This document shows positions 1 to 64,000 of a stretch of 64,000 bases of DNA, one piece after another. The notes beneath the pieces are model-generated. The model was not told the origin of the DNA, searched no databases, and saw only the letters and a program-made list of their open reading frames with translations. Position 1 is the stretch's first letter. Every line of letters begins with the position of its first letter. The position numbers and the translations under genes were made by a program. Source of the DNA: Thermodesulfobacteriota bacterium (GTDB lineage Bacteria; Desulfobacterota; Thermodesulfobacteria; Thermodesulfobacteriales; Thermodesulfobacteriaceae); NCBI GenBank assembly GCA_030578315.1, contig JAUQQL010000001.1, forward strand, positions 1 to 64,000, in the 5' to 3' direction.

Positions 1-229
1 CATTTTTTCCATTTATCCCTAAAACCGCAAAAGGAAAGATCTCTTTTCTAAAAACTCCAAACATCACTGGATAATACATAGATACAGAAAGAAGTTCTGA
101 AAAAGTTAACGGAACTATTTCTACTTCCTTCATAAAAGAATAATCAAGAGGTTTTAACACTCTAAAATCTTGGTGAACTTCTTTTTCAAGAAGAGCCGGT
201 TTTTTAAAAGCTTTAAAAGGAGCAAGCAT
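1..229 (-). CDS. SapC-like family protein, partial (C-terminus beyond left edge)
   Basis: Manual reverse-strand translation from ATG at 229: MLAPFKAFKKPALLEKEVHQDFRVLKPLDYSFMKEVEIVPLTFSELLSVSMYYPVMFGVFRKEIFPFAVLGINGKN; resembles SapC N-terminal pattern. Not in ORF track. Confidence 0.6.
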   Translation of the reverse strand, partial: MLAPFKAFKKPALLEKEVHQDFRVLKPLDYSFMKEVEIVPLTFSELLSVSMYYPVMFGVFRKEIFPFAVLGINGKN

Positions 230-325
230 CACTTTTACCCCTAAAATAATCTTAAGCTTTCTTAAAAAGAATTATAGCCTTTTTAAAAAAAGTTTGTAAG
301 ACCTTTAAGAAATTCTTAGAGAGCT

Positions 326-361
326 TTAATAAAATAAAAAGAGGGGGGCCGATGTCCCCCC
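326..361 (-). terminator. Intrinsic terminator downstream of flagellin
   Basis: On minus strand GGGGGG-ACATCGG-CCCCCC followed by TCTTTTTATTTTATT. Confidence 0.8.
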
Positions 362-391
362 TTAGGTTTAAAGCCTATCTTTTTTAAGTTA

Positions 392-1882
392 CTATCTCAG
401 AAGTTGAAGAACTAATTGAGGTAAGGTATTAGCCTGGGCAAGCATGGCAATAGTTGCCTGTATACGAATCTGAAGAGTTGTAAATTCTGCCATCTCCTTA
501 GCATAGTCTGTGTTCCTAATAACAGATTCAGCCTCTTTAGTGTTGTCATAAGCAACTTTCTGGGAGTCAAAAATAGACTGTAAATTATTCATGGTTGCAC
601 CGATCTGAGCACGCACACTGTCTACCTTTCTTAAAGCTATCTGAGATATCATCATACCAACCTCAGAACCTTCATTTGTGGTAACATCTATAGAATAAAG
701 GTTTTTAAATTCATTGGCAGTATCACTACCTATGTTAAAGGTAATCGCTCCTGTTACACTACTTAGATCTACAGTATAATTTCTATCATTTCCAAGGTAA
801 AAATCTCCGTATTTGATGGCATAGGCAGTAGCTGAATTTCGTGATTCGGCACCTTCTATAAGCTGGTCAAAGTTAATGGTTACATTATTTGTTAGTGAAA
901 CACTTACCTCTAATCCTATGGTATATCCGTTTTCAGACTTAAGGACCAGTCTTCCTGCGTTTGTGCTTGCTTGAAGGTCTGCACCTGCAGTTGCAGCAGC
1001 ACGATTTATCTTTTCAACAAGCTCATCTAAAGTGATGTTAACAGAAACTCCTGTTATTGAAACTGTGGTTCCTCCTACATAAAAAGTAAGATTGGCAGTT
1101 TCTGTTCCACTTCCTCCTTCAATCTTTGCAATTGCACCGTATTCTTTTGCTATACTTACATTGACAGCCTTTGCCTGAAAACCAATGTCACCAAGCTGTT
1201 TGTTAATGTTGTTGGCAAGAATACCAAAATCTACCAGATACTGACCCGTTTCTGAGCTAGCACTTGCTACCACATTTCTTCCACTTATGTTTACAAGAAC
1301 TTCCGTGGTGGAAGAACCGGTAAAAGTTCCAGTAGCTGAGGTAACACTTCCCTTTCCTGCTACCATGTAAGCACCGATATCACTTGCTTTTAAGCTGTCT
1401 ACACTTAAGTAGACAACCTGTTTCATCCTTGCTCCGTAGTGGATGTATTTATCTTTGAAGGTTCCGTCAAGGAGTCTTATTCCGTTATATTCGGTATCTG
1501 TTCCGATTTTTTGGATGGCATCAACAAAGTTTCTTATTTCTTGTTGTAGCGCTGCGCGTGCGGTTGGGTCGTTTATGTCGTTTGCCGCATTTTGAGCCCT
1601 TACATAGATTTCCTGAAGTTTATCGTAGATGTTTCCTGCAGCAACTTCTGCAATTTGAAGAGCAGAAATCCCTGTCTGGATATTACGGTTACCTTGGTCG
1701 TAAGCTTTAGCAACGGTTAATAACATGTCTGAGATGAAAAGTCCTGCAGAGTCGTCAGCTGCGTTAAGAATACGCATACCTGTAGACAGCCTAAGTAAGC
1801 TTTTGTTCATGAGACGCTCATTTCTTATAAGCGCCGTGTGGGTTTGTGCTGATGCTTCGTTAAAGTTAATTTTTACTGCCAT
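392..1882 (-). CDS. fliC: Flagellin, with central Flagellin_IN-type segment
   Basis: Conserved N-terminus (RLSTGMRILNAADDSAGLFISDML) and C-terminus (AQANTLPQLVLQLLR); RBS aaggagg upstream. Confidence 0.95.
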   Translation of the reverse strand: MAVKINFNEASAQTHTALIRNERLMNKSLLRLSTGMRILNAADDSAGLFISDMLLTVAKAYDQGNRNIQTGISALQIAEVAAGNIYDKLQEIYVRAQNAANDINDPTARAALQQEIRNFVDAIQKIGTDTEYNGIRLLDGTFKDKYIHYGARMKQVVYLSVDSLKASDIGAYMVAGKGSVTSATGTFTGSSTTEVLVNISGRNVVASASSETGQYLVDFGILANNINKQLGDIGFQAKAVNVSIAKEYGAIAKIEGGSGTETANLTFYVGGTTVSITGVSVNITLDELVEKINRAAATAGADLQASTNAGRLVLKSENGYTIGLEVSVSLTNNVTINFDQLIEGAESRNSATAYAIKYGDFYLGNDRNYTVDLSSVTGAITFNIGSDTANEFKNLYSIDVTTNEGSEVGMMISQIALRKVDSVRAQIGATMNNLQSIFDSQKVAYDNTKEAESVIRNTDYAKEMAEFTTLQIRIQATIAMLAQANTLPQLVLQLLR

Positions 1883-1922
1883 ATCTTACACCTCCTTTTT
1901 AGTTTTCTTGTTTTTTTAGAAT

Positions 1923-1949
1923 TTATCGGAAGCTTTTTAAAAAACTTAA
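1923..1949 (-). promoter_or_regulatory. Candidate sigma-28 (FliA) promoter for flagellin
   Basis: Minus strand TTAAGTTT-N11-TCCGATAA versus consensus TAAAGTTT-N11-GCCGATAA (7/8 and 7/8), about 40 nt upstream of the flagellin ATG. Confidence 0.75.
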
Positions 1950-1960
1950 ACTGAAATAGC

Positions 1961-3179
1961 TTATAAATTTTTAGGTTCAACCCATTTTGAAAGTATTAAA
2001 AATTGTAAAGCAATTAAAAAAACAACATAGAAAATTAGAACGATTTTTATAGGAAAGTTATCAGCTAAAACTCCGATAACGAAGTTTCCTATAGGAGAGA
2101 CTCCCAAGAACGAAATAGTGAAAAGACTCATAATTCTGCCTTTCAAGTTGGAGGGAGTATTTTTTTGAAGATAACTATTAGCTATAGGAAAAAAGTTGGT
2201 AAAGGAAAAACCTATTAAAAGAGAATACAAAACAGTTAACCACCAGGAAGGACTAAAAGTTATTCCTATTATAGAAAATCCTAAAAGTAAGGAAGCTTTA
2301 AGAAGGTGTTTAAGCTTTTGAGGAATTTCTTTTTTTAAAAATATGTAAATAGAGCCTAAAATGGCTCCTAATCCTATAGTTGAAGAAATAAATCCAAATT
2401 CTTTAGCCTTTCCCCCATAAAATTTATGAACTATAACTGGAAGCAAAATAAGGACTGAAATTCCAAAAAAGGTGAAATTACTTATGGAAAGCAAAGCAGC
2501 TAAAACAGAAGGTTTAGCTTTTAAAAAAGATACTATTTCTTTTAAGTCGCTTTTTAAACTAAAGTTTTGGGTAAGTTTGGGTTTAGATTCAGAAGTTTGG
2601 GGATAAATGAAAAATAGTAAGAACAAAAGAAAAGGAATAAAACTTAAAGCATTTAAATAAAAACATAAAGAAATGCTGTAGTAAGAAATGATAAGCCCAG
2701 CTAAAGCAGGACCTATCATGCGTGCTAAGTTAAAAGAAATAGCTTGAATAGAAAGGGCTTGAGTTAGTAACCCTGGAGGTACAATTTCACCTATAAAAAC
2801 TTGTCTTAAAGGTAGGTCTATGGCTGATAAGCAATTTAGAAAAAACGCTAAAAAAGTTATTTGCCAAAAATATACCGACTGAGTTTGAACTAAAATTCCT
2901 AAAATTAAAGGAGGAAAAATTGAAAAGAGATTTATTAAAGTTAGGAAATTTTTTTTGTTAAACTTATCAATAAGAACTCCTCCTATCAAGCTTAGAAACA
3001 TTGCAGGGGTAGAGGAAAAAAAAAGAAAGAAGTCCAAGGTAAAAAGAAGAACCTGTAAGTTGATAAACTAGCCAATTTTGAGCTACGGTATGCATCCAAC
3101 TTCCTGTAAAAGAAAGAAAATGCCCCATAATAAAAAGTTGAAAAGACTTTAACCCTAAAGGAGTTTTAGATAGCTCCAT
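1961..3179 (-). pseudogene. MFS transporter split by a frameshift (ORFs 2967..3179 and 1961..3037)
   Basis: 70-aa ORF carries the MFS N-terminus (FTGSWMHTVAQNWLVYQLTGSSFYLGLLSFF); 358-aa ORF continues (SSTPAMFLSLIGGVLIDKF...). Frames join if the T9 tract (A9 on +, 3016-3024) is read as T8. Confidence 0.8.
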
Positions 3180-3652
3180 TTAATGAAAAAAACTAATAAG
3201 TTAGTAAGGATTCCTGCAGCTAAATCGTCAGCCAACACTCCTATTCCCTCGGGGATTTTTTCTAAATTTTTTATAAAAAAGGGTTTGATGATATCTAATA
3301 TTCTAAATAAGACAAAAGCTAAAATCCATTCCCAAAGATGTTCTTTTCCGATTAGACTTACAAACATTCCAGATATTTCGTCAATGACCACGAATTCAGG
3401 GTCTTTTTCTTTAAAAACTTGAATCATTTTTCTGCTACCCACTATTCCAAGTACACTAAGAAAAATTAAAACCAAAACTTGAATAGAGATAGAAAAGTTT
3501 TTAAATATTAAAAAAATAAAAAAGCCTTCCAAAGCTCCAAGAGTTCCAGGAAAAGGTGGAACAAAGCCTATCAAGCCTCCAGAAACAAAAAATATCCAAA
3601 AAAAGTTATCTTTAAAAGGGCCTTTTTTCCAGTTCTTTTTGAAATTCTTCAT
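3155..3652 (-). CDS. pgpA: Phosphatidylglycerophosphatase A
   Basis: GFVPPFPGTLGALEG, VVIDEISGMFVSL and GVLADDLAAGI motifs. Confidence 0.85.
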   Translation of the reverse strand: MKNFKKNWKKGPFKDNFFWIFFVSGGLIGFVPPFPGTLGALEGFFIFLIFKNFSISIQVLVLIFLSVLGIVGSRKMIQVFKEKDPEFVVIDEISGMFVSLIGKEHLWEWILAFVLFRILDIIKPFFIKNLEKIPEGIGVLADDLAAGILTNLLVFFIKWSYLKLL

Positions 3653-4229
3653 ATTTTCCTAAATTAATTAAATTTTTAAGTTTCCATAAGTATAGTTGAA
3701 CTTTAAGTTTTTCTTCAGAAGAACTTTTTTTAATTTTTTCTTTAGCTAGCTTCTCAATTTCAGCAAATTTATTTAGAGACGAAGCTTTTAAATCTGAATA
3801 ATATTTTTTAATTTTTTCTAGAAGTTCTTTAGCTGAAGGTAAAGTTTTTTTTAAAAGTTTTTCTGCTTTTCCATAGTATTTTTCTTGATAAAGTTTTTGA
3901 ATTTTTATCCAATTTTCAGTCAGTTTTTCGTGTTCTTCTTTAAATGTTTCTGGAATTTTATAAGCCTCAATTTGAATCATAATAAGTTGCATCTCTTCGT
4001 ATAATTCTTTAGGTGGAAGAGGAAGTTTTATATAGTTTTTAACTATAGGAAAGTGAATTAGAAAAACTTTAAGATTTTCTAAAAAATTTTCTTTACTATC
4101 TTGCCACTTTTGTTTAAAACTCTCTCTCTGAGTTTCACAAGAAACAAGAATAAATAAAGATATTAGAGAGATTAAAAGAAATACGAACTGTATTTTTTTT
4201 TGACTTTGTTTTTTTTTGACTTTTTTCAT
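3612..4229 (-). CDS. Predicted lipoprotein, helical/coiled-coil, unknown function
   Basis: Signal peptide with lipobox LVSC; remainder Lys/Glu/Leu-rich helical. Confidence 0.65.
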   Translation of the reverse strand: MKKVKKKQSQKKIQFVFLLISLISLFILVSCETQRESFKQKWQDSKENFLENLKVFLIHFPIVKNYIKLPLPPKELYEEMQLIMIQIEAYKIPETFKEEHEKLTENWIKIQKLYQEKYYGKAEKLLKKTLPSAKELLEKIKKYYSDLKASSLNKFAEIEKLAKEKIKKSSSEEKLKVQLYLWKLKNLINLGKYEEFQKELEKRPF

Positions 4230-4408
4230 TTAAAAATAATAATACCTTAAATAGGAAGGTTTTTCAATTTTAAATCTTTACTTAACTTTTTGCATCTTTG
4301 TCTTTTTTAAAACTTTTACAGACTTTAAATGGAAAGTTAGCTAACGGAATACTTGACAATCTTTTAATTTTGAGTAATTTTGGATTTAAAATGTGTGGGG
4401 GTAATAGA

Positions 4409-6850
4409 ATGGTAGACAGTTTAAAAAATAGCAATCTGGTGCTCTGGTTTGACCAGATTTCTTATAAAGATGTTCCTTTAGTAGGGGGAAAAAATGCTTC
4501 TTTAGGAGAAATGTATTCTAAACTTTCTCCTAAGGGTATAAATATTCCTTATGGCTTTGCTGTAACAGCAGAGGCTTATAAATTTTTTATAACGGAAAAC
4601 AAATTAGATGATAAAATCAAAGATATTCTCACTGGACTTAATACTCGGGATATAGTAGACTTACAAAGAAGAGGTAAGAAAATAAGGAGTCTGATACTGA
4701 ATGCTAAGATGCCCAAAGAGTTGGAAGACGAAATAAAGAGAGCTTATAAAAGACTAGAAGAGGTATATCACAGAGAAAATGTAGATGTAGCTGTTCGTTC
4801 TTCTGCTACAGCTGAAGATTTACCAGATGCTTCTTTTGCAGGTCAACAAGAAACTTACTTAAATGTTGTAGGAACTGAAAATGTGGTTAAAGCTGTTCAA
4901 AAGTGTTTTGCTTCTCTTTTTACAGACCGTGCTATTTCTTACAGAGAAGATAAAGGATTTGACCACTTTTCTGTATATCTTTCTGTAGCTGTGCAGAAAA
5001 TGGTAAGAAGCGACATGGCCTCTTCAGGTGTTATTTTTACTTTAGATACAGAAAGTGGGTTTAGAGATGTAGTTTACATAACTGGTTCTTGGGGTTTAGG
5101 AGAGTATGTAGTGCAAGGTAAAGTAAATCCTGACGAATTTTATGTATTTAAACCTACTTTAAAGTTAGGTTACAAACCTATAGTAACTAAGAGACTGGGA
5201 AGTAAGGATGTTAAGTTGGTTTATGGGACCTCTTCTAAATATCCCCTAAAAGAGGTAAAGACTTCTAAAGAAGAAAGAAGGAGATTTGTGTTAACAGATG
5301 ATGAAATTTTGACTCTAGCTAAGTGGGCTATCCTTATAGAGGAACATTATGGAAGGCCAATGGATATTGAATGGGCTAAAGACGGAGACGGAATTAATGT
5401 AGGAAGTGGAGAGCTTTTTATAGTTCAGGCTCGTCCAGAAACAGTTCATGCAGTTAAAACCCAAAGATATTACGAAATATATAAACTTAAAGGTGAAGGT
5501 AAAGTAATTTGTACAGGTAAATCTGTAGGAAGTAAGATAGGGCAAGGTAAAAGTCGAGTGATTTTAGATATAAGTGGTATTGCGGAATTTCAAGAAGGGG
5601 AAGTTTTGGTAACCGAAATGACAGATCCGGACTGGGAGCCTATAATGAAAAAAGCTTCAGCTATTATAACTAATAGAGGTGGTAGAACCTGTCACGCAGC
5701 GATTGTATCTCGCGAGTTGGGTATTCCATGTATTGTGGGAACAGAGGTAGCTACCAAACTTATAACTACAGGACAAGAAATCACAGTAGATTGTTCTCAA
5801 GGAGAAGAAGGAAGGGTATTGGAAGGACTTGTTCCTTACGAAGTAGAAAGAATTGATTTTGAAAATCTTCCTGAAACAAAAACTCAAATCATGATGAATG
5901 TGGGAATTCCTGAGCAAGCTTTTGCACAGGCTCAAATTCCAAATGATGGAGTAGGGTTAGCAAGAATAGAATTTATTATAGGGTCTCATATAGGAATTCA
6001 TCCACTAGCTCTGATTTATTTTGAAGACCTTAAGAAAAAAGCTGAAAAAGACAAAAAGTTAAGAAAAATAGTTCAAATTATAGAAGAAAAAACCTACGGT
6101 TATGAAAATAAACCAGACTTTTTTGTAGATAAATTAGCTCAGGGAATAGGAACTATTGGAGCAGCTTTTTATCCAAAAGATGTAATTGTTAGGTTTTCAG
6201 ATTTTAAATCTAACGAATACGCTAATTTATTAGGAGGATATTTATTTGAACCTTCTGAAAATAATCCCATGATTGGATGGAGAGGAGCTTCTCGTTATTA
6301 TGATCCGAAGTTTGAACCTGCCTTTGCTTTAGAGTGTAAAGCTATTAAAAAAGTAAGAGACGAAATGGGCTTAACTAATGTAAAGGTTATGATTCCCTTT
6401 TGCAGAACTGTTGAAGAAGGAAAAAAAGTTATCGAAGTAATGGAAAAATATGGACTCAAAAGAGGAGAAAACGGACTTGAGATTTATGTAATGTGTGAAA
6501 TTCCAAGTAATGTTATTTTAGCTGAAGAATTTGCAGAAATTTTTGATGGATTTTCTATAGGTTCTAACGATTTAACTCAACTGACCTTGGGATTAGACAG
6601 AGACTCTGAGCTTGTAGCTCACATTTATGATGAGAGAAATTCCGCAGTTAAAAAATTAATAAAAGAAGTCATTGAAATAGCTAAAAGAAAAGGAAAAAAA
6701 ATTGGAATTTGCGGGCAAGCTCCTAGTGATTTTCCAGATTTCGCCGAATTTCTTGTAGAGTGTGGAATTGATTCTATGAGCCTTACCCCTGATACCGTAG
6801 TAAAAACCAGATTACTGGTAGCTGAAAAAGAAAAGGCTTTAAAGAGATAA
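4409..6850 (+). CDS. ppsA: Phosphoenolpyruvate synthase (ORF track start 4298 TTG is probably too far upstream)
   Basis: GGKNASLGEM, DVAVRSSATAEDLPDASFAGQQETYLNV, TNRGGRTCHAAIVSRELGIPCIVG, GSNDLTQLTLGLDRDS. ATG at 4409 preceded by GGGGGT; TTGACA at 4353 suggests a promoter inside the longer ORF. Confidence 0.95.
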   Translation: MVDSLKNSNLVLWFDQISYKDVPLVGGKNASLGEMYSKLSPKGINIPYGFAVTAEAYKFFITENKLDDKIKDILTGLNTRDIVDLQRRGKKIRSLILNAKMPKELEDEIKRAYKRLEEVYHRENVDVAVRSSATAEDLPDASFAGQQETYLNVVGTENVVKAVQKCFASLFTDRAISYREDKGFDHFSVYLSVAVQKMVRSDMASSGVIFTLDTESGFRDVVYITGSWGLGEYVVQGKVNPDEFYVFKPTLKLGYKPIVTKRLGSKDVKLVYGTSSKYPLKEVKTSKEERRRFVLTDDEILTLAKWAILIEEHYGRPMDIEWAKDGDGINVGSGELFIVQARPETVHAVKTQRYYEIYKLKGEGKVICTGKSVGSKIGQGKSRVILDISGIAEFQEGEVLVTEMTDPDWEPIMKKASAIITNRGGRTCHAAIVSRELGIPCIVGTEVATKLITTGQEITVDCSQGEEGRVLEGLVPYEVERIDFENLPETKTQIMMNVGIPEQAFAQAQIPNDGVGLARIEFIIGSHIGIHPLALIYFEDLKKKAEKDKKLRKIVQIIEEKTYGYENKPDFFVDKLAQGIGTIGAAFYPKDVIVRFSDFKSNEYANLLGGYLFEPSENNPMIGWRGASRYYDPKFEPAFALECKAIKKVRDEMGLTNVKVMIPFCRTVEEGKKVIEVMEKYGLKRGENGLEIYVMCEIPSNVILAEEFAEIFDGFSIGSNDLTQLTLGLDRDSELVAHIYDERNSAVKKLIKEVIEIAKRKGKKIGICGQAPSDFPDFAEFLVECGIDSMSLTPDTVVKTRLLVAEKEKALKR

Positions 6851-6853
6851 AAA

Positions 6854-7495
6854 GTGAAATTTTTTTTAAAAATTTTATTTTTTATTTTTTTGCTTTTTAA
6901 TACATCTTTTGCTAAGGTGAGGATAGGAGTGTTTCCCTTAGATTTTAGAGCTCCTTCTAATTTGGAATACTTAAAAGATTCTCTAACTCACCTAGTTTTA
7001 AATGAACTATCTTTATCTCCTCAAATTGAGGTTTTTTTTATTGAGGGTTCTTCTTTTGACAAGAAAAATGTAGACTATTTTTTGCTATTATCTGTTTTTA
7101 TAACAGAAAACAGAAGTTACATAGATTATAGGATTTTTAAAAAAACTCCTTCTAAGCCTTACATTTTTTATAAAGAAGAGTGTGAGCTTTCAAAAATAGA
7201 ATCTACAGTAGCTTCTTTATCGGGAAAAATTAGAGATAAATTGTATGAAGATTCAATTCCCTTTTGGTCTAAGATAAATCCTTTTAAAAATTTTAAAAGA
7301 ACTTTTTTGTTTTCGTTTTTAAAAGAAGTTTTTAAAGAAGAAAAATACAGAGTTGAAATTTCTGTACCTCCTCCTACACCTCCTCCTTTTTACAACTTTC
7401 CGAAAGCTGAAGAGGTTTACCTTAAAGTATCTGAAGCTTTATTTTCTCAGCCTATAAAACCTGTAGAATTAAATTCTCCCTGGAAGTGGTTTTGA
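6854..7495 (+). CDS. Hypothetical secreted/periplasmic protein
   Basis: ORF with N-terminal signal-like hydrophobic segment; GTG start. Confidence 0.5.
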   Translation: MKFFLKILFFIFLLFNTSFAKVRIGVFPLDFRAPSNLEYLKDSLTHLVLNELSLSPQIEVFFIEGSSFDKKNVDYFLLLSVFITENRSYIDYRIFKKTPSKPYIFYKEECELSKIESTVASLSGKIRDKLYEDSIPFWSKINPFKNFKRTFLFSFLKEVFKEEKYRVEISVPPPTPPPFYNFPKAEEVYLKVSEALFSQPIKPVELNSPWKWF

Positions 7496-7496
7496 A

Positions 7497-7799
7497 GTGA
7501 AAAAAACTATTCAACCACAAATTGTGATCAAACCTTATAAAAAAAAAGTAAAGAAGAAAAGGAAACTTATTATAGGGATTTTGTTTATTTGTTTGATTCT
7601 TAGTATAAGTATTTATTTGTTTTTGAGTTGGATTGTTAAAAAAGAGTATAAGGAATTGGAAAGATTAAAAAAAGAAAACAGTTTTTTGAAAAGAGAAATT
7701 AAAGAGCTTGTAAGTTCAAATTCAAGTTATGAAAAAATATTAAGAACTAAATATGGCTTCATTAAAGAAGGGGAAAAAATAATAATATATTCTAAATAA
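7497..7799 (+). CDS. FtsB/DivIC-like septum formation initiator family protein
   Basis: Basic N-terminus, single TM, coiled coil and ...LRTKYGFIKEGEKIIIY ending typical of the family. Confidence 0.75.
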   Translation: MKKTIQPQIVIKPYKKKVKKKRKLIIGILFICLILSISIYLFLSWIVKKEYKELERLKKENSFLKREIKELVSSNSSYEKILRTKYGFIKEGEKIIIYSK

Positions 7800-7825
7800 T
7801 TTTGTAAAAAATTTTTTTAATAAAA

Positions 7826-7921
7826 GGGGGCCCAAATACCGCCTGCTGGGGTTGGGTTTTCCCTATTAAAAAGGCGGAATACAAATACCCCAGCCTGAAC
7901 TATGTGAAAAACATAGTTCAG
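7826..7921 (+). promoter_or_regulatory. Structured RNA element in ribH 5' leader (pseudoknot plus hairpin)
   Basis: CCGCCT 7839-7844 / AGGCGG 7872-7877 crossing with GCTGGGGT 7845-7852 / ACCCCAGC 7887-7894; internal GGGTTTTCCC; adjacent hairpin CTGAACTATGT-GAAAA-ACATAGTTCAG 7895-7921; not coding. Confidence 0.6.
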
Positions 7922-7940
7922 TAAATTATGTAGGAAATTT

Positions 7941-8411
7941 ATGAGATACATAGTGTTAGAGGGATTTTATGAAGGAGAAGGATTCAGATTTGGAATAGTG
8001 GTTAGTAGGTTTAATATATTTATTACTCAAAGGCTTTTAGAGGGAGCTTTAGATGTTTTTAGAAGACACAAAGTTTCTGAGGAAAATATTTGTATTGTTT
8101 GGGTACCAGGAGCTTTTGAAATACCTTTGGTAGCTAAAAAACTTGCAGAAACTAAAAATTTTGATGCCATTGTATGTTTGGGTGCTATTATAAGAGGAGC
8201 TACTCCTCATTTTGAATACATAGCTGCTGAAGCTTCCAAGGGTATTGCTCAAGTCATGTTAGAAACGGGTATCCCGGTTATTTTTGGAATTCTTACCACA
8301 GATACCATAGAACAAGCTATTGAAAGGGCAGGCACCAAAGCAGGAAATAAGGGAGCTGAAGCAGCTTTAGCAGCTCTAGAAATGGTTAATCTTTTAAAGA
8401 AAATAGTTTAG
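7941..8411 (+). CDS. ribH: 6,7-dimethyl-8-ribityllumazine synthase
   Basis: [70 protein letters not shown]. Confidence 0.96.
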
Positions 8412-8440
8412 AGAGATTTTGAGTTTTAAAGGGAGGAAAG

Positions 8441-9604
8441 ATGAAAACTATTAAAGAACTTAATCTTAAAGGAAAAAAGGTTTTTATAAGGGTAGATTTT
8501 AATGTTCCAATAGAGAAGGGGCAAATTTTAGACACTACACGAATTTTGAAAGCGCTTCCCACTATTGAGTATGCCCTAAATTCAGGGGCTAAGATAGTTC
8601 TTTGTTCTCACTTAGGAAGACCTAAAGGGAAAAAGGTTCCTGAACTTTCTTTAAAACCGGTTTATGAGTATTTAAAAAAAATTTTTAAAGCTCCCATTAA
8701 ATTTTTAGAAGAAATAGAGGGGGAGAAATCAGAAAGAGAACTTAACGAGTTAAAAGAAGGGGAGATCTTGTTTTTAGAGAACATAAGATTTTATGAAGGA
8801 GAAACTAAAAACGACCCAGAGTTAGTAAGAAAGCTAATTCCTTTTGCAGAGGTTTACATAAATGAAGCCTTTCCAGTTTCACATAGAACACACGCTTCGG
8901 TTGTAGGTTTACCTGAGAGAGTTAGAGAAAAGGGAATTGGTTTTCAGGCTCAAAAAGAGCTAAGTTATTTAAGTAGAGTAATAGACACTCCAGAAAAACC
9001 TCTTTTCGCGGTAATAGGAGGAAGTAAAGTATCTACCAAGATTGAAGTTTTAAAAAATTTATTAACCAAGGTAGATAAACTTCTTATTGGTGGAGCTATG
9101 GCTAATACTTTTTTGTTGGCCAAAAATTTTTCTATAGGTTCGTCCCTAGTTGAAAAAGATTATTTAAGTTTGGCTTTAGAAATTTTAAACTTAGCTGAGG
9201 AAAAAGGAGTTAAGGTTTATCTACCTGTTGATGTAGTTGTAAAGAGAAATGAGGAAATAATAGAAATTCCTTTAAATAAAGTAAAAGAGGAAGACCAGAT
9301 TTTGGACATAGGTTCTGAAACAATAAAATTATTTAGTTTAGCCTTAGAAGGAGCTAAAACCGTAATTTGGAATGGTCCTTTAGGATACTTTGAAGAAGAA
9401 CCCTTTAGTAAAGGGACTTACTCAATAGCCCGTAAAATAGCTTCTCTTTCTTCTGTTACTATAGCAGGGGGAGGGGATACTTTACTGGCTATTAAACAAG
9501 CTGGAACTGAACATGCTTTTTCTTTTCTTTCTACAGCAGGTGGAGCTTTCTTAGAATATTTGGAAGGTAAAGAACTTCCTGGAATAGCAGTTCTTAAAAA
9601 GTAG
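8441..9604 (+). CDS. pgk: Phosphoglycerate kinase
   Basis: KKVFIRVDFNVPI, CSHLGRPKG, FLENIRFYEGE, IGGSKVSTKI, GGGDTLLAI. Confidence 0.97.
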   Translation: MKTIKELNLKGKKVFIRVDFNVPIEKGQILDTTRILKALPTIEYALNSGAKIVLCSHLGRPKGKKVPELSLKPVYEYLKKIFKAPIKFLEEIEGEKSERELNELKEGEILFLENIRFYEGETKNDPELVRKLIPFAEVYINEAFPVSHRTHASVVGLPERVREKGIGFQAQKELSYLSRVIDTPEKPLFAVIGGSKVSTKIEVLKNLLTKVDKLLIGGAMANTFLLAKNFSIGSSLVEKDYLSLALEILNLAEEKGVKVYLPVDVVVKRNEEIIEIPLNKVKEEDQILDIGSETIKLFSLALEGAKTVIWNGPLGYFEEEPFSKGTYSIARKIASLSSVTIAGGGDTLLAIKQAGTEHAFSFLSTAGGAFLEYLEGKELPGIAVLKK

Positions 9605-9623
9605 TTTTGGGGGAAGTTTAAAA

Positions 9624-10403
9624 ATGAGAAAGTATCTTTTTGTTGGTAACTGGAAGATGCATAAAACTCTAAGAGAAACAGAAGAATATTTAGGAATTTT
9701 TCTTGATAAGTTAGGAGATTTTAAAATTTTGGACAGAGAAATAATTATTGCTCCTCCTTTTACTTCATTAGCTCTGGCAGCTAAGTTGCTTAAGAAAACA
9801 CCTTTAAAACTTGCAGCTCAAAATGCATGTTGGGAAGAAAGGGGGGCTTTTACGGGAGAAATTTCTCCTGTTATGCTTAAAGAAGTGGAAGTGAGGTATG
9901 TAATTTTAGGACATTCAGAAAGAAGACATCTTTTTGGAGAAACAGATGAGATAATAGCTAAAAGGGTTTTTGGGGTTTATAAATTTGGTCTTATTCCTAT
10001 TTTGTGCGTAGGAGAAACTCTTGAAGAAAGAAAAGCTGGAAAAACTTTAGAGGTGGTAGAAAGACAGCTTAGAGAGGATTTAAAATATTTACAAGAGATA
10101 AAAGGGGAAGATTTAGTTATTGCATATGAGCCTGTTTGGGCTATAGGAACAGGAATTAATGCTACCCCTTTTCAAGCAGAGGAAGTGCAAAGTTTTATTA
10201 GAAAAAAACTTAGTGAAATTTACTCCTTTGAAGTAGCTAAAAAGGTTAGAATTCTTTATGGAGGAAGTGTTACTCCTGAAAATATTGAAGAGCTAATGAA
10301 AGAACCTAACATAGATGGGGTTTTAGTGGGGGGAGCTTCTTTAGAGGCTGAAAAATTTTTTAAAATTTGTATTAGCCAAATAAAAAAAGGAGAACCAAGA
10401 TGA
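9624..10403 (+). CDS. tpiA: Triosephosphate isomerase
   Basis: GNWKMHKT, LGHSERRHLFGE, YEPVWAIGTG, LYGGSVTPEN. Confidence 0.97.
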   Translation: MRKYLFVGNWKMHKTLRETEEYLGIFLDKLGDFKILDREIIIAPPFTSLALAAKLLKKTPLKLAAQNACWEERGAFTGEISPVMLKEVEVRYVILGHSERRHLFGETDEIIAKRVFGVYKFGLIPILCVGETLEERKAGKTLEVVERQLREDLKYLQEIKGEDLVIAYEPVWAIGTGINATPFQAEEVQSFIRKKLSEIYSFEVAKKVRILYGGSVTPENIEELMKEPNIDGVLVGGASLEAEKFFKICISQIKKGEPR

Positions 10404-10846
10404 ATATCCAGCAGTGTAGTTTACCAGACTACTCTAATATTTCTCAAGAAATCTTAGAAATTCCCAAGAAATACAGAAGAGTGGTTATTGTAGGAGCAAG
10501 TTCTAAACCAGAAAGACCAAGTTACATGGTAATAGAGTATCTTTTAAGAGAAGGTTTTGAAGTTATTCCAGTTAACCCGGTTCATAAGGAAATCTTGGGG
10601 CAAAAAGTATATTCATCTTTGGACGAAGTTCCTATTGAATTTAAACCTGAAGTAATAATTATTTTTAGAAAATCTGAAGAGGTTTTACCCGTGGTAGAAA
10701 AAGCACTTAAACTTAAACCCAAAATAATATGGCTTCAAGAAGGAATATACAATGAGGAGGCTAAAAGTTTAGCTGAAAAAGAGGGGGTAAAAGTGATTAT
10801 GAACCTTTGTTTTAAGAAGGTACACATGTTTGGAAAGAAAAGTTGA
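10400..10846 (+). CDS. CoA-binding domain protein
   Basis: VVIVGASSKPERPSYMVIEYLLREGFEVIPVNP Rossmann-type CoA-binding pattern. Confidence 0.85.
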   Translation: MNIQQCSLPDYSNISQEILEIPKKYRRVVIVGASSKPERPSYMVIEYLLREGFEVIPVNPVHKEILGQKVYSSLDEVPIEFKPEVIIIFRKSEEVLPVVEKALKLKPKIIWLQEGIYNEEAKSLAEKEGVKVIMNLCFKKVHMFGKKS

Positions 10847-10941
10847 TAGAAAAAAAATGTTAAAAAATAAAAAATTAAAAAAAAGATTATAAATTATTGA
10901 AAAAAGTTATAATAAGCGTTAAAAACCTAATTTATTTGAAC

Positions 10942-10969
10942 TTGACAAAATTTTAAAAAATCTTAAGAT
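10942..10969 (+). promoter_or_regulatory. Candidate sigma-70 promoter of the polyferredoxin/nuo operon
   Basis: TTGACA (10942-10947), 16 nt, TAAGAT (10964-10969). Confidence 0.5.
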
Positions 10970-10977
10970 TTCAAGGT

Positions 10978-11400
10978 ATGATGAGCTACAGTGTAGTTCA
11001 TTTTTCAGATAAGTGTAAAGGTTGTGCAAAGTGTGTAAGGGCTTGTTTAAAAGCTCATGAAGGGGTATCTAATTGTAGGATTTTTAAAGTAGGAGATCAA
11101 TTTGCTTATTTTGCTTGTTTACATTGTAAAAAGCCTCAATGTGCAGCTGCTTGTCCAGTTGGGGCTATTAGAAGGGTGGGAGATGTAGTTGCTATTTATT
11201 TAGAGGAATGTATTGGTTGTCAGAATTGCGTAGAAGCTTGTCCTTGGGGTGTTCCCAGATTAAATTCTAAAACGGGAACTATTAGTAAATGTGACCTTTG
11301 TCATGAAAGGGTAGCTAAGGGAGAAATGCCTTATTGTGTGGCTGCCTGTCCTGAGCAAGCATTAGAGTTAAAAGTAGTTTCTAGTAAGGGGAAGGAGTAA
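10978..11400 (+). CDS. 4x[4Fe-4S] ferredoxin-type electron transfer protein (CooF/HycB-like)
   Basis: Four Cys clusters: CKGCAKCVRAC, CLHCKKPQCAAAC, CIGCQNCVEAC, CDLCHERVAKGEMPYCVAAC. Confidence 0.85.
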   Translation: MMSYSVVHFSDKCKGCAKCVRACLKAHEGVSNCRIFKVGDQFAYFACLHCKKPQCAAACPVGAIRRVGDVVAIYLEECIGCQNCVEACPWGVPRLNSKTGTISKCDLCHERVAKGEMPYCVAACPEQALELKVVSSKGKE

Positions 11401-11402
11401 AA

Positions 11403-11756
11403 ATGGGTACTTATTTACCTTTTTTTATTTTTGCTTTTATTCTGTTTGTATTGGGTGTAGGTTTAATTGTGGTTAATAATTTTTTAGCTCCTAGGCGATA
11501 TTATCCAGAGAAGTATATTCCTTACGAATGTGGACTTGATCCTACTGGAGATGCACGTATTCCTTTTAGGATTAGGTTTTATTTAATTGCGGTTTTATTT
11601 TTGGTATTTGATGTGGAAGTAATTTTTCTTTATCCTTGGGCAGTAGTTTTTGAAAATTTAGGTTGGTTTGGTTTTGTAGAGATATTTATTTTTGTAGCTT
11701 TATTGTTAGCAGCTTATATATATGCTTGGAGTGAGGGAGCTTTACAATGGGAATAG
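11403..11756 (+). CDS. nuoA: NADH-quinone oxidoreductase subunit A
   Basis: [40 protein letters not shown]. Confidence 0.95.
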
Positions 11757-12265
11757 AAAAGGAAACCATAGAAGTAGCTCCAGGTATTCGGCAGATTCCT
11801 AATACCCCTGTTTTTATTACAGTGATTGATAAGGTAATAAATTGGGCGCGAGCTGGTTCTATGTGGCCTGTTACTTTTGGATTGGCTTGTTGTGCTATTG
11901 AGATGATGGCAACTGGTGCAAGTCATTATGATTTAGACCGTTTTGGAATTATTTTTAGAGCCTCTCCGAGGCAGGCTGATGTTTTGATAGTTGCGGGAAC
12001 GGTGACTAAAAAGATGGCTCCTATAGTAAGAAGGGTTTACGATCAGATGCCTGAGCCTAAGTATGTTATCGCTATGGGAAGTTGTGCGTGTTCAGGCGGG
12101 GTTTTTAGAACTTATTCTACTGTGCAAGGTTGTGATGAGTTTTTACCTGTAGATGTTTATGTGCCTGGTTGTCCTCCACGTCCTGAGGCTTTGCTTTATG
12201 GCCTTTTAACTTTGCAGCAGAAAATAAAGAGTGAATCTAAAAGATGGGGTTTTTGGAGGAGGTAA
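11747..12265 (+). CDS. nuoB: NADH-quinone oxidoreductase subunit B
   Basis: [45 protein letters not shown]. Confidence 0.96.
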
Positions 12266-12268
12266 AGA

Positions 12269-12796
12269 GTGGAAGAACTTTTGCAAGAACTTCAAGAAAA
12301 ATTTTCAACCGTAATTTTAAAAATAGAAACAGAAAAAAAAGATTTACCAACTCTTATTTGTAAAAGAGAAGGTTTTTTAGAATTAATTAAGTATTTAAAA
12401 GAACAAAAGGGATTTGATTATTTAATAGACCTTTGTGGGGTGGATTACTTAAATTATAAGTATAAAGATTTTGAAGAGCGTTTTGAGGTAGTGTACCATC
12501 TTTATAGTATTGCAAATAAATTTTTTTTAAGACTAAAGGTAAGGATTCCTGAAGCTGATTGTTGGCATTATTCAGTTACTCCTCTTTATAAAACTGCTAA
12601 CTGGTTTGAAAGAGAGTGTTATGACATGTTTGGAATTAGGTTTAAGGGACATCCAGATTTAAGAAGGGTTCTTATGCCTCCAGACTGGGAAGGTCATCCT
12701 TTGAGGAAGGATTATCCGTTATTTTTGGAACCGGAACAGGAATGGGAACCATATAAAAAGTTAATAGAAAAACATCAAAGTGAGAGAGGAAGTTAA
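12269..12796 (+). CDS. nuoC: NADH-quinone oxidoreductase subunit C
   Basis: [40 protein letters not shown]. Confidence 0.95.
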
Positions 12797-12798
12797 GT

Positions 12799-14028
12799 AT
12801 GTCGCCCTTAATTGAAGTAACTAAGAAAGATATAAATAGTGAAACTTGGGAAGAGCCTTTTTATCTTAATATGGGTCCTCAGCACCCTTCTACTCATGGG
12901 GTGTTGCGAATAGTCCTTCATTTAGAAGGAGAGACTATAGTAGATTGTGACCCTATAGTTGGGTATCTTCACAGGGGTGTTGAAAAGTTAGCCGAAAACC
13001 TTAACTATAATCAAGCTATTATTTTAAGTGACCGATTAGACTATATTGCTTCTGCAGCTAACAATACAGCTTTTGCTTTGGCTTTTGAAAAAATTTTTAA
13101 TCTTAAGGTTCCAAGAAGGGCTCAGCTTTTGAGAACAATTGTTTGTGAAATGGCTAGAATTTGCAACCATCTTTTGTGGTTAGCTACTCATGCTTTAGAT
13201 ATCGGAGCTATGACTGTATTTCTTTACTGTTTTAGAGATAGAGAGTGGCTTCTTAATATATTTGAAAAAATTTGTGGAGCTCGGCTTACTCATAGTTATG
13301 TTAGGGTAGGAGGAGTGAGGCAAGATTTTACTTCTGAGATTATAGATGAGCTTTATAAATTTACTGAAGAATTTCCTAACAGGATTTTAGACTATGAAAC
13401 ATTGATTGATGTAAATAGAATTTGGCTAAAAAGAACTAAGGGGATTGCAGTGGTTTCTGCAGAGGAAGCTATTAATTTAGGACTTACAGGTCCTTGTTTG
13501 AGGGGGTCTGGGGTTCCGTATGATGTAAGAAAGTTTAGGCCTTATGATGCTTATGGAGAAGTTAATTTTATTGTGCCTACGGGAAAAAATGGAGATACCT
13601 ATGATAGATACCGTGTGAGAATGGAGGAGCTTAGACAATCTAATTCTATTATTCGTCAGTGTTTAGATAAACTTCCTGAAACTGAGGGTCAACCTGTGGT
13701 AGCTGAAAATGCTCCTGACCTTTTAATTCCGGAAAAAAGAAAAAGTGTAGTTCCTCAACCTCATCCTAAGAAAGGTTTTATTTTTAAAGCTAAGGAAGAA
13801 GACGTAGTTCCTCCAGGAGAAGCTTTTGCTTCTATAGAATCTCCTAAAGGAGAACTTGCGGTTTATGTAGTAAGTGATGGAAGTAACAAACCTTGGAGGT
13901 TGAGAATAAGGACTCCTTCTTTTGTTCACATTTCAGCTATTCCAGCTTTGACTAAAGGACATCTTATTGCAGACTTGGTGGCTATAATAGGAACATTGGA
14001 TGTGGTATTAGGAGATTCTGATAGGTAG
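12799..14028 (+). CDS. nuoD: NADH-quinone oxidoreductase subunit D
   Basis: [47 protein letters not shown]. Confidence 0.96.
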
Positions 14029-14036
14029 GAGGGTTT

Positions 14037-15032
14037 ATGGAGTGGTCTTTATGGTATAGTGTTATTTTAAATTTTATTCTTATTGTAATAGCTTGTGCTA
14101 TTGTTGCGGGAATTGGACTACTTCATGTAGCTTATTTGACTTATGCTGAAAGGAAAATTATAGCTAGGATGCAGCAAAGACTTGGTCCTAATAGAGTAGG
14201 ACCTAGGGGTCTTTTGCAGCCTTTTGCAGATATGATTAAGCTTTTAGTTAAAGAAGATATAACTCCTTCAGAAGTAGATAAGCCTATTTTTTGGATAGCT
14301 CCTTTAATTTCTCTGGTGTGTGCAGGAACAGGGTTGTGTTTAATCCCCTTATGGAGAACATTTGTTTTAAGTAACATTAATGTAGGTCTACTTTTTATTT
14401 TAGCTTTAAGTGCTTTAAGTTCTTATGGTGTGATTTTATCGGGGTGGAGTTCTAATTCAAGATATGCTTTTTTAGGAGGATTAAGAGCTAGTGCTCAAGT
14501 AATTAGTTATGAAATAGCTATGAGTTTATCTCTTTTAAGTGTAGTTTTAATGGCAGGTTCTTTAAATTTACAGGATATAATAAGAGCTCAATTGAGTACT
14601 CCTTATAAAATTTATATTATACCCCAAATTGTAGCTTTTGTAGTATTTATGATTTCAGCTATAGCTGAATGTAATAGAACGCCTTTTGACCTTCCCGAGT
14701 GTGAAAATGAGTTAGTAGCGGGGTATTTTGTAGAGTATTCTGCGATGAAGTTTTCTATTTTTTATTTAGCTGAGTATTTTGGAATGATTGTAATGAGTGC
14801 TTTAGCGGTTACTTGTTTTTTAGGAGGTTGGGCGGGTCCTTTTGAAATTCCCTATATTCCTTTCTTTTGGTTTTTATTAAAGCTTTATGCTCTTTTGTTT
14901 TTTTACATTTGGGTAAGGGCTACACTTCCTCGTTATCGATATGACCAGTTAATGGGACTTGGTTGGAAGGTTTTAATTCCTGTAGCTTTAGCTAATTTAT
15001 TTGTAACAGCTGTTTTTAAGTTAATTTTATAG
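14037..15032 (+). CDS. nuoH: NADH-quinone oxidoreductase subunit H
   Basis: ERKIIARMQQRLGPNRVGPRGLLQPFADMIKLL, ECNRTPFDLPECENELVAGY. Confidence 0.97.
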   Translation: MEWSLWYSVILNFILIVIACAIVAGIGLLHVAYLTYAERKIIARMQQRLGPNRVGPRGLLQPFADMIKLLVKEDITPSEVDKPIFWIAPLISLVCAGTGLCLIPLWRTFVLSNINVGLLFILALSALSSYGVILSGWSSNSRYAFLGGLRASAQVISYEIAMSLSLLSVVLMAGSLNLQDIIRAQLSTPYKIYIIPQIVAFVVFMISAIAECNRTPFDLPECENELVAGYFVEYSAMKFSIFYLAEYFGMIVMSALAVTCFLGGWAGPFEIPYIPFFWFLLKLYALLFFYIWVRATLPRYRYDQLMGLGWKVLIPVALANLFVTAVFKLIL

Positions 15033-15067
15033 TTAAAAAATTTTAATATAAAGAGGGAAGTGAGGAG

Positions 15068-15613
15068 ATGAACGGTCTGATTCAAAAAATTTTATTTTTA
15101 GAAATCTTGAAAGGTTTAGCTTTAACTTTAAAAAAGATGCTTTTTGCGCGTCCGGTAACTATTCAGTATCCTGAAAAGGAGCGTTTAATTCCTGCTCCAG
15201 GTTTTAGAGGTCGTCATGCTTTAGTAAGAGATGAAAATACTGGTGATACTGTATGTGTAGCTTGTTTAAGGTGTGTTAGGGTTTGTCCTTCAAGATGTAT
15301 AAATGTAGAATATGAAGTAGATAAAGAAACTGGTAAAAGAAAAGTTGTTAAATATGAGATAGATGTTTTAAGATGTGTATTTTGTGGATATTGTGAGGAG
15401 GTTTGTCCAGTTAATGCTATAGTGCTTACTGAATTTTATGATTATGGTGGAACGACTCGTAAAGACCTTTTCTTTGATAAGGAAAAACTTTTGAAGAATT
15501 GGGATGAATTTATAGTTACTCAAAAAAGGCCTTATTTAAATCCTTTCTGGAAGCCTAGAGGAGTGCCTGATAAGTTACTTCCAGCGAAAAAAAGACAATT
15601 TATAGGGGTATAA
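15068..15613 (+). CDS. nuoI: NADH-quinone oxidoreductase subunit I
   Basis: Two 4Fe-4S motifs CVACLRCVRVCPSRCINV and CVFCGYCEEVCPVNAI. Confidence 0.95.
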   Translation: MNGLIQKILFLEILKGLALTLKKMLFARPVTIQYPEKERLIPAPGFRGRHALVRDENTGDTVCVACLRCVRVCPSRCINVEYEVDKETGKRKVVKYEIDVLRCVFCGYCEEVCPVNAIVLTEFYDYGGTTRKDLFFDKEKLLKNWDEFIVTQKRPYLNPFWKPRGVPDKLLPAKKRQFIGV

Positions 15614-15615
15614 AG

Positions 15616-16140
15616 ATGAGTTGGGATTTATTGATCTTTTATTATTTAGCTATAGTAATGATAGTTTCTACTTTATTTGCTGTATTTTCAAGAAATCCCG
15701 TGTATACAGTTTTACTAGTTTTAGTAATGATTATTCATCAAGCTTTTATTCTTTTAACTTTAGGTTCTGATTTTTTAACTGCAGTTCAGATTATTGTTTA
15801 TGCAGGTGCAGTTTTAGTTTTATTCTTATTTGTAGTTTATTTGATAAATTTAAGGAAAGAAACGCAGTTAAGTATTTTTATTAAAAAGTTTTCGTTAAGT
15901 TTTCTTGTTTTTTTGGTTAGTATGTTTTTCTTATTTAAGAACTTAGGAGTTTTATTGGCTTTAAAGCCTACTTTCTCAGCTTATTTACCTTTTGATCTAG
16001 AGAAAAACAGTAATGTGTGGTGGATAGCTAACTACTTATTTACTAACTATTTACTTCAATTTGAAATTTTAGGGGTTATTTTATTAGTTGCTATTTTTGG
16101 AGTTGTATTTTTACTTAGAAAAGTAAAGGAGGTAGGTTAA
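15616..16140 (+). CDS. nuoJ: NADH-quinone oxidoreductase subunit J
   Basis: Position in operon; AVQIIVYAGAVLVLFLFVVYLI motif. Confidence 0.94.
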   Translation: MSWDLLIFYYLAIVMIVSTLFAVFSRNPVYTVLLVLVMIIHQAFILLTLGSDFLTAVQIIVYAGAVLVLFLFVVYLINLRKETQLSIFIKKFSLSFLVFLVSMFFLFKNLGVLLALKPTFSAYLPFDLEKNSNVWWIANYLFTNYLLQFEILGVILLVAIFGVVFLLRKVKEVG

Positions 16141-16443
16141 GTGTTAACTCAAGCTCATTATTTAGCTCTTTCTTCTATACTATTTTTAATAGGACTTTTT
16201 GGATTAGTGTTTAGAAGAAATTTAATTGTTATTTTAGTTTCTATTGAGATAATGCTTAATGCTATTATTATTCTTTTTGCATCTATTTCTTATTATACTA
16301 AGGATACAAGTGGATATGTTTTAGTTTTTCTGATAATAGCTATGGCGGCAGCTGAAGCTGCTATAGGATTAAGTTTGGTGGTTTTGATATATAGAAAGCT
16401 TAAGAAAATTTATTCTGATGAAATTAGCTTTTTTAAGGGGTAA
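16141..16443 (+). CDS. nuoK: NADH-quinone oxidoreductase subunit K
   Basis: VSIEIMLNAIIILFA, AAAEAAIGLSLVVLIYR. Confidence 0.95.
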   Translation: MLTQAHYLALSSILFLIGLFGLVFRRNLIVILVSIEIMLNAIIILFASISYYTKDTSGYVLVFLIIAMAAAEAAIGLSLVVLIYRKLKKIYSDEISFFKG

Positions 16444-16446
16444 GAT

Positions 16447-18429
16447 ATGGTAGAAAAGTCTTTAGAGGTAATTAGAGAATTTAATTTATCTGTTGTCTTA
16501 GTTCCCTTTTTGCCTTTCATAGCAAGTATAATTGTATTACTTTTTGGTAGAGTTAGTTCTTTCTTTAGAGAGAAGCCCTATATTTTACCTGTAGGAGCAC
16601 TTTTTATAAGTTTTATTTTAAGTTTAAAGCTATTATTTGAGGTGATAGGAGGAAAAATATATGATTTTGATTTATATAGTTGGATAGTGGCTGGTCATTT
16701 TAAAGTAGGGGTAGGATTTTTAGTTGATCCTCTTTCTGTGATGATGGCTTCGATGGTAACTTGTTTGTCTTTTTTAATTCATGTCTATTCTATTGGTTAT
16801 ATGGCAGGTGATCCAGGATACTATAGATATTTTTCTTATATATCTTTATTTACTTTTAGTATGTTAATGTTAGTTCTTTCTAATAATTTAGTTCAGTTAT
16901 ATTTAGGTTGGGAAGCTGTGGGACTGTGTTCTTATTTTCTTATTGGTTTTTGGTATGAAAAAAAGAGTGCCTCAGATGCTGCCAAGAAGGCTTTTATAGT
17001 AAATAGAGTAGGAGATTTTGGTTTTGCTTTGGGGGTTTTTGCAGTTTTTTATTATACAGGCACAGTTTATTATCATGAAATTTTTCCAAAACTTCCTCTC
17101 TTAGCAGACCTTTATTTAACTTTTGGAGATTGGGGTATTCATGTTCCTTTCTTAGCAAGTTTTTTACTTTTCTGTGGGGCTATGGGTAAAAGTGCTCAAT
17201 TTCCTCTTCATGTTTGGCTTCCTGATGCTATGGAAGGTCCAACTCCAGTTTCAGCTCTAATCCATGCTGCTACGATGGTTACTGCAGGAATTTTTATGGT
17301 TTCAAGGTTACACAGTCTATTTGAAATGTCTATTTATGCTATGGCAATGGTAGCTTTTGTAGGTGCTTTTACTTGTTTCTTAGCAGCCACAATTGCTCCT
17401 ACTCAATTTGATATTAAAAGAGTAATTGCTTATTCAACTCTTTCTCAGTTAGGTTATATGTTTATGGCCTGTGGGGTAGGAGCTTTTGCGGTAGGCATGT
17501 TTCATCTATTTACTCATGCTTATTTTAAAGCTCTTCTCTTTTTAGGAGCTGGAAGTATTATTCATGCTTTACATCATGCTCCTGATCCAAATGATATAAG
17601 AATTATGGGTGGTTTAAAAAGATATATGCCTATTACTTATATTACTTTTCTTATAGCTAGTCTTTCTATTTCTGGAGTTCCAGGATTGGCAGGATTCTTT
17701 AGCAAAGATGAGATTTTAGCTCATGCTTATTTTTCTGTTTATCCTTGGGGTAAAATTATTTGGTTAATTGGATTAGTTGTGGCTTGTTTTACAGCTTTTT
17801 ACTCTTTTAGAATCTTTTTTAAGGCCTTTTTTGGAGAATTTAGAGGAAGAGAAGTACTTCACGGTAAAGAACCACACGAATCTCCCAAGGTTATGACTAT
17901 ACCCTTAATTATTTTAGCTTTAGGAGCCATTTTTTCTGGATGGCTTAGTATTCCTCATAGTTTAGGAGGTGGAGCTCACTTTGTTGAATTTTTAGAACCC
18001 TCTGTGGGGCATCCTAAGTTAGTAGAAGTTGACCATACTGTAGAATATATATTAATGGTTCTTTCAGTATTAGCAGGACTTTTTGGAATTTTCTTAGCCT
18101 GGCTGGTTTATGTAAAAAGCCCATCTTTAGAAACAGCTTTTTCTTCTAGATTTAGAAGAATCTACACTTTCCTTTTTAGAAAGTGGTTATTTGATGAACT
18201 TTACTATTATACCATAGTTAAACCAACTTTATGGGTTTCTAATTTTGTAGTGCGTCTTATTGTAGATACTTTTGTAATTGATGGTACAGTAGATGGTTCT
18301 GCTTATAGTATAAACAATATTGGTTCAGGTTTAAGAAGACTTCATAGTGGGATTATAAATTATTATAGTGTTTTTATTCTTTTGGGTATAGTAATTTATT
18401 TTATAGTATTTTACATTTTAATAAGATAA
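16447..18429 (+). CDS. nuoL: NADH-quinone oxidoreductase subunit L
   Basis: WEAVGLCSYFLIGFWY, KSAQFPLHVWLPDAMEGPTPVSALIHAATMVTAGIF. Confidence 0.97.
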   Translation: MVEKSLEVIREFNLSVVLVPFLPFIASIIVLLFGRVSSFFREKPYILPVGALFISFILSLKLLFEVIGGKIYDFDLYSWIVAGHFKVGVGFLVDPLSVMMASMVTCLSFLIHVYSIGYMAGDPGYYRYFSYISLFTFSMLMLVLSNNLVQLYLGWEAVGLCSYFLIGFWYEKKSASDAAKKAFIVNRVGDFGFALGVFAVFYYTGTVYYHEIFPKLPLLADLYLTFGDWGIHVPFLASFLLFCGAMGKSAQFPLHVWLPDAMEGPTPVSALIHAATMVTAGIFMVSRLHSLFEMSIYAMAMVAFVGAFTCFLAATIAPTQFDIKRVIAYSTLSQLGYMFMACGVGAFAVGMFHLFTHAYFKALLFLGAGSIIHALHHAPDPNDIRIMGGLKRYMPITYITFLIASLSISGVPGLAGFFSKDEILAHAYFSVYPWGKIIWLIGLVVACFTAFYSFRIFFKAFFGEFRGREVLHGKEPHESPKVMTIPLIILALGAIFSGWLSIPHSLGGGAHFVEFLEPSVGHPKLVEVDHTVEYILMVLSVLAGLFGIFLAWLVYVKSPSLETAFSSRFRRIYTFLFRKWLFDELYYYTIVKPTLWVSNFVVRLIVDTFVIDGTVDGSAYSINNIGSGLRRLHSGIINYYSVFILLGIVIYFIVFYILIR

Positions 18430-18446
18430 TGTGAGCGGAGGCGGTT

Positions 18447-19913
18447 ATGACATCTACTCTTCCTAATATTCTTTCTTGGATCCTTTGGTTGCCCTTAATT
18501 GGTATAGTAATTTTATTTTTTCTTCCTAGAAAAAATGAAACAGCGATAAAGTGGGTTTCATTTATTGTTATTCTTATTGATTTTATTCTAACCTTAATTC
18601 TTTTGGGTTATTTTGATTTTTCTAATCCGAATTTTCAGTTTGTAGAAAAGAGAAAGTGGATAGATTTTATTAATTCTTACTATTATTTAGGAGTTGACGG
18701 AATAAGTGTTTTGTTTGTTCCTCTTTCAGCTTTAGTAACTTTGCTTTGTATTTTGATTTCTTGGGATTCAATTAAAGATAAAGTTAAAGAATTTTATCTT
18801 TCTTTGTTAGTTACTAATATTGCTATGATTGGAGTTTTTTGTGCTTTGGATTTACTTCTTTTTTATCTTTTTTGGGAAGCAATTTTAATTCCTATGTATT
18901 TAATTATTGGAATTTGGGGTGGACCAAGAAGAATTTATTCTACTATTAAGTTTTTCCTTTATACTTTCATAGGTTCTGTTTTCATGTTGATTGCTATAAT
19001 TTATCTTTATATTAAGTTTGGAACTTTTGAATATACAGCTCTTTTAGGAAAGGATTATCCTTTACACATAGAAAAGTTATTATTTTTAGCTTTTGCTATA
19101 GCCTTTGCCATAAAAGTTCCAATGTGGCCTGTTCATACTTGGTTACCTGACGCTCATACTGAGGCTCCTACTGCAGGTTCTGTAATTCTTGCTGGAATTT
19201 TAATTAAAATGGGAGGATATGGTTTTGTAAGATTTTGTTTACCTCTTTTTCCAGAGGCAACTTTATTTTTTGCTAAAGCTATTTTAGTGTTATCGGTAGT
19301 TGCCATAATTTATGCTGGTTTTGCTTGTCTTGCTCAAGAGGATCTGAAAAGACTTATTGCTTACAGTTCAGTGAGTCACATGGGATTTGTTACTTTGGGA
19401 ATTTTTTCTTTAAATCCGATAGGGCTTCAAGGAGCTATTTTACAGATGATAAATCATGGAATTGTAACAGGTGCTTTGTTTATGTGTGTAGGGGTAGTAT
19501 ACGACAGAACTCATAGTAGAGCTATAAGTTACTATGGTGGTCTAGCAACTACTATGCCACTTTATGCAGCTTTCTTTATGGTATTTACTTTAGCTTCTAT
19601 AGGTCTTCCAGGAACTAATGGATTTATAGGAGAATTTTTGATCCTTTTGGGAAGTTTTTTAAATAATAAGGTAGTTACAGCTTTTGCAGCTACAGGGGTA
19701 ATTATTGGAGCAGCTTATATGCTGTGGCTTTATCAAAGAGTATTTTTCCAACAGGTTAATCCTAATGTAGTGGGATTGGAACCTCTTAAGGTTAATGAAT
19801 TGGTAGCCCTTGTTCCTATGGTTATTTTAGTATTTTTAATTGGGTTTTTCCCTAATTTGTGTTTGGATTTTATGAGAGCTTCAGTTGAGGCTTTAGTAAT
19901 GAATTTTAAATAG
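18447..19913 (+). CDS. nuoM: NADH-quinone oxidoreductase subunit M
   Basis: FYLFWEAILIPMYLIIGIWGG, PVHTWLPDAHTEAPTAGSVILAGILIKMGGYG. Confidence 0.96.
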   Translation: MTSTLPNILSWILWLPLIGIVILFFLPRKNETAIKWVSFIVILIDFILTLILLGYFDFSNPNFQFVEKRKWIDFINSYYYLGVDGISVLFVPLSALVTLLCILISWDSIKDKVKEFYLSLLVTNIAMIGVFCALDLLLFYLFWEAILIPMYLIIGIWGGPRRIYSTIKFFLYTFIGSVFMLIAIIYLYIKFGTFEYTALLGKDYPLHIEKLLFLAFAIAFAIKVPMWPVHTWLPDAHTEAPTAGSVILAGILIKMGGYGFVRFCLPLFPEATLFFAKAILVLSVVAIIYAGFACLAQEDLKRLIAYSSVSHMGFVTLGIFSLNPIGLQGAILQMINHGIVTGALFMCVGVVYDRTHSRAISYYGGLATTMPLYAAFFMVFTLASIGLPGTNGFIGEFLILLGSFLNNKVVTAFAATGVIIGAAYMLWLYQRVFFQQVNPNVVGLEPLKVNELVALVPMVILVFLIGFFPNLCLDFMRASVEALVMNFK

Positions 19914-19930
19914 AGGTATGGAGGAAGTTT

Positions 19931-21391
19931 ATGGTGTTACAATTACCACAACTGAATTTTTCTATTATTGGAGTTGAAATTTTACTGCTTTTAGTAGCTT
20001 CTTTAATTTTTTTAATAGATAAGTTCATTTCTAATAAAAATTATGCCTTTTTTCTTTCTTTAGTTACTGTATTTATCTGTGCTATTTTAGTCCTTTTTAC
20101 TCCTTTTGGAGAATTTACACAAGCTTATAAAACAGACTTTTACTCTTCTACTGTTAAACTTTTTTTAATTTTTGGAACTCTGTTGGTACTTTTGATTTCT
20201 TATAATTATTTAAATTCTTATACTTATATAAACTTTGGGGAATATTATGCTTTAATTTTATTCTCTTTAATGGGTGCTTTTTTAATGCTTTCTGCTATGG
20301 ATTTGGTTACTATTTATTTAAGTATAGAGTTGATGAGTTTTCCAGTTTATTTTTTGATAGCTATTAATTATGCTTATAATAAACCCTCTTTAGAAGGTTC
20401 TTTAAAATATTTTATAGTAGGTAGTTTGTCCTCAATATTTTTATTACTAAGTTTAGGAGTAATTTATTATTTTACAGGAACTTTTTATCTTAAGGAAATT
20501 TTTGTTAAGTTGAGTGAAAGTCCGTATAAAAAAGAACTTCTTTTAGCTGGAATGCTTTTATTAGTTAGTTTTTCTATTAAGTTATCCATGGTTCCTTTCC
20601 ACATGTGGGCTCCAGATGCTTATGAAAGTGCTCCTGTCCCTATAACCAGTTTCATAGCATCTTTAGTAAAATTTGCTGCCATGGCAACTTTAGTAAAAAT
20701 CATTATCATTGCTTTTAATCCTTTGAGGGTCCAGCTAGGCCAACTGCTTATTCCTATTATTTTATTAAGTATTTTAGTAGGAAATATAATGGCTATAAAA
20801 CAAGATAATATTATAAGAATGTTAGCTTATTCATCTATAGCCCATGCTGGTTATGCTGGATTAGGTTTGATAAGTGCAGATTTTGTAGGTTATGCTTTTA
20901 TCATTTTTTACATGCTAATTTATCTTATAATGACTCTAGGAATTTTTTCTATTTTAGTAGTTTTTGCTAATTCTCAAAGAGAACTTTTAAGTATTCCTAA
21001 TATGGCTGGTCTTAGTAAAACTATACCTTTTATGAGTTTTTTAATCCTAATTTTTATGTTTTCTTTAGCAGGTGTTCCTCCTACTGCAGGTTTTATGGCT
21101 AAATTTTATATCTTTTTATCTCTGGTAAAAAGTCAGTATGTATGGGTTGCAGTTTTAGGTATAGCTTTTTCAGTAATAGGAGCTTATCCTTATTTAAGGG
21201 TTATTAAAGTGATTTATATGGATGAAGAAAAATTAACTGGAGTTAGTTATCGTTACAATTGGTCTTTCGTTATTCCAGTAGGTATAACTTCTATTTTAGT
21301 TTTGTTAATAGGAATTTATCCTAAACCCGTCGTAGAATTCGTTCAAAGAACTTTGTTTTTATACCTTTCTACTTTATATTTCCCTCACTAA
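19931..21391 (+). CDS. nuoN: NADH-quinone oxidoreductase subunit N
   Basis: YLSIELMSFPVYFLIA, MVPFHMWAPDAYESAPVPITSFIAS, LAYSSIAHAGYAGLG. Confidence 0.95.
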   Translation: MVLQLPQLNFSIIGVEILLLLVASLIFLIDKFISNKNYAFFLSLVTVFICAILVLFTPFGEFTQAYKTDFYSSTVKLFLIFGTLLVLLISYNYLNSYTYINFGEYYALILFSLMGAFLMLSAMDLVTIYLSIELMSFPVYFLIAINYAYNKPSLEGSLKYFIVGSLSSIFLLLSLGVIYYFTGTFYLKEIFVKLSESPYKKELLLAGMLLLVSFSIKLSMVPFHMWAPDAYESAPVPITSFIASLVKFAAMATLVKIIIIAFNPLRVQLGQLLIPIILLSILVGNIMAIKQDNIIRMLAYSSIAHAGYAGLGLISADFVGYAFIIFYMLIYLIMTLGIFSILVVFANSQRELLSIPNMAGLSKTIPFMSFLILIFMFSLAGVPPTAGFMAKFYIFLSLVKSQYVWVAVLGIAFSVIGAYPYLRVIKVIYMDEEKLTGVSYRYNWSFVIPVGITSILVLLIGIYPKPVVEFVQRTLFLYLSTLYFPH

Positions 21392-21418
21392 GTTTTTCTT
21401 TTTTTCTTTTTAATTTTT

Positions 21419-21460
21419 AGTACCCGGGTCTAAGTTTTTCCCGGGATATTTTTTCTTTTT
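21419..21460 (+). terminator. Intrinsic terminator after nuoN
   Basis: CCCGGG-tctaagttttt-CCCGGG followed by atattttttcttttt. Confidence 0.8.
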
Positions 21461-21470
21461 TGTATTTTTA

Positions 21471-21485
21471 GGCATACTTTTTGAT
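21471..21485 (+). promoter_or_regulatory. Candidate sigma-54-like -24/-12 element upstream of fliK
   Basis: AGGCATA-CTTT-TTGAT, GG-N10-GA spacing, between nuoN terminator and fliK RBS (gaaggtggtg). The -12 element is not canonical. Confidence 0.35.
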
Positions 21486-21527
21486 AATTTTAAAATAAAC
21501 ACTTAGAAACTTTTGAAGGTGGTGAAA

Positions 21528-23066
21528 ATGGACAATACTATTTTCTTTTGGAAGTTTTTAAACAATTTAAATGTTTCTACTCAGAGATCAAAGTCCAACT
21601 TAAACTTAAATTCAGAGGAAAATTTTTCTTTTTTAGTTGCAGAGTTTTTTAACATATTGATAAACTATTTATATTTTGATAAAAATTTAGATTCTAAAAG
21701 CCTGTTTTTGACTAACATTAATAACTATAATGACGAAGGTGAAGTAAAAAGTGATTTAGTTTTAAAGTATAATTTAAAAAGTGATGAAAGTAAGGTAATT
21801 TTTGATAATTTAGAAAATTTTAAAAGTTTAAGTAAAATTTTTAAGAGAGAAGAAAATTTTGACAAGTCATTTGAGGAAAAAATTTCCTTTGAGGTTGGTT
21901 TTAAATTTTTTCCTGTATTTGAGCTTTTTTTGAAAAATTTTGATTTAAATTTAAAAGAAAGAGAGAGTTTAAATGATGGAATTTTTAGTAGCGTCTTACT
22001 AGATGGAGTTCTTAAAGCAGGTTTTCTAGAATATAAAATTATATCTGAGGAAAGTGAAAAAAGATACAAAAATCAAGAGGACTTAAAAAATTTGGAAATG
22101 GTTGTTAATAAAGAAGATTTTGAGCAAGGTGTTGTTTATAAAATAGAAAAAACAAATGAGGAGCAAAAAAAAGAAAAAGTTCAAACTACTGTGGGGGAGG
22201 AAGAGACTTTTAATGTAGATGAGGAGATGGATAAATTGTGTTTTAAAGATAAAACTCTAAGTGGAGAATTGGAGAAAGTTAGTGAGGAAGAAAAGAAGAT
22301 AATACTTAGTATGAAAACAGATAATTTTCAGACGGAGGCATGTAAAAAAAAGGAAGCAGGAAGTGAGGTAGTAGGAGATAAAAGAAAAGAGGTATTTATT
22401 GAAAAGATAGACAAGGTAGAAAAGATAATAAAAAATTCTGGGGAAATTAGAGAAATGGAGAGCCAGTTTTTGATAAGAGATAAATGGGAAGGGTATGATA
22501 AAGATAATAAAGATTTAAAAACTATTTTTGAAGAGTTAAAAATTAAAGAAGAAGGTAATTTAGATGGAATTAAAGTATCAAAGTTAGAGTTTAAAATTGA
22601 AGAAGGTAAGTTAACTCAAGGAATAGAGAGGCAAATAAAGATTTATAAATTGATTGAGTTGATTAAAAACGAAGTTCTGAAGATAAAAAAAGGAAATGGG
22701 GATGTAGGGATAATTAAAATTGAAGATAATGTTATAGGTAAAATGGATATAGAAGTTAGAGTTAAAGGAGAGGAGGTAAGAATATTAAGTAAAGTAGAAA
22801 AGTTAGAAGTTATGCAAGAATTTAAAAATTTTATTGTTGAAATTAGGCAAAGTTTAGAGGACATTGGTTTAAAACTTAAAGATTTTCAAATTTTATTAGG
22901 CACGAATTTTGATTTAAAGACAGGGGAAGAGGGGGTTAATAGTAGAAGAGGAAAAGAAAAGTTTAATAAACAAGTTAATTCTTTAAACTTAGGTTTAGAT
23001 TCAGAAAAAGGAGAAGTTTTTATATGGAAGGAAAATTTTAAAGGAAATTTTTATTTTATAGTATAA
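21528..23066 (+). CDS. fliK: Flagellar hook-length control protein FliK-like (ORF track start 21513; ATG at 21528 has a good RBS)
   Basis: C-terminal FliK-type segment IGKMDIEVRVKGEEVRILSKVEKLEVMQEFKNFIVEIRQSLEDIGLKLKDFQILLG; immediately upstream of flgD. Confidence 0.75.
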   Translation: MDNTIFFWKFLNNLNVSTQRSKSNLNLNSEENFSFLVAEFFNILINYLYFDKNLDSKSLFLTNINNYNDEGEVKSDLVLKYNLKSDESKVIFDNLENFKSLSKIFKREENFDKSFEEKISFEVGFKFFPVFELFLKNFDLNLKERESLNDGIFSSVLLDGVLKAGFLEYKIISEESEKRYKNQEDLKNLEMVVNKEDFEQGVVYKIEKTNEEQKKEKVQTTVGEEETFNVDEEMDKLCFKDKTLSGELEKVSEEEKKIILSMKTDNFQTEACKKKEAGSEVVGDKRKEVFIEKIDKVEKIIKNSGEIREMESQFLIRDKWEGYDKDNKDLKTIFEELKIKEEGNLDGIKVSKLEFKIEEGKLTQGIERQIKIYKLIELIKNEVLKIKKGNGDVGIIKIEDNVIGKMDIEVRVKGEEVRILSKVEKLEVMQEFKNFIVEIRQSLEDIGLKLKDFQILLGTNFDLKTGEEGVNSRRGKEKFNKQVNSLNLGLDSEKGEVFIWKENFKGNFYFIV

Positions 23067-23088
23067 GTTAGGATAAAGGAGGAAAAAG

Positions 23089-23751
23089 ATGGTAACCAAA
23101 GTTGAGGAAAAAGTTTATCAGGGTACTACCTTAACTAGGACTCCTAAAAAGATTTTAGAGAAAGAAGATTTTATAAAACTTTTTATTACTCAGCTTCAGT
23201 ATCAAGACCCTATGAATCCTATAGAAAATCATGAGATGGCTATGCAATTAGCTCTTTTTAATCAGGTAGACCAACTTTTTAGTTTAAACGACTCTGTTAA
23301 AGATATAAAGAACTTGATTCAAAGTTTTTCTTTTGGTATGGTATCTTTTTTAGTGGATAAAAAAGTTAAGTTAGAGTCTAATTTAGGACGGGTTGAGAAT
23401 GGTAATTTTTTAGGTGGGGAATTTTTTTTAAAAGAGCCTGCCAATAAAGTTTTGATTATTATAAAAAACAAAACTGGGAAGGTGATAAAAACTATAGAAC
23501 TTAATGGAGTACCGAAAGGAAATCATAAAATTGAATGGGATGCTACAGACCAAATGGGAAATAAAGTTTCTGATGGGAATTATTATTTTTCAATTCAAAT
23601 TTTAGATGGAAATGGAAGGGTTACTACTGATCTTACTCCAATAATGACTGGTAAAGTTACAGGAGCTCAATTTGGAGAAGAACTAAAATTAGTTATAAAT
23701 GAAGAATTAACAGTTAATTTAAATCAGATTAAAGAGGTGATAGGAGGCTAA
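23089..23751 (+). CDS. flgD: Flagellar hook assembly protein FlgD
   Basis: FIKLFITQLQYQDPMNPIENHEMAMQLALFNQVDQL plus GNHKIEWDATDQMGNKVSDGNYYFSI. Confidence 0.93.
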   Translation: MVTKVEEKVYQGTTLTRTPKKILEKEDFIKLFITQLQYQDPMNPIENHEMAMQLALFNQVDQLFSLNDSVKDIKNLIQSFSFGMVSFLVDKKVKLESNLGRVENGNFLGGEFFLKEPANKVLIIIKNKTGKVIKTIELNGVPKGNHKIEWDATDQMGNKVSDGNYYFSIQILDGNGRVTTDLTPIMTGKVTGAQFGEELKLVINEELTVNLNQIKEVIGG

Positions 23752-23755
23752 GGAA

Positions 23756-25147
23756 ATGAGTCTTATAGGAAGTTTATTTATAAGTTATTCTGGACTTTAT
23801 GTTAATACTGTAGCTACTAAAGTTACTGCAGATAACTTGGCTAATCTTAATACTACAGGTTTTAAAGGGAATAGATGTGAGTTTTTAAATGAGGTAATAG
23901 ATAGCTCCCGAGAAGTGTTTAGATGTGAGGGATATGGGAGTTTTGTGAAAAGTATTAGTACAATTTATACTCAAGGAGGGCTTCAAACTACAGACATACC
24001 AACTGATTTAGCTATTTTGGGTAAAGGATTTTTTATAGTGAAAGATTCTAAAGGGAATATTTTTTATACTAGAGATGGACAGTTTTATGTAAATGAAGTA
24101 GATGAAAACAATTTTGCTTTGCAAAACAGTTTAGGTATGTATTTATTGGGAGCAGAGCCTGATGCTCAAACTATGGATATAAATGCTTTAAAACCTTATT
24201 TAATTCCCAAAGTAATGCTTCCTAAGGGAAGTTCTAAAATCTCTGTTCAACTTATTTTTGATAGTCGAATTACAACTAACAAGAGAAATCTTTTAGAAAA
24301 TTATAGTTTTAATAAAGATAATCCTGATATTCCTTTAAAAGATGGTCAGTATGATTATGTTTGGGAATTTTCTATTTATGATACTTACGGAAACAGAGTT
24401 AATTTAAAACTTTACGCAGACAGAGGAGAAAACATAAACGAATACGAAGTTTTGCTTGCTTTGTCTGACCCAACTTTGGATAAAAGGGGAGAGGGTCAAT
24501 ACAAAGGAGCTTTTCTTTACGGAAAATTAATTTTTGGAACCTCTGGAGATATTATATCAGCAGAGTTTTCAGAAATTTCAAATACAGAAGGAACTTTAAC
24601 TTCTATAGACTTAAATAAAATAGGATATCCAAAATTTACTCTCAATATAGAAGGTAATATCCAAGAAATTACTTTTGACTTAGGATTTAGAGTAAAAGAA
24701 GATGGAAGTCTTGAAAGGAAAGTTAATGCTAGTGCACTTATGGCCAATGCTTTTTCTCAACTATTTTACGACCAAGACGGTTATCCTATGGGTATTTTTG
24801 ACAGAATTGAAATTATAACGGAAGAAGGGCTTATTATAGCCTGGTATACCAATCAGCAACAAGCTGATGTATCTCGGATTTTTCTGGCAGACTTTACAGG
24901 TTATGAAGAAAGCCTTGAAAAAGTAGGAAATAACTTATTCAGAGCAAAGTCTGGTGTAAAACCTTTTATTTTTGCTCCAAGTTCTTTTGAAAGAGGAAGG
25001 ATTATGTCCGGAGCTCTTGAAACTTCTAATGTAGATATAGCTAATGAGATGCTTAATCTTATAGTTCTTCAGAGGGCTTTTCAGAGCAATGCCAGAGTTA
25101 TGAGTACTGCAGATCAAATGATGGAAGACTTTATGAAAGAGGTTTAG
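23756..25147 (+). CDS. flgE: Flagellar hook-basal body family protein (FlgE-type)
   Basis: ADNLANLNTTGFKGNR N-terminus, GFFIVKDSKGNIFYTRDGQF, C-terminal NVDIANEMLNLIVLQRAFQSNARVMSTADQM. Confidence 0.85.
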   Translation: MSLIGSLFISYSGLYVNTVATKVTADNLANLNTTGFKGNRCEFLNEVIDSSREVFRCEGYGSFVKSISTIYTQGGLQTTDIPTDLAILGKGFFIVKDSKGNIFYTRDGQFYVNEVDENNFALQNSLGMYLLGAEPDAQTMDINALKPYLIPKVMLPKGSSKISVQLIFDSRITTNKRNLLENYSFNKDNPDIPLKDGQYDYVWEFSIYDTYGNRVNLKLYADRGENINEYEVLLALSDPTLDKRGEGQYKGAFLYGKLIFGTSGDIISAEFSEISNTEGTLTSIDLNKIGYPKFTLNIEGNIQEITFDLGFRVKEDGSLERKVNASALMANAFSQLFYDQDGYPMGIFDRIEIITEEGLIIAWYTNQQQADVSRIFLADFTGYEESLEKVGNNLFRAKSGVKPFIFAPSSFERGRIMSGALETSNVDIANEMLNLIVLQRAFQSNARVMSTADQMMEDFMKEV

Positions 25148-25196
25148 TTATTTAATTAAAGAACAAGTATAAATTTCATAAAGGGAGGTGTAAGTT

Positions 25197-26765
25197 ATGG
25201 GTTTAACGGATGCTCTGTATACTGGAACAAGTGGACTTAGGGCTCTTGGGCATGGAATGAGTGTTATAGGAGATAATGTTTCCAACTTAAATACTACTGG
25301 GTTTAAAGGTTCAAGAATAACTTTTAGTGATGTTATGGCTCAAAGTATTAATACAGCTGCAGGTTCAGGGCAACTTGGAAGAGGAGCAAGTATTCAAGCA
25401 CTTTATCCTCAATTTACTCAAGGAGCTTTTGAATCTACAGCTAATCCTACTGACATGGCTATAGCAGGTGCAGGTTTTTTTATTTTAAGAAATCCTCAAG
25501 CTATAGGAGGAATTTTTTATAGCAGAGACGGACAGTTTGTAATAGATAAAGAAGGTTACTTAGTTAATCCTCAAGGATTAAGAGTTCAAGGCTGGAGAAT
25601 TGATGAGACTACCAATGATATAGTAGGTACTTTAACTGATATAAGAATAGACAGAACTTCTCCCCCTGTTAAAACTTCTAAGATAGATGTGATAACTAAC
25701 TTAGATGCCAGAGAAGAAAAAATAGACATAGGAGCATTTGATATTAATAATAATACTCTTTATGCACTTTGGGATGCAACACGAGGAGAAGAACCTATTC
25801 CCTCTACAGCTTATACTTATAGAACTTCTCTCTTAATTTACGATTCTCTTGGAACCCCTCATGAAATCACCATTTATTATAGACCCGTAACTACAACTAT
25901 AGGAACTCAGATCAAAAATGTATATGAATTTTTAGTAACTTGTAATCCTAATGAAGACTTAAGAGAATTTGCCAGAGAAGACCTTAATCAACAGAAAGAG
26001 GGAGTTTTAATGTACGGAATGCTTGAGTTTGATACTCAAGGAAATGTAATAAGATTCTTAAATACCTATAGGTTAAATCCTGTAACTGGGAATTTAGTTC
26101 GTTTGATAGATGAAACAGGACTTCCTGATAGTGATACCTCAGATGAAGATGTAAGTTTTAGTGATGGTTCTTTTGATGCTCTTGGACCAACTGGTTATCC
26201 TTTAATGATAGCAGATTTTTTGGGTATAGAAATAGATACAAGTATTCCCAAATCTCAAGCAAGGGAACAGCTTCAACTTATAGAGCTTAACTTTGGATAT
26301 TATTATAAAACACTTACTGATACCCAGGTTAGGCAAGAAGCTATAAGGACTACCCAGTATGCAGCTCCATCTGCTACAATTTTTTATGACCAGAATGGTT
26401 TTGGTCCAGGTGCTTTGGAAAGTATTGCAGTAGATAATGAAGGAAGAATAAGTGGAGTTTATTCAAATGGAAGAATAGTTCCTCTCTGGATGGTGGGTTT
26501 GGCTAACTTTAATGCTCCAGAGAGGCTTCAAAAGGTAGGAAGTAACCTCTTTAGAGAAACTACTCATTCAGGTCCACCTTTAACAGGAAAACCTGGAACA
26601 AATGGTTTGGGAACCATTGCTCCAAATTCTCTTGAACAATCTAATGTTGACCTAGGAGAACAATTTGTAAAAATGATTATTTTCCAGAGGGGTTTTCAAG
26701 CTGATGCGCGAATAATTACAGTTTCAGACAGTATGCTTGACGAACTTATTAATCTCAAACGTTAA
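25197..26765 (+). CDS. flgE: Flagellar hook protein FlgE (second hook-type paralogue)
   Basis: GDNVSNLNTTGFKGSRITFSDVM, GAGFFILRNP, C-terminal QSNVDLGEQFVKMIIFQRGFQADARIITVSDSML. Confidence 0.9.
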   Translation: MGLTDALYTGTSGLRALGHGMSVIGDNVSNLNTTGFKGSRITFSDVMAQSINTAAGSGQLGRGASIQALYPQFTQGAFESTANPTDMAIAGAGFFILRNPQAIGGIFYSRDGQFVIDKEGYLVNPQGLRVQGWRIDETTNDIVGTLTDIRIDRTSPPVKTSKIDVITNLDAREEKIDIGAFDINNNTLYALWDATRGEEPIPSTAYTYRTSLLIYDSLGTPHEITIYYRPVTTTIGTQIKNVYEFLVTCNPNEDLREFAREDLNQQKEGVLMYGMLEFDTQGNVIRFLNTYRLNPVTGNLVRLIDETGLPDSDTSDEDVSFSDGSFDALGPTGYPLMIADFLGIEIDTSIPKSQAREQLQLIELNFGYYYKTLTDTQVRQEAIRTTQYAAPSATIFYDQNGFGPGALESIAVDNEGRISGVYSNGRIVPLWMVGLANFNAPERLQKVGSNLFRETTHSGPPLTGKPGTNGLGTIAPNSLEQSNVDLGEQFVKMIIFQRGFQADARIITVSDSMLDELINLKR

Positions 26766-26834
26766 AATCTTGAAGTTAACTTAGTTTAGTGTTAAGCTTT
26801 TAAAGCTAGAAATCCTTGGGAAGGGAGGAGCCTT

Positions 26835-28118
26835 ATGCGGTTTCGTTCTAAATTTTTTTATGAAAGAGCACTTAAAGTTATTCCAGGAGGAGTAAATAGT
26901 CCGGTTAGGGCATGTAAAGCCGTTAAAAGTGAACCAATTTTTTTTGAAAGAGGAGAAGGAGCTTATCTAATAGATGTAGACGGAAACCGATATATTGACT
27001 ATGTTTGTTCTTGGGGTCCTTTGATTTTGGGACATGCTCATCCTGAGGTTATAGCAGAAATATATTTTGCAAGCAAAAGAGGAACAAGTTTTGGAGCTCC
27101 AACTTGGCAGGAGGTAGAACTTGCAGAGCTTATAAAAAATTGTTTTCCTTCTATTGAGAAGTTGCGTCTGGTTAATTCTGGGACAGAGGCTACTATGAGT
27201 GCTATAAGACTTGCCAGAGCTTACACTGGTAGAAAAAAAATTATTAAATTTGAAGGTTGCTATCATGGGCATGTGGATTCTCTTTTAGTTAAAGCTGGCT
27301 CAGGTTTGGCAACCTTTGGAATACCAGCAAGCCCAGGCATTCCGGAAGAATTAACTTCCCACACCTTAAATCTTCCCTTTAACAATTTTGAAGCTGTTAA
27401 AAAAACCTTTGAAAGTTATGGAAAAGAAATTGCAGGAGTAATTGTAGAACCTGTTCCAGGAAACATGGGAGTAGTTTTGCCTAAAGAAGGTTTTTTAGAA
27501 TTTTTAAGAGAAATAACCCAAAAATACGAAACCCTTCTTATATTTGATGAAGTGATAACAGGATTTAGACTGGGAATTTCTGGAGCCCAGGGTAAGTATG
27601 GAATTTTCCCAGACCTTACCTGTCTTGGTAAAATTATAGGAGGAGGTTTACCTGTGGGGGCTTATGGAGGAAAAGAAGAAATTATGAATCTTGTAGCACC
27701 AGAAGGACCGGTTTATCAGGCAGGTACCCTTTCTGGTAATCCTATAGCAGTTTCTGCAGGATTAGCTACTCTTAAAGAACTTTTAAAACCGGGAGTTTAC
27801 GAAAAATTAGAAATAATCTCTCAGCAACTGGAAGAAGGCTTAAAAGAAGTGTTAAAAAGTTTGAGACTTTCATATAAAGTTAACAGAGCAGGGTCCATGT
27901 TAACTCTTTTCTTTACCGAAAGGGAGGTTGTAGACTTTGAAACAGCTTTAGGTTGTGATGCTGAGAAGTTTGCTATATTTTGGCAAAAAATGCTTAAAGA
28001 GGGAATTTATCTTCCGCCATCTCAGTTTGAAGCCTGGTTTTTATCTTTAGCTCATAGAGAAGAGGAAGTTGAAAAAACAATAAAAGCTGTTTATAAGGTT
28101 CTAAGAGAAATAATATAA
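26835..28118 (+). CDS. hemL: Glutamate-1-semialdehyde 2,1-aminomutase
   Basis: [73 protein letters not shown]. Confidence 0.97.
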
Positions 28119-28121
28119 GTT

Positions 28122-29177
<1,056 letters not shown>

Positions 29178-29206
29178 TCAAATAAAAAAACAACAAGAAA
29201 AAAGTT

Positions 29207-31540
29207 TTACTTTAGTTTATTAACTTTTATTTTTTCTAAAGGGTTTGGCAATAAGGTTTTGTCTTTTAAAAATTTTAGTATAGAAAAATTCTTTATATCA
29301 AAGATTTTTAAAAGATAAGTTTTGGAACTAAGTTTCTCTAATATAATTTTTTTATCTTCATCAAAATTTTCTAATTTTAAAATTTGCCAAGGGTCAAAAA
29401 TTTCATAAATTTCTTCTTTTTTTTGAGGTAATTTAGGTTTTTCCAAACTTATTTTAGCTTTTTTTATTTTAAGTCCTGGATAAAGTTCTAGATTTACTAA
29501 AACCTTTTCCAAATTTTTTTGTCCTGTAGCAATAGCTATATATTCTTCTTCTGAACTTATACCTATAGCAAGAGCTTTATCTACTAAAATTTTAGGATGA
29601 GGATGAAATCCTGAGGTGTAAATTAAAGGAATATTTAAACGATTTAGAATCAAAATAAATAGTCTGATTATTTCTAATTGAGAAAGGAAAATAGCTTTGT
29701 CTTTTTTAGTATAAAAAATTTCGTACCAAAATTCACCTTCACTTTTAGGGTATTTAATCTTTATAACAGAAATTTCTTTTTTAGTAGAAGTAGCTAACCG
29801 AGGTTTAAAGTATGTATTACAGGTTCCACAATTGGAGCACTTAATTTTACAATCTTGGGTAATTTTTTCTTTATAAGCTTTTTCTTTTTCTCTGATTAAA
29901 AACTCTTTAGAAACTCTCAGGTCTATATGGTCCCAAGGAAGAGATTCATTTAGGTTTCTCTCTCTAAGGTAGTCTTCTAAATGTATTTTCAATTCTTCTG
30001 CTGCTTCTTTCCATATTTTTAGGTTAAAAAAATCTTGCCAGCTATCAAGTCTTGCACCTTTTTGATAAGCTCTTTCTATGAGAGAACTCAATTTTCTGTC
30101 GCCTCTTGCAATAACACCTTCTAAAAAACTTTGTTCTGGATAATGATGTTTGAAAGCTTTTAAAGGGAGGAGCTGTTTTAAAAAAGAAATTTTCTGATAA
30201 GCTTCCTCTATAGAAATTTGTTTTTCCCACTGAAAAGGGGTATGAGGTTTTGGGACAAAGATAGAAGCTGAAATTGTGATTTCTAGTTTTGGGAAACATT
30301 TTTTAAGTTTTTTATAAATCTGGGATATTTCTTTTAGGTCTTCTTCGGTTTCTGTAGGAAGTCCTATCATAAAATAAAGTTTTACTTTTTTCCATCCTAG
30401 TTTATAAGCTAATTCCAAGTCTTTCCAAAGGTTTTCTATATTAATGTCTTTATTAATTACTTTTCGTAGTCTTTCAGTTCCAGCTTCTGGAGCAAGAGTT
30501 AATCCAGTTTTTCTACCAAATTTTATAAACTCAAGAAGTTCTTCACTTAAACTCCCTACTCTTAAAGAAGGAAGTGAAAAGAAAAATCTTCTGGGAAATT
30601 TTAAATAAAAACATATTTTTAAGAGTTTAAGAAGTTTACTTAAAGATGAATAATCGCAGGTAGAAAGAGACATAAGAGAAGCTTCAAAGTAACCGGTTTT
30701 TTTGAAATTCTGATAAAGTTCTTTTATAATTAATTCAGGCTGTTTCTCTCTTAAAGGACGGTAATATATTGAAGCTTCACAAAATCTACATCCCCTTGTA
30801 CATCCTCTCGAAATTTCAAGAGGTATTCGGTCGTGAGATAAAGGAATAACCGGGATTCCAAATTCATAAAAAAAATTACTTTGATTTAAATCTCTAACAA
30901 TTCTTTTTTGAGTTTTATTTTTAAATACTGGAACATAAACTCCTTCTATTTTAGTTAAAGCTTCTAATAATTTAACTTTTTTGTCTCCCGAAAACTTCCA
31001 TTCTTTTATAACTTCTAAAACCTCAAAAATTACTTCTTCTCCATCTCCAATTATTATAGCGTCAAAAAAGTCAGCTATTGGTTCTGGATTACCAGAACAG
31101 GGACCACCCCCCAACACTATAGGATATCTTTCATTTCTTTCTTCAGCTCTAAAAGGTATACCACTTAAATCTAAAAGATTTAAAATTCCCGTTACTAAAA
31201 GCTCATAAGCATAACTTACTCCTATTACATCAAATTCTTTTAAAGGTTTTCTATAATTAAGGCTCAAAAGAGGAAAATTTAAAGTCTTTAGTTCTTTTTC
31301 AAAATCAGGAGCTACTGGAAAACATAGATCTGAAAGGTATTCAGGTGATTTATTAACTAAGTAACTTAAAATTATTATTCCCAAGTGAGAACGTCCAATT
31401 TCATAAAGATCTGGATAACAAAAACAGATCTTTAACTTACTTTTTTCCCAGTCTTTTTTTATAAAAAAAGGTTCCTCTCCTATATATCTTGAAGGTTTAC
31501 GAACTTTTATTAAAATCTCATAAGGATAGTCTTTTTTCAC
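29207..31540 (-). CDS. TIGR03960-type B12-binding radical SAM protein with C-terminal DUF2344-like domain
   Basis: SRGCTRGCRFCEASIYYRPLREK radical SAM motif; C-terminal FLSQLEIIRLF...YTSGFHPHPKI. Confidence 0.85.
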   Translation of the reverse strand: MKKDYPYEILIKVRKPSRYIGEEPFFIKKDWEKSKLKICFCYPDLYEIGRSHLGIIILSYLVNKSPEYLSDLCFPVAPDFEKELKTLNFPLLSLNYRKPLKEFDVIGVSYAYELLVTGILNLLDLSGIPFRAEERNERYPIVLGGGPCSGNPEPIADFFDAIIIGDGEEVIFEVLEVIKEWKFSGDKKVKLLEALTKIEGVYVPVFKNKTQKRIVRDLNQSNFFYEFGIPVIPLSHDRIPLEISRGCTRGCRFCEASIYYRPLREKQPELIIKELYQNFKKTGYFEASLMSLSTCDYSSLSKLLKLLKICFYLKFPRRFFFSLPSLRVGSLSEELLEFIKFGRKTGLTLAPEAGTERLRKVINKDINIENLWKDLELAYKLGWKKVKLYFMIGLPTETEEDLKEISQIYKKLKKCFPKLEITISASIFVPKPHTPFQWEKQISIEEAYQKISFLKQLLPLKAFKHHYPEQSFLEGVIARGDRKLSSLIERAYQKGARLDSWQDFFNLKIWKEAAEELKIHLEDYLRERNLNESLPWDHIDLRVSKEFLIREKEKAYKEKITQDCKIKCSNCGTCNTYFKPRLATSTKKEISVIKIKYPKSEGEFWYEIFYTKKDKAIFLSQLEIIRLFILILNRLNIPLIYTSGFHPHPKILVDKALAIGISSEEEYIAIATGQKNLEKVLVNLELYPGLKIKKAKISLEKPKLPQKKEEIYEIFDPWQILKLENFDEDKKIILEKLSSKTYLLKIFDIKNFSILKFLKDKTLLPNPLEKIKVNKLK

Positions 31541-31557
31541 ATTTTTAAATTTAATTC

Positions 31558-32226
31558 ATGTTTTATTTTTTAGGAATAGACTTAGCCGGAACTAAAAATA
31601 CCTGGGCTGTAAGCTTAGAAAAAAAAGGGAATTATTTAAGTTTAACAGAAACGCTTTCTTTAAAAAAACCTGAACAACCTCTTGCTATAAAAGATTTATT
31701 TGAAGTAGTTTCTTTTTGTACGAAAAATAGAGTTCTTTCAGTAGCTATAGATGCACCTTTAAGCTTTTCTCTTTCAAACTTAACTGGATTTAGACTTTCT
31801 GATATAAAGCTTAAAGAAATGCTTCCTAAAAATGCTAAAAAATGGGTAGTATCCTATCATGCTCTTATGGGAGTGCCTATTAGAGCTTTTCTTTTAGCTC
31901 AAGAAATTTCTACTTATTGTGGAACTATTCTTGAAACCCATCCTAGAGCTTGTTTTTACTTTACTTTACCAGAAGATAAAAAATACTTAGCTTTTGAATA
32001 TAAGAAAAGAAAACTTACCGAAGAAGAAAAAAGCTTTTTACTGCAGTTTCTTTTTAAAAAGTTTCACCTCAAGTTTCTTTTTTCTTTTTCTCTTAATGAA
32101 GGTATACTAGATGCTATTTTTTGTGCTTTAGTTGCAAGTTTTTATATTTTTTTTCCAGAAAAGTTATATTTTTTACCTTCTGAAAGTGGATTAAAAGGTT
32201 TTGGTCCTTTTGTTCTGCTCTTTTAA
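31558..32226 (+). CDS. DUF429-type protein
   Basis: FLGIDLAGTKNTWAVSL, AIDAPLSFS, ETHPRACFYFTLP. Confidence 0.7.
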   Translation: MFYFLGIDLAGTKNTWAVSLEKKGNYLSLTETLSLKKPEQPLAIKDLFEVVSFCTKNRVLSVAIDAPLSFSLSNLTGFRLSDIKLKEMLPKNAKKWVVSYHALMGVPIRAFLLAQEISTYCGTILETHPRACFYFTLPEDKKYLAFEYKKRKLTEEEKSFLLQFLFKKFHLKFLFSFSLNEGILDAIFCALVASFYIFFPEKLYFLPSESGLKGFGPFVLLF

Positions 32227-32262
32227 TTTTTAAAAGCTGTTTTAAAATGAGGTAAAAATTAA

Positions 32263-33315
<1,053 letters not shown>

Positions 33316-33317
33316 AA

Positions 33318-33959
33318 TCATTCATTGTTTTTGAAAAGTTTATAATAATAGAGTACCATTTTTACATAATTTTGAGTTTCGGAAATAGGCGGAATTCTCT
33401 TAAAATTTTTAACTGTTTCTGGACCTGCATTGTAGGCTGCTAAACTTAAACTTAGGTCTTTAAATTCATTTAAAAGATATCTTAAATATTTAGCTCCTCC
33501 ATAAATATTTTCAACCGGATCAAAAGGATTTTTAACTCCTACTAACTGAGCTGTAGAAGGAATAAGTTGCATAATCCCCATAGCACCTTTAGGAGAAACT
33601 GCATAAGAATTAAAATTAGACTCAACTTTAGCTATAGCTTTTAAAAGATGAGGGTCTAGATCGTAAGTGAAAGCTGCTTTTTTAAAAAGCGAATCTAAGT
33701 CTTTAAAATTTTTATAATAAATTTTGGAAAAACTAAACAAATTAGGATAATAAGAATGCTTTGACTTAAAATTTTTAGAGAAATTTTTATAAGATTTAAT
33801 ATACAACTTACAGCTTTTATGAAGGATAATATTGGAATAGTAAATTTCTCCAGTTTCGGAGTGCTCACATAAATAAATATTTGCTAATCCTGTTTTACTA
33901 AAAAAATAAAAATAAAAATTAAAAAAGATTATAATAATTAATATTTTTAAGAAAACCAT
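33318..33959 (-). CDS. Lytic transglycosylase (SLT domain)
   Basis: ALLKAIAKVESNFNSYAVSPKGAMGIMQLIPSTAQ-type SLT motif and SLAAYNAGPETVKNF. Confidence 0.88.
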   Translation of the reverse strand: MVFLKILIIIIFFNFYFYFFSKTGLANIYLCEHSETGEIYYSNIILHKSCKLYIKSYKNFSKNFKSKHSYYPNLFSFSKIYYKNFKDLDSLFKKAAFTYDLDPHLLKAIAKVESNFNSYAVSPKGAMGIMQLIPSTAQLVGVKNPFDPVENIYGGAKYLRYLLNEFKDLSLSLAAYNAGPETVKNFKRIPPISETQNYVKMVLYYYKLFKNNE

Positions 33960-33961
33960 TT

Positions 33962-34510
33962 TTATAATGAAATTTTACCATAAAGTCCTATTTTTTGCAA
34001 TTTTAGAAGATTTTGAAAATTTTCATAAACTTTTCTAAGGGAAAGCTTGAACAAAGGATGAATCCAATTTTCTGCTATTTCTAAAGAGGGCAGCATTACA
34101 AAGGCTCTAAGATGAGCTTTAGGATGAGGTATTTTTAAAAAGACTTCATTAATTATACTTTTTTCGTAAAGGATAATATCTATGTCAATAAAACGGTCTT
34201 CATAAGTATGATATTTTTTTTGTTTTCTTCCTAAAAGAAACTCAATTTTTTTTATTTCAAAAAGAAGAGCCCAGGGAGAAAGTGAAGTCTTTATGACGAG
34301 AGAAAGATTTAAAAAGTAATTAGGACTTGTATACTCTAAGGGAGAACTCTCATAAAGATGTGAAGTTTTTTCTATTTTTAAAGGAAGTTTTTTCAGTAAA
34401 AAAAGAGCCTTTTTTAAAAAAAACTCTCTTTTTCCTAAATTACTTCCAAGATTTAATAAAACACTTTTTAGAGTTTCAGGGTAGAAAGTCTCTGAATAGC
34501 TTCTTTTAAT
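33962..34510 (-). CDS. folK: 2-amino-4-hydroxy-6-hydroxymethyldihydropteridine diphosphokinase (HPPK); start uncertain, proposed ATT
   Basis: Absent from ORF track. Manual translation: ...SVLLNLGSNLGKREFFLKKALF...YESSPLEYTSPNYFLNLSLVI...DRFIDIDIILYEKS...LKIPHPKAHLRAFVMLPSLEIAENWIHP..., uninterrupted to TAA 33964-33962. GGAGG 34518-34522 lies 7 nt before ATT 34510-34508. Confidence 0.88.
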   Translation of the reverse strand: MKRSYSETFYPETLKSVLLNLGSNLGKREFFLKKALFLLKKLPLKIEKTSHLYESSPLEYTSPNYFLNLSLVIKTSLSPWALLFEIKKIEFLLGRKQKKYHTYEDRFIDIDIILYEKSIINEVFLKIPHPKAHLRAFVMLPSLEIAENWIHPLFKLSLRKVYENFQNLLKLQKIGLYGKISL

Positions 34511-35625
34511 TTTTTTTCCTCCACAGTTAAGGCTATTCTAAAGTAACCCTCTCCATATTTTCCAAATCCAACTCCAGGGGTTACTACTATTGCTTTTTCG
34601 TCTAAAAGCTTTTTACAAAATTCCTGAGAAGAATAGTTTTTAGGAACCTTTACCCAGATATAAAAAGTAGCTTTAGGAACTTTAAATTCAAAACCTAATT
34701 TTTTAAGTTCTTCAACCACCAAGTCTCTTCTTTTTTTTAAAGTATTTTTTATAGAAGTAGTTAAATTTTCTAGATTTTCTAAAGCATAAGTTCCAGCTTC
34801 TTGAATAGCTGTAAAAACTCCAGAATCTATGTTACTCTTTACTTTAGCTAATGCAGAAATAAGAAAGCTATTTCCTACCGCAAATCCAATTCTCCAACCG
34901 GTCATGCAGAAGGTTTTAGATAAACTGTGAAATTCAATAGCTACTTCTTTAGCTCCATTTACTTCAAAAATGCTTAGAGGTGGGTCTTCAAAATATATTT
35001 CTACATAAGCTGCGTCATGAGCTATAATAAAGTCGTACTTTTTGGCTAACTTTATTACTTCCTTAAAGAACTCTTTAGAAGCTGTAGCAGTGGTTGGATT
35101 ATTAGGATAATTTAACCACAAGATTTTTGTTTTTCTAAAAATATTTTCTGGAATACTTCCTAAATCAGGTAGAAATTCGTTTTCCCAGGTAAGAGGTACA
35201 TAATAAGGTATTCCATCCGTAAAAATAGTTCCAAGATGATATACAGGATAAGCCGGATCAGGGCATAAAACTATATCTTCAGGATTAATGAAGGCTAATG
35301 GAAAATGTGCGATTCCTTCTTTAGAACCAATTAAAGCTAAAACTTCTATTTCCGGATCAAAGGTAACTCCAAATCTTCTTTTAAAATAGTTAACACAAGC
35401 TTTTCTATAAACAATACTTCCTACATTAGAAGGATATCTATGGTTGGAAGCTTTTTCTAAAGCTTTTTTAGCTACCTCTACAATTTCAGAAGGAGTAGGG
35501 AGGTCAGGGTCACCAATTCCTAAATCAATTACTTCTACTCCTTGTTTTATCTTTTCATTTTTAAGTCTATCTAATTCTACAAAAAGATAAGGAGGTATTT
35601 TTTGCAATCTTTCTGAAAGTTCCAT
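34468..35625 (-). CDS. dapL: LL-diaminopimelate aminotransferase-like class I/II aminotransferase (ORF track start 35658)
   Basis: VIDLGIGDPDLPTP, YPVYHLGTIFTDG, LWLNYPNNPTTATAS, HSLSKTFCMTGWRIGFAVG. Confidence 0.85.
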   Translation of the reverse strand: MELSERLQKIPPYLFVELDRLKNEKIKQGVEVIDLGIGDPDLPTPSEIVEVAKKALEKASNHRYPSNVGSIVYRKACVNYFKRRFGVTFDPEIEVLALIGSKEGIAHFPLAFINPEDIVLCPDPAYPVYHLGTIFTDGIPYYVPLTWENEFLPDLGSIPENIFRKTKILWLNYPNNPTTATASKEFFKEVIKLAKKYDFIIAHDAAYVEIYFEDPPLSIFEVNGAKEVAIEFHSLSKTFCMTGWRIGFAVGNSFLISALAKVKSNIDSGVFTAIQEAGTYALENLENLTTSIKNTLKKRRDLVVEELKKLGFEFKVPKATFYIWVKVPKNYSSQEFCKKLLDEKAIVVTPGVGFGKYGEGYFRIALTVEEKKLKEAIQRLSTLKL

Positions 35626-35635
35626 CTTTCTCTCC

Positions 35636-36745
35636 CTATCTTTCTCTTTTTCCTTCAATAAATTCTTGAACCATTTTTTTAGCTATATAGTCAGGAAATT
35701 GTTGAGGAGGATGTTTCATAGTGTAAGCTGAAATAGAGATAAGAGGTCCTCCTATTCCTCGGTCTTTGGCTAACTTAACACATCTTATAGCGTCAATAGC
35801 TGAACCAGCTGAATTAGGAGAATCCTCAACTTCTAATCTTACTTCCAAAGAAAAAGGAACTCCTCCAAAGTGTTCTCCTTCTAATCTTATATAAGCTATT
35901 TTTCTATCTTTTAACCAAGGTATCCAGTCAGAAGGGCCTATATGGATGTTTTCCCATTCTATTTCGTAGGGAAGTAAACTTGTAACAGCTTCAGTTTTAG
36001 AAATTTTTTTAGTTTTTAAGCGGGTTCTTTCCAACATATTTAAAAAATCTGTATTTCCTCCAAAGTTAAGCTGATAACTTCTTTTAAGTGGAACTCCTCG
36101 GTCTACAAAAAGTTGAACCAAAGTTCTGTGAAGTATGGTAGCTCCTAGCTGAGATTTTATGTCATCTCCTACTACAGGTATGTTGTTTAATTCAAATTTT
36201 TTAGCCCAAGTTGAATCAGACACAATGAAGGTAGGCATAGCATTTACAAAACCCACACCTGCTTTAAGACAAGCTTCTGCATAAAAACGAGCAGCCATTT
36301 CTGCTCCTACTGGAACATAATTAATTAAAACATCAGCTTGAGTTTCTTTTAAAACCGATATTACATCCTCTAATTCATCTTCTTTTTCTTCAGATACGAC
36401 AAAAGTTTTATCCTCGGGAAAATTTTTCATATGAGGAGCTACTCCATCTAAAACTTTTCCTTTCCTAACCTTTACTCCTAAATAAGGAACATCTCTATAA
36501 AAAATAGTAGTACAGTTAGGAGGGCTGAAAATAGCTTCGGAAAGATCTTTTCCTACTTTTCGAGCATCAATGTCCCAAGCTGCTACTAATTCAATGTCAT
36601 AAGGTTTATATCCTCCTACGTCGGGTAACATTATTCCTTCTATATTTTTAAGTTGACCTTTTTCTCTATAATAGAAAATTCCTTGTACTAAAGAACTGGC
36701 ACAGTTTCCTACTCCTACTATAGCTAACCGTACCTTTTTAGACAT
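35636..36745 (-). CDS. ino1: myo-Inositol-1-phosphate synthase
   Basis: VRLAIVGVGNCASSLVQGI, DVLINYVPVGAEMAARFYAEACLKAGVGFVNAMPTFI, GDDIKSQLGATILHR, NFGGNTDFLNM. Confidence 0.92.
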   Translation of the reverse strand: MSKKVRLAIVGVGNCASSLVQGIFYYREKGQLKNIEGIMLPDVGGYKPYDIELVAAWDIDARKVGKDLSEAIFSPPNCTTIFYRDVPYLGVKVRKGKVLDGVAPHMKNFPEDKTFVVSEEKEDELEDVISVLKETQADVLINYVPVGAEMAARFYAEACLKAGVGFVNAMPTFIVSDSTWAKKFELNNIPVVGDDIKSQLGATILHRTLVQLFVDRGVPLKRSYQLNFGGNTDFLNMLERTRLKTKKISKTEAVTSLLPYEIEWENIHIGPSDWIPWLKDRKIAYIRLEGEHFGGVPFSLEVRLEVEDSPNSAGSAIDAIRCVKLAKDRGIGGPLISISAYTMKHPPQQFPDYIAKKMVQEFIEGKRER

Positions 36746-36796
36746 ATTTACCCCCTTTCAAATATCCTTTTAAACTTACCATAAAAACTTTTATTA

Positions 36797-39193
36797 TCAA
36801 TTTTTGCTTTTAATTACTAAAGCCCCTGTTACATACTCACTAGGCAAAAGGCTAATAAGTCTTACTCCTTGAGTTGCTCTTCCTTGAGAAGGTATATCTT
36901 CTTCGTTAATTCTTATAGCTTTTCCTGAACTTGCAAAAATAAGAACTTCATCTTTAGGGAGTAAAACCAAACCCCCTGCAAGAGGTCCTGTTTTTTCATT
37001 AAATTGATGAGCTATCAATCCTTTACCAAACCTTCTCTGGATTTTAAACTCCGAAAGAGGTGTTTTTTTACCATATCCCTTTTCTGTAATAGTAAATAAA
37101 ACTCCATTTTCTTCAGTTTTAAGCAACTCTAAAACCTTATCTTTTTCCTCTAACCTTATCCCTATAACTCCTTCCGAAGCTTTTTTACTAACTCTTAACT
37201 CTTCTTCTTTAAAATGAAGAGCTTGTCCATTTTTAGTTAGAATTATAAGAGAATCCTTACCCGAAGTAACAATTCCTCTTCTTAAAGAATCTCCTTTTCT
37301 TAAACTAATCACTAAAAATCCACTCTTTTTAATATTTTTAAGTTCTTCTACTTTGATTTTCTTAATTATACCTTGCTCAGTAATCAGAACAATAAAACCA
37401 CTTTCTACGATTGGTAGTAAAAAAATTATATTGTTATCTATGTAAGAAACTATATTTTTTACATGAATTCCTTTAGACGTTTTATTGGAATAGGGAATTT
37501 TTTGTAATTTTAAAGGATAAACTTTACCATTTTCAGTAAAAGCCCACAGATCTTGATCTGATCTAACTTGAATGGCAGTCTGTAGTTTTTCGTCTATACC
37601 AAAGGTTAAACTTCCTTTTCCACCTCTTTTTTGAGGAGAAAATAGGTCTAAAGGTAGTTTCCGAAAGTAATTTGCTTCATTTACTAGGATTAACACTTCA
37701 TGAGAAGGAAGTTTTTCTTCTAAAAAAGGAATACCTTCTTCAATAATTTCGGTTTTTCTTTCATCTCCAAACTTTTCTTTAATTTCCTTGAGTTCTTCTT
37801 CTATTACTGTAAGAAGTGTTGGTTCGTGAGAAAGAATTTTTTCGTAATAACTTATAGCTCTTTTAAGTTCTTCGTATTCTAAATTTAGTTTTTCTCTTTC
37901 TAAAGCTGTAAGTTTTTGAAGTCTTAAGTTAAGAATTTCTTGAGCTTGAATTTCCGTAAAATTAAATCTTTTCCTTAATTTTTCCTGAGCGTCTTTGGGG
38001 CTTTGAGCTTTTTTGATAATTTCAATAATTTCCTCTATGTGAGTTAAAGCCTTAAGAAAACCCTCTAAAATGTGAGCTCTATCTTTAGCTTTTTTAAGTT
38101 CGTAATGAGTTTTTCTTAAGATAACCGTCTTTCTCCAGTTTAAAAAATGTTGAAGAATATCTTTTAAGGTAAGAATTTCTGGTTTTCCCTGAACCAAGGC
38201 CAACATAATGATTCCAAAAGTAGTTTCTAAGGGAGTGAGTTGATAAATTTGCTGAACTAAACTGTGAGGAGCTGAAGACCATTCTTTTTTTACTTCTACA
38301 ACAATCCTAATACCTTCTTTGTCAGACTCATCTCTTACTTCCGATATACCCTCTAGTTTTTTATTTTTTATTAATTCAGCTAATTTTTCTACAATTTTAG
38401 CTTTACTAACTTGATAAGGAAGCTCGGTAAAAACAATTCTTAACCTATCTTTTTCTTTTTCTAACCTATACTTAGCTCTCAGTTTAATTAACCCTTTACC
38501 TGTGGTGTAAGCTTTTTTAATACCTTCTACTCCTACTATAGAAGCACCGGTAGGAAAGTCCGGACCTTTTATAAAATTCATCAACTCTTCGTTAGATAGA
38601 TTAGGGTCTTTTAAAAGGGCTAAAAGAGCATCTATAACTTCGGAAAGGTTATGAGGAGGTATGTTAGTTGCCATTCCAACTGCAATTCCTGAAGAACCAT
38701 TTATAATAAGATTGGGAATTTTGGAAGGTAACACTATAGGCTCTTTTAAAGTATTGTCATAATTAGGCATAAATTCTACTGTTTCTTTTTCTATATCAGC
38801 TAATAGTTCATGAGCTATACGTGCAAGTCTTACTTCGGTATACCTCATAGCTGCAGGAGCATCTCCATCTACGGAACCAAAATTTCCTTGTCCATCAATT
38901 AAAGGATATCTCATGGTGAAATCTTGAGCCATTCTTACCAAAGCCTCATATACCGGTATATCTCCATGAGGATGATACTTTCCTATAACTTCTCCTACTA
39001 CTCTAGCACTTTTCTTATAAGGCTTATTCCAGTCATTACCCATTTCATGCATAGCATAAAGAATTCTTCTTTGAACAGGTTTTAACCCATCTCTTACATC
39101 AGGTAAAGCTCTTCCTACAATTACACTCATAGCATAATTAAGATATGATTCCTTTAATTCTTCTTCTAAAGGAACAACTATTAGTTCACCCAT
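36797..39193 (-). CDS. gyrA: DNA gyrase subunit A
   Basis: [81 protein letters not shown]-terminal blades with QKRGGKG and SRATQGVR-like motif. Confidence 0.96.
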
Positions 39194-39196
39194 AAA

Positions 39197-39937
39197 TTAA
39201 AGGGCACCTCCTTTTTTAATTTCAAGCTTCAAAAATTCTAACCCTTCACTAATCCTTTCTCTTACTATTAAAGAAAGCTTATCTTTATCTTTTAGTCCAA
39301 AGCTGGAAGTTTCTATAGGTTCTCCTATAAAAACTTTCACTTCTTTGTGAGAAGTTTTAAACCAGATTTTCCCTTTAGGTAAAATATAAAAAGTACCCCA
39401 AATAGCTAAGGGCACTACTTTAGCTTTGGTCTTTAGAGGAATTAAAAAACCACCTAATTTAAAAGGTAAAAGTTCCCCACTAGGAGAACGGGTTCCTTCT
39501 GGGAAAATGACAAGAGAATAACCTCTTTTAAAAGTTTCTATACAGGCTAAAATACTTTTTAAACCATCCTTAGGGTCTTTTCTTTCTACTGGAAGATATC
39601 CTAAAACCTTTATAGCCCAACCAAAAAAAGGAATGCGAAATAAACTTTTTTTAGCTAAAAATCTAATTTGATAAGGTTTTAGTATTTTTTCTAATACCGG
39701 AATATCAAGTTGACTTTGATGATTTACCATAAAAATATATCTTTCTTTGCTCAAAAGTTGAGTTTTAGAAATTACCTTTATTTTAACTCCTAAAATAAAA
39801 AGTAGAGCTTTACACCAAAAGTAAGCTATAGCGTGACAGCGAGTTAATATAATCAAAATACTTAAAATTGGAACAGAAGTAACTATAAAAAAATAAGCTA
39901 AGAAATTTCTTACAATTTCTTCCAACTTTGAAAGCAT
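39197..39937 (-). CDS. plsC: 1-acyl-sn-glycerol-3-phosphate acyltransferase
   Basis: VNHQSQLDIPVL, FPEGTRSPSGELLPFKLGGF. Confidence 0.93.
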   Translation of the reverse strand: MLSKLEEIVRNFLAYFFIVTSVPILSILIILTRCHAIAYFWCKALLFILGVKIKVISKTQLLSKERYIFMVNHQSQLDIPVLEKILKPYQIRFLAKKSLFRIPFFGWAIKVLGYLPVERKDPKDGLKSILACIETFKRGYSLVIFPEGTRSPSGELLPFKLGGFLIPLKTKAKVVPLAIWGTFYILPKGKIWFKTSHKEVKVFIGEPIETSSFGLKDKDKLSLIVRERISEGLEFLKLEIKKGGAL

Positions 39938-39943
39938 TTTAAT

Positions 39944-40606
39944 TTAATAAAGATTTAAAAAGTTTCTTAAAATTAAAACCCCCTCAGGCAGATCGTCTCT
40001 TGTAAAGTCCCACTCTAAAGGAGGTTTGTTCCATTTTTTCCAGGCTGAAAGAGAAGTTCCAATAGATTCTGGATGAAACTGTACACCTTCTAAAGGATAA
40101 TATCTATGTTTTATACCCATAATTTCCCCATCTTCGGCTAAGGCAGTTACTTCAAATTCTGAAGGTAGGGTTTTTATATCTATAGCTAAAGAGTGATACC
40201 GCATTCCATAAAAAGGATTAGGTAGGTTAGTAAAAACTCCTTTTCCTGTATGGGAAATAAGAGAAACTTTACCGTGCATAAGTCTTTTAGCTCTTATTAT
40301 TTTTGCAGAAAAAGCTTCTCCAATACACTGATGTCCTAAACAAACTCCAAAAATGGGAATTTTTCCCGAAAAGTGTTTGATAACTTCTACAGAAATCCCT
40401 GCTTCCTTAGGAGTACAGGGACCTGGAGAAATAATAATGTGAGTAGGCTTTAGTTCTTCTATTTGTTCTACCGAAAGGGCATCATTTCTAAAAACCAAAA
40501 CCCCTCCTTTCCACAACTTCTGAATCATTATCCCTACTAATTGAACTAGATTATAGGTAAATGAATCATAGTTATCTATAACTAAAACTTTTTTAACTTC
40601 TCTCAT
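39944..40606 (-). CDS. trpG: Anthranilate/aminodeoxychorismate synthase amidotransferase component
   Basis: DNYDSFTYNLVQ, ISPGPCTPKEAGIS, GVCLGHQCIGEAF, GVQFHPESIGT. Confidence 0.93.
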   Translation of the reverse strand: MREVKKVLVIDNYDSFTYNLVQLVGIMIQKLWKGGVLVFRNDALSVEQIEELKPTHIIISPGPCTPKEAGISVEVIKHFSGKIPIFGVCLGHQCIGEAFSAKIIRAKRLMHGKVSLISHTGKGVFTNLPNPFYGMRYHSLAIDIKTLPSEFEVTALAEDGEIMGIKHRYYPLEGVQFHPESIGTSLSAWKKWNKPPLEWDFTRDDLPEGVLILRNFLNLY

Positions 40607-42069
40607 AAAAAATACCCTTTACTAAAAAGCTCCAGAGCTTTTTTCATTCCTTGAGCCTTATTTATCGTTTCTTGATATTCTTTTTCTGGGATAGAATCAG
40701 CCACAATCCCAGCTCCAGCTTGTAAATAAAGATTTTTTCCTTTCTGAAATAAAGTTCTTATAGTAATACAAAAATCCATATTTTGTGAAAAACCAAAATA
40801 TCCTACAGCTCCTGCATATGGACCTCTAGTTGTGTTTTCAAGTTCTGCAATAATTTCCATAGCTCTTATTTTAGGAGCTCCTGAAACAGTTCCAGCAGGA
40901 AAGGTCGCAGAGAATACCTCAAACATGTCCTTGCCAGGAATCAATTCTCCTTTTACTCCCGAAACAAGATGCATTACATGAGAATATCTTTCAACTATCA
41001 TTAACTCGTAAACTTTTACACTTCCATATCTACAAATTTTTCCTAAATCATTTCTTCCTAGGTCAACCAACATTATATGTTCCGCTAGTTCTTTTTCGTC
41101 TCTTTTAAGTTCTTCTTCCAAATCTTTATCTTCTTCTTCCGTTTTTCCGCGAGGTCTTGTTCCTGCAATAGGACGGGTTTCTACTAAATTATTTTCTAAC
41201 CTTACCAAAATCTCTGGAGATGAACCAATTAAAGTTTCCTCATTCATTTTAAGGAAAAACATATATGGAGAAGGATTAATTTTCCTTAAAGCCCTGTAAA
41301 GAAGAAAAGAAACCTGAGGATTTTCTAAAATTTCGTCTTCCAGTTTGAATCTCTGGGAAAGAACTACCTGAATAATATCTCCTTGAGCAATGTATTCTTT
41401 GGCTTCTTTAACCATCTTTATAAAAGTTTCTTTTTCCAGTTCAGGTTTTAAAGAAAGCTCTTTTTTGAGCGGTTCTATAGTAAAACTTGTTTTTTTAAGA
41501 TTAGCTAAAAGGTTTAGAAGTTTTTCTTTTTTGTTTAGGTAAACCTCTTTAGAAAATCCCTCTTCCTTTCGTACTAAACATACTAATTTTATAGTATGAA
41601 GAACACGGTCATAAATAATTAACACTTCAGGAAAAACGAAGTGAAAAAAGTGAAAGTTTAAAGAATCATTTGGAAGAGGAACTCTAGGCTCAAAAAAGTG
41701 AACCATTTCGTAGCTTACAAAGCCTACTGCTCCTCCCCAAAATCTAGGTAAATCTTTTATAAAGGGAATATTATATCGATAAATAAATTCTTTAAGATGT
41801 TTCCACATGAAAGGAGCATCTTTTTGGGAACTCTTAATAATATAAAAAGGATCTAATCCTAAAAAACTATAACGAGCCCATTTTTCCGGTCCTTCTAAAC
41901 TTTCTAAAAGAAAAATATAGTCTTGATTTTTAAATACTTTATAAAGAAGAGAAATAGGGGTTTCCAAATCTGCAGATATTTCAATATAAACTGGAATCAA
42001 AGTATAGCTTTCTGCTAGGTTTAAAAACTCCTTTAAAGAAGGTTTTACTTCTAAATCGTAAAAATTCAT
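40603..42069 (-). CDS. trpE: Anthranilate synthase component I
   Basis: [60 protein letters not shown]. Confidence 0.93.
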
Positions 42070-43367
42070 TAGTGAACAAGCTCTTCTTTTAGTTTAGGAA
42101 TTAGATTTTCTAAAGAAATTTTTTCTTGAGTTCCCCTAAGCATATCTTTAAGCAAAATCTTTCCTTCCTTAATTTCATTTTCTCCTAAAATAAGAACTTT
42201 TTTACTGGCAAGCTTATCAGCTTCTCTCAAAAGAGCTTTTAAACTTTTTTCTTCATAAAGAACTTCTACCTTAAAATTAGCTTCTCTTAAAGTTTCAGCC
42301 AGTTTAAGTCCTTCTTTAAATTGTTTCTTACCTAAAAGAGCTAGAAAAACCTGAGGAGAAAGATCATCCAAAAAAATTTGAGGTGAAAGATAAGAAGATA
42401 TACAAAGTTCCCATCTTTCAACTCCTATGGCAAATCCTATAGCTGGTAAAGATGGCCCTCCCAATTCCTCTAACAATTTATCGTATCTTCCTCCTGCACA
42501 CACTGTATCTTGGGCTCCAAGTCCTTTACCTTTAATTTCAAAAATAGTTCTGGTATAGTAGTCAAGCCCTCTTACTAAATAAGGATTAAAAACATACTTA
42601 AGACCTAAAAAGTCTAAAAGTTCCAATAACTCTTGAAAATGGCCTTTACAATTACTACACCAAAATCTGTTAATAGGTTCAAGTTTCTGAATTTCATTTT
42701 TGCAATTTGGATCTTTACAGTCTAATATTCTAAAAGGATTTCTTTCTAATCTTTGTCGGCAAGTATTACAAAGGACTTTATCTCTTTCTTTTAAAGAAGA
42801 CAAAAGATAACCCTTGTACTCAGGACGACATCTTTCACATCCTAGAGAATTTATTTCTAAAGTGAAAAGGTTGTCATTTTTAACTTCTTTAGCAAGAATT
42901 TTCAATGGAGAGTATAAAATATTTATACTCATTTTAATGACTTCAGCTTCATACCAAGGAGTTAAATTTCCAAAAAATTCTACATCTATTTGATAAAATT
43001 CTCTAAGTCTTCCTTTTTGAGGTCTCTCATGTCTAAACATGGGACCAACAGTAAAAAGTTTTAATGGTTTAGGTTTCATATAAAGACTATTTTCAATAAT
43101 CATTCTACAAATTCCAGCTGTGGCTTCGGGACGCAAGGTTAAAAACTCTTGATTTCGATCTTGAAAGGTATAAGTCTCTTTTTGAACAATATCAGTAACT
43201 TCTCCTATAGACCTTATAAATAATTCAGTTTTTTCTAAAATAGGAATTTTTACTTCTTGATAATTATAATTTTTTAAAATTTTTTTAGCAATTCCTATAA
43301 GATATTCGTACTTTAAAAATTCTTCAGGTAACCAGTCTTTAAACCCTCTTATGGATTGAAATTTCAT
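42069..43367 (-). CDS. hisS: Histidyl-tRNA synthetase
   Basis: IRGFKDWLPEE, LRPEATAGICRM, GPMFRHERPQKGRLREFYQIDVE, RGLDYYTRTIFEI, GFAIGVERW. Confidence 0.96.
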   Translation of the reverse strand: MKFQSIRGFKDWLPEEFLKYEYLIGIAKKILKNYNYQEVKIPILEKTELFIRSIGEVTDIVQKETYTFQDRNQEFLTLRPEATAGICRMIIENSLYMKPKPLKLFTVGPMFRHERPQKGRLREFYQIDVEFFGNLTPWYEAEVIKMSINILYSPLKILAKEVKNDNLFTLEINSLGCERCRPEYKGYLLSSLKERDKVLCNTCRQRLERNPFRILDCKDPNCKNEIQKLEPINRFWCSNCKGHFQELLELLDFLGLKYVFNPYLVRGLDYYTRTIFEIKGKGLGAQDTVCAGGRYDKLLEELGGPSLPAIGFAIGVERWELCISSYLSPQIFLDDLSPQVFLALLGKKQFKEGLKLAETLREANFKVEVLYEEKSLKALLREADKLASKKVLILGENEIKEGKILLKDMLRGTQEKISLENLIPKLKEELVH

Positions 43368-43528
43368 AGACCATATTTTATCACGAAAGAAAAAAAAATT
43401 AAGATTTCGAAAGTTTTTATATATATAGTGATAATTTGCTTTCCATTCCTAATAGTACCTTTTTGTGATGTGCTGTGTTGTTTTTTTGAATAATTTATTT
43501 TAAAATAATTTTTTAAAGCGAGGATATA

Positions 43529-43828
43529 ATGCATAGATATAGTAAGTGGCAAAAAATTGAAGAAGCTCGTAAGATTTTAAAGTTACCTATTAGAACCACA
43601 AGAAGAGAAATTATAGAACAGTATAAAAATTTAGCTAAAGCTTTTCATCCTGACAAAGGAGGAGATGAAGAGCAGATGAAGAAACTTAACGAGGCTTATG
43701 AAGTTTTGATGAGATATTGTGATAATTACTTGATAATTTTAGCTCCTAATGATAATATTTTAGACCCTGAAGATTGGTGGTTTGAGCATTTTGGAGAAGA
43801 TCCCATTTGGGGAAAAATGAAAAGATAG
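43529..43828 (+). CDS. Small J-domain protein
   Basis: J-domain with HPDK: LAKAFHPDKGGDEEQMKKLNEAYEVL; 99 aa. Confidence 0.8.
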   Translation: MHRYSKWQKIEEARKILKLPIRTTRREIIEQYKNLAKAFHPDKGGDEEQMKKLNEAYEVLMRYCDNYLIILAPNDNILDPEDWWFEHFGEDPIWGKMKR

Positions 43829-43831
43829 GGA

Positions 43832-45070
43832 GTGAAAAAAATGCTTATAGTTCAGAAGTATGGAGGAACTTCGGTTGCCAATTTAGATAGAATTAAAAAT
43901 GTAGCTCAAAGAATCATAAAATACAAGAATCAGGGGCATCAATTGGTAGTAGTAGTTTCAGCTATGGCTGGAGAAACCGACCGTTTAATAAATTTAGCCA
44001 AATCAATAACTCCTAATCCTCCTTTAAGAGAGTTAGATATGTTAGTTTCAACTGGAGAACAAGTAACTTCTTCGCTTTTAAGCATTGCTCTTCAAAGTAT
44101 GGGAGTCCCTTCTATTGCTTTTTTAGGATATCAGATTCCTATCTATACTACTGAGTTTTTTACCAAAGCTAAAATAAAAGAAATTAAAGTAGAAAAAATA
44201 AAAGAGGAACTTAACCAAGGGAAAGTGGTAGTAGTAGCAGGATTTCAGGGAGTTACTGAAAGGGGAGACATTACTACTTTGGGAAGGGGTGGGTCAGATA
44301 CTACTGCGGTAGCCTTAGCTGCAGCTTTAAAAGCAGATCTTTGTGAGATTTATACTGATGTGGAAGGTGTTTTTACTGCTGACCCAAGAATCGTGGATAA
44401 AGCTCGAAAACTTTCCAAAATTTCTTACGAAGAAATGCTTGAAATGGCAAGTGCTGGAGCCAAAGTTTTGGAGATGCGCTCAGTTGAACTAGCTATGATC
44501 TATAAAGTACCTTTAGTTGTGAGGTCAAGTTTTAACGAAAGTGAAGGAACTTTAATTACTGAGGAGGATGAAGAAATGGAAAGAGTATTAGTTTCAGGAG
44601 TTACTTATAATAGAAACGAAGCCCGTATAAGCATATATGGAGTTCCTGACAAACCAGGAGTTGCTGCTAAAATTTTTGGACCTATTGGAGAAAGAGGTAT
44701 TGTTGTAGATATGATTGTTCAAACTTCCAGAACAGATGGTAAAGCAGATTTAACTTTTACTGTCCCCAAAACTGATTATAAGCAAACTATGGAAATAGTG
44801 AAAAATATAGCTTCTGAGCTTTCAGCTGAAAAGGTTGAAGGAGACGAAAAAATTGCTAAAGTTTCTATTGTGGGAGCAGGTATGAGAATTCATCCAGGAG
44901 TAGCAACTAAAATGTTTGAAACCCTTGCTAACCATGGAATTAATATTATAATGATTTCTACTTCAGAAATAAAGATTTCCTGCATTATCGAAGAAAAGTA
45001 TACGGAATTAGCTGTAAGAGCTCTTCACGAAGCCTTTGAACTTGAAAGCGAAGTAAAGGAAGAAAAATGA
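43832..45070 (+). CDS. lysC: Aspartate kinase
   Basis: [48 protein letters not shown] domains. Confidence 0.96.
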
Positions 45071-46659
45071 GAAAAATTGAAATTTACGATACTACTCTAA
45101 GAGATGGGGCTCAAGCTGAAGAGGTAAACTTTTCTTTAAACGACAAAATTAGAATTGCTTTAAAGCTGGATGAATTTAAAATAGACTACATTGAAGGGGG
45201 ATGGCCAGCTTCTAATCCCAAGGACTTTCAATTTTTTAAGGAAATAAAAGAATACCACTTGAAGCATTCTCAAATCGTTGCTTTTGGGAGTACTCATCAT
45301 CCTCAAAAAAATCCTGAAAATGATGAAAACTTAAAAAGTTTGCTTGTGGTTAAAACTCCAGTAGTTACTATATTTGGAAAATCATGGACGATACATGTAA
45401 AAGAAGCTCTTAAAACTACTTTAGAGCACAATCTAGAGATAATTTCCAATTCTATAAGATTTCTAAGACCTCATGTAGAGAAACTTTTTTATGATGCAGA
45501 ACATTTTTTTGATGGATTTAAAGAAGATCCAGATTATGCTATAGAAACTATTAAAAGGGCTTATCTTGCTGGAGCAGATTGTATAATTCTTTGTGATACT
45601 AATGGAGGAACTTTAACTCACGAAGTGGTTGAAATTATAAGAGAAGTAAAAAAACGGCTTGGAGAAAATGTTCCTTTAGGAATTCACGCTCATAACGATT
45701 CAGAATGTGCAGTAGCTAATAGTATAGAAGCTGTAAGAGAGGGAGTTATTCAGGTTCAAGGAACTATTAATGGAATAGGTGAAAGGTGTGGTAATGCTAA
45801 TCTTTGCTCAGTTATTCCTAATTTGGTTTTAAAAATGGGTTATCAGTGTAGTTGTGCGGATGTTTTGTTTAAGCTTACAGAAGTTTCCCGTTACGTATTT
45901 GAAATAGCTAATTTAACTCATCTTCCCAAACTTCCTTATGTGGGTAGGTCAGCTTTTGCACATAAAGGAGGTATTCATGTTTCGGCAGTTTTAAAGTCTC
46001 CAAGAACCTATGAACACATAGACCCCTTCTTAGTTGGAAATGTAAGAAGAATTTTAGTTTCTGAACTTTCTGGAAAAAGTAACCTTATTTATAAAGCTAA
46101 AGAATTGGGGATTGAACTTGATATAGAAAGTCCTCTTTTAAATAAAATTGTGGATGAAGTTAAAAAATTAGAAGCTCAGGGTTATGAATTTGAAGCAGCT
46201 GAAGCATCTTTAGAACTTTTAATTTATAAGCTTCTTGGAGAACCTAAACAATATTTTGAACTTTTAAGTTATAAAGTTTTGGATATTAAACAGGAAAAAA
46301 ATTCTTCTCATGCTGAAGCTACAGTAATTTTAAGAGTTCCTCCAGGAGTAGGAGAGGTGGAACATACTGCAGCTGTTGGAAATGGTCCTGTTAATGCTTT
46401 AGATAATGCTTTAAGGAAAGCTTTAGAAAGGTTTTATCCTAAAATAAAAGAAATGGAATTAGAAGACTACAAAGTAAGAGTGCTTCCAGGTCTTCCAGGT
46501 ACAGCTTCCAAGGTTCGTGTTTTGATTATTTCTAAAAGTAAAGATAAAAAGTGGGGGACAGTTGGAGTTTCTACGGATATTTTGGAAGCTAGCTGCCAAG
46601 CTCTAGTAGATTCTTATACTTACAAACTTTTCTTAGATAAGACCAAAAAAGCAAAATAG
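45067..46659 (+). CDS. cimA: Citramalate synthase (CimA family)
   Basis: [77 protein letters not shown]. Confidence 0.93.
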
Positions 46660-46667
46660 GAGGAGAA

Positions 46668-47423
46668 ATGGCGACTACAAGAATTTCTATAGCAGGAAAG
46701 GGTGGAACAGGCAAAACTACTCTTGCAGCTCTTTTGATTAATTATTTGGTTAACAAAAAAGTTGGACCTGTGCTAGCAGTTGATGCTGACCCTAATGCAA
46801 ATTTAAATGAACTTCTCGGAGAGGAAGTAGAAATTACTCTTGGAGAAATAAAAGATCAATTAAGAAGTACAAGCACTGCAGAAGGAATGTTAAGAGGAGA
46901 CTTTGTAGAGTTAAAGCTTCACCAGGCTATTATAGAAGGAAAAGGCTACGATTTAATAGTTATGGGACAACCTGAAGGACCTGGATGTTACTGTGCTGCC
47001 CATTTTTTTCTTTCTCAGTCTCTTGAAAAGCTTATGAAAAATTATAGCTATCTGGTAATAGATAATGAAGCAGGAATGGAACATCTTTCAAGATTAAATC
47101 TTTTGGAAATGGAACATTTGATGGTGATCTCGGATGCGAGTATGAGAGGAATTCTTACTGCTGCTAGAATTGCAGACCTGATTAAACCTCTTCAAATTAC
47201 GGTAAAAAATTTATGGTTAATAGTAAATAGAGCACCTTCTAGTCCCCCAGAAGAATTAGTTAACTACACTACAAAAACTGCAGAAGAACATAAACTTAAT
47301 CTTTTAGGTTTTCTTCCTGAAGACCCAATGATACTTCAATACGAAGTTAGTAGAACTCCTGTATGGGAGTGGAATTCACTTTTAAAGGAAAAAGCTTTTA
47401 GTCTATTTTCAAAAGTTTTTTAA
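46668..47423 (+). CDS. CooC-like P-loop ATPase (CODH nickel maturation family)
   Basis: ISIAGKGGTGKTTLAALLINYLV, VDADPNANLNELLG, GPGCYCAAH, IDNEAGMEHLSR. Confidence 0.88.
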   Translation: MATTRISIAGKGGTGKTTLAALLINYLVNKKVGPVLAVDADPNANLNELLGEEVEITLGEIKDQLRSTSTAEGMLRGDFVELKLHQAIIEGKGYDLIVMGQPEGPGCYCAAHFFLSQSLEKLMKNYSYLVIDNEAGMEHLSRLNLLEMEHLMVISDASMRGILTAARIADLIKPLQITVKNLWLIVNRAPSSPPEELVNYTTKTAEEHKLNLLGFLPEDPMILQYEVSRTPVWEWNSLLKEKAFSLFSKVF

Positions 47424-47433
47424 AAATTTCAAA

Positions 47434-48900
47434 ATGAAAGTGTCTCTTAGAATTTACAATACCCTTTCAAAAAAAGTTGAAATATTTGAACCTTTAAATC
47501 CTCCTAAAGTTACTATGTATGTATGTGGAATTACAGCTTACGATTCTACTCATTTAGGACATATAAGGTCTGCTGTGGTTTTTGATGTGCTTTATAGATT
47601 TCTTCAATACTTAGGTTACGAAGTTATTTATGTTAGAAATATTACAGATATAGATGATAAAATTATAAACAAAGCTAATAAAGAAAATATTTTTTGGAAA
47701 GATTTGGTAAAGAAATACACTCAAGAGTATCAAGAAGTATTAAAAAAGTTAAGACTTATAAAACCTACCTACGAACCTTTTGCCTCAGAACATATACCCG
47801 AAATTATAGAGTTTATACAAAATTTAATTGAAAAAAAACTAGCTTATCAAAGTAATGGGGATGTGTATTTTGAAGTTCAGAAGATACCTTCTTACGGAAA
47901 GCTTTCTGGGAGAAAAATTGATGAATTATTGGTAGGAGTAAGGATTGAAGTTTCTGAGAAGAAGAAAAATCCTTTGGACTTTGCTCTTTGGAAATCTGCT
48001 AAGTTGGGAGAGCCTTTTTGGGAAAGTCCCTGGGGAAGAGGGCGTCCTGGATGGCATATTGAATGTTCAGCTATGTGTAAAAAATATCTAGGTGATACCA
48101 TAGATATCCATGGTGGAGGGCTTGACCTTATCTTTCCTCATCACGAAAACGAAATTGCTCAGAGTGAAGGACTTACAGGGAAGCCTTTTGTCAAATATTT
48201 TGTTCATCACGGTCTCATTACGGTAAACGGAGAGAAAATGTCTAAGAGTTTGGGAAATTTCGTTACTATGGAATATTTACTTCAGAAATTTCATCCAGAA
48301 GTAATCAAAGCCTTTTTGCTTTCTAAGCACTACCGAAGTCCTTTAGATTATTCTGAAAAAGTTTTAAAGGAGGTAGAAAAAGCAGTTTATCATTTTTACG
48401 AAACTCTTTACTGGATAAAAAAAACTCAGGCTTATAAAGAAGGGTTTCTTTCTGATAAGGCACGCAAACTTGAAAGGTTTCTTAAAAAATTTGAAGAAGA
48501 TTTTATTTTAGCCTTAGCCGAGGACTTAAATACGGCTCTGGCTCTTGGATACCTTTTTAACCTCGAGAACGAAACTTATAATTTTATTACTACTAATCCA
48601 TTTTTAAATAATGAAGAGGTTTTACTTCTTGAAAGAATAGAAGAAACCATAAAAAGGCTTTCTGGAAGTATTTTAGGATTTGGGGATCTAGATCCTTTTA
48701 AGTTTTGGGAACAGGAGCGAAAGCGTAAACTAGAACAAAAAGGTAAAAATATAGAAGAAGTTGAGAAACTTATTTTTAAAAGACAAGAAGCTAGAAAACA
48801 GAAAAAATTTGATATAGCAGATAAGATAAGAAACGAACTTCAAAATCTCGGAGTTTTTTTAAAGGATACACGAACTGAAACTTTTTGGTATGTAGAGTAA
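47434..48900 (+). CDS. cysS: Cysteinyl-tRNA synthetase
   Basis: MYVCGITAYDSTHLGHIRSAVVFDVLYR, GWHIECSAM, DIHGGGLDLIFPHHENEIAQSE, KMSKSLGNF. Confidence 0.97.
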   Translation: MKVSLRIYNTLSKKVEIFEPLNPPKVTMYVCGITAYDSTHLGHIRSAVVFDVLYRFLQYLGYEVIYVRNITDIDDKIINKANKENIFWKDLVKKYTQEYQEVLKKLRLIKPTYEPFASEHIPEIIEFIQNLIEKKLAYQSNGDVYFEVQKIPSYGKLSGRKIDELLVGVRIEVSEKKKNPLDFALWKSAKLGEPFWESPWGRGRPGWHIECSAMCKKYLGDTIDIHGGGLDLIFPHHENEIAQSEGLTGKPFVKYFVHHGLITVNGEKMSKSLGNFVTMEYLLQKFHPEVIKAFLLSKHYRSPLDYSEKVLKEVEKAVYHFYETLYWIKKTQAYKEGFLSDKARKLERFLKKFEEDFILALAEDLNTALALGYLFNLENETYNFITTNPFLNNEEVLLLERIEETIKRLSGSILGFGDLDPFKFWEQERKRKLEQKGKNIEEVEKLIFKRQEARKQKKFDIADKIRNELQNLGVFLKDTRTETFWYVE

Positions 48901-48901
48901 A

Positions 48902-49417
48902 ATGACGATTACATGGTTTGATTATTTATCTTTTGGGGTTTTTTTTTATTTTATAATTCGTGGAATTTGTTCTGGATTTATTAAAACCTTAGCTTCTCTT
49001 ATTGGAATAATAGTAGCTTTTTTATATTCTGGAACGCTTTCTATAAAATTAGCTCCCCTTTTAAGGCCTGTAACTTCTCATCCAGCTTTACTTACTGTTT
49101 TGAGTTACCTTCTTTCTTTCTTTTTAATTTACTGTACATTGGTAGCCATAGGATGGTTAATTATTTGTCTTCTTAAAAATTTAAACCTTACCTTAGCAGA
49201 CAGAATTTTAGGAGGATTTTTAGGCCTCTTTAAAGCTTGTATTTTTGTTTCTTTTTTATATCTTCTTTTTGTCATTCCTTACCCTTCCTCCAAAGAAGCT
49301 CTTAAAAAAAGCTTTTCTTATCCTATCATTCATCGTACTCTTACCTTTTCGTGGCAGTTTATTCCGCAAAGTTGGAAAGATTTTTTAAATCAAAGATTAA
49401 ATAATGCCCTTAGTTGA
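48902..49417 (+). CDS. CvpA family membrane protein
   Basis: WFDYLSFGVFFYFIIRGICSGFIKTLASLIGIIVAFLYSG; four TM segments. Confidence 0.8.
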   Translation: MTITWFDYLSFGVFFYFIIRGICSGFIKTLASLIGIIVAFLYSGTLSIKLAPLLRPVTSHPALLTVLSYLLSFFLIYCTLVAIGWLIICLLKNLNLTLADRILGGFLGLFKACIFVSFLYLLFVIPYPSSKEALKKSFSYPIIHRTLTFSWQFIPQSWKDFLNQRLNNALS

Positions 49418-49981
49418 AAGCACATTTTTTTCAATTTTTTTTAATGCACGTCTTAAAGCATGGGCTAAAGCTTTAAAAATACTTTCTGCGATGTGGTGAG
49501 AATTTCTTCCATAAAAATTTATCACATGAAGAGTAAATTTTCCATTCATACTTAAGGCTTTTAAAAATTCTTCTATTAGTTCAGTATCAAATTCTCCTAT
49601 TTTTTCTGTTGGAAATTTTACTTGGTAGTGAAAATAAGATCTTTTAGCTAAGTCTATAGCTACTAAAGTAAGGGCTTCCTCCATAGGAATTATAGCTTCG
49701 CCATAGCGAGCTATTCCCTCACGATTTTTTAAAGCTGTGTCAAGAGCTTCACCTAAAACTATTCCTATATCTTCTACTGTATGATGAAAATCTACTTCTA
49801 GGTCACCTTGAGCAAAAATACTAAGTCCAATTCCTGAATGATAGGAAAAAAGCTCTAGCATGTGGTCTAAAAAACCTATTCCTGTTTTTATACTACTTTC
49901 TTCTATAAAGTTTCCTGAAAGGTCAAGTTTTACTTCAATTTGAGTTTCCAAAGTAATCCTTTTTTTTTCAACTAAATTCAT
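49397..49981 (-). CDS. hisB: Imidazoleglycerol-phosphate dehydratase
   Basis: TGIGFLDHMLELFSYHSGIGL, DFHHTVEDIGIVLGEAL, GRNSHHIAESIFKALAHALRRAL. Confidence 0.96.
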   Translation of the reverse strand: MNLVEKKRITLETQIEVKLDLSGNFIEESSIKTGIGFLDHMLELFSYHSGIGLSIFAQGDLEVDFHHTVEDIGIVLGEALDTALKNREGIARYGEAIIPMEEALTLVAIDLAKRSYFHYQVKFPTEKIGEFDTELIEEFLKALSMNGKFTLHVINFYGRNSHHIAESIFKALAHALRRALKKIEKNVLSTKGII

Positions 49982-50004
49982 TTTTTACTCCTTTTTAAAA
50001 ATTT

Positions 50005-50751
50005 TTAATTTATTTTTCCTATCCCTTCTGCCTTAAATTCTACTAAAATTTTTACTTTGTTATTTACTGGAAAAGGTTGAGAAATTTTAAGACACTTTTC
50101 AATAGCTTGGTTAAAAAGGGGTTCTTCTGACTTTTGAATAAACTTGTAACTTAAAATCTCCCCAGTAGAAGAAATTTCAAGAGAAACTACCGCTCTCAAA
50201 CCTGGTTTCCGCCGTAAGTAAATTGGGACTTCAAAGTTAGTTTGAAGTTTTCGTTTAATTAAAAATAGATAACCGTCTGAATGGGTTTCTTCTCCCTTCT
50301 GAATAATTCCTTGAGTACTAACCTCAGCACCTGTTTTAGTTTTTCCTTTTAAACCCTTTAGCTTTCCTTCAAGTTCTCTCATTTCTTCTTGAGTTAGTTG
50401 GGAAAGTTCCTCAAATTCTTTTTTACTTCTAAGTTTACTTATTTTTTCACTTATTATATCTTTTTCAAAGGTTTCTTTTTTCTCAAAAGATTTTCCTGAA
50501 TGAGGTTTAGTGGGAAAAATTTTTGAAGAAATAGAATTTTTTGAAGAAGATAAAGAAGATTCTTTGGAAAGTGGAACTTCTGATAAAAGTTCATAAGAAG
50601 GTTTGACTGAAAAAGTAGAAGGAGAGACTAAGCTTACTTTTATTTCTTCTTTTAATTTACTAGAAGAGGCTAAGTAAGAGAAGAAAAGAGCTGTTATAAA
50701 AATACAGTTTAAAAATAGAGAAAAAAGATATGATATAAAATGAAGTTTCAT
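50005..50751 (-). CDS. TonB/TolA-like C-terminal domain protein
   Basis: N-terminal TM; C-terminal TonB-like PIYLRRKPGLRAVVSLEISSTGEILSYKFIQKSEEPLFNQAIEKCL. Confidence 0.75.
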   Translation of the reverse strand: MKLHFISYLFSLFLNCIFITALFFSYLASSSKLKEEIKVSLVSPSTFSVKPSYELLSEVPLSKESSLSSSKNSISSKIFPTKPHSGKSFEKKETFEKDIISEKISKLRSKKEFEELSQLTQEEMRELEGKLKGLKGKTKTGAEVSTQGIIQKGEETHSDGYLFLIKRKLQTNFEVPIYLRRKPGLRAVVSLEISSTGEILSYKFIQKSEEPLFNQAIEKCLKISQPFPVNNKVKILVEFKAEGIGKIN

Positions 50752-51149
50752 TATGTTTCAGGTTGAGTTAAAAGTCCTAACTCTTTAAAACCAGCTTTTT
50801 TTAACTCAGAAAGAACTTTAGCTACTATTCCGTAAGGACAGTCCTTGTCAGCTTCAATTTGCACTTCTTCTATCAAGCCTTTATTTTTAGCTTCTTTTGC
50901 CCAAGAACTTAAAAATTCAAGAGGTACTTCGTTTCCGTAAATTTTAATTTTACCTTCTCGAGTAATAGTAATTTTAAGTGGTTCCCTTTCTTTTCGAGTT
51001 AAAGGGCTATCTTTAGTTTTAGGAAGGTCCACTTCTATTCCTGAAGTTAGAAGAGGAGCGGTAATCATAAAAATAATCAAAATAACTAAAACAATATCTA
51101 CTAAAGGAATAATGTTGATATCTCCTTGTAAATCTTTACCTATTTTCAT
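50751..51149 (-). CDS. exbD: ExbD/TolR biopolymer transport protein
   Basis: DINIIPLVDIVLVILIIFMITAPLLTSGIEVDLPK. Confidence 0.92.
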   Translation of the reverse strand: MKIGKDLQGDINIIPLVDIVLVILIIFMITAPLLTSGIEVDLPKTKDSPLTRKEREPLKITITREGKIKIYGNEVPLEFLSSWAKEAKNKGLIEEVQIEADKDCPYGIVAKVLSELKKAGFKELGLLTQPET

Positions 51150-51152
51150 GGG

Positions 51153-51881
51153 TTAGAGAAGATTTTCTTCTGTAAGAAGTTTGTCTCTTATATAAATTAA
51201 ACTCTTTTCTAAAAGTTTTTCTTCTGAATTTTTATCATCTTCCTCTAGGAAAAAATCTTCTAAGAAAAAGTTTTTTTCTAATTTTTCTTTAAAATTGGGA
51301 AGGTCGTAAACCATAAGAAAAATTAAGTCTAAGATATCTCCTGTAAGGGGAATATTAGCAAATTTTTGTCTTTTTATAATTACTTCTCCCCACAGGTCAT
51401 TAAAGAAAAGGTAAGGAAAAAGTTCTTGTTCTTTTAGGTAATCTTTTATTTTTATGATTCTATTTTCATAATGTCCCTTACAATGGGTTTCTCTGATAAT
51501 TTTATAAATTTCTTGTCTTTCTCCTTTATCGTTTCTGGTTATAAAACGTGCTAAAGGATAAAGACGGCAAGAAGAGGGTCTTTCTTTATAGACTGTGCAA
51601 CCTTCTTCTTTTAAAAAAGCACAAGCAAAGGTGTAAGGGTCTATATTGATAGAAATTACTGGAAGTTGAGTAACTTCACCTAGATAAAGTTCTCCATATT
51701 TTTTGATAAATTCTTCTACTTCCAAACTTAATGATTTTCTTAAACGTAAAAAGTCATAAGGGGAGAGGACAAGTTTTACATCGTAACAACACTTATTAAA
51801 ACAAGAAATTCCTTTATAACAGTTGAAAGAAAATTCGTCTTCTAAAGTAAAAGTTTTAGGGTCAAAAACAAAGTTATACAT
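51153..51881 (-). CDS. YkgJ family cysteine cluster protein
   Basis: FNCYKGISCFNKCCYDVKLVLSPYDFLRLRK; CAFLKEEGCTVYKERPSSCRLYPL. Confidence 0.85.
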   Translation of the reverse strand: MYNFVFDPKTFTLEDEFSFNCYKGISCFNKCCYDVKLVLSPYDFLRLRKSLSLEVEEFIKKYGELYLGEVTQLPVISINIDPYTFACAFLKEEGCTVYKERPSSCRLYPLARFITRNDKGERQEIYKIIRETHCKGHYENRIIKIKDYLKEQELFPYLFFNDLWGEVIIKRQKFANIPLTGDILDLIFLMVYDLPNFKEKLEKNFFLEDFFLEEDDKNSEEKLLEKSLIYIRDKLLTEENLL

Positions 51882-51884
51882 TTT

Positions 51885-53006
51885 TTATTTCAAAAAACTT
51901 CCCTTTTTCTCGTCTGCTAGTTTGAACCTATCTTTTAGTTTTTCAAGAACTTTGGGCAAGGTGGTGTACTCCATTTCTTCTGGTGGTAGTCTGTGAGGTT
52001 CAAAGATACCTTGTCTTCTAAGAAAATTAGCCAAAAGTCCACAGTCTCTTCTTGCTTCATCAAAAGCTGGGTCATCAAACAAGTCCGAAGGACCTATAAG
52101 GTATCCATCAGTAATTTGATATCCGGCAGCTATTACTCTTGGAGGACCATCAAAACGGGTAGGCTTTGCATTTCTAAAAGAAACCGGCATAAGTGGCCCA
52201 GTATGAGAACCTCTCATCCAACCTTCTACTAGCCAGGGACGAGCGAAAGGTTCTAGTATTTCGCCTATAGCTGGAAATCCACTTTGAGACCTTACTATAA
52301 GTACAGGGTCGTCCTTTCCTACATACCTTCCTGCCATAAGAGAAAGTTTTTGAGTAGAAGCAGCAGCTGCAATTTCTCCATCAGACTTCCTATAAACTGC
52401 TTTTACTACATATCTGCTGGTTGCTCCTATAAAAACTAAAAGATCATAAAGTTCTTCAGGAGTTTTTAAAGTTATATACATACCACTGTAAACATCCATA
52501 ACCTCAAAAATAAATCCATCGTGCATAGAAGGGTCTATAACTAATCCTGCAGTATTCATAGGGTCAGCAAATATTTCATAAAGGGGTAGATTCCAAGCAC
52601 TGGGAGAAGTTTTATCTGCAAAAAATACCACCACAGGTTCACTTTTTCTTTCTACAAATTCCATTTCTGCAACACCTGGACCCATTCCACGAACATTCCC
52701 AGAGAAAGCATCTGTTAAAAGGTCTTGCCCTGCTCCATACATTTTTAATTTAGCAGCTACTTGCGTCCCCTCCTTAAAGGCATTCCAGGCTAATTCATGA
52801 ACTTCGGAAGAATCAACTCCTTTAGTGTGAGTCATAACCAAGGCTATGTCATCTCCACAAACTAGTACCGAAAGGTCTCTTATTATTCCTTTATCTTTTC
52901 CATCTTCAGCTACTTCTTGTACTTTACTCACTACCTCCTTATGAACTGAAGAATGACCTACAAAACCACCTATATCAGCTTTTATCACTGAAAGAGTAAT
53001 CTTCAT
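51885..53006 (-). CDS. fbp: Bifunctional fructose-1,6-bisphosphate aldolase/phosphatase (archaeal-type class V)
   Basis: KITLSVIKADIGGFVGHSSVH, CGDDIALVMTHTKG, YGAGQDLLTDAFSGNVRGMGPGVAEMEF, DPSMHDGFIFEVMDV. Confidence 0.95.
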   Translation of the reverse strand: MKITLSVIKADIGGFVGHSSVHKEVVSKVQEVAEDGKDKGIIRDLSVLVCGDDIALVMTHTKGVDSSEVHELAWNAFKEGTQVAAKLKMYGAGQDLLTDAFSGNVRGMGPGVAEMEFVERKSEPVVVFFADKTSPSAWNLPLYEIFADPMNTAGLVIDPSMHDGFIFEVMDVYSGMYITLKTPEELYDLLVFIGATSRYVVKAVYRKSDGEIAAAASTQKLSLMAGRYVGKDDPVLIVRSQSGFPAIGEILEPFARPWLVEGWMRGSHTGPLMPVSFRNAKPTRFDGPPRVIAAGYQITDGYLIGPSDLFDDPAFDEARRDCGLLANFLRRQGIFEPHRLPPEEMEYTTLPKVLEKLKDRFKLADEKKGSFLK

Positions 53007-53104
53007 AAAAAACCTCCTTATAAAAAGTTTTTTCTTTTATCCGAAAATATTATAAAATATTATTTAAAAAATTATAACCTGATTTTTTCAAATCTAAAAC
53101 TTTT

Positions 53105-53410
53105 ATGTCAGAAGAAAAAGATAAGACAGCAGTTGCTCTTGAGTACGATTCAAAAGAAGCAGTTCCTAAAGTTGTAGCTAAGGGTAAAGGTTATTTAGCT
53201 GAATTAATTTTAGAAATAGCTAAAAAATATGGAATTCCTATAAAAAAAGATGACAAGTTAGTAAAAGAACTTTACAAGCTGGAATTAGAAAAACCTATTC
53301 CTTCTGAGCTTTATCAAGCTGTAGCTGTTGTTCTGTCCTGGGCTTTTAAGCTTAACCAAAAATTGAAAGAAAAAGTTTTAAAAAATCTGGAAGAGCATCA
53401 TCATAAATAA
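53105..53410 (+). CDS. FlhB C-terminal-domain-like (FlhB2/EscU family) orphan protein
   Basis: [71 protein letters not shown]. Confidence 0.85.
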
Positions 53411-54195
53411 GAAATTTCTCCAGTGGAAACTTTGTAAATTTTATTTTCGGTTTTTAAAATGAGTTCTCCCTTTTCACTTACATCTAAAGCCTTTCCTACT
53501 ATAGTCTCAAATGGCTTGTTTTCTAAATCTAAACCATATTTTATCCATCTTCCCAAAGTATCGGTGAAAAGTTTAAAGTCTTTTATAATGAGATTTTCTA
53601 CAGGTGAATCTTCTAAGTTTTTTCTTTCATAAAATCTTAAAAAACCTAAATAAAATGAAAGCCATTTAATAAAAAAGTTAAGTACTTTTTCTATCTTAAC
53701 TTCGTATCCGAGAAGACTTTTTAAACTGATAGCATTAAGAAACTCAGGTAAAGAATTATTTACATTAACACCCACCCCCACAATATACCACTCTTTATAT
53801 TTTTCTATTAAAACTCCAGCTACTTTTTTTCCTTGATAGTGTAAGTCATTTATCCACTTAATTTTAACTTCTTTAACGCCAACCTCATCTAAACATTTTT
53901 TCAATGCTAGTCCAAAGACTAAAGAAAAGAGCCCCTCATTTTCAGGCAAAAATTCATTAAAAAGAGAAATTGCTATCCAAAGTCCTCCCGGTTCTGCTAT
54001 CCATTTTCTATTCCATCTTCCTTTAGCTTGAAAAAGTTTATCAGCCCAGATTATTCTTCCATTAGCTGTAGAAGGAAAGATTTCTAAGAGTTTTACAGCA
54101 AGGGCCATAGCTCTTTCTAAAGAAGGAAAGTGCCAAATTTCTTTTCCTAATTCAGGAAAATAAATAGAAAAAGAAAAGAGGTTTTTTAGCTCCAC
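53401..54195 (-). CDS. birA: Biotin-[acetyl-CoA-carboxylase] ligase
   Basis: [36 protein letters not shown]-like catalytic loop, [29 protein letters not shown]. Confidence 0.88.
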
Positions 54196-54842
54196 TTCTC
54201 TTTAATGCGTTTAATAATTTTTTCAAGATAAGGAAGATCTTTTTCGGGACAGAGTCCTATTAAAGGTTTTTCTGCTGGCACCACTTCAAAAGGAGAAAAA
54301 TAAAGTTTATAAACAATAAAAATTCCTTCCTCCCCAAGATAAATAGGGACTTCTCTTTTCATAAAACTCATGATTAACAACTCGTCTCCTTTTTTTACTC
54401 TTACTTTCCCTAAGCCTTGTTTTTCTATTTTTTGAGCAAGTGATGGACTTAAAATATAGCGAGCAGTTTCTGGAGCTTTGATAGTATATAAAGTGGAAAG
54501 AAGAATTTCAGAAATTATTTCCTCCTGAGAAAGAGGATGTTCAATTTCTAAAACCAATTCTTCAGCTTCTACGAATTTGTTTAAAAGTTCTTGTCGTACA
54601 TTTTTAACTATTCCATCAATTTTAGCATTTATAGTTTTTAAGTTTTTTTCTCTTTCTAAAACAAAAAGAGGAGTTCCTGGTTTTTCTAACCATTTTCCAG
54701 AAGGGCCAAAAACTTTGTCTCCTTCTTTTACTTTAATTTCTCTTAGATATCCTGTGTGGGGAGTCAAAACAGAATAAATTTTTAAAGGTCTTGTTCTAAA
54801 CTTTTTAATTATTTCGTTTAACTCTTTAAAGTTGATTTTCAT
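54186..54842 (-). CDS. Putative biotin/lipoyl-attachment-like protein with two biotinyl-like segments
   Basis: LEREKNLKTINAKIDGIV aligns with LEAMKMENEIRAPVDGVV; second segment GDELLIMSFMKREVPI...GEEGIFI aligns with AMKMEVPI; overlaps birA start within a carboxylase gene cluster. Confidence 0.65.
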   Translation of the reverse strand: MKINFKELNEIIKKFRTRPLKIYSVLTPHTGYLREIKVKEGDKVFGPSGKWLEKPGTPLFVLEREKNLKTINAKIDGIVKNVRQELLNKFVEAEELVLEIEHPLSQEEIISEILLSTLYTIKAPETARYILSPSLAQKIEKQGLGKVRVKKGDELLIMSFMKREVPIYLGEEGIFIVYKLYFSPFEVVPAEKPLIGLCPEKDLPYLEKIIKRIKEKWS

Positions 54843-54853
54843 AAAATTTTTGT

Positions 54854-57067
54854 TTATCTATAATAAAGGTTTTGTCCTCCCATAGTTAACAGTGCGGTAA
54901 AAAGTTTTTTTCTTAACTCCCTTCTATCCCAGATACCTTGAATATGCCCTCTTCTTAAAGCATTTTCAGCACTGTGATAGTCAGGTGGTATGTCTTGTCC
55001 TGTAGTTTCACGAATTACCCTAGGACCTGCAAATCCTAAACGGGTTGACCTTAAGGCGAACTGATAAGGTGCCGAGCCTAAAAAGCTAGCTACAGGACCT
55101 GCGTAAGAATTATTATCGTAAACTACTATATAAAGACCTCCAGCTTCTACATATTCTCGTACTGCTATAGTACATCTAGGCATCTGAACAACTCCCAAAG
55201 TTCCTTCATGTATTCTTATGCCACCTGTGGAGTGAACCAAAGCTAAAAAAGGACGACGAGTTATTTTAGCTATTTCTATAGCCCTTATAAATTTTTCTCC
55301 TTCTGCTACTCCTACTGTTCCCTGTCTAAAATCTCCTATAAGCATTACTGCTATAAGAGAAATACCTCCAATTTTAGCTTCAAAAGAAAGAAGAGCTGAA
55401 TTTAAACCTGTTCTTTCTTTAGCTTCTTTTAGTTTTTCACTATACCCCTCAAAATTTAAAGGATTGATAGAAGAAATTTCGTCGTTAAAAGTTCTTATAC
55501 TTCCTTTGTCAAAAATATTATTTAAATACCAAGTATACTCTAAAGAAAAGTGATAATTACAGTTAGGACAGACTCCACAAAATTCTCCATAAAGGTCCGG
55601 AACCCAAAGATCTGGACAACCGTACTTTTCTGCTTGCGGACAGGAAACTGTTTTATCTTCTAAAGCCAAAGGACTTTCATAAGGAGTTGTTTCTTCAGGA
55701 ATATATTGAGTACTTATTTTAGGTTTAAGTTTTTTTCCTACAATAAGATTGTAAACTGTTTTTACCGGATCTGAAACCGGTTTTAAAAGTACTGAAGATT
55801 CGCTAGTTAATTCGGTTAAAAATTTTTTAAAACTTTTTTGCCCTTGTTTTAAAATTTTATACTTTATTTCATTTTTTACTTTTAAACTTAAATTATGACT
55901 TACTTCTATAAAAGATTTTATTATGCTTTTAGGTTCGTAAACAGCCCATTTAGTCATTTTTCGGTATTTTTTTATTCTATTTTCTATTAAAATCTCTTTT
56001 TCGTCTTCACTTAAATCCCAGTCTACATAAAATTTAAAATTTTCTGAGTCTTGTTTAGACAAGACGTATTTTCTAAACATTTTCAAACTTTTGGTTTGAA
56101 GAACTACTTCATCAGTAGCTTTGATAAGTTCGATTTTTAATCTTCTGAAAAACTCAAAATCTCTTCTACGAGCTCCTAATGGAGGTTCAGGAATAATTCG
56201 GTCTATAGTGCCTAACTCTAAGTTATCATAAGAGGTTAATTTTAAAAATTTAGCACATTTTTCTACTAATTCTCGAGGAGGTCTTTCATCTTTTAAATTA
56301 GCTTCAATAGCTGCTGCCCCTTCAGGACTTATGACCGAATAATAACCCTTCTCAGCCATAAGTCTTAAATCAGTAAGTCCTATAGCTTCTGCTCCTCCAG
56401 AACCCCCTTCAGAAATAAAAGAAATGGTAGGAACTTTAAGACCAGCCATGTAATAAAGATTTTTAGCAATTTGCTGAGCTGCTCCAGGATAGTCTTCAAT
56501 AGGATAAGCACCGGGAGTGAAAATAAAAAAATGAATAGGAATACCTTCGGTCTCAGCCATTTTCATATAACGTAAAGCTTTTTCATTTCCCCAAGGTTTA
56601 GCGCTCCCTCCTTGTCTATATTCTTCACCATGACCTTTTTCGTGTCCTATTACCATAACTTGATGAAAGTAAAGTTCATTGTCAACCTTACGAATTAACA
56701 TAGCTTTAGCACACACTATTGCAGGGTCAATGTTGATATCTCTTTCTCCTCCTAGTTCCATGTAACTATCATAAACATTTTCCAATATGTCTTGTAAGGT
56801 AAATCTTTGAGGATGTCTCACTATTTTAACTATCTCATAAGGTGTTAAGGTTTTTTCAGCTTCTTGAATTAATTTTTCTATTTTTCTATTAGTTTCTTCA
56901 GTAAAGCTTTTTAGTTCTTCAATTGAATAAGAGTAAAAATTTTGATGAACTTTTAAAAGCTCCTCTATAATTTCACGAATATTAAAAAAGTTTTCTCCTT
57001 TTATATCTTTTATGTAAATTGCAGTTTCTATAAGATGGGTTAATTTTTTATGAAGTTCTATTCTCAT
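54854..57067 (-). CDS. Fused acyl/acetyl-CoA carboxylase carboxyltransferase (AccA-like N-half, AccD-like C-half)
   Basis: N-half: VMVIGHEKGHG, FFIFTPGAYP, EGGSGGAEAIG, YSVISPEGAAAI. C-half: CGVCPNCNYHFSLE zinc ribbon, HSTGGIRIHEG, GPRVIRETTGQ. Confidence 0.88.
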   Translation of the reverse strand: MRIELHKKLTHLIETAIYIKDIKGENFFNIREIIEELLKVHQNFYSYSIEELKSFTEETNRKIEKLIQEAEKTLTPYEIVKIVRHPQRFTLQDILENVYDSYMELGGERDINIDPAIVCAKAMLIRKVDNELYFHQVMVIGHEKGHGEEYRQGGSAKPWGNEKALRYMKMAETEGIPIHFFIFTPGAYPIEDYPGAAQQIAKNLYYMAGLKVPTISFISEGGSGGAEAIGLTDLRLMAEKGYYSVISPEGAAAIEANLKDERPPRELVEKCAKFLKLTSYDNLELGTIDRIIPEPPLGARRRDFEFFRRLKIELIKATDEVVLQTKSLKMFRKYVLSKQDSENFKFYVDWDLSEDEKEILIENRIKKYRKMTKWAVYEPKSIIKSFIEVSHNLSLKVKNEIKYKILKQGQKSFKKFLTELTSESSVLLKPVSDPVKTVYNLIVGKKLKPKISTQYIPEETTPYESPLALEDKTVSCPQAEKYGCPDLWVPDLYGEFCGVCPNCNYHFSLEYTWYLNNIFDKGSIRTFNDEISSINPLNFEGYSEKLKEAKERTGLNSALLSFEAKIGGISLIAVMLIGDFRQGTVGVAEGEKFIRAIEIAKITRRPFLALVHSTGGIRIHEGTLGVVQMPRCTIAVREYVEAGGLYIVVYDNNSYAGPVASFLGSAPYQFALRSTRLGFAGPRVIRETTGQDIPPDYHSAENALRRGHIQGIWDRRELRKKLFTALLTMGGQNLYYR

Positions 57068-57071
57068 TTTT

Positions 57072-58463
57072 TTAACTTGGTAAAAATTGATAAATCATAT
57101 CTAATTTTTCTTCTAAATACTCTTTGTTAGTTTTCAATTTTTCTCCCTTAGAAGTAGCACCTTCTATAACCAAATTTTGAAGAAATTTACGACAACGCTC
57201 TTTAGCTAACTCTAGGGTTTCACCGTATATTATAGCTAAAGCCAAGTTTGGATCAAACTGAGTGGGAATGTTATAAGGTTTATCCTGAGGAACATGAGTT
57301 CTTACCGTTAACCACGGTTTTGGGGTCCATTCAAAACGGGTAATGGTTCCACTTAAAGGCTTAAAACCTTGAGAAACATCCTCAGCAATTATTCTTAATT
57401 CAATACTAGTACCTTTAAAAACAATATCTTCTTGAGAATACTCTAACTTTTCTTCTAGAGCTACCCTTATTTGTTCTTTAATAAGGTTTATAGAATTTTT
57501 ATTAACAAAAGAAATTTTTGCTGAAATTTCATTTTCTACCTGAATTCTTGTATTTACTTCCATAAGATAGTACTTTCCTTCGGGAGTAACTAACCATTCC
57601 CAAGTACCTACACTATAATATCCGGAGTATTTGGCCAATTTTAAAGAATGTTGTACAATTTCTGACTCTATTTTTTGAAAATCAAGGGGAGATCTCGAAT
57701 TTAAATCAAATCCAGGAGCTACTTCAATTCTTTTTTGTTTAAAGGGACTTTGAATAGTGCAATTTCTGGTACCAAAATGAACATACTCTCCTTTTTTACT
57801 TCCTAAAATTTGAACTTCAACATGTTGAATAACAGGAAGCTTAACCTCGATCAAAACTCCCTCATCACCAAAAAATCTCTTAGCATAAGCTCTAACCTTT
57901 CTAAAGACTGGTCGCACTTCTTCTAAGTTTTTTACTTCCTCAATTCCCATTCCTCCTCCACCACTTGCAGCTTTAATAAATAAGGAGCGATACTCAAATC
58001 CTTCATCTTTTAAAAATTCTAACAACTCTTCTGCTTTAAATTCTGCCTCAATTTCGTTATAAATAGGTTCGGTGGTTCCTGGAATTACAGGAACTTTGAG
58101 TTGAGAAGCTAGCTTTTTAAGGTAGATTTTATTTCCTAAATCCCTTATAGATTCCCATGAAGGTCCTACAAAAATAAGCGGTCTCTCTCTTTTTTCAACC
58201 CTTCTAGCAAATCTATAGTCTTCAGAAAGAAATCCATAACCAGGATGTATAAGGGTGCACTTAGTTTCATCAGCTACAGCAAGTAAATCATTTATATCTC
58301 TGTAGTCAGAAATTCTGAATTTTTTCTTAGCTAAGCGTACATGAAGAGATTCCTCATCTTCCTTAGTATACACCGCTACATAATCTATACCTAACTCTTC
58401 ACAGGCCTCCATTATTCTTAAAGCTATTTCTCCACGATTAGCAATTAAGAGGCGTTCTTTCAT
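57072..58463 (-). CDS. accC: Biotin carboxylase
   Basis: RLLIANRGEIALRIMEACEELGI, HPGYGFLSEDYRFA, KAASGGGGMGI, YYLMEVNTRIQVENEIS. Confidence 0.92.
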   Translation of the reverse strand: MKERLLIANRGEIALRIMEACEELGIDYVAVYTKEDEESLHVRLAKKKFRISDYRDINDLLAVADETKCTLIHPGYGFLSEDYRFARRVEKRERPLIFVGPSWESIRDLGNKIYLKKLASQLKVPVIPGTTEPIYNEIEAEFKAEELLEFLKDEGFEYRSLFIKAASGGGGMGIEEVKNLEEVRPVFRKVRAYAKRFFGDEGVLIEVKLPVIQHVEVQILGSKKGEYVHFGTRNCTIQSPFKQKRIEVAPGFDLNSRSPLDFQKIESEIVQHSLKLAKYSGYYSVGTWEWLVTPEGKYYLMEVNTRIQVENEISAKISFVNKNSINLIKEQIRVALEEKLEYSQEDIVFKGTSIELRIIAEDVSQGFKPLSGTITRFEWTPKPWLTVRTHVPQDKPYNIPTQFDPNLALAIIYGETLELAKERCRKFLQNLVIEGATSKGEKLKTNKEYLEEKLDMIYQFLPS

Positions 58464-58483
58464 AAAATATTTTTTAGAAATAT

Positions 58484-59812
<1,329 letters not shown>

Positions 59813-60892
59813 TCACAATTTTAGGGTTTGAAAAAGATAAGATTTTTGAGGTTGATAAAGGCAAAGAGGTTCTTCTTCTAAATAATCTCCTGTTAATTCG
59901 TAAGCTCTAGCTCTACATCCTCCACAAAATTTGATATATTCGCATATTCCGCATTTTCCCTTATATAATTTAAAATTTCGCAAGTTATTAAAAACTGGAG
60001 ATTTTTCCCAAATTTCTTTAAATTCATTTTTTCTTAAGTCTCCAGCCGTTATCTCTAAGTAGCCACAGGGCTGAACCTTTCCTACATGGGAGATAAAACA
60101 GAAGCCTATTCCAGCTAAACAACCTCTCGTTAAAGCCTCTAAACCGAAAGTTTCCACTTTAACCAAAAGACCTTCCTCCTTAGCTTTTTCCCTTATTATT
60201 CTATAGTAAAAAGGTGCACAGGTAACCTTAAAACTAAGATTAGAACTTTTTCTTTGATGATAAAACCAGGTTAAAACTTTTTCCAACTTTTCACTGAAAT
60301 TTTTTTCTTCTCTAAAGTTTTTTCCTCTTCCAACAGGAACTAAAACGAAAATATGATAAGCAGAAGCTTCAATTTTTTTAGCTAATTCATAAATGTGGGG
60401 TAATTCCTCAAGATTTAAAGGTGTAACAGTGGTATTAATTTGGAAAGGAACTCCCACTTCTTTTAAAATTTTTATTCCCTTTAAAGCATTTTCAAAAGCT
60501 CCTGAAACTCCTCTAAAAGAATCATGACTTTTAGAGCTTGCTCCGTCAAGACTTATGCTTACTCTAGATATTCCACTTCTTTTTAACTCTAGAGCAATTT
60601 CTTGAGTAAGTAAAGTTCCATTAGTGGCAAGAACTGGATTAAACCCCATAAATTTCGCTTTTTGAATAATATCAAAAAGATCATTTCTTAAAAGAGGTTC
60701 TCCTCCGGTGAGAATCAAAACCGGTTTAGATACTTCTGCAATTTCTTTTAGTATTCTAAAAATTTCCTCAGTTTCAAGCTCTCCTTGATAAGGTCCTCTA
60801 GAAGCTGAAGCTCTACAATGAATACAATCTAAGTTGCAATTACGAGTAAGTTCAAGAGCAACTAAGCGAGGAGAAAAATTAGAGTAATTCAT
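59813..60892 (-). CDS. Radical SAM/SPASM protein, AhbD (alternative heme biosynthesis)-like
   Basis: RLVALELTRNCNLDCIHCRASA, LTGGEPLLRNDLF, SISLDGASSKSHDSFRGVSGAFENAL, C-terminal CGICEYIKFCGGCRARAYELTGDYLEEEPLC. Confidence 0.8.
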   Translation of the reverse strand: MNYSNFSPRLVALELTRNCNLDCIHCRASASRGPYQGELETEEIFRILKEIAEVSKPVLILTGGEPLLRNDLFDIIQKAKFMGFNPVLATNGTLLTQEIALELKRSGISRVSISLDGASSKSHDSFRGVSGAFENALKGIKILKEVGVPFQINTTVTPLNLEELPHIYELAKKIEASAYHIFVLVPVGRGKNFREEKNFSEKLEKVLTWFYHQRKSSNLSFKVTCAPFYYRIIREKAKEEGLLVKVETFGLEALTRGCLAGIGFCFISHVGKVQPCGYLEITAGDLRKNEFKEIWEKSPVFNNLRNFKLYKGKCGICEYIKFCGGCRARAYELTGDYLEEEPLCLYQPQKSYLFQTLKL

Positions 60893-61661
60893 TTTCAGGA
60901 AATTTCTTTACATAGTTTCTTAAAATTCCAATTCCTTCTATTTTTACTTCTACTACATCGCCGTCTTTAAGAGGTCCAACCCCTGGAGGAGTCCCCGTAG
61001 CTATAATGTCTCCAGGATAAAGAGTCATAATATTAGCTATAAATTTTATTAGATCAAAAGGATTAAAAATAAGTTCAGAAGTTGAAGAACTTTGTTTTAG
61101 TTTCCCATTTACATAAGTCTCTATTTTAAGATTTAAAGGATCAAGTTTAGTTTCTATAAAAGGACCTAAAGGAGCGAAAGTGTCAAAACTTTTACTTCTG
61201 CTCCACTGAGAATCTCTTATTTGTAAATCACGAGCAGTTACATCATTAAAACAAGTATAACCCAAAATAGCCTCTTCAATTTCTTTATAAAATCGAGGAC
61301 GATAAAGTTTTTTACCTATTACTATAGCTAATTCTCCTTCATAATGCACTTCTTTACTTTCGGGGGGAAGATAAATGGTTTCTTCAGGTCCTATTACTGC
61401 CGAAGGAGGTTTTAGAAAAAAAATAGGTTCTTTAGGTAAAGGCAATCCAAGTTCTTTTGCATGGTCTTTATAATTTAATCCTACAGCTATAATTTTAGTA
61501 GGTAAAACAGGGGGTAAAACTTTTAGATTTTTAAGTTCATGCACCTTATTAAAAGAATAAACCCTATCTGAAAAACAGGTTTCTGGAATTTCAATTACTT
61601 CCGAATCTATAACTATTCCAAAAAAAAACCTCTCTCCTTTCTGAAATCTTCCTATTTTCAT
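60879..61661 (-). CDS. Fumarylacetoacetate hydrolase family protein
   Basis: AVGLNYKDHAKELG, EGELAIVIGKK, GYTCFNDVTARDLQ, DIIATGTPPGVGPLKDGDVVEVKIEGIG. Confidence 0.93.
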   Translation of the reverse strand: MKIGRFQKGERFFFGIVIDSEVIEIPETCFSDRVYSFNKVHELKNLKVLPPVLPTKIIAVGLNYKDHAKELGLPLPKEPIFFLKPPSAVIGPEETIYLPPESKEVHYEGELAIVIGKKLYRPRFYKEIEEAILGYTCFNDVTARDLQIRDSQWSRSKSFDTFAPLGPFIETKLDPLNLKIETYVNGKLKQSSSTSELIFNPFDLIKFIANIMTLYPGDIIATGTPPGVGPLKDGDVVEVKIEGIGILRNYVKKFPENELL

Positions 61662-61692
61662 AATGTTTAAATTTTAGACCACTATAGAAATA

Positions 61693-62619
61693 TTACAATC
61701 CAGTTTCTCTTAATTTTTTAATTAGTTCTTTTTGTTCTGAAGTAAGATAAGAAGGCATTTGAGGAAGAAGAACTACATAAAGGTCGCCTCTTTTTTCTCC
61801 TTCTAAGGGAAGTCCTAAATTTCTTAATTTGAGTTTAGCTCCTGGTTTGGTCATAGGAGGAACTTTAGCTTTTATTTTTTTTCCTTCCAAAGTAGTAAGT
61901 TCTATTTCATCTCCCAAGAAGAAACTGGTTAAAGGAATTTCTTTTTCTAAGATCAGATTTCCGTTTTCTACCCTGTAGTTAGCAGAAGGAACAAACTTAA
62001 TCTTAAATAAATAAGTTTTAAGAGTTGAACCTACCTTTTTATTTATTCTTAGAACTTGGCCTTCTTTTACTCCAGGAGGAATTTTTATTTTTATCCGCTC
62101 AAAAGTGCCAGGTAAATAAACTTCCTTTTCTCCTCCTTTTATTATTTCTTCTAAAGTAAGAGGAAGTTCTGTCTGAATAGTTTCTTGATAAGTTTCAAAT
62201 GGAGAACTTTCTTCTTCAAAAGGACTTCTAAATAAGTTACTAAAAATTTCACTCAAGTCAAATAAAAAAGCTTTTCCTCCTTTTTTGTTTCTTTTACTGA
62301 AAAAAGTTCCTAGATCTATACCCAAATCTTTAAATACACTTTCAAAATCGAATCCTCTAAAAATATCTTCAGTAGTGTATCTTCTTTCAAATTCTGTTGA
62401 GCCATACATGTCGTAAAGTCTTCTTTTTTCCGGGTCAGAAAGAACTGCATAAGCTTCGTTTATTTCCTTAAATTTTTCTTCAGCTTCTTTACTTCCTTTA
62501 TTTCTGTCAGGATGATACTTCATAGCCAATCTTCTATAGGCTCTTTTAATTTCTTCTTGGGTTGCATCTTTTGAAACTCCTAAAATTTTATAATAGTCCT
62601 TAGCCATAAAAGGCCTCAC
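61693..62619 (-). CDS. DnaJ/CbpA-type co-chaperone (no zinc-finger region)
   Basis: [34 protein letters not shown]-terminal Dna[17 protein letters not shown], ...[12 protein letters not shown]. Confidence 0.92.
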
Positions 62620-62745
62620 CTCTTATAAAATCTAAATTTCAATTAAAAAATAAACTCTTAGTTGAAAAAATCAAGAAATTAAGGATTTAAAGATTGAGAA
62701 ATTTTGACTCAATTTAAGAAATAAATCCACACTTTTTTTTTATGC

Positions 62746-62795
62746 TATTTTTAAGTTTAAAGTATTATTAACGTAATTACAGATACTTAAAAATA
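62746..62795. promoter_or_regulatory. 11-bp inverted repeat in fhs 5' region
   Basis: TATTTTTAAGT 62746-62756 ... ACTTAAAAATA 62785-62795; inner symmetric ATTA/TAAT. Confidence 0.45.
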
Positions 62796-62865
62796 AAACA
62801 TTTGGGCATAGTTTTTGTATAAAATTTCTTGGGAAATTTGGAAAAAACAAAAAAGGAGGGAGGTT

Positions 62866-64000
62866 ATGCATCATTTAGACCCTACTAAGATGAAAGATTG
62901 GGAAATTGCATACGAAGCAGAAAAAACTATGAAAACTGTTTATCAGTTAGGAGAAGAATTGGGTTTAACTAAAGAAGAACTTTTACCTTATGGTCATTAT
63001 GTAGCCAAAGTAGATTATAAAAAAGTTTTAGAAAGGTTAAAAGACCGTCCTAATGGAAAGTATATAGATGTAACAGCTATTACTCCTACTCCTTTAGGTG
63101 AGGGTAAAACTACGACTTTAGTAGGTTTAGTTGAAGGTTTAGGTAAAAGAGGAAAGAATGTTATTGGAACCATAAGGCAGCCATCAGGTGGTCCTACTTT
63201 TAATATTAAAGGTAGTGCTGCTGGTGGTGGTTTGGCTCAAGTTATTCCTTTAGATAAGTTTTCTTTGGGACTAACTGGAGATATTAATGCAGTTATGAAT
63301 GCCCACAATTTAGCTATGGTTGCTTTAACTGCTAGAATGCAGCATGAGGCTAATTATGATGATGAAACTTTAGCTAAAAAAGGTTTAAGAAGACTTAATA
63401 TTGACCCAAAAAGAGTTGAAATGGGATGGGTAATTGATTTTTGTGCTCAGGCTTTAAGACACATTGTTATTGGATTAGGTGGTAAAAATGATGGATATCC
63501 TATGGAGAGCAAGTTTTACATTGCTGTAGCTTCTGAGGTAATGGCTATTTTAGCAGTAGCAAGAGACTTGAAGGATTTAAGAGAGCGAATTGGTAAAATT
63601 GTGGTAGCTTTTGATAAGTTTGGTAATCCTATCACCACTGAAGATTTAGAAGTAGCTGGTGCTATGACAGCTTGGTTAGTAGATGCTATTAATCCTAATC
63701 TCATGCAAACTATAGAAGGCCAACCTGTATTTGTGCATGCTGGTCCTTTTGCTAACATTGCTGTAGGACAGTCTTCTATTATTGCAGACTATGTAGCTTT
63801 AAAGCTTGGAGACTATGTAGTTACAGAATCCGGATTTGCTGCTGATATTGGATTTGAGAAATTTTGGAATATTAAGTGTAGGCTTTCTGGTTTAGTTCCC
63901 AATGTAGTAGTAGTGGTAGCTACCATTAGAGCTCTTAAATGTCATGGAGGAGCACCTATTCCTAGACCTGGTCAACCTATTCCTAAGGAATACTTAGAGG
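62866..64000 (+). CDS. fhs: Formate-tetrahydrofolate ligase, partial (runs off right edge)
   Basis: Translated from ATG after aggaggg: [65 protein letters not shown]. Not in ORF track because no stop in window. Confidence 0.96.

Follow-up and report, generated by a model that had tools for sequence, protein, structure and literature searches.

Short leader RNAs built as H-type pseudoknots, with an A-rich third loop and a position near the ribosome binding site (RBS), are known from the preQ1 and SAM-II riboswitches. Among transposon-associated RNAs, the TnpB proteins of IS200/IS605 elements have AT-rich TAMs, and TldR is an exapted TnpB system in which protein and guide RNA are both retained and work in trans on DNA. 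Host exaptation of a part of a TnpB system, namely of the TldR type, is described in PMC13418256. In the IS607 element ISFba1 the reRNA, derived from RAGATH-18, lies wholly 3′ of the tnpB gene and contains two pseudoknots, of which PK2 pairs the bases that close the scaffold next to the guide and is needed for the RNP; the TAM of this TnpB is AGGAG, and Shine-Dalgarno (SD) sequences are not mentioned in that article (PMC11061315). The AGGAG TAM of the RAGATH-18/ISFba1 TnpB (PMC11061315) is itself SD-like. Known omega-RNAs overlap the end of the tnpB coding sequence (PMC11061315).

Judged from sequence comparison, the block at positions 7826–7921 of the window belongs to a structured RNA family that is unlisted in Rfam, and it is one of the stand-alone members, which have no TnpB. 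By the window we mean the whole stretch of 64,000 nucleotides that was analysed (genome G000); all features given below are on its forward (+) strand. The decisive context, invisible from the window alone, is that TnpB-like mobile elements carry a homologous RNA at their 3′ end. This mobile form resembles the ISFba1 reRNA in lying wholly 3′ of the TnpB gene and in its two pseudoknots, one of which would likewise pair the final scaffold bases next to the guide, and its SD-like left flanks recall the AGGAG TAM. It differs from that RNA in having no RAGATH match in Rfam and a different sequence core; moreover, the window copy is without TnpB and without the guide-adjacent pairing, and no tnpA was seen in the thermophile elements. 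As with the omega-RNA of ISDra2-type IS200/IS605 elements, a tnpB element whose protein carries the RuvC triad has a pseudoknotted RNA as its 3′ end. In contrast to these elements the RNA begins approximately 45 nt past the tnpB stop codon and the flanks are GGAGG-like. The putative recruitment of one component of a TnpB system by the host would be shared with TldR, but in the present case there is no protein, and the RNA is part of the leader of the gene presumed to be its target. Like preQ1 and SAM-II leaders, the window RNA is a small pseudoknotted leader which has an A-rich third loop and lies near an RBS; unlike them it has an extra helix A which crosses both stems, its SD lies outside the pseudoknot, and its downstream genes have no common theme.

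The window RNA probably sits inside a divIC-ribH-pgk gene run. A DivIC/FtsB-like gene (septum formation initiator, 7497–7799; Pfam DivIC, E 1.4e-9) stops 26 nt before the RNA, the lumazine synthase gene ribH (7941–8411; Pfam PF00885, E 4e-63) lies downstream, and pgk downstream of ribH was confirmed with Pfam. Within the block the strands follow in the order A5′, B5′, C5′, A3′, B3′ and C3′, and then comes hairpin D; helix A crosses B and C, and helix B crosses C. Helix A is formed by GGGGGCCCA (7826–7834) and TGGGTTTTC (7853–7861), with several G-U pairs in the window copy and an alternative bulged pairing that extends to the CCC at 7861–7863. The unpaired conserved AAATA (7834–7838; columns nearly invariant in alignments A2 and A3) stands ahead of helix B, which pairs CCGCCT (7839–7844) with AGGCGG (7872–7877). 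Helix C pairs GCTGGGGT (7845–7852) with ACCCCAGC (7887–7894). The gap between the 5′ strands of B and C is 0 or 1 nt, and their 3′ strands are joined by an A-rich loop of about 10 nt (AATACAAATA, 7878–7887) with nearly invariant A columns (A3). Taken alone, helices B and C would thus correspond to the classical H-type geometry, with the loop at 7878–7887 in what appears to be the third-loop position. Hairpin D (CTGAACTATGT-GAAAA-ACATAGTTCAG, 7895–7921) has its arms at 7895–7905 and 7911–7921. The fold z-score of the block is −5.0, and none of 200 shuffles was equally stable.

The initial annotation had placed both strands of helices B and C, the hairpin arms and the ribH ATG (7941) exactly where they are given here, and the motif AAATACC does occur twice, at 7834 and 7883, as it had noted. 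Its assignment of the segment GGG-TTTT-CCC to the loop of the second stem has to be given up, the segment being the 3′ strand of helix A, which had been overlooked.

That this structure is selected can be seen from its homologues. In 55 stand-alone homologues the pairs of helices B and C are formed in 98% of the cells, and double changes occur in 6 of their 12 pairs (31 cells), which was equalled by 0 of 500 shuffles. Shifting the partner strand abolishes the pairing signal of B and C in a sliding test over the same 55 sequences. The 3′ strands of both helices covary with their partners among homologues; helix C has double changes in 6 of 7 pairs, while the core of helix B is almost invariant and compensated as GCGCC with GGCGC in four copies. 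Because the two helices are jointly conserved with compensatory changes, both must be maintained, and they cross. For the remaining helices the strands of 70 stand-alone homologues were swapped. Helix A averages 9.5 bp when each strand is matched with its native partner, compared to 5.6 bp with a swapped one, and hairpin D 8.6 bp compared to 5.6 bp. The 5′ strand of helix A occurs in 65 different versions among these 70 copies, each matching its own 3′ strand; in the sister species the two strands are altered to GGAGGACCA / TTGGTCCTTCC with the pairing preserved. The pseudoknot plus hairpin RNA proposed at the outset is therefore borne out, and the conservation and compensatory changes named there as a check are present in related genomes. 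We also observed non-Watson-Crick covariation between columns 7838 and 7878 (before CCGCC and after GGCGG, A3), where G occurs with G in 21 out of 21 stand-alone copies and A mostly with A; this suggests a tertiary pair capping helix B. An HDV-like ribozyme was considered and rejected: B, C and the inner helix succeed one another much like P1/P2/P3, but helix A begins 5′ of helix B and the loop ahead of the C 3′ strand is without an invariant C.

When 99 relatives were searched at the nucleotide level, the sister species (G003) was the only one with the block before ribH; copies before other genes occurred in G001, G006, G010, G013, G033, G064 and G076. With a core covariance model, 395 genomes of the phylum yielded 22 matches of at least 47 bits and one at 32 bits, followed by noise; a single model built on the stand-alone and the mobile form retrieved both, and in the phylum search its matches were well separated from noise by score. 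A pattern scan was run over 85,000 species genomes, and its results, being the matches listed, are a lower bound. At least 156 distinct copies were collected from thermophiles (Thermodesulfobacteriota, Aquificota, Thermoanaerobacterales and others), and among the matches listed single genomes hold up to at least 19 copies before very different genes. Full-length copies, again among the matches listed, occur in Thermoanaerobacter, Caldanaerobacter, Fervidicola, Thermovorax, Thermosediminibacter, Caldicoprobacter, Carboxydothermus, Caldisericum, Aquificaceae and Hydrogenothermaceae; carriers of the full motif in this list are thermophilic lineages, as judged by organism name. Pattern-only matches in mesophiles such as Brevundimonas, Prevotella and Novosphingobium contained no AAATACCCC half and were discarded as fortuitous. 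The viral contigs scanned gave 3 matches, in none of which the rest of the motif was found. No Rfam family matches the window at gathering level, and none matches the stand-alone or mobile homologues even at E≤10, RAGATH-18 included. One weak RAGATH-22 match, far under its cut-off, was seen elsewhere in L186. No account of this RNA was found in open-access papers. The support for the family is sufficient for a new Rfam entry.

To delimit the two forms, the 156 copies were sorted by three independent features, i.e. the extra 5′ strand (GGGGCTATGG), the 3′ ACCAGG and a tnpB tail. Both extra strands are present in 67 copies, and a tnpB tail was detected in 47 of these and undetected in 20. Seventy copies, including the one in the window, have neither strand and no tail. 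One strand only occurs in 19 out of 156, and a tail with neither strand in none of the 156. A position directly 3′ of tnpB is accordingly true of 47 homologous copies and not of the window copy. In 62 of the 70 stand-alone copies an ORF starting with ATG follows at no more than 95 nt from helix C, the median distance being 40 nt.

In multi-copy Thermoanaerobacterales genomes the RNA is preceded at this distance by an ORF of about 480 codons, which matches the NCBIfam models TIGR01765 (E 4e-23) and TIGR01766 (E 5e-16), both above cut-off. The RuvC triad D220/E283/D353 is invariant in this TnpB-like protein and the zinc finger is absent. Its predicted structure is of low confidence (pLDDT 57), so its best matches, Cas12 effectors, merely agree with the HMM result. 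In G001, of the same genus as the window genome, this tnpB adjoins the hisI copy of the RNA. The copies carried by transposons very probably serve a thermophile TnpB clade as guide-RNA (omega-RNA-like) scaffolds, where the term guide RNA for the mobile form would follow from position and analogy. The CUAUGG of the mobile 5′ strand can pair with CCAGG, the last bases ahead of the host gene; as both strands barely vary, this pairing has no covariation support. These guide-adjacent strands are present in the 67 mobile copies and absent in the window copy. Four loci (L169, L119, L194, L322) carry MITE-like deletion derivatives, in which the left end and the RNA right end are kept and the full tnpB is gone.

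Copies of the mobile form are located at SD sequences. The left ends of approximately 22 copies (read in L108, L110, L119, L123, L124, L177, L184, L187, L192, L297, L298, L339 and L345 among others) directly follow AAGGAGG-, AAAGGAGG- or AGAGGAGG-like flanks, nearly all of the GGAGG type. At the other side, a start codon lies 0–13 nt past ACCAGG in 50 of 67 right ends, mostly at 6–8 nt, and the flanks joined across the element read SD-spacer-ATG. Insertion thus appears to be SD-targeted, with the right end ACCAGG apparently acting as a substitute RBS at RBS distance. Targeting of this kind may also apply to the RAGATH-18/ISFba1 branch of TnpB. In L177 a T-box leader (110–341, + strand; Rfam, 109 bits) ends just before the left end of the TnpB element at 378, so the element may split the T-box from its gene.

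A similar arrangement can be recognised at ribH. Congeners without the RNA have a ribH SD of the AAAAGGGGG or AAGGAGG type directly ahead of the ATG. In the window AAAAGGGGG (7822–7830) is found at the 5′ edge of the RNA, overlapping helix A, and in the sister species this edge reads TTAAAGGAGG; newer AGGA or AAGG sequences stand closer to the ATG, in the window an SD-like AGGA at 7932–7935, 5 nt ahead of it. Since such a sequence is found at the 5′ edge in both genomes, the RNA lies between the probable former ribH SD and the AUG. Two of ten ribH leaders read in the genus carry the RNA. The lysA leader in G033 appears to have a similar former-SD left edge, and an SD-like left edge (at least 5/7) occurs in 26 of 70 stand-alone copies compared to 5/70 and 11/70 in controls. 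One must keep in mind that such edges stand out clearly in just a part of the stand-alone copies and that a G-rich helix A could mimic them.

Between the window genome and its sister species the ribH leader RNA is 89.6% identical, compared to 50–58% in the flanking spacers and 52% at fourfold-degenerate sites of ribH. Phosphomannomutase-type leaders from three genera are 79–85% identical in the RNA versus 30–35% at fourfold sites. The mean identity of random stand-alone pairs is 68%; the lysA pair G033/G034, with 70%, is no better than this and was therefore not taken as proof of vertical descent. Judged by these identities, purifying selection acts on the ribH and phosphomannomutase-type leaders in genomes that gave no match to this nuclease.

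We consider it likely that the window block is a TnpB guide-RNA-like scaffold which came to lie between the former ribH SD and the AUG and was retained as a cis-acting 5′ leader. The TnpB elements are found between the SD of a gene and its start codon, where their right end, the RNA, comes to abut the AUG. In the lineage of the window only the RNA would remain between the former SD and ribH. It would no longer be a working guide RNA, a loss that is expected because the guide-adjacent pairing is missing in the stand-alone form, and would persist as a structured leader at the 5′ end of ribH, on which it would act in cis. The direction of evolution from transposon to leader is the most likely one, and it is favored by the former SD flanking the leader RNA just as it flanks the mobile element; a reverse origin, in which TnpB elements captured a host leader RNA, could also be envisaged. 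The chances are about even for the wider proposal that the scaffold was freed from its nuclease many times and became a TnpB-independent host leader across several thermophile phyla, by way of an SD-inserting element that supplies a substitute RBS.

A hint towards the effect of such a leader arises from the genes behind it. Stand-alone copies precede lysA, a phosphomannomutase-type gene, fusA, rplU, rplI, rpoA, hfq, metG, radA, ssb and many others (named partly by eye from translations), which have no pathway in common; this disfavors a metabolite switch and favors a general effect on the mRNA. The stand-alone copies show what is generally expected of a cis-acting leader, namely conserved structure, sense orientation and a short distance to start codons. 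Most likely the leader supports translation start or protects and stabilises the 5′ end of the mRNA, constitutively rather than by ligand sensing. The cis-regulatory option of the initial annotation is retained in view of the sense-strand position before genes and the purifying selection. A riboswitch specific for ribH or flavins, which it had also considered, is unsupported because the identical type of RNA precedes many unrelated genes and other ribH leaders of the genus are without it.

Distinctly less probable, yet to be taken seriously, is a widespread riboswitch or protein-binding leader for a global signal (a translation factor, temperature, an ion or a nucleotide messenger) that was captured later by TnpB elements to become their 3′ RNA. 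The conserved unpaired A-rich stretches and the almost invariant helix B would fit such a sensor, as would the copies ahead of the translation genes fusA, rplU and rplI and the retention at the same gene across genera. In a subset of copies a TATAAT box 8–20 nt upstream would make the RNA the very 5′ end of the mRNA, although promoter scores overall hardly differ from control. On the other hand, the downstream genes share no pathway, the occurrence at a given gene is patchy even within a genus, as the ribH leaders illustrate, and no alternative fold hiding the SD was recognised.

The stand-alone copies might still act as guide RNAs, used in trans by a Cas12-like protein or a TnpB, with the beginning of the downstream gene as the guide. 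The core scaffold is indeed common to the transposon form, and G421, G422, G423 and G431 hold stand-alone copies together with tnpB. We regard this as improbable. The guide-adjacent strands are missing in 70 out of 70 stand-alone copies, which is part of the group definition and is accompanied by the absence of tnpB. TIGR01765 was unmatched in 21 of 32 carrier genomes searched, and the single-contig genomes G010 and G013 carry the RNA and gave nothing with TIGR01765, TIGR01766 or a full-length TnpB protein as queries, while the positive controls G001 and G423 matched. The tnpB of this clade is also absent from the window genome and from G003, the assembly of which is 93% complete. Two weak TIGR01766 fragments of another TnpB clade are found in the window genome (C24:49449-49625 and C43:1759-1986); given these fragments and the completeness of G003, another protein could serve the stand-alone RNA.

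Still less credible is the view that the copies are inert, recently inserted transposon ends, i.e. MITE-like debris. Their multiple and dispersed occurrence and the deletion derivatives of the mobile form in the four loci named above point in this direction, but the stand-alone copies have no left end, and the compensatory changes together with a conservation far above fourfold sites largely refute it for ribH in G000 and G003. An FMN riboswitch, a different RNA family already known, or an intrinsic terminator separating two operons can practically be dismissed at the sensitivity used, in spite of the riboflavin gene downstream and the strong hairpin D, as no Rfam model, FMN included, is matched, the RNA is not confined to riboflavin genes, and hairpin D is followed by TAAATTATGTAGG after 7921 and not by the U-tract of a terminator.

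Being short, the proposed leaders lend themselves to direct tests in thermophiles that can be cultured. Their arrangement implies that an insertion element can occupy the gap between RBS and gene without silencing the gene. Domestication of TnpB has so far been known from the protein side (TldR, Cas12), and a protein-free guide scaffold serving as a leader would be a second route. If true, the RNAs of mobile elements would be tied to the origin of cis-regulatory RNAs.
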